DNA from: a virus
DNA: 33,369 nt
Virus record (IMG/VR): IMGVR_UViG_3300032236_000560
Span: 1-33,369 of that record
Strand: one strand, 5' to 3'
In this document: positions 1-33,369 of the stretch, in pieces
How positions within the stretch are numbered: the first letter of the stretch is position 1
How the letters are laid out: each line of letters begins with the position of its first letter
Made by a program: the position numbers and the translations under genes
Notes under the pieces: generated by a model
Seen by the model: only the letters and a program-made list of their open reading frames with translations
The model's database searches: none
Told to the model about the DNA's origin: nothing

Positions 1-91
1 ACTTGGGAATGAACGCCCTACGGGTAACGTAAGAGAGTTCCGTATACTGGGACGAGCCAGTAGAAGGTAAAATACCGCCACCAATAGGCAT
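1..91 (-). CDS. Probable major capsid protein, N-terminal fragment (cut by window edge)
   Basis: Thirty codons are visible, starting at an ATG (89-91) with AGGAG about six bases upstream. The fragment begins MPIGGGILPSTG and runs on through YVTRRAFIPK to the window edge with no stop. It lies directly downstream of the putative scaffold in the packaging/head block, the usual place of the major capsid gene. The run 'TxLxxVTRRAFIPK' fits my memory of capsid N-termini in this phage type, but the body is absent. The assignment therefore rests mainly on gene order and could be wrong. Confidence 0.55.
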   Translation of the reverse strand, partial: MPIGGGILPSTGSSQYTELSYVTRRAFIPK

Positions 92-131
92 AACAATCTC
101 CTAAAAAATATCCCCTATTTACTAACTCGAA

Positions 132-662
132 TTACAGACCAATAGGTCTTGTAGGTTTTTTGAATTCTTGCATTGCTTGCGCTGCTACATCCCTAGCCGC
201 TTGAATAGGATTCTTGCGGAATGCGCTTAAATCAAACTGCTTCATTGGGTTCGGATTGTAACCAGTTGGTGTTGGAACTGCGGCTTGTTTCATAAAATTA
301 TGATATTCAGCTGCGGCCTCATGGTTAGTGATGCCCTTTTCCAACATGATCTTTTCTACGTCTTGAATCTGATCTCTGCTCTCGACAAGTCCTTTATCAA
401 GAAGTGATTTACGTCTTTGCTCTAAATTATTTACAGCATCTCTTTCTTGAAGTTTGGCCTCAAGGCTAGAGATTTTTTGCTGATATTGATCCAGTTGTGA
501 GTTAACACGTTCTTGGATCTCTAACTCAGGCATCGCCACTTCTGGACGAACTTTCCTTGTCAATTGCATGAATTGTGAACGTGTCTCAGGATTGTTAGAC
601 AAATCTTTTGCCAACAAAGCGAGTGCATCACGTTCTTCGTAAGATGCGTTTTCTAAAGACAT
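132..662 (-). CDS. Putative scaffolding protein
   Basis: A 176-residue protein rich in Glu, Gln and Lys. A helical, probably coiled-coil stretch covers about residues 45-90, followed by a Pro-rich segment and a short basic C-terminus (KKPTRP). No catalytic motif is seen. It lies between the portal region and the probable capsid start, where scaffolds normally sit; such proteins direct procapsid assembly and then leave. I chose the ATG at 662 because GGGGA lies four bases upstream; an in-frame TTG six codons earlier would overlap that site. The function is inferred from position and composition, not from a sequence signature. Confidence 0.7.
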   Translation of the reverse strand: MSLENASYEERDALALLAKDLSNNPETRSQFMQLTRKVRPEVAMPELEIQERVNSQLDQYQQKISSLEAKLQERDAVNNLEQRRKSLLDKGLVESRDQIQDVEKIMLEKGITNHEAAAEYHNFMKQAAVPTPTGYNPNPMKQFDLSAFRKNPIQAARDVAAQAMQEFKKPTRPIGL

Positions 663-680
663 ACTATCCCCTTTTTTCAA

Positions 681-770
681 TTAATAACGCTTGCTGCCAC
701 CACGCTTGGTGACACGCTTTGGTTTGTCCAAGTTTCTGCTTGGTGTTTTAGGCGAAAATGGTGTTGCCAT
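681..770 (-). CDS. Small basic protein, 29 residues
   Basis: A short gene: ATG at 768-770, TAA at 681-683, with AAGGTGG about seven bases upstream. The product is MATPFSPKTPSRNLDKPKRV followed by TKRGGSKRY, so roughly one third is Lys or Arg. It fills the gap between the 64-residue gene and the scaffold. Basic peptides of this kind can bind nucleic acid or acidic scaffold surfaces, but nothing here shows the role. Good spacing and the ribosome binding site argue it is translated. Confidence 0.6.
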   Translation of the reverse strand: MATPFSPKTPSRNLDKPKRVTKRGGSKRY

Positions 771-772
771 AT

Positions 773-967
773 TTACACCACCTTTTTAGTGCCACCCGGC
801 TTTTCGAGTGTCATCTTGTTGCGATACATCTGGGATGCAATAGCAGTACCGTCCTTGCCACCGCCAAACTCAGAGTAGCGTGGTGGGTTGAACACTTGAC
901 CGTGTTGCATGTTGTTGTCTGTGGGTTTGCGGATTGGCAAAGATCCACGGGGTTTTAATAAGTCCAT
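773..967 (-). CDS. Conserved-looking small phage protein, 64 residues
   Basis: The start is taken as the ATG at 967, which has AAGGA seven bases upstream and lies just beyond the TAA of the preceding gene (969-971). A longer reading to 1051 would overlap that gene by about 80 bases and lacks support. The product begins MDLLKPRGSLPIRKP and contains FNPPRYSEFGGGKDGTA and a basic tail (PGGTKKVV). No known domain is recognised. It belongs to the portal-to-capsid run of small genes and may be a minor virion or assembly factor. Confidence 0.65.
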   Translation of the reverse strand: MDLLKPRGSLPIRKPTDNNMQHGQVFNPPRYSEFGGGKDGTAIASQMYRNKMTLEKPGGTKKVV

Positions 968-968
968 G

Positions 969-1403
969 TTACATTCCTTGTGATTGTGGAGGGGGCATTC
1001 CTTGCATTGGTGCTTGGGCTGCTGCTTGGGATTCAGGCGGCATACCACCACCTTGTGGGAGAGTCTGGATCATTTGCATAATCTCAGCGGGCATGAGTTC
1101 ACGATTCTTAGCCTCACGCTTGCCAAACACTTTGTGCAAGGAAGAAAGAGACTTCATAATCTGTTGACCTTCTTCGGACTCGCTACCTAATGCAGGTAAT
1201 GATTGCTCCAAAAGATCCATTGCCATTTGAATATTGATGTTGGCTGCTGCCTTGCTACCCATCTTTGGTTCGGGTGTAGACATGGGAGATGCCATAGGAG
1301 GAACAGACGAATCAGCATTAGCACCTGCCATTGCTGGAGGTGGAACGTCAGGACTCGCAGGTTGATCCTGTTTCATCAATTCCATCATATCTGTTGCCAT
1401 CAT
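969..1403 (-). CDS. Met/Pro/Gln-rich protein between portal and scaffold
   Basis: A 144-residue protein. Residues 1-50 are low-complexity (Met, Pro, Ala, Ser); the middle, about 50-115, is predicted helical (SLPALGSESEEGQQIMKSL); the last 30 residues are Gln/Pro/Met-rich. AAGGA lies five to eight bases before a double ATG at 1403/1400. I do not recognise a family. Its position immediately before the scaffold suggests a role in head assembly. A terminator-like hairpin sits directly upstream, so its expression may differ from that of the portal. Confidence 0.7.
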   Translation of the reverse strand: MMATDMMELMKQDQPASPDVPPPAMAGANADSSVPPMASPMSTPEPKMGSKAAANINIQMAMDLLEQSLPALGSESEEGQQIMKSLSSLHKVFGKREAKNRELMPAEIMQMIQTLPQGGGMPPESQAAAQAPMQGMPPPQSQGM

Positions 1404-1412
1404 TTATCCTTT

Positions 1413-1448
1413 AAAAAAAGTGGCAATTAGGTGTACAGCCAATTGCCA
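1413..1448 (-). terminator. Terminator-like hairpin inside the structural block
   Basis: On the minus strand the sequence forms an 8-bp stem (TGGCAATT with AATTGCCA) plus two further G-C pairs past a one-base bulge, with loop CTGTACA. It is followed by C and seven T residues (plus-strand A-run 1413-1419). This has the form of an intrinsic terminator, although it lies inside a co-oriented operon, about ten bases before the start of the 144-residue gene. It could attenuate transcription or define a processed mRNA end. Confidence 0.55.
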
Positions 1449-1475
1449 ATGCTGGGTTGGAAAACCAAGCTGTAA

Positions 1476-1523
1476 TTACTTACGCTTAGATTTTCTCATT
1501 CCTTTGCGTGCTTTACGTGCCAT
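1476..1523 (-). CDS. 15-residue highly basic microprotein
   Basis: ATG at 1521-1523 and TAA at 1476-1478 encode MARKARKGMRKSKRK: nine of fifteen residues are Lys or Arg. AGGAG lies nine bases upstream, one of the clearest ribosome binding sites in this block. It sits in an otherwise sparsely coding gap after the portal. Very short basic peptides of this sort could neutralise DNA or scaffold charge or bind RNA; that is speculation. The ribosome binding site and clean stop are the evidence that it is a gene. Confidence 0.5.
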   Translation of the reverse strand: MARKARKGMRKSKRK

Positions 1524-1579
1524 GTTAATGACTCCTAAAAGAGCGGCCACTTATTTAAAAGGGAAAGCAGCCATACCCT

Positions 1580-1595
1580 ATTTGGTTTCCCAAAT
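1580..1595 (-). other. Small GAAA-loop inverted repeat
   Basis: On the minus strand ATTTGG and CCAAAT flank a GAAA loop, a perfect 6-bp stem closed by a GNRA-type tetraloop. No T-run follows, so it is not a classical terminator. It lies in the portal-to-1403 gap together with the terminator-like hairpin at 1413-1448 and could stabilise or punctuate the mRNA. Confidence 0.35.
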
Positions 1596-1596
1596 T

Positions 1597-1665
1597 CTAC
1601 GATCTTTTCTCAGAGCGACTATTTCTTTTGTATTGTCCGCTCAAACTGTTCCGTTTATACGACAT
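1597..1665 (-). CDS. Possible 22-residue basic ORF
   Basis: ATG at 1663-1665 and TAG at 1597-1599 encode a peptide starting MSYKRNSLSGQYKRN and ending SRSEKRS, with seven basic residues. The only upstream purine run, AAGGA, touches the ATG, so the ribosome binding site is poor. It is listed because the 224-base gap after the portal is long for this block and the composition resembles the neighbouring basic peptides. A small inverted repeat follows the stop (1580-1595). Confidence 0.3.
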   Translation of the reverse strand: MSYKRNSLSGQYKRNSRSEKRS

Positions 1666-1747
1666 TCCTTGCGATCTGGCAACCCCTTTTTCATTTCCCA
1701 TCCTTGGGTCATTGTTTGGGTTGGTAACGCCTCTGGTAAAACTGAAA

Positions 1748-3373
1748 TTATTTTGCTGCGCCATTTTGACCCTTCTTAGGTGGTTCTTGCTGGGGTGGTT
1801 GGGCTGCTTTTGTCTTCTCAGCCTTTTCCAAATCGTCTTTCAGCAATTGTTTCATAGGTGGATCAACTAAGTCAATCAAGCGTTTCTTGTCAATGACCTG
1901 CGCCTCAAACAACTTGAACGCCAGATCCCGGCTGTCTTCCATGAAGATAGGTGAATTGCTATGTGCATCTACCTTGACCACATAGTCAGAAGTAAACTGC
2001 TCGGCAATAAAAGGCATTCCGTTCTCATCCACAAACTTGGTATCGTCATACGCTTGCATGATCTTTAGATACAAAGTCGCCAGTTTTTCTAGACTGTCCT
2101 CAATGATGAGGGCACGTTTCTTAGCCCGGCTAGATCCAAGTCTGGCAAGTTGAGATGCGTGTCCAGCAGAGCGTACCCCTGTCTCACCACGGCCTTGCAA
2201 CACGGAACTTATCCCGCTTGCCTCTGCAAACATGGCATCGATCTCGGCAATCTCTTTGAATAAGTCTTCCGGCATTTTGGGGGCAAGTTCATCAACTTTT
2301 GCACCGGGCGTGTCGGACATGACAAAACTATTTGGGCTGTTGAGAGCAAAGGCTTTTTCATCTGTGATCCCCATAAAACCGCTAAATGATTTGGGAGGGT
2401 TAACTTGCTTGGCAAGCAGCATAGATATTTCGCCAACACGTTTTGTTCTAAGTTGTTGTAGGTAAATAAGTTTTTCTACTTCTGACTGACCCCAGAAATA
2501 ATCGTATAGTGGGTTGGGGCAGATTTGAACAAATGGGCATTCGCCTTTTAAAAACATGCTCTCGCCAGATCTGTCATAGATGATCACGTCTGGGTCAGCC
2601 AAAGTTACAACTTGGTAATCTCCTGTGTCATCGTTCCAAACCCACAGCTCTACCATTTCAACAACCTGCTCTGCAACCAAGGCTTGATACCTTGACATGC
2701 TCTCTAGAGCAAGAGCCACGTTACCTGTGATGGTGGGTTCTGTTTGTGAGAACGCCAAACGGTTCATAGAGTTTGGCATCTCTGACACAACCGGAGGAGC
2801 TTGGAATACCCGCTTTAAAATGTTGTCACGGTTAGGGTGGTTATACAGTCTGGTGTACAACTCACTCTTGGTCATGTAATACTTGTGAGCTATAGCCTCT
2901 TGTCTGTCAGAGTAGGGCCTGTCTTCACGCAGTACGCCAATCGTTGACGGCTCAATGACATAAGGGTTAATACTACCGTGCTTGCCAACAACGGTTTTAA
3001 CAAAAGTCGAGTTGTAAACAAGTGACCAATTAATGGCGGTAGAGAATACTTGGTCGGTGTTGCTATTAAGCCACTCATCGTTGAGTGCTCTAGTCAGTAC
3101 CGGGATCTTGGTGTGTTCTTTTTTGTTGACCGCTGCACCTATGTTGATACTAAACCTTGTAGTCTCAGAGGAGTACAGGAATGAGTTTAGTTGGTCAATA
3201 TGGGGCGCAATCTTGTTGTAAAGTGCTGGTGGATCATCAGGAGATGCACCAAACATGAAAAAACACTTTAGCTTATCGTATTGAATCTTGCGTTGCTCAA
3301 CAGAGACAAGGCACTTATTCATCAGATCGATGTAAAAGTCTTCCCTAGCATCATTGTTGTTAGGTATACGCAT
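1748..3373 (-). CDS. Portal protein
   Basis: A 541-residue protein of typical portal length. Portals form the dodecameric ring at one capsid vertex through which the terminase packages DNA and on which the neck assembles. Recognisable portal-type stretches are PNPLYDYFWGQSEVEKL at about 286-302, a helical segment of about 300-325, and GRGETGVRSAGHASQLA at about 394-410 preceding a basic helix. The last 30 residues are a Lys/Pro/Gln-rich tail. The start ATG overlaps the preceding stop as TAATG, implying translational coupling. It lies two genes downstream of the large terminase, the standard order. Identification is by overall pattern and context. Confidence 0.88.
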   Translation of the reverse strand: MRIPNNNDAREDFYIDLMNKCLVSVEQRKIQYDKLKCFFMFGASPDDPPALYNKIAPHIDQLNSFLYSSETTRFSINIGAAVNKKEHTKIPVLTRALNDEWLNSNTDQVFSTAINWSLVYNSTFVKTVVGKHGSINPYVIEPSTIGVLREDRPYSDRQEAIAHKYYMTKSELYTRLYNHPNRDNILKRVFQAPPVVSEMPNSMNRLAFSQTEPTITGNVALALESMSRYQALVAEQVVEMVELWVWNDDTGDYQVVTLADPDVIIYDRSGESMFLKGECPFVQICPNPLYDYFWGQSEVEKLIYLQQLRTKRVGEISMLLAKQVNPPKSFSGFMGITDEKAFALNSPNSFVMSDTPGAKVDELAPKMPEDLFKEIAEIDAMFAEASGISSVLQGRGETGVRSAGHASQLARLGSSRAKKRALIIEDSLEKLATLYLKIMQAYDDTKFVDENGMPFIAEQFTSDYVVKVDAHSNSPIFMEDSRDLAFKLFEAQVIDKKRLIDLVDPPMKQLLKDDLEKAEKTKAAQPPQQEPPKKGQNGAAK

Positions 3374-3801
3374 TATTCTTTAATCTTTAGGTTTTCATGG
3401 TCATGTCTTACCACAGAGGGGCGCAGTTGGTCAATTTTACCCGTAGCTTGCGCCAATTGTAAACCATTAACAGATTCGTCCCGTATAGGAGCTGTGTTGA
3501 AGTTGCCAATCTCGCTAGGTGCGCCCCATCTTGTAGCCAGAGGATTTTGTTGTTGCTGTTGACCAAATCTAGCTGGTTGAGCTTCACCTTCCCTCACAGA
3601 CTTAATATCAGACATATGGTATTCGGTAGCTAGGCTTTGCAGGGTTCTGTCATTGTGTTTTGTGCTGTCAGACTTGAGTCCAACAGGTTGGAGGAACACC
3701 TTTTGTACCGCCTCACCGTCACAACCTTTGGGGCAACGTGCCTCCCAAGCCTCAAAGTATCCGTGAGCCATACATTTGTAATCGTGTAATACCGCCATCA
3801 T
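3373..3801 (-). CDS. Protein with N-terminal zinc-ribbon-like segment
   Basis: A 142-residue protein between the HTH-like gene and the portal. Residues 9-27 (YKCMAHGYFEAWEARCPKG, then C) have a C-x2-H ... C-x3-C arrangement like the short zinc ribbons of FmdB-type regulatory proteins. The remainder is hydrophilic, with a run of five Gln near residue 80. It starts at a double ATG (3801/3798) preceded by AGGGG, overlapping the preceding TGA. Its stop overlaps the portal ATG. Function unknown; co-translation with the portal suggests a packaging or head role. Confidence 0.7.
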   Translation of the reverse strand: MMAVLHDYKCMAHGYFEAWEARCPKGCDGEAVQKVFLQPVGLKSDSTKHNDRTLQSLATEYHMSDIKSVREGEAQPARFGQQQQQNPLATRWGAPSEIGNFNTAPIRDESVNGLQLAQATGKIDQLRPSVVRHDHENLKIKE

Positions 3802-4178
3802 TTTTCCCCTAGTAAGTCATGTTCAGAATAATCATGTCGGTTGACCATGCCAACATTCATAACAACCCGTCCATTTTCAAACTTTACCCCGTATTTAGGA
3901 ACAAACTCAGGCTTAGGTTCTGGTCTGTAGTCTACAAAATGGCTGTTGTCTCGCCTTTTCATTGTCCTGACTGCCCCACGCTTGACGGCATCAAAGGCTC
4001 TGTTGACCCTGATTTGCATCATCTCAGTCATGGGTGCGGTCTGGTACAGGAATACATCCCGCAGATGATCTACGTTGACTCCGCAGAGTTCGGCAAACAT
4101 ACGGTGAGATATGCCCCTATCTGGGTTGTAGAGGAACTTACGGATTTGTCTACGGAGTTCTTGTTTGGTGAGCTTCAA
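3798..4178 (-). CDS. HTH-like protein downstream of TerL, TTG start
   Basis: A 126-residue basic protein. Residues 22-70 (RGISHRMFAELCGVN ... DHLRDVFLYQ) read like a helix-turn-helix, followed by an Arg/Lys-rich stretch (VKRGAVRTMKRR). The first codon is TTG at 4176-4178, with AGGA eight bases upstream and the TerL TGA overlapping it; no upstream ATG is available, and the next internal Met would remove the HTH region. A DNA-binding protein coupled to TerL could be the small terminase or a regulator, although small terminases usually precede TerL. Unproven. Confidence 0.68.
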   Translation of the reverse strand: MKLTKQELRRQIRKFLYNPDRGISHRMFAELCGVNVDHLRDVFLYQTAPMTEMMQIRVNRAFDAVKRGAVRTMKRRDNSHFVDYRPEPKPEFVPKYGVKFENGRVVMNVGMVNRHDYSEHDLLGEK

Positions 4179-5926
4179 TCTAATAGTCCTATCTTATGTA
4201 AATAGTTAGCTGCAACCTTACCCACATACTTCTCGCCCTCTGGTTGCATGTCTTGCTTGGCCTGTCTCTCACGGGTAATACGTCCAACAATCAGTCTGGG
4301 CTGCACCTGCTCTGCCCACGCCACAACAGCCAAGGCACTAGCAATCACCCGGTCATCCTTGCTACGTCCGGGTGCGCCAAGGAATCCGTCTTCACGTACT
4401 ACAGTCTTCATCTCTTCCAAGAGATCCATACTGTAGATGTTCATCATTTGGCGTTCAAAGAAATCTTTCATGTAGTTCATCATCCGTTCTTTGGTTTGAT
4501 GAGTGGTCATGAATCCGATACTGTTGGAGATGCCTCCAAAGTTATCCATCTTCCTCCAGATGTAGTTTTGCATACTGCCGAGTACATCTCGCAAGTCTTT
4601 TCCCATACGTCCGTCTGTGTGGGCAGCCTGTTGGCGAATGCGCCTGATCTCTGCCAAGACGTTTTGACCCGGGCCGTTGACTTCCAAGTTCATGGTTGAG
4701 TTCTTGTAAGCCCCGGCTAAGTGGGCTATGCACCACGCAAACTGGTAGGTGTTGAGATCAGAGGTTGCAAACTCTGCGACCTGATCTAGTCCGTCTGCGT
4801 AGCACCTATAGACTTGAATGACAAAGCGATCAGCCCAGTCAGATGATCCGTAGGCAGGATCTGCACCGATAACATAGTATCCGTTGTCAGTTGGTTCCTC
4901 CCAGACTTTAAGTGTGCCAAGTCTCTCAGTAGATTTCAGCACCTGCGTGTCTTGGAAGTTTTGACCAAAGACGTAGCGGTAGCAATCTGGCAATTGTTTC
5001 TTGGCAAGTTTGGCAGCATCTGTACATCTTGTGTTGGAGAAGAAAGATGTGCCTGTCATGACAAAGGCATAGTCTTCTGTGGGTGGGAACTCTTGGTACA
5101 TCAGGGATTCGTCTTTGATCCCTTCTGCCATCTTCCACCGCCACCACGCCATCTGGCGAGAGTTAATGTCAAAGTCGTATAACTTCTTAATGTCTTTGAC
5201 CCAGACCTTTTCCTCACCACTTAGTTTGCCGTCCCAGTAATTCTTGTAGATAGAGGAGTCAGGGTCTATGGAATAGTATTCGTTACGCCACCAGCCACAG
5301 AAGATTGCCTTCTGGGTTTTGGAGAACTTAGCCGTCTTGTACATGTCATGGAACATGTTAAAGCCTTGGGCGGTACTCTCAAACATGTAGAGTCTCTCAG
5401 GGTTCTTCTCAGCAAGGGAGGCTATCAGGGAGGCTAACCCCTCTTCGTTTCCCCAAGATGCTGTTTCCGTACCATGTAGGTAAGTGATAGCCTTGCCCTG
5501 CCCCAACCGAGACTTATTTCCAGCAATCTGGTAGAAAATCCTAGATCTGTTTTTGAGCACCATCTGGTTCCTATTGTGGGCAACAAGAGGAATCTTGTAT
5601 TCCCTAGGGAGGCCTTCCATGTACATGCCAAGAGTTGATCTAAACATGTCTCTGTTTTCTTCCGTATCAGCCACAAGTGTTCCCTGCCAACCCGGGTGTG
5701 TGAACTGCCAATATAGGTCAAGTGCCAAGGAAATAGTTGTGATACCCAGCTGCCTACCTTTGAGAATAACAAAGAAGTGAATGTCCTCATTTAAGCCTTT
5801 CGCTATTTCATCCATCACATACGTTTGAGTCCCCAACGGCTTTGCCATAGGGATAAGACCGTCTTCTTTTGACTCAATCTTTAGATTGGCGCAGAAACGG
5901 TAAAACTTCTGTAGATCGAATTTCAT
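4175..5926 (-). CDS. terL: Terminase large subunit
   Basis: A 583-residue two-domain DNA-packaging motor that translocates DNA into the prohead and cuts the concatemer. The ATPase domain shows a Walker A variant KGRQLGITT at about 56-64, a Walker B-like segment ending in HGTETASWG at about 151-159, and a coupling motif FESTAQG at about 182-188. The RNase H-like nuclease domain shows the expected acidic triad: IGADPAYG (D356), NLEVNGPG (E415) and SKDDRVIASA (D524/D525). The length is normal. The start ATG overlaps the preceding TGA as ATGA. Family-level identification is strong. The packaging mechanism (cos, pac or direct terminal repeats) cannot be read from the protein alone. Confidence 0.95.
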   Translation of the reverse strand: MKFDLQKFYRFCANLKIESKEDGLIPMAKPLGTQTYVMDEIAKGLNEDIHFFVILKGRQLGITTISLALDLYWQFTHPGWQGTLVADTEENRDMFRSTLGMYMEGLPREYKIPLVAHNRNQMVLKNRSRIFYQIAGNKSRLGQGKAITYLHGTETASWGNEEGLASLIASLAEKNPERLYMFESTAQGFNMFHDMYKTAKFSKTQKAIFCGWWRNEYYSIDPDSSIYKNYWDGKLSGEEKVWVKDIKKLYDFDINSRQMAWWRWKMAEGIKDESLMYQEFPPTEDYAFVMTGTSFFSNTRCTDAAKLAKKQLPDCYRYVFGQNFQDTQVLKSTERLGTLKVWEEPTDNGYYVIGADPAYGSSDWADRFVIQVYRCYADGLDQVAEFATSDLNTYQFAWCIAHLAGAYKNSTMNLEVNGPGQNVLAEIRRIRQQAAHTDGRMGKDLRDVLGSMQNYIWRKMDNFGGISNSIGFMTTHQTKERMMNYMKDFFERQMMNIYSMDLLEEMKTVVREDGFLGAPGRSKDDRVIASALAVVAWAEQVQPRLIVGRITRERQAKQDMQPEGEKYVGKVAANYLHKIGLLD

Positions 5927-6108
5927 CCTTGGAAGTGATCTAGTAGCGTATCACACGCCTCTACAACCTCAATGTCTTCCGGTGTCACAGTCATGTTTGC
6001 TATCGTGTCCCGCAGGTTCTTAAGCCTCCAGACCAACCAAGCATCAAACTGGTCACTCAAAGACTCAAAGACATATCTGTCTAGTTTCTCAAAGTCATCA
6101 ATGATCAT
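5923..6108 (-). CDS. Small acidic protein upstream of TerL
   Basis: A 61-residue acidic protein beginning MIIDDFEKLDRYVFESL. I chose the ATG at 6108, not the one at 6120, because GGAG lies six bases upstream and the resulting ATGA overlap with the previous stop matches the joins elsewhere in this block. It looks all-helical, with no known motif. Because it immediately precedes terL it is one candidate for a small-terminase-like factor, but it is shorter than usual and has no visible HTH. Confidence 0.68.
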   Translation of the reverse strand: MIIDDFEKLDRYVFESLSDQFDAWLVWRLKNLRDTIANMTVTPEDIEVVEACDTLLDHFQG

Positions 6109-6323
6109 GCAGTTCTCCATACCCTGACTACATCCCCTACCGTTCTTGCAGAAAACTTATACCCAAGCCTCTTACTCGCCCTGTAGTTAGCATTCAACAC
6201 CTTGGCCCTATCCTCCTTAGGCACAGCAAAAGAATCTCCTACCTCTAGTTTGCTATACGGATAACTATATACTCTCCTAACCTTAGGTAGCGGTACTCTT
6301 CTACTAACTTCTAATTCTTCCAT
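6105..6323 (-). CDS. Small basic phage protein (VGDSF...RVWR type)
   Basis: A 72-residue basic protein and the first gene of the leftward block. The pattern YSKLEVGDSFAVPKEDR, then YRASKRLGYKF and a C-terminal VVRVWR, is one I recall from many small uncharacterised phage proteins. AGGGGA lies about six bases before the ATG at 6323. The arrangement of short beta strands and a basic helix suggests nucleic-acid binding, but no function is established. As the first gene of the left minus-strand block it sits next to the divergent control region. Confidence 0.75.
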   Translation of the reverse strand: MEELEVSRRVPLPKVRRVYSYPYSKLEVGDSFAVPKEDRAKVLNANYRASKRLGYKFSARTVGDVVRVWRTA

Positions 6324-6389
6324 GCCTATCCCCTAATAATCTAATAACTAGATATTATCATATTTAACCAGAATACCAATTATTTTTTT

Positions 6390-6411
6390 GGGGGTGGGAG
6401 GAAAGTGGGGG
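6390..6411 (+). other. G-rich tract, possible G-quadruplex
   Basis: A 22-base purine-rich tract with runs of five, three, two and five G directly follows seven T in an otherwise AT-rich region. With one run of only two G, a two-tetrad quadruplex is possible and a three-tetrad one is not obvious. On the other strand it forms a C-rich leader about 70 bases upstream of the first leftward gene. Confidence 0.35.
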
Positions 6412-6581
6412 TCACACACTACAGAGCTAAGTGCCCAACACATGACCATACACATTACACTAACACGCTAGAATTGATGTAGATTGGATTAGTACATTAG
6501 TATTCTAGACTCTAGCAATATATAATAATTTATAGTGAGAGAGTAGAGATATATAGTTAACCTTACCCTATTGAGTATAGA

Positions 6582-6610
6582 TTGACTCTAATACTATATA
6601 CTAGGATAAT
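6582..6610 (+). promoter_or_regulatory. Sigma-70-type early promoter
   Basis: TTGACT (6582-6587) and GATAAT (6605-6610) are separated by exactly 17 bases, each matching five of six consensus positions. Transcription would start near 6617 and run about 170 bases before the first early gene. An inverted repeat (TAGAT-A-ATCTA) lies at the predicted start and could be an operator. This is the best promoter I see in the window and implies use of host RNA polymerase. Confidence 0.65.
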
Positions 6611-6736
6611 TACATTAGATAATCTACTAATTAGAATACTAGATTGTAACTACTATCTAGACAGTCTAATCGATCTAGTTAAAAATAAATAAAAAAAAAG
6701 ATTAATAATTGTCAACCAATTAGATAGTTATAGCGT

Positions 6737-6764
6737 TATAATCATATCTAGCGATAATGCTAGA
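6737..6764 (+). promoter_or_regulatory. -10-like box with operator-like dyad
   Basis: TATAATCATATC starts at 6737 and is followed by a perfect dyad TCTAGC-GATAAT-GCTAGA (6747-6764), which would cover the transcription start if the TATAAT is used. No good -35 is seen at 16-18 bases; TTGTCA lies 22 bases upstream. The 11-mer ATAATCATATC recurs before two other early genes. Confidence 0.45.
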
Positions 6765-6785
6765 CAATTAAGAGGAGTACTCAAA

Positions 6786-7001
6786 ATGATATTAAAAGCA
6801 CGTTTTACAATGGGTTTAGATGTTTTAGATTCTTCCGTGACTCATTACATAACACTAAATGGCACGGTCAAATTCTTAACATGCAAAGGTATTTGTTCTA
6901 ATACTAGTGAAATAGTAGGTGAACAAAACGAAATTATGTTTTTTATCGGTTTTATGGCCGGCCTCGGAATACACAATTTAGAAAATGTTAGTAAAGTTTA
7001 A
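6786..7001 (+). CDS. First early gene, unknown, 71 residues
   Basis: A 71-residue protein starting MILKARFTMGLDVLDSS, preceded by AGAGGAG at a good distance. It looks mixed alpha/beta, with two Cys near residue 33-37 and a hydrophobic stretch MFFIGFMAGLGIH near 51-63 that is short for a membrane helix. No family is recognised. As the first gene behind the early promoter it is where phages commonly place host-takeover or antidefence proteins, but nothing in the sequence identifies it. It is followed by a double-hairpin spacer. Confidence 0.65.
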   Translation: MILKARFTMGLDVLDSSVTHYITLNGTVKFLTCKGICSNTSEIVGEQNEIMFFIGFMAGLGIHNLENVSKV

Positions 7002-7013
7002 TTAATGCTAACT

Positions 7014-7041
7014 AATAGGCCTCTAACAATAGAGGTTTATT
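7014..7041 (+). terminator. Hairpin after first early gene
   Basis: CCTCTA-ACAA-TAGAGG is a perfect 6-bp stem. The flanking AATAGG and TTTATT extend it by four Watson-Crick and two G-T pairs. The T-run is short and interrupted (TTTATT), so termination would be partial. It forms the first half of a spacer whose layout recurs at 7871-7919. Confidence 0.5.
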
Positions 7042-7042
7042 G

Positions 7043-7060
7043 GATTATCATTAGATAATC
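7043..7060 (+). promoter_or_regulatory. Inverted repeat overlapping ATAATCATATC box
   Basis: GATTATC-ATTA-GATAATC is a perfect 7-bp inverted repeat. Its right arm begins the second copy of the ATAATCATATC box (7055-7065), 39 bases before the ArdC start. It could be an operator or a -10 element (GATAAT); no convincing -35 is seen. Confidence 0.4.
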
Positions 7061-7093
7061 ATATCATCGTCAATATTAGAGGAGTAACTCACA

Positions 7094-7864
7094 ATGGATA
7101 AGTCAAATATTAAATGGTCTAGTTTATTAAGTGATGCAGTCAATAAGCCGGGTGTTATTAGTAACTGCTACACAGTATTTCACAATTACAGTTTAGGTAA
7201 TCAATTGCTTGCATGGTCGCAATTGGCCGGGCGTGGTATGGAACTTTCACCAATAGCAACATATAAGAAATGGCAGGAACTGGGTAGAAATGTAAAAAAG
7301 GGAGAAAAAGCACTAATGCTTTGTATGCCCGTAATGATCAATAAAAAAGACGATCAAGGAAATAAGACTGAGGAATGTTTTCAGGCCTTTACTTTTAAAA
7401 ATAACTGGTTCGCCTTAGATCAAACCGAGGGCGTAGATTATGCTAATGAGGTCAAAACGCCTGAATGGGATCCTGAACTCGCCTTGAATGCTTTAAATAT
7501 CACTCAGGTAAAGTTTGATAGTGCTAACGGTAACTCTCAAGGGTATGCTATTGCAAAGAATATCGCTATCAATCCGGTTGCACAATTCCCGCATAAAACG
7601 AGGTTCCATGAGTTGGCGCATGTGGTGCTAGGTCATACAGTAGAGCATATGATGAGTGATTCAGAATTCACGCCTAAGGATATAAGAGAGATTGAGGCTG
7701 AATCAGTAGCCTACATTTTATGCTCTGTACTGGGTTTACCCGGCCTTGAGGAATCAAGAGGTTATATCCAGCATTGGTTAGAGGGTAATGAGATTAGCGA
7801 GAAATCGGCTCAAAAGATATTTGGCACGGCCGATAAGATTTTAAAAGCAGGTAAGTCAGAATAA
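7094..7864 (+). CDS. ardC: ArdC-type antirestriction protein with zinc metallopeptidase domain
   Basis: A 256-residue protein. Residues 1-105 match the ArdC N-terminal single-stranded-DNA-binding domain: SNCYTVFHNYSLGNQLLAW, then GRGMELSPIATYKKWQELG and VKKGEKALML. Residues 110-256 are the metallopeptidase-like domain with FHELAHVVLGH (H172, E173, H176) and a later EAESVAY (E201-Y207) supplying the third ligand. ArdC proteins of plasmids protect incoming DNA from restriction endonucleases; whether peptidase activity is needed is unclear. GAGGAG precedes the ATG. It is the second early gene, flanked by the two double-hairpin spacers, fitting expression straight after entry. The catalytic residues look intact. 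Confidence 0.9.
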   Translation: MDKSNIKWSSLLSDAVNKPGVISNCYTVFHNYSLGNQLLAWSQLAGRGMELSPIATYKKWQELGRNVKKGEKALMLCMPVMINKKDDQGNKTEECFQAFTFKNNWFALDQTEGVDYANEVKTPEWDPELALNALNITQVKFDSANGNSQGYAIAKNIAINPVAQFPHKTRFHELAHVVLGHTVEHMMSDSEFTPKDIREIEAESVAYILCSVLGLPGLEESRGYIQHWLEGNEISEKSAQKIFGTADKILKAGKSE

Positions 7865-7870
7865 TGCTAC

Positions 7871-7902
7871 CTAATAGCCTATTTCTTATAGTAGGCTATT
7901 AG
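7871..7902 (+). terminator. 11-bp perfect hairpin after ardC
   Basis: CTAATAGCCTA (7871-7881) and TAGGCTATTAG (7892-7902) form a perfect 11-bp stem with a 10-base loop. No long T-run follows directly, so it may act as mRNA stabiliser, processing site or weak terminator. The left arm and preceding TAATGCTAC resemble those of the hairpin after the first early gene. Confidence 0.5.
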
Positions 7903-7919
7903 ATTACCATTTTGTAATC
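7902..7919 (+). repeat. Second small inverted repeat of the spacer
   Basis: GATTAC-CATTTT-GTAATC is a perfect 6-bp inverted repeat directly after the larger hairpin. It occupies the same relative place as the GATTATC/GATAATC repeat at 7043-7060, so the two spacers share a two-hairpin plan followed by a GAGTAAC ribosome-binding context. Confidence 0.45.
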
Positions 7920-7938
7920 ATTTTAAAAGAGAGTAACT

Positions 7939-8139
7939 ATGCAAAATATTCCAATAATTGCTTATCATGCGAAAAACGATAAAGTAGGTTGGCATGAGGT
8001 TTTAAGAGAAAGTGCAGACTGGATTGGCTGGAATACAGCAGACCGTAGCATGATAAACCATTTAATTCTGTCTGGCGAATTTGTAGTTACATTGGGCTGG
8101 AACATGTACGAGGTAGTACGTGAAAAGGTATCGGTATGA
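7939..8139 (+). CDS. Small unknown early protein, 66 residues
   Basis: Begins MQNIPIIAYHAKNDKVGWHE, with GAGAG five bases before the ATG in the recurring GAGTAACT context. It contains three Trp in a mixed helix/strand arrangement and no recognised motif. Its TGA overlaps the next ATG (ATGA). It starts a chain of five tiny, tightly joined genes after ardC. Confidence 0.65.
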   Translation: MQNIPIIAYHAKNDKVGWHEVLRESADWIGWNTADRSMINHLILSGEFVVTLGWNMYEVVREKVSV

Positions 8140-8210
8140 TCTATCAAGATTTATTTACGCTTGTAGGCTTTTTTATGGCCTTAATTATCTATTTATTTAA
8201 AAGGGGATGA
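8136..8210 (+). CDS. 24-residue single-pass membrane peptide
   Basis: ATG at 8136 overlaps the previous stop as ATGA, with AAAGG upstream. The peptide MIYQDLFTLVGFFMALIIYL plus FKRG is almost entirely one hydrophobic helix ending in a basic anchor, a layout expected for an inner-membrane peptide with the C-terminus in the cytoplasm. Function unknown. Confidence 0.55.
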   Translation: MIYQDLFTLVGFFMALIIYLFKRG

Positions 8211-8211
8211 T

Positions 8212-8370
8212 ATGGAATTATCAGAAAACACAATCAACGAAGTATTTGATATGTTAGTGGATGCTCACTTAATATTAAACGATCCAGATAGTGATCAATA
8301 TTTCGCATATGAGAGGTTAGACACTTTATTATCAAGATCCATTAAAGCATTGAAAGGGGAACCCGTATGA
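8212..8370 (+). CDS. Small acidic protein, 52 residues
   Basis: Begins MELSENTINEVFDMLVDAHL and is predicted all-helical and acidic. AAAGGGG lies upstream. It starts one base after the stop of the membrane peptide, and its TGA overlaps the next start as ATGA. No family is recognised; context is the early small-gene chain. Confidence 0.6.
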   Translation: MELSENTINEVFDMLVDAHLILNDPDSDQYFAYERLDTLLSRSIKALKGEPV

Positions 8371-8519
8371 GATTAACAGCACTTGAATTAGATTTGTTAG
8401 AGCTGGTTCTAGAGGATTACATCGATAATCTGAACCCTACACTTGAGGCCAAATTAAACACTATATTAGAAAAGATTAAACAATTAAACAAACAAAGGGA
8501 AGGGGCACTAAATGATTAA
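8367..8519 (+). CDS. Small helical protein, 50 residues
   Basis: Begins MRLTALELDLLELVLEDYID, with leucines at heptad-like spacing followed by a Lys-rich helix (EKIKQLNKQREG), so a short coiled coil or helical hairpin is likely. AAGGGGA lies upstream. ATGA join to the previous gene; an 8-base overlap with the next. Function unknown. Confidence 0.6.
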   Translation: MRLTALELDLLELVLEDYIDNLNPTLEAKLNTILEKIKQLNKQREGALND

Positions 8520-8775
8520 GCATATCGCAGGGATAGACAACAGAGAATGGTTTGCAAGGGGTCTTATATGCGGGATAACTGACACAAACCCGGATTTGTT
8601 CAACGATATAGATGACTACTGGCACGCCTATGACGAGACAGTAGACCTAAATATCTGGGTTAGAGACGGGGAGATATTGTGCACAGCATACCCCGTATTT
8701 AACGGTATAAGGGACGATAGTACTTTTGAGCGGGTAGAGTGGGCGAGAGTGGTAGAACCCCATGAATCAACCTAG
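8512..8775 (+). CDS. Unknown early protein, 87 residues
   Basis: The start at 8512 has GGGAAGGGG upstream, and the gene overlaps its neighbours on both sides. The sequence is acidic with many aromatics (NDIDDYWHAYDETVDLNIW) and looks beta-rich in the second half. No catalytic motif is seen. Small, acidic, aromatic-rich early proteins are sometimes inhibitors of host enzymes, but this is only a general expectation. Confidence 0.65.
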   Translation: MIKHIAGIDNREWFARGLICGITDTNPDLFNDIDDYWHAYDETVDLNIWVRDGEILCTAYPVFNGIRDDSTFERVEWARVVEPHEST

Positions 8776-8872
8776 AACCGTATGGGTGAAACCTAAAAGC
8801 AGGTGCGAGGTACTAGGGGTTTGTCAGAATAACCCCAAATGCCCCAGCTGCCCAAATAAAAGTGTGATATGA
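8762..8872 (+). CDS. 36-residue Cys-rich peptide
   Basis: ATG at 8762 lies inside the end of the previous gene; TGA at 8870-8872. Four Cys in C-x5-C-x5-C-x2-C order (CEVLGVCQNNPKCPSC) look like a zinc knuckle. The ribosome binding site is weak, so expression may rely on coupling. The rest is basic. Plausible but short. Confidence 0.5.
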   Translation: MNQPRTVWVKPKSRCEVLGVCQNNPKCPSCPNKSVI

Positions 8873-8904
8873 TTATGGCCATTGCCGTGCAAAGCAATAA
8901 ATTT

Positions 8905-8983
8905 AAGCCGTTTAAGTCTGTATCTTGCCGATTGGGGAAACCCAATTGGTTTGCACCAAGGTACAGTTTTAAGCGGCTTTTTT
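8905..8983 (+). ncRNA. Long structured hairpin ending in a U-tract (putative ncRNA or terminator)
   Basis: 8905-8927 pairs with 8957-8979 over 23 positions with one mismatch (T-T) and three G-T pairs. Inside it, 8928-8936 pairs with 8941-8949 (nine pairs, one G-T) around a GAAA tetraloop, leaving a seven-base bulge TTTGCAC (8950-8956) on the 3' side only. The outer stem ends CGGCTT and runs into six T in all (8978-8983), as in an intrinsic terminator. This is far larger than a terminator needs to be. It may be a small RNA, an RNase III target or a protein-binding hairpin. An open frame passes through it, but that coding is doubtful. Confidence 0.55.
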
Positions 8984-9078
8984 ATTGTCTGTGCGGTAAC
9001 GTACCCCTTACGATAATAAGAACCCATGTCTGTGGTTGCGAGGGAGGAAAGCGGATCATCTTGGCCCAAGGGGGACGG

Positions 9079-9237
9079 ATGCTGGAGGGTGCTACCCCAA
9101 CGGATAAACAGACACTAGGCTTGATGACAAAAACGTGCGGACGTAATTCCGGTCTGATAAATAAAGCAGTAGCAGGTATTAAGGGTCAAACCCCAATGCC
9201 TACACCCAAGGCGGGTGAGTTATACGACTGGCTATAG
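9079..9237 (+). CDS. Small unknown protein, 52 residues (start uncertain)
   Basis: The ATG at 9079 has AAGGGGG four bases upstream and gives a 52-residue basic protein (MLEGATPTDKQTLGLMTKT ... AGELYDWL). The same frame is open back to an ATG at 8869 that forms an ATGA join with the previous gene, giving 122 residues including CLCG and CGC pairs. That longer version would have to be translated through the large hairpin at 8905-8983. I prefer the short start with modest confidence. No family is recognised. Confidence 0.5.
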   Translation: MLEGATPTDKQTLGLMTKTCGRNSGLINKAVAGIKGQTPMPTPKAGELYDWL

Positions 9238-9248
9238 TCCTACTATAG
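9232..9248 (+). repeat. Hairpin at the end of the small gene
   Basis: CTATAGT-CCT-ACTATAG is a perfect 7-bp inverted repeat that includes the stop codon of the preceding gene. It is followed by TCATCATCGTC, partly shared with the spacer at 7064-7071, and by two copies of GTCTAACG (9258-9265 and 9286-9293). No T-run is present. Confidence 0.4.
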
Positions 9249-9299
9249 TCATCATCGTCTAACGTAGCCCTTGTATTGTCTAACGATAAGTGAGTAACT

Positions 9300-9416
9300 A
9301 TGAGTGACATTGTCTCAACTGTACTAGCCCTCTTTGTCCTAGTGCTAATCTTAATATTGTTTTTAGGGTTTACTGTCATGTTTATTATTATGTTCGGAGG
9401 TAAGCAGGATGATTAA
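9300..9416 (+). CDS. 38-residue membrane peptide
   Basis: ATG at 9300 lies in the recurring GAGTAACT context. The peptide MSDIVSTVLALFVLVLILIL continues FLGFTVMFIIMFGG and ends KQDD: one long or two very short hydrophobic helices with almost no soluble part. It overlaps the next gene by eight bases. It could alter the membrane early in infection (superinfection exclusion, for example), but no family is recognised. Confidence 0.55.
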   Translation: MSDIVSTVLALFVLVLILILFLGFTVMFIIMFGGKQDD

Positions 9417-9639
9417 AGAAGAAATAATTAGATTAGTTAAAAAAACTGATTTACTAGGAATCATTGATAGTCAATATTACGACAATGAACTATGGATTTT
9501 TGATGTAATGGAGTTTGCCAAGTTGATTGCTCGGGAATGTGCCCAAGTTTGTCGAAACCAGTCCAACATATATGCCTTGAAAGCAGATAGAGATAATTGT
9601 GCTATTGCGATCGAAGAACATTTTGGAGTTGAAGAATGA
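9409..9639 (+). CDS. Small phage protein, paralogue of 9851-10093
   Basis: A 76-residue protein beginning MIKEEIIRLVKKTDLLG, with FAKLIARECAQVC in the middle. The same scaffold (M-x-KEEII, then FAKLI, then E-C-A-x-x-C) occurs in the gene at 9851. I recall this as a common small phage protein type in Burkholderiales phages, of unknown function. CGGAGG lies upstream, within the membrane peptide gene. Its TGA overlaps the next ATG. Confidence 0.7.
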   Translation: MIKEEIIRLVKKTDLLGIIDSQYYDNELWIFDVMEFAKLIARECAQVCRNQSNIYALKADRDNCAIAIEEHFGVEE

Positions 9640-9854
9640 CTAAAAAAATAAATACATTTATGGCTAAAGCAAAGGTTGAAAATGAACCTTGCAATGAAGT
9701 GTTGGCTTTAGGACATTTAATGAAAGAGTGGCTTGAAAGTCAAATTGCAGACGCGGGAACATACGTTGATACGGGAAAAGGTTTTTATCAATATGATCTT
9801 TGGGTAACTTGCGAAGGCAAAGAACTTTACATAAATATAAAGGCTAAAGAATGA
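9636..9854 (+). CDS. Small unknown protein, 72 residues
   Basis: Begins MTKKINTFMAKAKVENEPC and ends in a beta-rich stretch (YDLWVTCEGKELYINIK). It is joined by ATGA overlaps on both sides and lies between two paralogous genes. TTGAAGAA before the start is only a weak ribosome binding site, so translational coupling is likely. No domain is recognised. Confidence 0.65.
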   Translation: MTKKINTFMAKAKVENEPCNEVLALGHLMKEWLESQIADAGTYVDTGKGFYQYDLWVTCEGKELYINIKAKE

Positions 9855-10093
9855 CTAAAGAAGAAATAATTGAAATGGCTACCCAAAGCGGGTTTAGCGT
9901 AACGCACAACTCAAATCTTGGTGTTGAATTGTATTTGTGCAACCCTAAAGACATTCAACGCTTTGCCAAATTAATATCAGAAAAAGAACGTGAGGAATGT
10001 GCAAAATTGTGTGATTATGTTTACAACAACATAGTTGCTGATGATCATATAAAAAATATGGCGTTCAAAATTAGAGCAAGGGGACAAGAATGA
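9851..10093 (+). CDS. Small phage protein ending IRARGQE
   Basis: An 80-residue protein: MTKEEIIEMATQSGF, then RFAKLISEKEREECAKLCD, then a C-terminal FKIRARGQE. The Cys-x3-Cys helix and the AIRARG-like ending match a widespread small phage protein type that I recognise but cannot name. It is a diverged copy of the 9409 gene, probably from local duplication. ATGA overlaps at both ends. Confidence 0.72.
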   Translation: MTKEEIIEMATQSGFSVTHNSNLGVELYLCNPKDIQRFAKLISEKEREECAKLCDYVYNNIVADDHIKNMAFKIRARGQE

Positions 10094-10260
10094 ATGACCC
10101 TAAAGCATGGGCGCATACCCTCAAAGCCCGGGAGGAGAGAGGGGAGAAGTTAAACAGATACCAGCAAGAGGCGTGGCGTACAGCCCTACGCTACAAGGAA
10201 GATCAACCCATTCAACACAAGGAGGTAAAAAAAGTAATCAAACAATTCAAACCCGCTTAA
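10090..10260 (+). CDS. Small basic helical protein, 56 residues
   Basis: ATG at 10090 overlaps the previous TGA; AAGGGGA lies upstream. The product is MNDPKAWAHTLKAREERGEK ... VIKQFKPA, helical and rich in Lys/Arg. The TAA at 10258-10260 closes this run of coupled small genes; a promoter-like element lies at the end of the gene. Unknown function. Confidence 0.65.
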   Translation: MNDPKAWAHTLKAREERGEKLNRYQQEAWRTALRYKEDQPIQHKEVKKVIKQFKPA

Positions 10261-10293
10261 ATATCTGTATAATCATATCGTGCACTATCGCAC
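10246..10293 (+). promoter_or_regulatory. Promoter-like element with dyad before the recombination cassette
   Basis: TTCAAA (10246-10251) and TATAAT (10268-10273) are 16 bases apart. The TATAAT begins the third copy of the ATAATCATATC box and is followed by GTGC-ACTATC-GCAC (10280-10293), an operator-like dyad at the predicted start. It would drive the Cys-rich gene at 10321 and the exonuclease/RecT genes behind it. Confidence 0.5.
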
Positions 10294-10320
10294 ACAATCA
10301 ACTTAAAAAGGAAGTTACCT

Positions 10321-10548
10321 ATGTCAACAATCAAGTTATGTAAGGACTGCATCTACTGCTTACCAAGTCCTAATCACGAACCCCCCAACCATTACGTCTA
10401 TGCCCGTTGTACGTTCAACAGAGGTATCAGTCTCGTAACTGGTGACCCCACTCCCATGTCAGACCTACCCTACTGTGAGGGTAACAGGCGCATGACAGGC
10501 ATCTGTGGCTTAGAAGGCATACACCACAGGGAGAATGCTCATGAGTGA
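10321..10548 (+). CDS. Cys-rich small protein, 75 residues
   Basis: AAGGAAG lies upstream of the ATG at 10321. An N-terminal CKDCIYC cluster, followed by C at about 30 and further Cys at about 52 and 62, suggests one or two zinc sites. I recall similar small proteins in phages, without known function. It overlaps the exonuclease start by eight bases, so the two are likely co-translated; it may be an accessory of the recombination cassette. Confidence 0.68.
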   Translation: MSTIKLCKDCIYCLPSPNHEPPNHYVYARCTFNRGISLVTGDPTPMSDLPYCEGNRRMTGICGLEGIHHRENAHE

Positions 10549-11434
10549 TTTTTCAGATGCAACACGCAACTCCGCTATGTGGTCAGGAGATGCCCGTAGG
10601 ATCGCCTCAGGCAAGGCCAACGAAGTTATCCTCACCAAGTTGGGCAAGATGCCTATTCCCGATCTAAGCGGTGTGGAGGCCGTACAGATGGGACACGTCA
10701 TGGAACCCGTTATAGGCCGTCTGGCATCCCTCAGACTAGGTATAGACCTAACCAAGTCAGAAGATGCCTACACGCACCCAGAGAACGACTGGCTGAAGAC
10801 CCATATCGACTTTGTGGGCAGGGAAAATAATCAATTGATCTTGGTGGAGTGTAAGAACTACAACGCTGCAACCCGTTCCAAGTTCGATGAGACTGGCCTT
10901 ATGCCCTCCGCTGATATGGCGCAATGTGTCCACGAGGCAACAGTATTTGGATGCAACAAGGTCTATCTGGCTGTACTCTTTGGTGGTCAGGAACTCCTCA
11001 TTATCCCGGTGGAAGTCACAGAAAAGATGAAGGAAAACCACATTAACCGCATGGGGGAGATCTGGAACCATGTGCGTAATGGTGTCACCCTACCTCCGGA
11101 GGATAGTGAACAGGCGAGACTCCTATACCCAGTCAGCCAAGAGTCTACCAAGATGGCCTCACAAAGCGTTGAGCAAGCGTGTGAGATCCTCAGACAGATC
11201 AAAGACAAGATCAAGGAGTTGGAGGAGAAGGAGGCCGAGTACACAACCATGATTCAAGGATACATGGAAGGCAACGCTAACCTAGTCTCTATTGATGGAA
11301 GGACACTCGCCACTTGGAAGTCTTCCAAGGTCACAAAAGGGTTTGACTCCAAGATCTTTCAAAGTGCTATGCCAGACCTCTACGACAAGTTTTTAGTAGA
11401 AAAACCCGGTTCACGGAGGTTTTTAGTCAAATGA
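10541..11434 (+). CDS. YqaJ-like phage exonuclease (PD-(D/E)XK)
   Basis: A 297-residue nuclease that would resect double-stranded DNA ends to give 3' single strands for the adjacent annealing protein. Core residues are visible: an early helix (AMWSGDARRIASGK), MGHVMEP with E55, THIDFVG with D90, ILVECKNY with E103 and K105, and Q128 in MAQCVHEA, the Gln-containing helix of lambda-exonuclease/YqaJ folds. The C-terminal third is a long charged helix. I chose the ATG at 10541 over 10535, because AGGGAG then lies seven bases upstream. It is followed by a mini-gene and recT, the usual pairing. Confidence 0.86.
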   Translation: MSDFSDATRNSAMWSGDARRIASGKANEVILTKLGKMPIPDLSGVEAVQMGHVMEPVIGRLASLRLGIDLTKSEDAYTHPENDWLKTHIDFVGRENNQLILVECKNYNAATRSKFDETGLMPSADMAQCVHEATVFGCNKVYLAVLFGGQELLIIPVEVTEKMKENHINRMGEIWNHVRNGVTLPPEDSEQARLLYPVSQESTKMASQSVEQACEILRQIKDKIKELEEKEAEYTTMIQGYMEGNANLVSIDGRTLATWKSSKVTKGFDSKIFQSAMPDLYDKFLVEKPGSRRFLVK

Positions 11435-11517
11435 GCAATAGCGATATAGCGATATATATTATGACTGTTTCGACAGTAATTGATACCTTAATAACTATTT
11501 TGGAGAAGTTCTCATGA
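11431..11517 (+). CDS. 28-residue linking peptide between exonuclease and RecT
   Basis: ATG at 11431 overlaps the exonuclease TGA, and its own TGA overlaps the recT ATG, both as ATGA. The peptide begins MSNSDIAIYIMTVSTVIDTL and is hydrophobic to amphipathic. It may be a real membrane or helical peptide, or simply a reading frame that keeps ribosomes moving between the two genes. Confidence 0.5.
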   Translation: MSNSDIAIYIMTVSTVIDTLITILEKFS

Positions 11518-12269
11518 GTAATTTAGTACCTGTTTCAGATATGGCAGTCATGGCAGAGAGCATAGTCAAGTCAGGCTTTTATGGTTTCAAGACCAAAGAG
11601 CAGGTCATGGCGGTAATGCTGGTCGCACAGGCCGAAAACAAGCACCCAGCAACAGTCGTACAGGAGTATGACATTATCCAAGGAAGACCTGCACTCAAGT
11701 CTCAGGCCATGCTTGCAAGGTTTCAGCAAGCCGGAGGTAAGGTAGAGTGGCACGAAATGTCTACAAATCGTGTAGAGGGTACTTTTAGCCATCCGCAAGG
11801 TGGTTCCCTCACCGTTGAGTGGACGATCGATATGGCAAAGCAAGCAGGTCTATACCGGGACGGTAGTGGTTGGACAAAGTATCCAGAAGATATGCTGAGG
11901 TCACGGGCAGTATCACGGGGGGTTCGTTCCGTATTCCCGGCATGTATTCTGGGTCACTATTCAGTTGAGGAAGTCCAAGAGTTTCCTAAACTAAAAGAAC
12001 CTGTGACTTTAGAGGCAGAAGTAGTCATCCCTAAGGCTGACGAACTTGTAGTGACTTTCCCCTATAAGTTGTGGATTCCTAATCAAGAAGAACCCTACGC
12101 TGCTTATGAGACGAAGGACGAGTGGTTTGATGGATTTAACGCCATGCTTGCCAAGATCCAGAACTCTACCAAGCTCGATGATCAGGCCAAGGAAACAAGG
12201 ATGCAAGCACTCCAAGTAGTCAACGCTGACATGCTCCAAGGCGCAAGAGAGGTTACAGATGAAATTTAA
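11514..12269 (+). CDS. recT: RecT-family single-strand annealing protein
   Basis: A 251-residue protein that would coat and anneal complementary single strands produced by the upstream exonuclease. It has the RecT-like run: YGFKTKEQVMAVMLVAQAE, then IIQGRPALKSQAMLARF, VEWTIDMAKQAGL and WTKYPEDMLRSRAVSRGVR, and a PACILGHYSVEEV stretch near 145-157. The length is in the normal range, with an acidic Gln/Ala-rich C-terminus. TGGAGAAG precedes the start. Together with the nuclease it forms a two-component recombination system that could also recircularise or concatenate the genome. Confidence 0.88.
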   Translation: MSNLVPVSDMAVMAESIVKSGFYGFKTKEQVMAVMLVAQAENKHPATVVQEYDIIQGRPALKSQAMLARFQQAGGKVEWHEMSTNRVEGTFSHPQGGSLTVEWTIDMAKQAGLYRDGSGWTKYPEDMLRSRAVSRGVRSVFPACILGHYSVEEVQEFPKLKEPVTLEAEVVIPKADELVVTFPYKLWIPNQEEPYAAYETKDEWFDGFNAMLAKIQNSTKLDDQAKETRMQALQVVNADMLQGAREVTDEI

Positions 12270-12768
12270 AGATTTCTTTTCAACTCAACAGGATTACCTA
12301 GATCAGCAAAGATACAGCTGGAGGCAGACTATAGAGAACGAGGGAGGTAGATGCCCCTGCTGCGACAGATGGGGGAAGATCAACGCTCATGGTTTTATAG
12401 AGACTATGGCCTTGGCACTTCTGTGGCTATCTCGCCAACCTGTCAATGATCAAGGCTTTGTCAATGTGAAAGTAGCACCTGCATGGATGGTCAAGGGTAA
12501 ATACTCATTACTGTCTCATTGGGGGCTTGCTACCAAAGCAGAGAACAAAGACGAAAAAACCAAGGGGGCGGGACTGTGGCAGGTCACTCCCAAGGGGCAT
12601 CAATTCTTACGAAATGAACTAGCGATACCAAAGAAGGTATTCATCTATGACAGCGTAGTAGAAGGATTTTCTAGCGATGAAATCTATTTCAAAGATTCTT
12701 TCGGTAAGCACTTCGACTACAAAGAAGTCATGGCTGACACATTCAACCTCAACACAATCAAGGAATAA
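12259..12768 (+). CDS. Zinc-knuckle and winged-helix-like protein
   Basis: A 169-residue protein overlapping recT by 11 bases, with AGAGAGG upstream. A CPCC cluster sits at about 32-35, followed by WGKINAHGF with a His that may complete a metal site. The later VTPKGHQFL segment (about 115) resembles the end of a winged helix. It lies inside the recombination cassette, so a role in replication or repair, such as loading or template recognition, is a reasonable guess, but I know no named family. Confidence 0.65.
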   Translation: MKFKDFFSTQQDYLDQQRYSWRQTIENEGGRCPCCDRWGKINAHGFIETMALALLWLSRQPVNDQGFVNVKVAPAWMVKGKYSLLSHWGLATKAENKDEKTKGAGLWQVTPKGHQFLRNELAIPKKVFIYDSVVEGFSSDEIYFKDSFGKHFDYKEVMADTFNLNTIKE

Positions 12769-12769
12769 A

Positions 12770-13087
12770 ATGGCAAATGAACACATACCTAAACCCGGAA
12801 CAGGCGTTGCATATTGGGAACCACATGAAAAAAGACGTAGCGACAAAGCACCAGACTTTCAAGGCTTTATCACTTTGGAGATGGATTACAAAGCAGGTGA
12901 GAAACTCAAGTTCGGAATCTGGCAAAAAGAAACCAGAATGGGTACTACTTTGTTATCCCTGCGGGAAGACAACTATTCAAAGAAAATGAACCTGCAAAAG
13001 GATCAGCCAAGGGAAGTCGAGTACAGAAGACCTAACTTACCTAGGCCACACGCCTCCCAGCATGGTGACGATGACGTACCCTTTTAA
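12770..13087 (+). CDS. SSB-like protein with DDDVPF tail
   Basis: A 105-residue protein starting at the ATG at 12770, with AGGA six bases upstream. Residues 28-70 alternate strands (FQGFITLEMDYKAG, then KLKFGIWQKETRMG), compatible with a small beta barrel. The protein ends HGDDDVPF, the acidic Pro-Phe tip by which bacterial SSB recruits repair and replication proteins (DDDIPF in E. coli). The barrel does not look like canonical SSB. Position next to recT supports single-stranded-DNA binding. The stop overlaps the next start as TAATG. Confidence 0.68.
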   Translation: MANEHIPKPGTGVAYWEPHEKRRSDKAPDFQGFITLEMDYKAGEKLKFGIWQKETRMGTTLLSLREDNYSKKMNLQKDQPREVEYRRPNLPRPHASQHGDDDVPF

Positions 13088-13404
13088 TGGCAAAACAATC
13101 ACCTACTAGCCGTACCTTAGAAGTCCTGCGAGAGAAGGGCTACACGGTCGCTATCGTGGAAAAGTGGAATCCACACGCCAGAATTCGTCAAGACCTATTT
13201 GGGTTTATTGACATTCTGGCAATCAAAAGGGATGAAACCCTCGCTATACAGGCAACTGCAAGCGGGGTTTCTGATCGTCTTAAAAAGATTATGGCAAGTG
13301 AACTACTGCCAAAAGTAAGGGAGGCAGGATGGAAGATTCAAATCTGGGGCTGGAGGAAGTCAGCCAAGGGAACGTATGTCTTGAGGATTTTAGACGTATC
13401 GTAA
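13087..13404 (+). CDS. Nuclease-like protein (resolvase/VRR-NUC type)
   Basis: A 105-residue protein. LREKGYTVAIVEKWNPHARIRQDLFGFIDILAI, described piecewise, has a Trp-Asn-Pro followed by the DLFGFIDILAI strand with D42, and then TLAIQATASG near 51-60. This resembles PD-(D/E)XK proteins of the Holliday-junction or VRR-NUC type, but the usual Glu-x-Lys is replaced by Gln-Ala-Thr, so it may be inactive or use a variant site. Coupled by TAATG to the SSB-like gene. A junction or end-processing role is inferred from context. Confidence 0.66.
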   Translation: MAKQSPTSRTLEVLREKGYTVAIVEKWNPHARIRQDLFGFIDILAIKRDETLAIQATASGVSDRLKKIMASELLPKVREAGWKIQIWGWRKSAKGTYVLRILDVS

Positions 13405-13565
13405 CGGAGGCATACGTTGCAGGATACAACGCAGCACTCCAAGAGATACAGATTAAGCCTGAGACTCAACCCAGTTTAAACGAGCAAGAATTGTATTACT
13501 CGAACCAGCGATTGTTGCGCTTGCAACCACATACAAAATGTCTGGGCCATCAGGGTAGAAGTTAG
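13329..13565 (+). CDS. Small protein overlapping convergent structural gene
   Basis: The 78-residue frame starts inside the nuclease-like gene with a strong AGGGAGG four bases before the ATG. Residues 17-45 (LEDFRRIVTEAYVAGYN, then AALQEIQ) read like a genuine small helical phage protein. The last 37 codons, however, run antisense to the end of the large structural gene (13453-16095), a 113-base tail-to-tail overlap. The N-terminal half is persuasive; the C-terminal half may be fortuitous. Confidence 0.5.
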   Translation: MEDSNLGLEEVSQGNVCLEDFRRIVTEAYVAGYNAALQEIQIKPETQPSLNEQELYYSNQRLLRLQPHTKCLGHQGRS

Positions 13566-16095
13566 CCTGTGATGTTGGAACAGTATTAGATGTTCCACCA
13601 CCAAGAGCCGCATTACCAATAGCTGCAATAGCAGATAAGTCATAAGTTGTTTGACCGCCTGTGTTGCTGTAGAAAGCTGCTATAGATGTACCGCCAGAGA
13701 TGGTGATTGTGTTTGTAGTGTTAACCGCTATTTGTGAGATAGAGTCTGTGTTAGTACCAGACTGTGCAACGCTACCAAATGTGCCTGAGAAACCAGAAGG
13801 TACACCATTCAAAATCAACTGCACTAGGTATGTGACGTTGGTCACTACAGCAATCTCACGCAACTGCAACTGCAAGCGGTTGATAATTTCTTTTAGACCA
13901 AACAAGCCAACTTGTCCGTTGTCCACAGACGGGGCAATACGAATAGCCATGATTGGCACGGCAGCCGTAGAGTTAGGGCTTGTCAGGGCTGTGGTCATTC
14001 CGTAGTTGTAAATAGCAGAGGCATCGTTGTTGAAGCCTCCATCCATGACGACAGATGATCCCCAATGTGATAGGAGAGCTGCGGTATCAGGAGCAGAGTA
14101 TTCAACTGAGACAGGCGCAGTAGATGAGTAGGTAAATGCAGTAGCAGATGCACCACCAGTTTGTCCACGAGTCACACCCAGCAACTGTGTTCCATTCATG
14201 GAAAGGTATTTAATGTATTCAACAACACCAGAAACACCAGATCCACGAATAATTGCAGTACCACCAGCAGGATTAAATCCAAAAGTGCTACTTACGTTAA
14301 TGGTTGTGTCTCCACTTGCAACGCTTGCCGTAATAAATGTTGTTTGAATTTCATTGTTTTGCTCATAGTGACTTGCCATGTTTCCAGAACGCAAGTAAGC
14401 CGTGTACTGCACGTTATTGTTTTGGAACGTATAAACGTAGGCAATCGCACCATTGGTAGTACGAACACCAAATCTTACCGCACCTGCACCATACCAAGAA
14501 TAATCAATGTACCACATCTGAACTTTGGTTAAATCAAGTTTAAATCCAGATGGATTAGCAGAACTGTTGCTACCGTCAAGCACGTCATACCATTGTGACT
14601 GAGGAATCTTTGTATCAATGGTGCGAGATACGATGGCGTTGGTGATAGATGCGCCCCTGTACTCAGGAGAGATAGACAGGCTTGTATCACTTGATATTGA
14701 CAGAACACGGTAAGATGCGCCCCGAATCACAATGTAGTCACCAACTACCAAAGTAGTTGAGAATGCTGTGTTTGTGCCAGTAACAGTACCCACGCCTTGA
14801 TTAACAGAGATTAAACCGGGTATTTGATTTACGCTAGTACGCAAGACTGCATACAACTGTTGACCGTCATACTGGAAGAACATTCCGTTTTGTGAATCTG
14901 TAAAACCGATCTTGTTGCTAGATCCAAACCAGTTGGTTGGGCTAACGTGAAGTATGTTGGGAACAGTAGACGTTGCAGTTGTTACACTTGGAACAACATT
15001 ATTAATGGTGCTGTATGTAAATGTTGTTGCACTTGGAACAGATGTGATCTGGAAGTATCCGTTGTAAACAGATTGGTCAGCGCCAGAAACCGTTACAAAA
15101 GTATTGATCGTCAAATTGTGGGCAGTCTTAGTCGTAACTGTAACTACTGAACCGTTTGAGGTCAGTACAGGCAACTGGATCTGTGGGCACATGATTGTTC
15201 CAGTAGAAAACTGAATGCCTTTACCTGATTGGTAACGGAAGTATCTACGGGTTTGACGATACAAAATAGCATTAGGTACAGATGATCCAGCAGTAAAGTT
15301 TACAGATCCATCGTACGCACGAACAGTTACCGCACCAGCAGGTCTTGCATATACACAAACCTGTGTATTACCGCTAGAGCCGGGAGTTGTGGCAGTTCCT
15401 GTCAAAGTTGATGTAATTGTGAATACATTTTGTGCGGTAACACTTGCAACTACCCAAGGAGCGTTGAGTCCTGTGACTCCAGTTGTACCAACAATATAAA
15501 CCAAAGAACCTACTGAGAGGCCATGAGCATAAGTGGTGTTAACTGTGATGGCAGTACCAGACAATGTGATTGCCGTTGTACTGGCTGCAGCAACCGCAAT
15601 ACCACAGTTGGAATAGAAGTATCCAGCATAGATATAAGTTGATGTGGATGAATAACATGCGCTGGTAAATATTTGATTTTGCATGGTCAGGACGTATGAA
15701 GTCGCTGATGATGCAGTAGTGACCAATCCCCATCCAGCTGCGTTAGGGTCAACAGGGTCTTGAATAAAAATAGGTGTACCAACAGCATAAGTCACAGAAC
15801 TGGCACTAAGTGTCAAAGCCAACTGGTATTTATTGCTTTGATTACCAATGATTTGAGTTACAGCCAAAGGCGTATTTGTTAAGTAATAGCAAGACTGACG
15901 GTTCTGTTGCAGGGCTACTTGCTCCCACTTTGATGACTGCTGACCATATTCAAAGTCAGTATCAATCAGAGATTGAGGAGTACTTACTCTCAGCTTTTCC
16001 ACAGCATCATAAGCACCCGATCTTTGTTTTTGGAGTGTTAAGGCTTGGCTATTAGCTTGGCTACTTGGTTGTGGTGCAAATGATGATATGGTCAT
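13453..16095 (-). CDS. Large virion structural protein, 880 residues
   Basis: A Ser/Thr/Val-rich, all-beta protein and the last gene of the leftward block. The N-terminus (RSGAYDAVEKLRVSTPQ, then LIDTDFEYGQQSSKWE, about 26-58) is a pattern I recall from large structural proteins of several tailed phages. At about 180-232 and 313-365 two beta modules share AHGLSVGSLVYIVG and AHNLTINTFVTVSG. AAGGA precedes the ATG at 16095. No enzyme motif is seen. Possible roles are a tail appendage or a neck/whisker protein; I cannot decide between them. Confidence 0.8.
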   Translation of the reverse strand: MTISSFAPQPSSQANSQALTLQKQRSGAYDAVEKLRVSTPQSLIDTDFEYGQQSSKWEQVALQQNRQSCYYLTNTPLAVTQIIGNQSNKYQLALTLSASSVTYAVGTPIFIQDPVDPNAAGWGLVTTASSATSYVLTMQNQIFTSACYSSTSTYIYAGYFYSNCGIAVAAASTTAITLSGTAITVNTTYAHGLSVGSLVYIVGTTGVTGLNAPWVVASVTAQNVFTITSTLTGTATTPGSSGNTQVCVYARPAGAVTVRAYDGSVNFTAGSSVPNAILYRQTRRYFRYQSGKGIQFSTGTIMCPQIQLPVLTSNGSVVTVTTKTAHNLTINTFVTVSGADQSVYNGYFQITSVPSATTFTYSTINNVVPSVTTATSTVPNILHVSPTNWFGSSNKIGFTDSQNGMFFQYDGQQLYAVLRTSVNQIPGLISVNQGVGTVTGTNTAFSTTLVVGDYIVIRGASYRVLSISSDTSLSISPEYRGASITNAIVSRTIDTKIPQSQWYDVLDGSNSSANPSGFKLDLTKVQMWYIDYSWYGAGAVRFGVRTTNGAIAYVYTFQNNNVQYTAYLRSGNMASHYEQNNEIQTTFITASVASGDTTINVSSTFGFNPAGGTAIIRGSGVSGVVEYIKYLSMNGTQLLGVTRGQTGGASATAFTYSSTAPVSVEYSAPDTAALLSHWGSSVVMDGGFNNDASAIYNYGMTTALTSPNSTAAVPIMAIRIAPSVDNGQVGLFGLKEIINRLQLQLREIAVVTNVTYLVQLILNGVPSGFSGTFGSVAQSGTNTDSISQIAVNTTNTITISGGTSIAAFYSNTGGQTTYDLSAIAAIGNAALGGGTSNTVPTSQANFYPDGPDILYVVASATIAGSSNTILARLNWVESQA

Positions 16096-16097
16096 GA

Positions 16098-16367
16098 TTA
16101 TTCCTTAATGTCCTTAACAATACGTTTTGTTCCACCTGTCATGTAGAAAGGACTAGACTCAGGATTGATGGGGTGAACGCCAATATGCGCCCCAGATTTC
16201 TCTAGGAATTGACGTTTTGTCTCTGGACGGATAGTAGCCATACTATCAGCCCAGCGATATTGGAGCGTACCGTCTACAGGTATGCGATTGTCACCAGTAC
16301 GAGTGGACACATCTTTACTATGTGTCATCTCTTTCTGAATACATTGGCTTTTGAACAGTTGGCTCAT
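16098..16367 (-). CDS. Small unknown protein, 89 residues
   Basis: I chose the ATG at 16367, with AAGGA eight bases upstream; the longer reading to 16421 would overlap the membrane protein gene further and has no good site. Begins MSQLFKSQCIQKEMTHSKD and has a basic, Pro-containing C-terminal half (HIGVHPINPESSPFYM). Two bases separate its stop from the next start. Function unknown; it is probably co-expressed with the large structural protein. Confidence 0.65.
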   Translation of the reverse strand: MSQLFKSQCIQKEMTHSKDVSTRTGDNRIPVDGTLQYRWADSMATIRPETKRQFLEKSGAHIGVHPINPESSPFYMTGGTKRIVKDIKE

Positions 16368-16563
16368 GATTACGTTCCTTATATAAAACTGGCAAAAATA
16401 CACATACACAAAAGACGGCAAAGGCGCACAGGCGCAACCAGTCAGGATTATTCATTATCCATGTTGCAAGTGCAAATGTCATGCAAAGTGCAACAATTGT
16501 CAATAATCTGTCGGTAATTACACCTAACGCAAGTCTTAATAAAGCAGCAACTTTTTGTTCCAT
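16318..16563 (-). CDS. Small two-helix membrane protein, 81 residues
   Basis: AGGGGG lies upstream of the ATG at 16563. Hydrophobic helices at about 20-37 and 43-61 are joined by a short turn (NNPDW), with a basic, charged C-terminus after YKERNHEP. Its end overlaps the next gene by 50 bases. Such small two-pass proteins in phages are often called holin-like, but another two-pass candidate is linked to the lysis genes at 26220, so the role here is open. Confidence 0.68.
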   Translation of the reverse strand: MEQKVAALLRLALGVITDRLLTIVALCMTFALATWIMNNPDWLRLCAFAVFCVCVFLPVLYKERNHEPTVQKPMYSERDDT

Positions 16564-16596
16564 GATTTCCCCCTGAGTTAAAGCCCTATTATATCT

Positions 16597-16812
16597 CTAT
16601 GTCTCACTATCCTCATCATCATCGTCTAAGAATCCTGCGCCCCAAGCATCATCGCTTACCTTAAGTTTGAGGGCTTCAAGTTTCAGACTTCTATCAATAA
16701 CTTTCATTTTATCGGTTAAACTGGCCTCGGAATCATTCATTGTCATTTCCAAGAGTTTAGCGATAGCCTTTTCTAGAGCCGGGTCTATCCCGGCTGTTTT
16801 TTTCTTACTCAT
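16597..16812 (-). CDS. Small protein with acidic tail, 71 residues
   Basis: The start ATG at 16812 directly follows the TAA of the preceding gene, with GGGGA upstream. The N-terminus is basic (MSKKK), the middle helical (KMKVIDRSLKLEALKLKV) and the end strongly acidic (LDDDDEDSE). I recall similar small proteins in podovirus-like genomes but not a function. The charge split suggests it bridges a nucleic acid or basic surface and another protein. Confidence 0.65.
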   Translation of the reverse strand: MSKKKTAGIDPALEKAIAKLLEMTMNDSEASLTDKMKVIDRSLKLEALKLKVSDDAWGAGFLDDDDEDSET

Positions 16813-18891
16813 TTAATCCCCTACTGCTTTTAATCCGTAATATCCGGCTACGCCACCAAGACCTAATCCGCTATACAAACCAGTTTTTCTGATCAAAGCC
16901 CAGATCGTTTGCTTGGCTTTTTCTGATTCACCATAAGCATTTTTAGCCATTTCTATTTGTTGCAACAACTCACGATGTAGTTTTTCGTCAATCAAATTTT
17001 CTCCACGCATTTTGTTAATCAAAGTCGTAGATTTGGCTATTGCATCTTTTGGTGATGCCTCCTCAATTTGTGTGGCTAAATTACCGTATTTGGTAGCCAG
17101 TTTTTCTTGGGTTTCTCTGGCTGCTTTTGCCTCTGAAGATTCTCCAGTTAATCTTGCAACATCTGATTTTGCCTTTTGTGTAGCCTTTACTCCAGCAGTT
17201 TCAGCAACTGATTTGGCCTCGGCAATCTTTTCCATGCCTGATCTGAACTCAGGGAATACCCTTAACAAACCTTCATTCTTGCCAATAAAGTCTTTTGCTT
17301 GCTTAGAACTCATGTTTTCCATTTGAGTACGCAAATTACCTTTGATTGATTCAATCAATTCATGTGACTTACCACCTGTCAAATCAAGTAGTTTTTGCGC
17401 CCTCTCTGCACTACCATCCAAATAATATTTGGCAGCAGATGCTTTGTCAGCAGAAAACAAAACTTCATCTTCAGCAAGTTTTTGTGCATCTATTAAACTT
17501 TCTCCCCGACCAGCCAAGGCTTTATTGATTGGTATAGATCCGGCCTGATATTTACTTAAATACTCACCAACACCGGGTTCGTAAGCATCCATTGCTGCTC
17601 TTAATTTTTTGGCAATATCTGTCCTTCTGGCAACATCTAAGGCTGAAAATCCTGATTGCTCTGCTAAATCCTTGTCTGTCAACATCCTCCTCATAAACTC
17701 TGCCTGATCCAAAGTCATAGGCTCTTGTTTTGTTGTTTTAGCGACATAACCCGGAACAATTGATTCTTTTACTTTTTCAGCATTAATTTCATTTTGACTT
17801 AATGGGACTTCCTTGCCTTTCAAAGATTGCAATCTTGCTTGCAATTGACCTCTATATGGTTCAGTAGTGCGATTAATTTGAGTTTCTAAATCTGCAAAAG
17901 CCTCATTAAGTATTGGAGCAGATTTTGGATTGTTGACCATATGATCGCCACCCGTTTCTCTACTTCTTGCTCGTTCAAATGCCGGGTTTTTCTCACCCTC
18001 AATTGCTGTAGTCTCTCTTGCTTTAGACAACTCTTGGACGTTGCTACGACCTTTATTTTGAATAAGACCGCCAAGATCTTCATCCAAAGTTTTGGTTTTA
18101 CCAAATGAATCTAAAGCAGAATTAACTTTTTTATCTCTTGCAACCTGTCTTGCCTCGGCTACAGGCTCTCTACCACCAACTTGTTGTAATGCTTTGTTTG
18201 CTGCAATTTCTTTTTGTGTTGGGGCAACCTTTGCTTTTTCAGCGGTAGATTCAACCCCTCTTGCAACATCTTTTGCCTTTTGTGCTGCTTGTTCTGCAAG
18301 TACGTCACCTTCTTTTCCAAAGGCTTTTTGACCGTATTCAACAGCTTTTTTACCTGCTTTGTACACACCAGGTACAGCAGGTAGCGCAGATCCTATAGCA
18401 CCGGACACTAATCCAGCCTCGCCTTTTTCACCCATGCGTTGACCGTAATCTTCTTTGCCAGTAGGTGTTAAGGCAAATCCACCCAGACCAGCACCTGCGC
18501 CAGTAGCCAATGCTCTACCAAGTAGACCAGCACCTTCTGACAATTTAAATGCAGCACCACCGGGTACTAAAGATGTGCCAATAACACCGGGTATGTAACC
18601 TGCACGAGTTGCTACTGGTGATCTGGCAGCACTTTCTCGATATGCTTTTTCAACAGCCTGTGATCCTCTTGCAGATGCCCTACCAATAGGGCCGGGCACT
18701 AACTCTCCAAGACCTAATACAGGTTCGGCAAGACTTGTACCAAATCCTACCGCAACATCTTTGGCAGTATCTAATCCGCTACTTTCTTTTTTCTCAGGCG
18801 GGGCAAATCGAGAAATATCAGGCGGGGCAAACCTTGATATGTCTGGAGCAGATTTATCTTCGGGGGGAGCAAATCTTGATATGTCAACCAT
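16813..18891 (-). CDS. Probable ejection/internal virion protein with DISRFAPP repeats
   Basis: A 692-residue protein. The N-terminus carries three copies of DISRFAPP (residues 3-10, 17-24, 25-32). Residues about 45-185 are Gly/Ala-rich and hydrophobic, compatible with membrane insertion. From about 190 to 650 it is long, charged and helical (Ala/Lys/Glu), and a further hydrophobic Gly-rich segment lies near the C-terminus (YSGLGLGGVAGYYG). Internal virion proteins of short-tailed phages, which form the DNA ejection channel, are long helical proteins with membrane-active parts, so this is my best reading. No lytic transglycosylase motif is seen. The start overlaps the previous stop as TAATG. 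Confidence 0.68.
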   Translation of the reverse strand: MVDISRFAPPEDKSAPDISRFAPPDISRFAPPEKKESSGLDTAKDVAVGFGTSLAEPVLGLGELVPGPIGRASARGSQAVEKAYRESAARSPVATRAGYIPGVIGTSLVPGGAAFKLSEGAGLLGRALATGAGAGLGGFALTPTGKEDYGQRMGEKGEAGLVSGAIGSALPAVPGVYKAGKKAVEYGQKAFGKEGDVLAEQAAQKAKDVARGVESTAEKAKVAPTQKEIAANKALQQVGGREPVAEARQVARDKKVNSALDSFGKTKTLDEDLGGLIQNKGRSNVQELSKARETTAIEGEKNPAFERARSRETGGDHMVNNPKSAPILNEAFADLETQINRTTEPYRGQLQARLQSLKGKEVPLSQNEINAEKVKESIVPGYVAKTTKQEPMTLDQAEFMRRMLTDKDLAEQSGFSALDVARRTDIAKKLRAAMDAYEPGVGEYLSKYQAGSIPINKALAGRGESLIDAQKLAEDEVLFSADKASAAKYYLDGSAERAQKLLDLTGGKSHELIESIKGNLRTQMENMSSKQAKDFIGKNEGLLRVFPEFRSGMEKIAEAKSVAETAGVKATQKAKSDVARLTGESSEAKAARETQEKLATKYGNLATQIEEASPKDAIAKSTTLINKMRGENLIDEKLHRELLQQIEMAKNAYGESEKAKQTIWALIRKTGLYSGLGLGGVAGYYGLKAVGD
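18796..18885 (-). repeat. Triplicated DISRFAPP coding repeat
   Basis: The N-terminal codons encode DISRFAPP three times, the last two directly adjacent and the first separated by six residues. The adjacent copies correspond to a 24-base tandem unit beginning GGCGGGGCAAA on the plus strand, with silent differences between copies, so the peptide rather than the DNA appears conserved. Confidence 0.75.
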
Positions 18892-20540
18892 TACAAATAC
18901 CCCTGTTTCTTTAATGCCTCTTTTGCTTTATCAAGACTTCCTTGAAAATATTTGTCAGCATATGCTTTTACTTCGGCATCGGTTGCTTTTGCTTTTTCTT
19001 CTGTGCCCTGCAAAGATTGTCCATCGTCATTCAAACGATTTACAAAATTGTTGGTCATATCATTTAATATACCAGCAGTTAATTTTGGAGATGGAACAAG
19101 TCCAACGCTTGTAACCTCCCTATCCATGTCATCAAGCAACTTAACCATTCCTGCCGGATTAAATTGATTTTGTTGTAACAGAGCGTTATATTGCTGTTGG
19201 AATGAAACCGTAGTTCTTCCGCTACCAGACAATGCTCTTTCATATCTTGTCAACATTGAGGCGTATTTTTTAGCAAACCTCAATGCTGCTTGATCTTCTG
19301 GAGGGTAATTGCTGTCATCAAATGGAACATTGTTTTTAAATGACTGATAGTATTTATCAGTAAACTGACGAAGTTGTCCTTCTCTGCCAACCAAGCTACG
19401 ATCATTTCTGACCATATCTTGTAATTCTCTTAAATTTGCTTTGGCAGCTACTGTATCTTCAACTACTGCTCTGTTTTTCTTGTCTGAAATATGAACGCCA
19501 TATTTAGCCAATTGATCAACAACATCATCGGCAGTTGCATTAGATTTTGTTGAGGCGGCTCCAACTTTGGTCATACCAGCAAGACCACCTTCAACTTCAA
19601 CAACTGCTTGTTTCTTGGGATTCCACACCCCAATTTTTCCGTTAGGTAAATTATAGAAAGTAGGTTCTTTTTCAGACAATCTTAATTCGTGTTCCTCTTT
19701 CATTTTGGTTCTTGCATCGGCAAGACTTTGTTGTCTTTCCCTTATTTTCTCCAAAGATGTTTTAACACTTTCTATCATTTTTCCAACTTCATCAAGCCTT
19801 CCAGCACGAGCAAGAGCGGCAACGGGGCCTGTATTATCTATAGCAATAAGTTCTTTAATCTTTTGCTCACCAAGTTCTTTGTTCTTAGATAACAAGTTCA
19901 TGGCATCTTTAAAAGTCTTTTCAACCTTTTGATTATGACTTTCTAATTGCTTAAGATTTTCTTCGTAATTTGCCTTCTCTTGGTTGTAGCGTTCTTTGTT
20001 GCCTTCTTTAAAACCTTGAGACAAACCACTCATGGCAGACAAAGTTGCCAACCCATGATACTTACCCATGCCACCACTACCAAATGTAGCAATGCTCATA
20101 AGTCCAAACATTTGTGCTAATTCACCAGCAGTTTGTTTTGATGGCGCAAAAGGATCTGCCTCTCTGAGATCATTTTGATGTTGTTGCGCTAAAGTTTTTT
20201 CTTGATTGTTAATATCTTCGTATAGTTTAGTTCTGTCTTGTTCTGCTTTGACTAAAGTTGCTTGTTGATCATTTAAAGCTCTTTCTCTGCTTCTAGATGC
20301 CTCACCTGCTAAAGCCAACTCTTGCTGTTGCAGATTACCAATATCTTTAACGCCATATTGTTGTGGATTGGATTGCAATATACGATCAGCAGATACAGGT
20401 TCTGGGGGCGCACCTTTTGCAATAGACGGTGTTACGCCCGGCACAGGAGGTGCAATAGGATTAGCGGGAGCAATAGCCTTGGGTACAGGCTTTGTTTGAT
20501 CTTGAGTTTGATCTTGTGTTGCAAGTGATCCAATAGCCAT
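18891..20540 (-). CDS. Long helical virion protein, probable ejection protein
   Basis: A 549-residue protein: Pro-rich N-terminal 50 residues, then long charged helical segments (about 65-130 and 170-300) typical of coiled coils, with a short Gly/Met-rich hydrophobic stretch between them (FGLMSIATFGSGGMG, about 144-158). The C-terminal half is mixed helical. No catalytic motif is recognised. It sits between two other large virion-type proteins in a run of TAATG-coupled genes, the arrangement seen for internal or ejection proteins in short-tailed phages. The function is inferred from order and composition. Confidence 0.62.
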   Translation of the reverse strand: MAIGSLATQDQTQDQTKPVPKAIAPANPIAPPVPGVTPSIAKGAPPEPVSADRILQSNPQQYGVKDIGNLQQQELALAGEASRSRERALNDQQATLVKAEQDRTKLYEDINNQEKTLAQQHQNDLREADPFAPSKQTAGELAQMFGLMSIATFGSGGMGKYHGLATLSAMSGLSQGFKEGNKERYNQEKANYEENLKQLESHNQKVEKTFKDAMNLLSKNKELGEQKIKELIAIDNTGPVAALARAGRLDEVGKMIESVKTSLEKIRERQQSLADARTKMKEEHELRLSEKEPTFYNLPNGKIGVWNPKKQAVVEVEGGLAGMTKVGAASTKSNATADDVVDQLAKYGVHISDKKNRAVVEDTVAAKANLRELQDMVRNDRSLVGREGQLRQFTDKYYQSFKNNVPFDDSNYPPEDQAALRFAKKYASMLTRYERALSGSGRTTVSFQQQYNALLQQNQFNPAGMVKLLDDMDREVTSVGLVPSPKLTAGILNDMTNNFVNRLNDDGQSLQGTEEKAKATDAEVKAYADKYFQGSLDKAKEALKKQGYL

Positions 20541-21646
20541 TATGCGTTCCCCCTAGGTTTTTCAGCAGGGTTGATCTTTGTATTAGATGCGGGTAAATAC
20601 GAACCAATGTTTTGATAGAACTGATTGGCTGCAGCGTTGGCATCCACACTTTGTTTATAACCTGCATCAATAGCACTTGCAATTGCATTATTTGCGCCTT
20701 GGTTGATTGAAGCACCACCTTGGATAAGTTGCAGACCTTGAGCAATATTTTGTTGGGCATACTGTTGTGCAAGTGCTTGTAATTGTGCAGCATCTTGCAT
20801 AGCAACCGTACCCGCACTCCCTTGACCAGATTCAGCCCTCTTTTGTGCTTGTTGTGCTGCAACTGTTTGTAGGTTTTGTTGTTGGGCAGCAGTTAATCCA
20901 CCAGCCTGACCTTGACCCAAGATTTGATTACCTTGTTGGCTAAGTTGCAAAGCCTGTGCTTGATTAGGTGCTTGCAACGCCTCAAGTCTTGCTTGATTAG
21001 CTGCTGCTTGTTCTTGCGCTGCTTGCTGTGCTTTCCTAGCTTGCATGGCCTGATACACGTTATACCCGGCACTTGCGTAAGGCATAAAAGGATCTAAGGC
21101 TTTGGATAAAGTACTTGCAGATTCTCCATAAGGCTTTAAAAAATCGGCAACAGATTGACCAACACCCTTTTCTGAGCCGGGTGGTGGATTGTTTTGCGCT
21201 TCTATTTCAGACCTTCTAAAGTTTTCTTGAGGCGTATTTGCAACATCAAGTGAACTTTGAGGAATAGTGTTAAATCCTTGATTTGTTTGGGGCGCAGGGG
21301 CTAACACATTTGCTGGAGCTGTTGGCGCAGGAGCAGAAGGAGTTACAGGAGCAGGAGAGGTAGTAGGTTGTCCTGTAGGCTCTGGCGCAACATTTTCCGC
21401 AAACATATTTGCAGATGGTGTTTGTGATTCTGTACCACCATAGTCAGAATAGTTTGTATCGTCAAATTCCATAATCCCTGTTTCGGGATTAATCTTCCCA
21501 CTACCGCCATGCTTTTTCAGCAAAGCCATTTCTTTGGGGTTTATGTGGGCAAGAATAGAATCTTTGCCACGTCCAGCCGCAGCAAGACGTTTTGCCATCG
21601 AGGGCAAGTCCATGTCAACTTGTAGTAATTTTGCGAGTGTTGCCAT
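20540..21646 (-). CDS. Gln/Ala-rich virion-associated protein
   Basis: A 368-residue protein. The N-terminal KDSILAHINPKEMALLKKHG, continuing through GSGKINPETGIMEFDD (about 28-63), is a pattern I recall at the start of virion proteins in many environmental phages. A Pro/Thr/Ala-rich linker (about 85-120) follows, then a Gln/Ala-rich helical region (about 205-310). It is in the ejection-protein run and probably packaged in the virion. The start ATG directly follows the previous TAA. Confidence 0.66.
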   Translation of the reverse strand: MATLAKLLQVDMDLPSMAKRLAAAGRGKDSILAHINPKEMALLKKHGGSGKINPETGIMEFDDTNYSDYGGTESQTPSANMFAENVAPEPTGQPTTSPAPVTPSAPAPTAPANVLAPAPQTNQGFNTIPQSSLDVANTPQENFRRSEIEAQNNPPPGSEKGVGQSVADFLKPYGESASTLSKALDPFMPYASAGYNVYQAMQARKAQQAAQEQAAANQARLEALQAPNQAQALQLSQQGNQILGQGQAGGLTAAQQQNLQTVAAQQAQKRAESGQGSAGTVAMQDAAQLQALAQQYAQQNIAQGLQLIQGGASINQGANNAIASAIDAGYKQSVDANAAANQFYQNIGSYLPASNTKINPAEKPRGNA

Positions 21647-22723
21647 TTAAACCACCTGTCCTTGATCTTTAAGTTTTGTCGTGCCCTCTGGTTCTCCCCA
21701 AGGGTATTGTCCTCCAATTTTGCCTTGTTTAGTACCTATTCCTTGCGGATCAAGGTTGGCAATATCGGCTCCTGTACTGGCATTTGGAGATGCCTGTGAC
21801 CCTAAAGCAACATTAGAAACTGCGCTTGTTGTAGATGGGGTAGACGGGTTGGTAGATCCACTTGTTGACTTTCCTAGCCCTGACTGTCTGACTATATCTG
21901 AGGCCACATAGTTTGCAAGAGTCTTTTCTGTTGCGCTAAGTGTGGGTTGGTTATAGGCTATCCCAGTTGAACTACTCGGAGTTGAACTAATTCCCTCTCC
22001 ACCGCCAGAGCCGGAGGCTAACAATGAATAATCGGTTGTGTCTGTAGATGGTTTGGCAGTCAAACCAACGTCAGTACCTTGCGGTTTGAACAGGTTGGCA
22101 TTAGCCGTTTCCCCGGAGCTAAAAGACGTTGTGTCTGGCGTAGCACCCAAGCCCTGAGTAGGCAAATTCTGTCCTGTGGCAATGTTGTAGTTAACACTTG
22201 GGGTCTGTGATGATAATAAACCTTGTTGTATTCCAGAACTTAGACCACCTGTCGCAGCTCCTTTTGTTATGCCTTTACCAATATCTTTCCCTTGAGCCGC
22301 TGCACTCACGCCACCGCTAACACCACCACCTACAGCACCTGCTGTAATTGGGGCACTTGTCGGTACATATGAAGCCACCTGTCCTCCAAGACCACCAGCC
22401 GCAGCACCCGTTAATATTTGCCTTGCATTACCACCGTTAGCAGCAGTCACGGCAGCACCCGCTGCTGTACCCGCCAATACGGTTGATAGACCAGCACCAG
22501 CAGGGCCAAGAGCAGCCGTCAATGCTATGGTTTCAATAATAGGCAGAGGATTTTTGGCAATATCTTGAGCAATAGATACAACACCATTTACTACTTTATT
22601 AACATCAGTCCCAAGTTTTTGGGCTGTATTTTCTAATGCTTTTCCTGCATTGCTAACATCTTTTTTGGCTTCGTTATATGTATCTTTTGCGCCTTGAACA
22701 ATATCATTTACTACGTTTGCCAT
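21647..22723 (-). CDS. Gly/Ala-rich membrane-active virion protein candidate
   Basis: A 358-residue protein with GGAGG five bases before the ATG, one of the stronger ribosome binding sites in the late region. An N-terminal helix (about 1-55) is followed by hydrophobic Gly/Ala-rich segments from about 60 to 165 (TAALGPAGAGLSTVLAGTAA, then GAAAGGLGG), which could insert in membranes, and a Ser/Thr/Gly-rich low-complexity remainder. It would fit the small pore-forming ejection protein of a short-tailed phage. No direct proof. Confidence 0.62.
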   Translation of the reverse strand: MANVVNDIVQGAKDTYNEAKKDVSNAGKALENTAQKLGTDVNKVVNGVVSIAQDIAKNPLPIIETIALTAALGPAGAGLSTVLAGTAAGAAVTAANGGNARQILTGAAAGGLGGQVASYVPTSAPITAGAVGGGVSGGVSAAAQGKDIGKGITKGAATGGLSSGIQQGLLSSQTPSVNYNIATGQNLPTQGLGATPDTTSFSSGETANANLFKPQGTDVGLTAKPSTDTTDYSLLASGSGGGEGISSTPSSSTGIAYNQPTLSATEKTLANYVASDIVRQSGLGKSTSGSTNPSTPSTTSAVSNVALGSQASPNASTGADIANLDPQGIGTKQGKIGGQYPWGEPEGTTKLKDQGQVV

Positions 22724-23140
22724 TTATACCTCCACCGATGCTTGCATAGATTGACCTTGTATACCACTCATTTGTGGGTTACCACCAGCCATTTGTACCG
22801 CTTTAATAATCTGTGGATTAGCAACTTCAAACTTAATTGTTTTAAATTTGGCTGCTTTACACGCTTGCATAAATTGTTTAATGCTATCAACCAGTTGTCT
22901 AGGATTGTCAGCAGTATCCATATGAGCCTCAATACTTCCGTCCTTGAGGTTGTAATATGTGAATAAAGTGTTGTTTGCCCTCATCACTCTAAAATTAGGG
23001 TCATTGTCTACGGAATGACTCATCAAGGCATAGATGTTTTTGGCATCTTTACCGGGGTTTGACTTGGCTAATATCTCAATTGGTTCCATTTTGGGATTTT
23101 GAGAATTTTTTGGTGGGGGGGAAGGGTTTTGCATTTCCAT
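22724..23140 (-). CDS. Virion-associated protein with acetyltransferase-like fold
   Basis: A 138-residue protein. The ATG at 23140 is preferred over a TTG four codons upstream, which would overlap the preceding stop more deeply. After a Pro-rich N-terminus, RVMRANNTLFTYYNLKDGSI, then AHMDTADNPRQLVDSIKQFM and FKTIKFEVANP resemble the compact N-acetyltransferase-like phage proteins found near internal virion genes (comparable with T7 gp13-type context). Catalytic use is unlikely to be readable from sequence. It lies directly before the ejection-type genes. Confidence 0.62.
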   Translation of the reverse strand: MEMQNPSPPPKNSQNPKMEPIEILAKSNPGKDAKNIYALMSHSVDNDPNFRVMRANNTLFTYYNLKDGSIEAHMDTADNPRQLVDSIKQFMQACKAAKFKTIKFEVANPQIIKAVQMAGGNPQMSGIQGQSMQASVEV

Positions 23141-23141
23141 A

Positions 23142-23480
23142 TTAAAGTCCAAGTGCCAATTGTATTTGCTGATGAAGAAATAAGTGTGTGCTTATCCAGT
23201 CGTAAAAAGATGACTCATCGTTCCAATTTGTGTCCAATAAATTGATTGGATTGCTCAAATTTAGTATCGCAGACAGGCTTTGATGCTCATTTTGGTGTGC
23301 CAAAAGCCAGTCTTCTAGGTCATTTACATTGGCATCTTGGATAGGAAAACGGGCATAAACGATGTTTTGAAGGGAAATTTGGTCACCAAATAGCCTATGT
23401 TGGACTCCATTCTCAAAAAAGAATCCCTGTAGGCTATCTACATCCCCAAATTTGACCAATGACAAGGCATCGTTATTCAT
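23142..23480 (-). CDS. Unknown late protein, 112 residues
   Basis: Begins MNNDALSLVKFGDVDSLQGF and ends in a helical His-containing region (DWISTHLFLHQQIQLALGL). The second half (DWLLAHQNEHQSLSAIL) contains several His and acidic residues. One base separates its ATG from the preceding TAA, so coupling is likely despite a weak ribosome binding site. I recall similar proteins next to tail genes in environmental phages, without known function. Confidence 0.65.
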   Translation of the reverse strand: MNNDALSLVKFGDVDSLQGFFFENGVQHRLFGDQISLQNIVYARFPIQDANVNDLEDWLLAHQNEHQSLSAILNLSNPINLLDTNWNDESSFYDWISTHLFLHQQIQLALGL

Positions 23481-23481
23481 A

Positions 23482-25533
23482 TTAGAACTTAGCCCTCAAT
23501 TCAGCCTCAAACTCAAACCCTGAGATGGTGTAATTAGGGTTAACACTAGTTACAGTCAATCCAATGTATTTACCCCATTGTTGGGCATCTTGTCTGTACA
23601 AATAATATCCACCAATCGGATTACCCCAGCCTATTACTGTCGAACTGTTGTTTGTCCACGTAACTGTTGCGTTACTGTTGTTGACCCAAGTCACCAAAGT
23701 AAAGTTGCCAAGAGTTACGGACGGAGAAGAATTGTTCTCGCTATCGGTTGTAACAACAATATTGTTACCCGTTGTTGGGTTTAGCGTAGCCTCTACACCC
23801 CACTTCAAGGCTTGCTTGTCACGAATGACGTTGCCAAAACTATAAAGAGGTGTTTGTATTTTGGTTGGCAAGTTTGTTGATGAACTTTGATAAAGTTGCC
23901 ACAAATCTGTACCTGTTGTGCCGTAGATTGATTGCAGTCCACCTTTTTGGGCAGAAACAATAAATGACTGCGCCCCTTGGTAAGTGAAGAACCATTTTTT
24001 GTCAAAGAACACCAGTTGCAACCATTGTCCTGTGCCTTGAGTTCCGCTGGTTCCTGTGTACCAAACATTAAAGCAAGCGCACAAAATATTGAATATAAGT
24101 ACTTGACCGCAACTAACTTTATGGTTTGTAAAGTCAATAAATGGAATGAGTCCGTCAAGTGGGTCACTTAGTTTTGAAGTGGTAGATCCAACAAGTGCGT
24201 ACACACCAGACCTATTCATAAACACAATAGACCTAAAGTATGGCAAAACAGCGTAACCTTGATCTGTACCAACGGATGCACTAATGTTTGTGTTGGTATA
24301 CAGGGTTGAGCCTGTAGTGGAGTTAATCCTAACGTCAGAAATAACGCTAATACTGTCTGCGCCAAATACATACAAGAAGTTGTTGGCTGCGATCAAAGCC
24401 GTAATATTTCCGACAAGCGTTTCGTCTTGAAAAACAATATTTCCGGCAGATGGACTATAAAAATCGTTAAATGTTCCGGCAGCTGTGTAGTACAAAGTAC
24501 GTCCACTTGCTATCCACACCCTTCCAGAAAATGAGGCAATAGCAGTTGGGTTTGTAATGCTGAACACACTTGCCGTAATCTTGATGCCGTTACCTGTGGC
24601 AGAGTTAATTGTTACAGTTGGCGCACTTGTATAACCTGTACCGGGCGTTAATCCTGTACCGTAAGCAGATACGCCAGTAATCACGTTGCCGTTGGTTGCA
24701 AGTGAAATAACTGCCGTCTGACCTGTTGAAGGTGCGGTAACAGTAGCGGTAGGGCTACCTGTATAACCTGCCCCAGACAAAGTGTAGGTAAGCCCTGTTG
24801 GCGTACCAGCAGTAGTTGTAAGGGCAGTACCGCCAAGAGTTGCTGACAAAGTGATAGACGTAATGTTTGCGCCTGTACCACTTGCAGCTATTACATAGTA
24901 AGACGTTGCCGTACCTGTGTATCCTGAGATAGATCCTGTACCGCCAAGTGTTCCAGATATGGTCACAGCCATACCCACCACGATGGTGTTAAAAGAATTA
25001 ATGGTGAACACACCGCCAGTAGCAAGGGCGGTAACGGTTAAGTTGTATGTCAGGGATGATGGTGAAGTTGTACCGTTTAGACCTATGGTGAAAGCAAGAG
25101 ATCCTATAGGGTAAATACTAGTTCCATCCCAATAAGAATATCCGTTGGTGTAGTCAGCAATCAATAGATATTGGTTACTCCAAACGCTTGATTGGGTTGG
25201 CCCTGTGTATCCAGAATTGGCTATAACTACATTGGTTGGCGTTGAAAGATCAAGATTTGCATACTCAACTTTACCTGTGCTATTTTCAAAAGCAACAGCG
25301 TAATCTATATTGTTGATATTGCAATATGTGAGATAGGAAACTGTACCCGCCCAAGCGACAGTTCCAACAGTTGTTTGAGCAGGAACGCATTTTAGGTTGC
25401 CGTGACCAACTGGCATGGCATTTTCCACCCACGCAAATTCAGTCTCCTTGATAGACGTTCTACTTGCTTTTGTATTTACGCCATCAAAGTCTTTGGCAAC
25501 CTTATATTCTTTTTTCTGCTCATTTGTAGCCAT
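23482..25533 (-). CDS. Propeller-like tail/stabilisation protein with inserted beta modules
   Basis: A 683-residue protein. KDFDGVNTKASRTSIKETEF (about 14-33) and ENAMPVGHGNLKCVPA (about 37-52) are typical of a broad podovirus tail protein class with WD/beta-propeller-like strands, here at about 55-150 and 330-600. A Gly/Thr-rich block at about 150-325 interrupts it, with two copies of a G-x-GYT-S/x-PT-x-T motif (about 254-265 and 298-309), as found in phage adhesion modules. The start overlaps the previous stop as TAATG. A role in tail stabilisation or attachment is inferred. Confidence 0.66.
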   Translation of the reverse strand: MATNEQKKEYKVAKDFDGVNTKASRTSIKETEFAWVENAMPVGHGNLKCVPAQTTVGTVAWAGTVSYLTYCNINNIDYAVAFENSTGKVEYANLDLSTPTNVVIANSGYTGPTQSSVWSNQYLLIADYTNGYSYWDGTSIYPIGSLAFTIGLNGTTSPSSLTYNLTVTALATGGVFTINSFNTIVVGMAVTISGTLGGTGSISGYTGTATSYYVIAASGTGANITSITLSATLGGTALTTTAGTPTGLTYTLSGAGYTGSPTATVTAPSTGQTAVISLATNGNVITGVSAYGTGLTPGTGYTSAPTVTINSATGNGIKITASVFSITNPTAIASFSGRVWIASGRTLYYTAAGTFNDFYSPSAGNIVFQDETLVGNITALIAANNFLYVFGADSISVISDVRINSTTGSTLYTNTNISASVGTDQGYAVLPYFRSIVFMNRSGVYALVGSTTSKLSDPLDGLIPFIDFTNHKVSCGQVLIFNILCACFNVWYTGTSGTQGTGQWLQLVFFDKKWFFTYQGAQSFIVSAQKGGLQSIYGTTGTDLWQLYQSSSTNLPTKIQTPLYSFGNVIRDKQALKWGVEATLNPTTGNNIVVTTDSENNSSPSVTLGNFTLVTWVNNSNATVTWTNNSSTVIGWGNPIGGYYLYRQDAQQWGKYIGLTVTSVNPNYTISGFEFEAELRAKF

Positions 25534-25760
25534 TATCTACATCCCCAGCGTTTGCGGGCAGCCTTGCCTCTCTCACCTGTCCAGCTCTTACTTCTAGCGC
25601 AAAAAGATTTATGCCTTGGCCCAGACTTCTGAGGTGCTTTTAGATTGCTACCTGTAGCCCGGTTGTACTTTTTCCTACCTTTTTCGGTAAGCCCACCCCC
25701 TGCCCTGACGGACTTTTTCTCGCCTCTGCCGACAGAAAGGTTGGGCTTTTTTCTAGGCAT
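25533..25760 (-). CDS. Small basic Cys-containing phage protein (DUF6321-like)
   Basis: A 75-residue, very basic protein: GGLTEKGRKKYNRATGSNLK, then RHKSFCARSKSWTGERGKAA and a terminal RKRWGC. This SFCAR...KRW-x-C pattern matches a widespread small phage family that I believe is DUF6321; function unknown. It lies between the endolysin and the propeller-like protein and is coupled to both by TAATG overlaps. The basic charge and conserved Cys suggest nucleic-acid binding or a metal site. Confidence 0.75.
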   Translation of the reverse strand: MPRKKPNLSVGRGEKKSVRAGGGLTEKGRKKYNRATGSNLKAPQKSGPRHKSFCARSKSWTGERGKAARKRWGCR

Positions 25761-26239
25761 TACTTCTCGCTTGCGTGTTCTTCGTGATGATGATATTCAA
25801 TCTCAGTCAGAATGCCGGGTTTGTACTTATTCTCAGGTCTGTAGATGGTTAATTTCTGATTACGCATTTCGGGAGCAAAAGAGATGTGCATCCAACGACC
25901 AAACTCATGGATCATCTGATCAAACTCAATACCTGCGTTTATGACCAACTGACAGAGTTCGTAAGGAGTATGAGAAGTAGAAGAGCAATCAATAGCCCAT
26001 CCATCCATGTGGGAAGAAACTTTTGATCCTCCAACTGCAACATTAACGTCAGGCAAACGCAACCAAGAATTAACACGCAAAGGGCCAGTAACAGCACGTA
26101 CTCTCTCCAGTTGTGCAGCAGCCGTCTTCATGTTGGCTAACTGTTTTTCGTCAGGTTGATTATCAATGTGCAAACGTATGGCTGTCTCGCTATACGTTGC
26201 CTCATCTAATGTAAAGTTTTCACTCAGTTTTGTCATCAT
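25760..26239 (-). CDS. Endolysin, peptidase M15 type
   Basis: A 159-residue zinc peptidase expected to cut peptidoglycan cross-links at lysis. The M15 pattern is clear: SENFTLDEATYSETA at the N-terminus, LRVNSWLRLPDVN at about 54-66, the metal motif SSHMDGWAIDC (H77, D84), and FGRWMHISF with H118 as third ligand. No signal peptide or wall-binding domain is seen, so release would need the holin. It starts at a double ATG (26239/26236), and TAGGA precedes it. It is followed upstream in transcription by holin-like and spanin genes. Confidence 0.9.
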   Translation of the reverse strand: MMTKLSENFTLDEATYSETAIRLHIDNQPDEKQLANMKTAAAQLERVRAVTGPLRVNSWLRLPDVNVAVGGSKVSSHMDGWAIDCSSTSHTPYELCQLVINAGIEFDQMIHEFGRWMHISFAPEMRNQKLTIYRPENKYKPGILTEIEYHHHEEHASEK

Positions 26240-26438
26240 CTTTTCCTACGTGTATGCCCGTAATTAGGCCAATAAAACCACCCACAATCGTTTGGAAAGC
26301 GGGGCCAACTATGTCAAATACCACTTTATCATCGACCGTTGGGTCAAGGATTGCTTGTACGAACATCCACACCATAGCCATTACAACGGCTAAAAGAGCG
26401 CATGTGGCTATTAATGTTACGTAGTCTTTTATCTTCAT
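26220..26438 (-). CDS. Putative holin, two membrane helices
   Basis: A 72-residue protein with membrane helices at about 7-30 and 43-63, a short charged N-terminus and an acidic hydrophilic C-terminus (GKDDDKTE). AGGAG lies six bases before the ATG at 26438. Its stop overlaps the endolysin start, and its start overlaps the Rz stop as ATGA. Size, topology and location between spanins and endolysin fit a class II-like holin that permeabilises the inner membrane. Other small membrane proteins in the block are alternatives. Confidence 0.72.
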   Translation of the reverse strand: MKIKDYVTLIATCALLAVVMAMVWMFVQAILDPTVDDKVVFDIVGPAFQTIVGGFIGLITGIHVGKDDDKTE

Positions 26439-26881
26439 TGCTTACTCCTTATTTGGTTGTAGGTGTCGATGCAGGTGTTGAGACTGCGGATGGCTTTGTC
26501 CCCGTCTGCTGTGATGGTGACAAGAGCGTTAGCAGCCTCTGGGTCAAGTTCGGATCTTGTTTCTGCACTTCCGGGGGGAGAGGTGGGATCTGAGCTGGTT
26601 TGAATGGTGCGGGTGGCGATAGAAAGCCGCAACTCGCCAGAAACAATGTCAGAATGTAGCTTAGATATTTGGGCTTGGGCAGTCTCATTTGCTTTCCTTA
26701 GTTCTACAGATTGTTTGTCCACAACGGCTTGCATCTCACGTTCTTTGTCCCGTTCTATGGCATTTAGACGGACAATTTCAGCCTCTTGTTCCACATAGGC
26801 TTGGTGATGACCATAGAAATAACTAGATATTACCAAGGACATAACACCCACAAGAACCCACGGATTAGTTAGACTGAACAC
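26435..26881 (-). CDS. Rz: Rz-like inner-membrane spanin
   Basis: A 148-residue protein with an N-terminal membrane anchor (about 8-24), then a periplasmic coiled-coil region of about 30-95 (EAEIVRLNAIERDKEREMQA), a Ser/Pro-rich stretch and a C-terminal ALVTITADGDKAIRSLNTC segment characteristic of Rz-type proteins. With the outer-membrane partner encoded inside it, it would fuse the two membranes in the last step of lysis. The gene overlaps the holin and the preceding small membrane protein gene. Confidence 0.85.
   Translation of the reverse strand: MFSLTNPWVLVGVMSLVISSYFYGHHQAYVEQEAEIVRLNAIERDKEREMQAVVDKQSVELRKANETAQAQISKLHSDIVSGELRLSIATRTIQTSSDPTSPPGSAETRSELDPEAANALVTITADGDKAIRSLNTCIDTYNQIRSKQ
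26449..26688 (-). CDS. Rz1: Rz1-like outer-membrane lipoprotein spanin, nested in Rz
   Basis: A 79-residue protein read entirely within Rz in another frame. It has a lipoprotein signal, MRLPKPKYLSYILTLFLASC, with lipobox LASC and lipidated Cys at residue 20, followed by a Pro-rich mature domain (PPAPFKPAQIPPLPPEV). AAGGA lies about seven bases upstream of the ATG. Nested Rz1 with Pro-rich content is the classical lambda-like arrangement. It supports a Gram-negative host. Confidence 0.88.
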   Translation of the reverse strand: MRLPKPKYLSYILTLFLASCGFLSPPAPFKPAQIPPLPPEVQKQDPNLTQRLLTLLSPSQQTGTKPSAVSTPASTPTTK

Positions 26882-27053
26882 TTTTTTGTACCTCTTTTTT
26901 CAGTTTTCTAAGATCTTTAGCCTCTGCCCTTATTGTCTCTCTAATCTCAAAAATATCCAAATACATCAAGACTTCTACAGGCAAAATCAGGCAAAACACA
27001 AGTGCCAAGATAACTATTGCTACCAGAAATTTTCCATCATCGTTCTTTGCCAT
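26865..27053 (-). CDS. Small membrane protein with coiled-coil tail
   Basis: A 62-residue protein from the ATG at 27053; the frame is open to a GTG ten codons earlier, which has no better site. Membrane helix at about 8-31, then a charged helix (FEIRETIRAEAKDLRKLKK) likely to form a coiled coil. It overlaps the Rz start by 17 bases and the end of the next gene. Membership of the lysis block suggests a holin accessory or antiholin role, unproven. Confidence 0.62.
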   Translation of the reverse strand: MAKNDDGKFLVAIVILALVFCLILPVEVLMYLDIFEIRETIRAEAKDLRKLKKEVQKSVQSN

Positions 27054-27748
27054 TTGAGAGCCAACATAATTCCCCAGAACCACAAAATAAGAATAAAAAC
27101 AAGAAAAGCCGTCATGAGTCTATAGAACTGTTTTTCCTCTTTTTGTTCTCTTTTCCACCTCTCAAAATTGGCTTTCCTGATCTTTTCTTTCCTAGCAAAT
27201 GCTTGCTCCTCAAGGATCTTTTTGTGCATCTTGAGAAACCGGGAATATATGTCCTTCAATTCCTTAGGCGCATATACCATTGCCTCCCTGATCTGCACAG
27301 ATAAATCTTCAATCTGCATCTCAATCAAAGCCCTGTCTATCGCAGCTTTGCTTGTATTTTGGTCAGGATCGTATTCTGTTTTAGACTTTAGTTCTAACTC
27401 AGCGTAGTGATCCTTGATTTGTTTTTCAAGGTCAAAGAACTCACCGAGTTGTTTTGCGACCGACTGGATGAGTTCGAGTTCAAGTTCTTCGTAGGATTTT
27501 TTCCGTTTGGTTGATTTTGTTGGCGTTTGCGCCAGAGGCTGGGGCGTGGTTGGTTTGGATCTACTGGGGTTAAATAACCCAAGCAACCAGTTCCATACAC
27601 CTTTGAGTTCCTGTACGTCTTCAATCGCACCTTCAACAACTTTCTTAGCGTTCTGAATCTGCATCCTGCCTTCATGCAGCATGTCACATCCCTGCTTGAT
27701 AACGCTAAAACAGGTTTGAGCAGCGAGTAAAAGGGAGAATGGATCAAT
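27020..27748 (-). CDS. Late protein with C-terminal membrane helix; apparent ATT start
   Basis: A 242-residue protein if begun at ATT 27748, or 220 if begun at the first ATG (27682). The ATT is five bases after a perfect GGAGG, and the added residues (M)IDPFSLLLAAQTCFSVIKQG look native; I recall similar phage proteins starting MIDP. Residues 23-60 are helical, about 65-200 is charged coiled coil, and a membrane helix lies near 207-230 (FLVFILILWFWGIML). In phages such proteins sit beside lysis genes, as here. Function unknown. A base error that removed a normal start is an alternative. Confidence 0.7.
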   Translation of the reverse strand: MDPFSLLLAAQTCFSVIKQGCDMLHEGRMQIQNAKKVVEGAIEDVQELKGVWNWLLGLFNPSRSKPTTPQPLAQTPTKSTKRKKSYEELELELIQSVAKQLGEFFDLEKQIKDHYAELELKSKTEYDPDQNTSKAAIDRALIEMQIEDLSVQIREAMVYAPKELKDIYSRFLKMHKKILEEQAFARKEKIRKANFERWKREQKEEKQFYRLMTAFLVFILILWFWGIMLALKWQRTMMENFW

Positions 27749-27749
27749 C

Positions 27750-27944
27750 TCATCCTCCGATCAGTTTCTTGAAAAACTCAGCTGCGACACCCGGCCCAAG
27801 CAAAACAGCAACCATAAGACCGTACAGTAAGTATTCCATTTTGGTCATACGTTTTTCACCTGAGACCAAAGACTCCTCTATACGCTTATATCTCTCAGCG
27901 CATATAGCCTCATGTACTGCCATTCTGGTTTCTATGTCTTCCAT
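27750..27944 (-). CDS. XhlA-like small membrane protein, 64 residues
   Basis: GGAGG lies four bases before the ATG at 27944. An N-terminal charged helix (MEDIETRMAVHEAICAERYK), then a membrane helix at about 38-56 (YLLYGLMVAVLLGPGVA) and a short basic end. This layout resembles hemolysin XhlA-type proteins that assist holins. The start overlaps the preceding stop as TAATG. Holin accessory is the best guess from topology and position. Confidence 0.65.
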   Translation of the reverse strand: MEDIETRMAVHEAICAERYKRIEESLVSGEKRMTKMEYLLYGLMVAVLLGPGVAAEFFKKLIGG

Positions 27945-28375
27945 TAAGCCTCCACAGGCCAGTTTTGTGCGTTGACCACAGCAATAAGTGCGGGTACATC
28001 CTCACACCCTGCTATGGCTGTTTTTAGACGTTCTATCTCTGTTACTACGGCTGCCCTGTAAGTGACAGTAGCAGCAGGAATATCCACATTACGCTCTGTT
28101 TTGCGGATAATCATCCAATCTGTTTGGGCAAGTAGTTTGTTGGCAGTATCTTTGACTTGGGCAGTCCAGTTCTTTTTGAGGTCTGTCAAGTCTTTAGGGT
28201 TGTCATGTCCCCAGTAAAACCTATCGTCATACACTACAGGGTCTGCAACCTCTGTAATTCCTATAGCCTCTTTCTCTTCAAGAGATGTGAGGTTAAGCCA
28301 GTTGGCAGGGTACTGAGTTCCATTTACTTCAAAAGGAATACCAGTTGCTAAAGGTTGACCGTTAAGTAAAAACAT
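27944..28375 (-). CDS. Tail-fibre-assembly-like protein
   Basis: A 143-residue protein: a short N-terminal part with IPFEVNGTQYPANWLNLTS, then SLEEKEAIGITEVADP and a charged helical C-terminal half (LLAQTDWMIIRKTERNVDIP, followed by AATVTYRAAVVTEIERL). This is the layout of phage tail-fibre assembly chaperones and DUF4376-like proteins. It starts one base after the stop of the large fibre gene, the expected partner. A chaperone for fibre folding is likely but not proven. Confidence 0.75.
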   Translation of the reverse strand: MFLLNGQPLATGIPFEVNGTQYPANWLNLTSLEEKEAIGITEVADPVVYDDRFYWGHDNPKDLTDLKKNWTAQVKDTANKLLAQTDWMIIRKTERNVDIPAATVTYRAAVVTEIERLKTAIAGCEDVPALIAVVNAQNWPVEA

Positions 28376-28376
28376 A

Positions 28377-30767
28377 TTACCTCGCTAAAGAATAGTTAAA
28401 TGGATTTTCGGCAAAAGCTACGAAGATATATGTTCCAGGTCCGTTATATTGATTGGCAGAATATCTTGGCTTAAATCCATTAGAAAGAATATCAATGTCT
28501 GCATTAATTGTTGCGTCTTCCGCATTAGAAGAATCCGCTTGAAGCATTGAACGATTGATGTTGTAATTTTCGCGTGATGTATCAAATATTGCCCATCCAT
28601 ATGTAAAAGTGCCTCCAGAAGTTATATTTTTTGTCATAATAAAACGGGGGCGAAAACCACAATATACAAATGGACCATCAGTTGTATTAGTACCAGAGTA
28701 ACTGCCAAATTTGGAATAGCCAGTTATTTCTGAAAAACAATAAGCAACGTTTGTTGAACCACTAGCGTTCAAGTCGGCATCAGTTCCAATTGTAAATACG
28801 GATGATGTTGGCGCTGTATTGTTCCATACCGCACTAGAGCCTGTGCTAAATGCGTTTGTAGAGTTAAGAGTAATAAAGCCAGAGGACATGTTGCTAATTG
28901 CACCGTGATATACCTGCCAGTTGCCTGTTGAATTTCTACGCTTGCCAATAATTAATTTGGGCGCAACCCCCAATCCATGACCAACAGTAGCCACAGAACC
29001 TGTTCCTGAATACGTAACAACGCTAAACCCTTGTGTAGCCCCTGCACTTACAGTAGATGTTATAGAGCCGTTAGTGTTAGATACGCCTGTTCCTCCTGCT
29101 TTCCAATTCCAACCAATATAAGTGTTAGTGTTTGCGTTTAAACGACTATCACCACTAGCAATAGTAAATCCATTTGAGTTGTAACTAACAACATTTGATG
29201 CTGCTACTTCTGCAGCCGTTGTATTTGAACTCAACATTGCAGTCCGTAAAACATCGTAAAGAGCATGGTCAGCCACATTACTTCTGTTTTTCATCCAAAC
29301 AAAATCAGGCTGGAATGACACGCCTGTAGTTGTATTGTTACTGTTTAAAACAGAAATAGTAGAACCATTACCCGTATAAGTAGTAGCAGCCATATAAGCT
29401 GCACCATTCTTAATAGTAGGCGTAGGTAGGTTATATGTGTTTAGGGCTACATAGCCTGTTGGGGGGGTGTAGGTAAATGGACGTTGACCAAAGTTGGCAT
29501 CAAGAGTAAAAGCAAGAGATGAACCATCTGCCACAACAGGACATACATTTACACCCGCATATCCAGATAAAGTAATTGTTCCTTGGCTTGCATTGTTTTT
29601 ATAAAACGTAATTTGTCCCGCCCCAGCATCATACGCAACACCAATTACAACACCTGTTGCCCATGTTGCCCCATAAGCAGTAGATGTTCCATCAATATAT
29701 TTGTTTCCTGTATCAGAAGAATAAAGAGCTTGACCAGAACCATAATATGTAGAATTATCTTTTGCTACGCCAACACCACAAGCCCCTGCCCCAACGCTAG
29801 TTGCTGTAATTTCCCAATACCATTGCCCTGAAGTCATTCCAACAGTACCACGGCTTGAGCCTCCAGCAGTTGTTGTTGAAGTCCAAGTGAGATTTCCGTT
29901 AGTAATAGGAAATGATGTATTTTGCCAGTCTAACGGATTCAACACCGCATAGTTAGCAACAGTAGCACTTGTCAGCGTAGGTACGTCTGTCATACTGTCG
30001 TATGTAGACCCTGCTGTTAGAGATATGTTATTTGTAGTCCAGTTATTACCGTTACCAGATGTGTCATATCCTAGTGTTGTTGTAGACGCATTATTACCAA
30101 AGTTCAGATAGAACCCGTTAGTACCATATGTACCTGTGTACTTTATAGGTTGCCATACACCTGTTGTAGCGTTAAATGCGCCAAACGATGTAGGTGTTAA
30201 TTGCTGACCATCTATGAAATTGATTTCGGTTAGATAGCCGTCATAATAAACAACCATTCCTGAACCAATGTTATATCCACCGATGTAATGCGCTTGGTTT
30301 AAATTAACGGGAGAAGCAAAGTTTAAAGTAACGTAATTAGCTGTAGAAAAAGATGTTATTTGTACACCATTCACATAAAACTTAATACGATTTGATGCCG
30401 TTGCTTGAGTGCTATCAAAAGCAATTACAATATGATACCAAGAAGAAGGGTCACGATAAACTGCGTTTGTTTGCAAATAATCAGTAGCGTAACCCGTAAT
30501 TACTAATTGGTCGCTATTAAAACCACATGCTAGAAAAGCGGCATCTGTACCCGCTGAAGATGATGCAAAAAAATATGGAGTTGTTCCAGCTGTTCCACCA
30601 AGAGTTCCACGTTTTACCCAGCCACTCCAAGTCCAAGTAGTCCTATTACTAGAACTTCCAGGAGTCCTATTTAAATAAGCAGACGCAGACGAGCGTAGAC
30701 GAACACTACGCTGGATGACATAACCACCAGAGCTTTTGGTAAAGAATAAATCTTTAGATGCAAACAT
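28377..30767 (-). CDS. Tail fibre / receptor-binding protein with LamG-like and SPRY-like domains
   Basis: A 796-residue protein. Residues about 20-190 form a concanavalin/LamG-like domain (WTWSGWVKRGTLGG, then WYHIVIAFDSTQA, KFYVNGVQI and DGYLTEINFIDGQ). About 310-430 is SPRY-like (GQWYWEITATSVGAGACGVG, then GVVIGVAYDAGAGQITFYKN). The C-terminal 340 residues contain HGLGVAPKLIIGKRR and a later GFRPRFIMTKN module, known from fibres of environmental phages. These domains commonly bind glycans, so host attachment is the likely role. The start overlaps the preceding stop as TAATG. Confidence 0.82.
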   Translation of the reverse strand: MFASKDLFFTKSSGGYVIQRSVRLRSSASAYLNRTPGSSSNRTTWTWSGWVKRGTLGGTAGTTPYFFASSSAGTDAAFLACGFNSDQLVITGYATDYLQTNAVYRDPSSWYHIVIAFDSTQATASNRIKFYVNGVQITSFSTANYVTLNFASPVNLNQAHYIGGYNIGSGMVVYYDGYLTEINFIDGQQLTPTSFGAFNATTGVWQPIKYTGTYGTNGFYLNFGNNASTTTLGYDTSGNGNNWTTNNISLTAGSTYDSMTDVPTLTSATVANYAVLNPLDWQNTSFPITNGNLTWTSTTTAGGSSRGTVGMTSGQWYWEITATSVGAGACGVGVAKDNSTYYGSGQALYSSDTGNKYIDGTSTAYGATWATGVVIGVAYDAGAGQITFYKNNASQGTITLSGYAGVNVCPVVADGSSLAFTLDANFGQRPFTYTPPTGYVALNTYNLPTPTIKNGAAYMAATTYTGNGSTISVLNSNNTTTGVSFQPDFVWMKNRSNVADHALYDVLRTAMLSSNTTAAEVAASNVVSYNSNGFTIASGDSRLNANTNTYIGWNWKAGGTGVSNTNGSITSTVSAGATQGFSVVTYSGTGSVATVGHGLGVAPKLIIGKRRNSTGNWQVYHGAISNMSSGFITLNSTNAFSTGSSAVWNNTAPTSSVFTIGTDADLNASGSTNVAYCFSEITGYSKFGSYSGTNTTDGPFVYCGFRPRFIMTKNITSGGTFTYGWAIFDTSRENYNINRSMLQADSSNAEDATINADIDILSNGFKPRYSANQYNGPGTYIFVAFAENPFNYSLAR

Positions 30768-31516
30768 TATTGGAACGCCTGTACATAGTTACCGTACCAG
30801 TTAGTACCGTCACTAAAGAATGCCAATATGTCCCATCTAGTTGCAGTTGTAGTAAGTGTGGGTGCTGTATTACTAGGCCACTTTACACTTGTAAATGTTC
30901 CTGTAAATGCTCCCGCACCAGAACTTACAATCAATATAAAAGACTTACCTGCGCCAACGCTTGGCATGGTAAACGTACAGTTACCCGTCAAAGTCACCGT
31001 CTGCACAGTACCGTTAGCGAGTGAAATTGTAACTGCCGTACTGGAGTTACCTATTGCGTACAGGGTTTCTGTGTAATTGGTGACCGTAGGATTAGTGTAA
31101 TAAGCAGAAGAAGATCCATTAGCACCACCTATTAATTGAAATTGCGTTCCGTCATAGAACACCGTAATGATAGATCCGGCAAGCAAAGTATTAGCAACAA
31201 GTGCCGTACTACCACCCGGAAATGTTAAATTCTTAGCCCCAAGAGCGTTTAGGTTAACGGTTGTCGCACCTGTGTTGGCGTTTAAAACCTTGATGTTGGC
31301 AATCAGTCCAGCAGCAAGTGTTGTGACGATGCTTGTACCTGCCGTTGCAACAATAGCATTGGCAGTACCTGTATCAACTAAATAATTGCTAAAGTTGTTA
31401 AAGGTATTGAAAGCAGTTGTAAGTTGGGTAAAGTTTGTGTCAAGATAATTTAGCGGTATTGAACCAACTTGACCACCAAACGTAACTGAAGGGGTAATGG
31501 CTGTTGTTCCTGACAT
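30767..31516 (-). CDS. Tail fibre-like protein, 249 residues
   Basis: An all-beta, Thr/Asn/Ala-rich protein. LDTNFTQLTTAFNTFNNFSN near the N-terminus, then DTGTANAIVA and NANTGATTVNLNALGAKNL, is a repeat-like pattern typical of phage tail fibres, followed by a YDGTQFQLIG motif and a second beta domain ending WYGNYVQAFQ. A short GGA precedes the ATG at 31516. It probably forms the tail-proximal or shaft part of the fibre encoded next. Confidence 0.75.
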   Translation of the reverse strand: MSGTTAITPSVTFGGQVGSIPLNYLDTNFTQLTTAFNTFNNFSNYLVDTGTANAIVATAGTSIVTTLAAGLIANIKVLNANTGATTVNLNALGAKNLTFPGGSTALVANTLLAGSIITVFYDGTQFQLIGGANGSSSAYYTNPTVTNYTETLYAIGNSSTAVTISLANGTVQTVTLTGNCTFTMPSVGAGKSFILIVSSGAGAFTGTFTSVKWPSNTAPTLTTTATRWDILAFFSDGTNWYGNYVQAFQ

Positions 31517-31519
31517 GTT

Positions 31520-32155
31520 TTATCCGTATAAGTAAGGTGTTACGATTCTGCGTGTGAACACAGAAGACAGAACTGCTTTCGTCTGACTTATGTATTCTTG
31601 TTTAAAGATTTCAGCCTCACCATAAGCCTGTTCTTTATGCTTGGCATGGTAGCAAGCATAGAAAGCAACTGGCGTTGTGTAAGGCTCTGGAATAAATTCT
31701 GTAGGACTAGATGTACTCAGAGGATTCGGCAAAATAACCGTATCCATCTCAATCGAGTACGTTTGATCTGGTACAGGGCCAAAATATATGCTTGACTGAC
31801 CATACATCGTATAAGCAATAGGTCTACCAATGTAATTCTGAAAATAACGTAGTCGAGCATTAAAGTCTGTGAAAGGCAAATACTGTAGGGCAATACGAGT
31901 ATTACCCCAAATAAGATTTAGATTGATAATATCTAGCGTAGAAGACCCGTTGGTGGGACTTAGCGTAGATAGTTGAAATACCTCTTGATTAGCAGAAACC
32001 GAAGACGTTTGATACAAGCGTAAACAACCTGTATCACGGACTAGCCGTTGTCTACCGTAGTTAATGTAGTCAGTTAGTTCAGATGTGGTGTAAAAGTTGG
32101 CATTTTGATCATGGAGCAACCTTTGACACTCTGTGATGTAGTCGTTGAGTACCAT
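31520..32155 (-). CDS. Head-tail adaptor (gp4/neck-like) protein
   Basis: A 211-residue protein. LNDYITECQRLLHDQNANFY, continuing TTSELTDYINYGRQRLVRDT, forms an N-terminal helical pair. The middle is beta-rich with IYFGPVPDQTYSIEMDTVIL, then PEPYTTPVAFYACYHAKHKE. This is a pattern I associate with podovirus neck proteins that attach below the portal. GAGGA lies four bases before the ATG. Its place between the head-type proteins and the fibre genes agrees. The exact ring it forms cannot be assigned. Confidence 0.75.
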   Translation of the reverse strand: MVLNDYITECQRLLHDQNANFYTTSELTDYINYGRQRLVRDTGCLRLYQTSSVSANQEVFQLSTLSPTNGSSTLDIINLNLIWGNTRIALQYLPFTDFNARLRYFQNYIGRPIAYTMYGQSSIYFGPVPDQTYSIEMDTVILPNPLSTSSPTEFIPEPYTTPVAFYACYHAKHKEQAYGEAEIFKQEYISQTKAVLSSVFTRRIVTPYLYG

Positions 32156-32170
32156 TGATTCCTCATAATT

Positions 32171-32497
32171 TTATGCGGCTTTTTGAAGATTGCCAGACCT
32201 GCGCTGTTTAGGCACAGGAACTGGCTCTGCATCAACCACGGGGGATAGAACGTGGAGATTCGGACGTGTTGACGTGAAAGTGAATGAATTTAGGCGTTCC
32301 AACGCCTTTTCATATCCACCACTATGTGTCATCCATCCAAGACGTTGCAGGTAAGGCATCTTGTTATCGACACCGTACCCAAATACATGGTTGCAAACAA
32401 TAGTTGGTACTTCTACCGGGATACCTACGGCAAAAACGTATTTTATGCCGTCATACCCGTCTTCTAGATCATATTCGCTATTGTTTGTTACCCACAT
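32171..32497 (-). CDS. Conserved phage head/neck-region protein, 108 residues
   Basis: The ATG at 32497 is chosen because it lies one base past the previous stop; the longer frame would overlap that gene by 50 bases. The pattern YVFAVGIPVEVPTIVCNHVF, then GYGVDNKMPYLQRLGWM is one I recall in small proteins of many tailed phages, always near the capsid or neck genes. The C-terminus is basic (KQRRSGNLQKAA). Function unknown. Confidence 0.68.
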   Translation of the reverse strand: MWVTNNSEYDLEDGYDGIKYVFAVGIPVEVPTIVCNHVFGYGVDNKMPYLQRLGWMTHSGGYEKALERLNSFTFTSTRPNLHVLSPVVDAEPVPVPKQRRSGNLQKAA

Positions 32498-32498
32498 A

Positions 32499-32924
32499 TT
32501 AATTTTGAATAATATCGCCCCAGACATAGAAATCAGCAGTAGCGGTTGCACCTTGTGCAGTTGCTACGTTGAGATATATGCCTCCGGCTGTTGCGTTGGT
32601 CAATACTGTGTTACCTACGGCAGTCACAATAGTTAGGTTGAGAATGGCAGCAGTTGTTGCCAAACCTGACGAAAGTAATGTACCTGCTGTAACAATTGCT
32701 GTTCCAGATGCAGCAGATGCTGTCCAGAAACCAAGATTGACTGTAGATGGGCTTGCGACTGACGAATTAGTCACCGCAATCTTAGTAATCCTGTATTTAG
32801 CAGGATTACCCAAGAGAGTGATAAGCGTATCGCCAGTAGCATTCAAATTAACACCAACCGCAGAGCCAAGTAAAAAACTTCCAAAGCGATTGGGTAATAG
32901 ATTTGCTACACGATTTGCATCCAT
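32499..32924 (-). CDS. Beta-rich head or decoration-like protein, 141 residues
   Basis: AAGGA lies six bases before the ATG at 32924. Begins MDANRVANLLPNRFGSFLLG, and the rest alternates short Ala/Thr/Val strands (GGIYLNVATAQGATATADFY). No catalytic motif. The composition fits a small virion surface protein such as a capsid decoration or fibre cap; the position between the capsid region and neck genes favours the former. Confidence 0.65.
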   Translation of the reverse strand: MDANRVANLLPNRFGSFLLGSAVGVNLNATGDTLITLLGNPAKYRITKIAVTNSSVASPSTVNLGFWTASAASGTAIVTAGTLLSSGLATTAAILNLTIVTAVGNTVLTNATAGGIYLNVATAQGATATADFYVWGDIIQN

Positions 32925-32933
32925 GTCAATTCC

Positions 32934-33369
32934 TTATAGTGTTTGCAAGTATGCTGTATCTGTTGCGCCACCAAATGTTGTTGTAAGTGTAAAGTTGGTT
33001 GTACCCAAAGCCACACCTAGTGACAACAGACCTACGTTAACGGATGCAACTTGGTGTAATCCACCGTCAATCAATGTACCTGTAAACGCTGTAGTGCTTG
33101 TGTTAGTTGCATAACCGTAAGCCATACGTGGTGTGAAGATACCTGTTGAAATTGCAGGGTTTGTAAGTGTTGCTGAACCAGAAGTCAAACTTGATGTTGC
33201 CATAAGTGGAGCAACTGCGGAGTTGGTATAACCAACACCAGATGCACCAGAGACAGCAGTCACAGTAAAGCACATTACAGCAGTAGCAGCAGTTGTTGAT
33301 GCTGGGCTGAATGAGATTGCTGGGACAGAAGTCATACCTGCACCATTGTTTGCCATTGTGATAGCAGTA
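32934..33369 (-). CDS. Beta-rich virion protein, N-terminus cut by window edge
   Basis: A frame of at least 145 residues, open across the window edge. The internal ATG at 33356 is preceded by only 13 visible bases with no ribosome binding site, and the frame continues upstream (T-A-I-T before that Met), so I treat it as partial. The residues are Ser/Thr/Ala/Gly-rich (MTSVPAISFSPASTTAATAV, then VGYTNSAVAPLMAT), like head decoration or surface proteins. It is probably expressed from the capsid region that lies outside the window. Confidence 0.68.
   Translation of the reverse strand, partial: TAITMANNGAGMTSVPAISFSPASTTAATAVMCFTVTAVSGASGVGYTNSAVAPLMATSSLTSGSATLTNPAISTGIFTPRMAYGYATNTSTTAFTGTLIDGGLHQVASVNVGLLSLGVALGTTNFTLTTTFGGATDTAYLQTL

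Follow-up and report, generated by a model that had tools for sequence, protein, structure and literature searches.

In the temperate elements P4 and P1, a small RNA made at the start of an operon, the CI RNA and the C4 RNA respectively, recognises its own leader and causes termination. The put RNA of phage HK022 forms a two-stem structure at the heads of early operons and lets polymerase pass terminators, and the pRNA of phage phi29 is a small RNA involved in DNA packaging, with loop-loop pairing between molecules. RNA-mediated antitermination of HK022 has been described (PMC6256539). In the Salmonella prophage Gifsy-1, one promoter gives rise to a short terminated RNA, IsrK, and to a read-through operon mRNA (PMC4825925); in that account as consulted, IsrK influences how a downstream ORF is translated, and a kissing pair of variable specificity is not described.

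The phage RNA presented here, which we call RNA1, is predicted from its sequence to share the arrangement of IsrK in that account (PMC4825925), with promoter, intrinsic terminator and operon read-through. A −10 box, a U-run and a co-conserved leader are present, as in an IsrK-like layout, and an Rfam scan of 8780–9320 showed no homology to IsrK. The P4 CI and P1 C4 RNAs follow the logic of one alternative weighed below, recognition of like RNAs in trans; RNA1 has no Rfam match to them and differs in that its complementary parts lie within one RNA, as a loop-bulge pair. Compared by description, RNA1 resembles HK022 put in being a structured RNA that heads early phage operons, whereas put prevents termination and lacks a terminator of its own. 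Like phi29 pRNA it is a small phage RNA with loop pairing, but RNA1 instead heads gene clusters, and no Rfam match to pRNA occurred in the window. Our literature searches returned no description of RNA1.

The window, i.e. the whole stretch of viral DNA analysed (33,369 nt, IMG/VR record IMGVR_UViG_3300032236_000560), carries RNA1 between an ArdC-like early gene and exonuclease/RecT genes. Its parts and surroundings are as follows, with the supporting evidence in brackets.

8868..8873, + strand: −10-like box TATGAT, 7 nt before P1, without a clear −35 in the window phage
8881..8898, + strand: P1, a 5-bp hairpin ATTGC/GCAAT (8881–8885 with 8894–8898) with an 8-nt loop
8887..8893, + strand: 5' strand of the kissing pseudoknot, GTGCAAA, in the P1 loop (covariation, permutation)
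8899..8904, + strand: linker AAATTT between P1 and P2, about 0–11 nt among members
8905..8927, + strand: 5' arm of P2, pairing with 8957–8979 (fold, covariation)
8928..8949, + strand: P3, in the window a 9-bp hairpin with a GAAA loop (fold)
8950..8956, + strand: 3' strand of the kissing pseudoknot, TTTGCAC, the former "bulge" (covariation, compensated pair)
8957..8979, + strand: 3' arm of P2, its base abutting the U-run as a terminator stem (fold, covariation)
8978..8983, + strand: U-run, predicted 3' end of RNA1 (sequence)
8985..9299, + strand: RNA2, non-coding leader from RNA1 to the first ORF, with its ATG at 9300 (conservation)

RNA1 therefore runs, over about 104 nt (about 8881–8984), from P1 with its kissing loop through linker, P2 5' arm, P3, kissing strand and P2 3' arm to six U. 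P1, the predicted 5' end, reads ATTGC-CGTGCAAA-GCAAT (8881–8898), and GTGCAAA in its loop is the exact reverse complement of TTTGCAC at 8950–8956. The initial annotation had drawn a hairpin at 8905–8983 with 23 paired positions including one mismatch, a seven-base bulge TTTGCAC, nine further pairs capped by GAAA and six terminal T. Folding of 8895–8995 returned this hairpin as drawn (MFE −46.2 kcal/mol, where shuffled sequences averaged −20.4; z −7.6; equalled by 0/200 shuffles): P2 comprises 22 pairs and one U.U mismatch (8917/8967), the bulge occupies 8950–8956, P3 pairs 8928–8936 with 8941–8949 around GAAA at 8937–8940, and the six T lie at 8978–8983. The hairpin is real and makes up just the 3' portion of the ~104-nt unit; the upstream hairpin (8881–8898), whose loop is the partner of the bulge, and the −10-like TATGAT (8868–8873) had been missed. 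The hairpin had also been proposed as a protein-binding or RNase III site; the bulge is not a free site of this kind, being one strand of a kissing pseudoknot with the upstream hairpin.

RNA1 was found in >45 other phage contigs. An exact copy of the P2 left arm is present in 11 further IMG/VR contigs, and the structure was identical in 11/11. Patterns for the right arm, the kissing strands and the P2 core added more contigs, and the members were gathered with a descriptor of the structure (P1, P2, T-run and a loop complementary to the bulge); one contig, L028 (phage ctn9Y15), came from blastn with a stretch that included RNA1. As the descriptor and the kissing-strand patterns demand complementarity, a selection blind to RNA1 was added. 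Downstream-only blastn matches gave L015 (phage ctz7E20) and L088 (phage ctsTn925), a conserved downstream piece gave nine new contigs (L090–L098), and another downstream piece gave L108. RNA1 was present upstream in 12/12 of these contigs, for which RNA2 or other downstream sequence had been the sole route of discovery: six of L090–L098 were confirmed by the descriptor, L092, L095 and L097, which share one RNA1 sequence, were recognised by eye and fold, and L015, L088 and L108 also carry RNA1. In ~2,770 random 330-nt windows the descriptor gave no false hit: a score of at least 30 was reached only at two true RNA1s that the filter had failed to remove. Each phage record holds one copy in one place, and a multi-copy repeat element was rejected on this ground, the minus-strand match being the echo of the palindrome. 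A bacterial host or prophage copy was sought in genome contigs and none was found, with two unrelated MAG matches later; one further pattern scan returned chance matches only, and no plasmid match was found.

Approximately 15 loop/bulge pair types occur among the members, all complementary: GTGCAAA, GTGAAGGA, GTGGAAG, GTGAGAG, GTGACGA, GTGAGAA(A), GTGACTGATA, TTGGCGGA, CTGATAAC, TAGCGT, GTCGTTGTC, GTAGCG, CTGTGGCGG and TCGCGT, each with its complement, and TTGGTCGG, in which 7/8 bases are paired. For the 13 core types, 0/20000 permutations were equally complementary. A kissing pair of 6–10 bp is kept across the family, and P3 is highly variable in length and sequence among relatives, with one or two hairpins at that place. 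In a 19-sequence alignment the kissing helix was paired in 99.2% of cells, with compensatory changes on both sides in 5/7 pairs; P2 was paired in 97.7% of cells (both-side changes in 12/23 pairs) and P1 in 90.7% (2/5 pairs). The covariation score over these three helices was matched by 0/500 shuffles, and sliding the partners lowered the paired cells from 97% to 45% or less. Since this alignment holds members picked by the kissing pattern, the 12 contigs found from the downstream region serve as the independent test. Furthermore, the RNA1s of L048 and L038 are identical except for two compensating changes on each kissing side. A covariance model of P1 and P2 without the pseudoknot found L028, L088, L090, L094 and L096, on which it had not been trained, at E values from 1e-10 to 4e-6; it did not detect L108, whose sequence is too divergent although its architecture is the same.

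The covariation proposed at the outset as a check on the long hairpin was borne out by both P2 and the bulge strand, and together with the relatives it marks the element as a conserved structured RNA and more than a chance hairpin or plain terminator, as had been supposed. We regard the existence of RNA1 as near certain. That a kissing pair is kept while its sequence is swapped suggests that the operon begins with a self-recognising switch.

RNA1 is a well-supported RNA family undescribed so far and without an Rfam entry, in line with the initial impression that no named family matched. A search of 4227 Rfam families at gathering thresholds left RNA1 unmatched both in the window and in relatives; a scan of 8780–9320 up to E = 10 returned just two chance-level matches to other families, and no tRNA or tmRNA was detected in the window. 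It is very improbable that the region is simply part of a protein-coding gene. The frame at 8869–9237 is open over 122 codons and crosses the hairpin, but in the close relative L007 a 19-nt insertion and numerous stops disrupt it, members of the RNA1 family share no frame, and the 122-aa product has no Pfam or PHROG match. This coding frame was rejected, being broken in L007 and not shared by the family; the early doubt that it was a gene was well placed, and the comparison with relatives points away from a region that is simply coding.

Upstream of P1, a −10-like hexamer agreeing with TATAAT in at least 5/6 positions lies within 24 nt in 78% of loci versus 6.7% of random places, and several RNA1 loci have TTGACA at a spacing of 15–18 nt. 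A strict two-hexamer scan listed no promoter in the window, where a clear −35 is lacking. At the other end, a T-run follows P2 in every RNA1 member, and 8957–8983 has the form of an intrinsic (Rho-independent) terminator, a stable stem directly followed by a U-run. A simple terminator scan did not list this stem; the scan allows loops of 3–8 nt only, hence it cannot register a stem that encloses a bulge and a further hairpin.

In loci read far enough, roughly 200–400 nt without a convincing gene separate RNA1 from the first ORF. The RNA2 of the window is conserved in L007 and L015, where the frame is not kept, and is 93% identical to that of L108. Its MFE alone is not significant (z −0.44), thus what we claim there is conservation and not a solved structure. 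The conserved 5' part of RNA2 starts about 10–40 nt past the U-run, which leaves little room for a promoter of its own, so that read-through would be its simplest source. Rfam family RF02932 matches within RNA2 of L029 (1276–1401), L031 (346–464, − strand), L041 (1051–1176), L090–L095, L097 and L098 at a threshold of 49.4 bits, which this window does not reach. The RF02932 model excludes RNA1, and many RNA1 loci, the window included, carry another RNA2 module. RF02932 (Betaproteobacteria-1), presumably defined by the 2017 survey of 224 candidate RNAs, is an orphan motif that gains a phage leader context here, as a module directly behind RNA1. RNA2 is itself modular in L030, L062 and L096, in which a first part as in other loci is followed by a different module. 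At the end of RNA2 in L029, L031, L041, L090, L094 and L098 there are two direct repeats of about 6–8 nt, the second near the ribosome site of the first ORF, and these co-vary between phages (GAGATA, GAGAGCA, AAGCAAA, AAGGAT).

Closely related phages were found to differ in RNA1. L097 and L098 share 92% identity upstream and 99% in RNA2, and L062 and L096 share 94% and 97%, yet their RNA1s score 60% and 59%, respectively, where unrelated stretches score about 55–60% by the same measure. The window and L108 are 93% identical over 320 nt downstream, with 69% in RNA1 and a different kissing pair. L002 and L017 carry almost identical RNA1s in unrelated flanks. From near-identical phages with different RNA1s, and the same RNA1 in unrelated flanks, RNA1 appears to move as a cassette between phages.

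Our preferred reading, held tentatively and short of probable, is that RNA1 is a promoter-proximal attenuator which also yields a small RNA of ~104 nt. Transcription would start at or just before P1, which would fold first, and its loop would kiss the bulge strand as it emerges; P2 would then close, and its base with the six U would end most transcripts and release RNA1, leaving a minority to continue into RNA2 and the genes of the operon. Control would rest with the kissing pair: its formation in cis, pairing in trans with free RNA1 or the binding of a factor would alter how many transcripts terminate and how many read on. The sequence itself shows the RNA, its kissing pair, the −10-like box, a terminator form, RNA2 downstream and cassette exchange, while we infer that transcripts terminate in vivo, that some read through and that the switch operates. 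The order of −10 box, P1, kissing pair, P2/P3 and U-run in >45 contigs, the covariation of three helices, the presence of RNA1 upstream in 12/12 downstream-found contigs and IsrK as a published phage parallel in arrangement, as far as that account goes (PMC4825925), argue for attenuation, whereas the missing clear −35 in the window, a P2 far longer than a terminator requires and an RNA2 not significantly stable by MFE in the window argue against it. In a coarse rigid-helix A-form model run from few starts, a cis kiss requires roughly 8 nt of linker or more once all 23 bp of P2 are zipped, and linkers of 2–6 nt fit only if the base of P2, the terminator stem, opens. With the U-run pairs left out, P2 has 18–21 bp and linkers reach 11 nt, so the conflict is milder and cis kiss and terminator may be compatible in several members, which also counts against the preferred reading; mutual exclusion of cis kiss and terminator is hence a modelling lead and not a result. 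The initial annotation had suggested a small regulatory RNA, of which the conserved structured RNA stands, and the promoter-like box and leader point more specifically to attenuation or self-recognition.

The main rival is that RNA1 recognises its own kind in trans: its loop or bulge strand would pair with RNA1 as it is being transcribed from a like phage and shut the operon of that phage. Superinfection exclusion or copy control of many specificities would result, by a logic comparable to P4 CI RNA immunity. This is unlikely, although it fits the variety best, with ~15 loop/bulge types within one architecture, near-identical phages with different RNA1s (L097/L098, L062/L096) and the L048 and L038 RNA1s differing in a compensated kissing pair alone; cassette exchange and drift, however, give variety too. 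Twelve records, among them three complete circular phages, contained no tyrosine integrase (PF00589), so there is no sign of lysogens needing immunity, which would count against classic lysogenic immunity and not against exclusion. That RNA1 forms a large family of hypervariable, self-complementary kissing RNAs whose loop/bulge pair is a specificity code, so that the RNA1 of each phage recognises only its own kind in phages lacking integrases, is rather unlikely; if true, it would mean RNA-only superinfection exclusion or copy sensing among related phages. We are more doubtful still that RNA1 acts in trans on host or defence targets, as a regulator, protein-binding RNA or decoy, with a structural kissing pair and a variety born of an arms race. 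Its early-region place downstream of an ArdC-like anti-restriction gene, the conserved P2 core beside variable parts and the exchange between phages would suit such a role, but RNA1 is always coupled to RNA2 and heads a gene cluster, and the unrelated P2 of L015, L088, L097 and L108 leaves no evident common sequence to bind. Specific support for the decoy, which the initial annotation had raised, was found in none of the comparisons made. A purely structural terminator or insulator, whose stabilising pseudoknot fixes or shields the end of the transcript and does no switching, would account for the strong stem with U-run and the single copy per record; it is improbable, as a terminator requires neither P1 nor a kept kissing pair of 6–10 bp and RNA1 has its own −10 box just upstream. 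As the kissing pair varies and yet stays complementary, even in near-identical phages, both RNA-based control of the operon, as in the favoured attenuator, and recognition between related phages are directly testable.

The RNA1 family spans otherwise different phages, with short tails in some and long tails in others, and the position of the RNA in the genome varies among them. By sequence reading and not by family search, a Cro-like gene precedes the RNA1 module in L009, L028, L029 and L051, a replication-like gene precedes it in L005, L013 and L025, and in L017 and L062 the module is near terminase or capsid genes. In L009, L028, L029 and L051 the small Cro-like HTH gene adjoins an Erf-like gene on the opposite strand, and no CI repressor gene is evident in between. 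The ArdC-like anti-restriction protein of the window is encoded at 7094–7864, upstream of RNA1, and an annotated antirestriction gene is likewise upstream in phage ctz7E20. As to a host, the name of RF02932 suggests Betaproteobacteria. By terminase, the nearest phages are MW202753 and MW202825 (Manatee Spring). Elsewhere in the window, a 21-nt inverted repeat with a 19-nt spacer lies at 14980–15040, inside a large virion protein gene (13453–16095).
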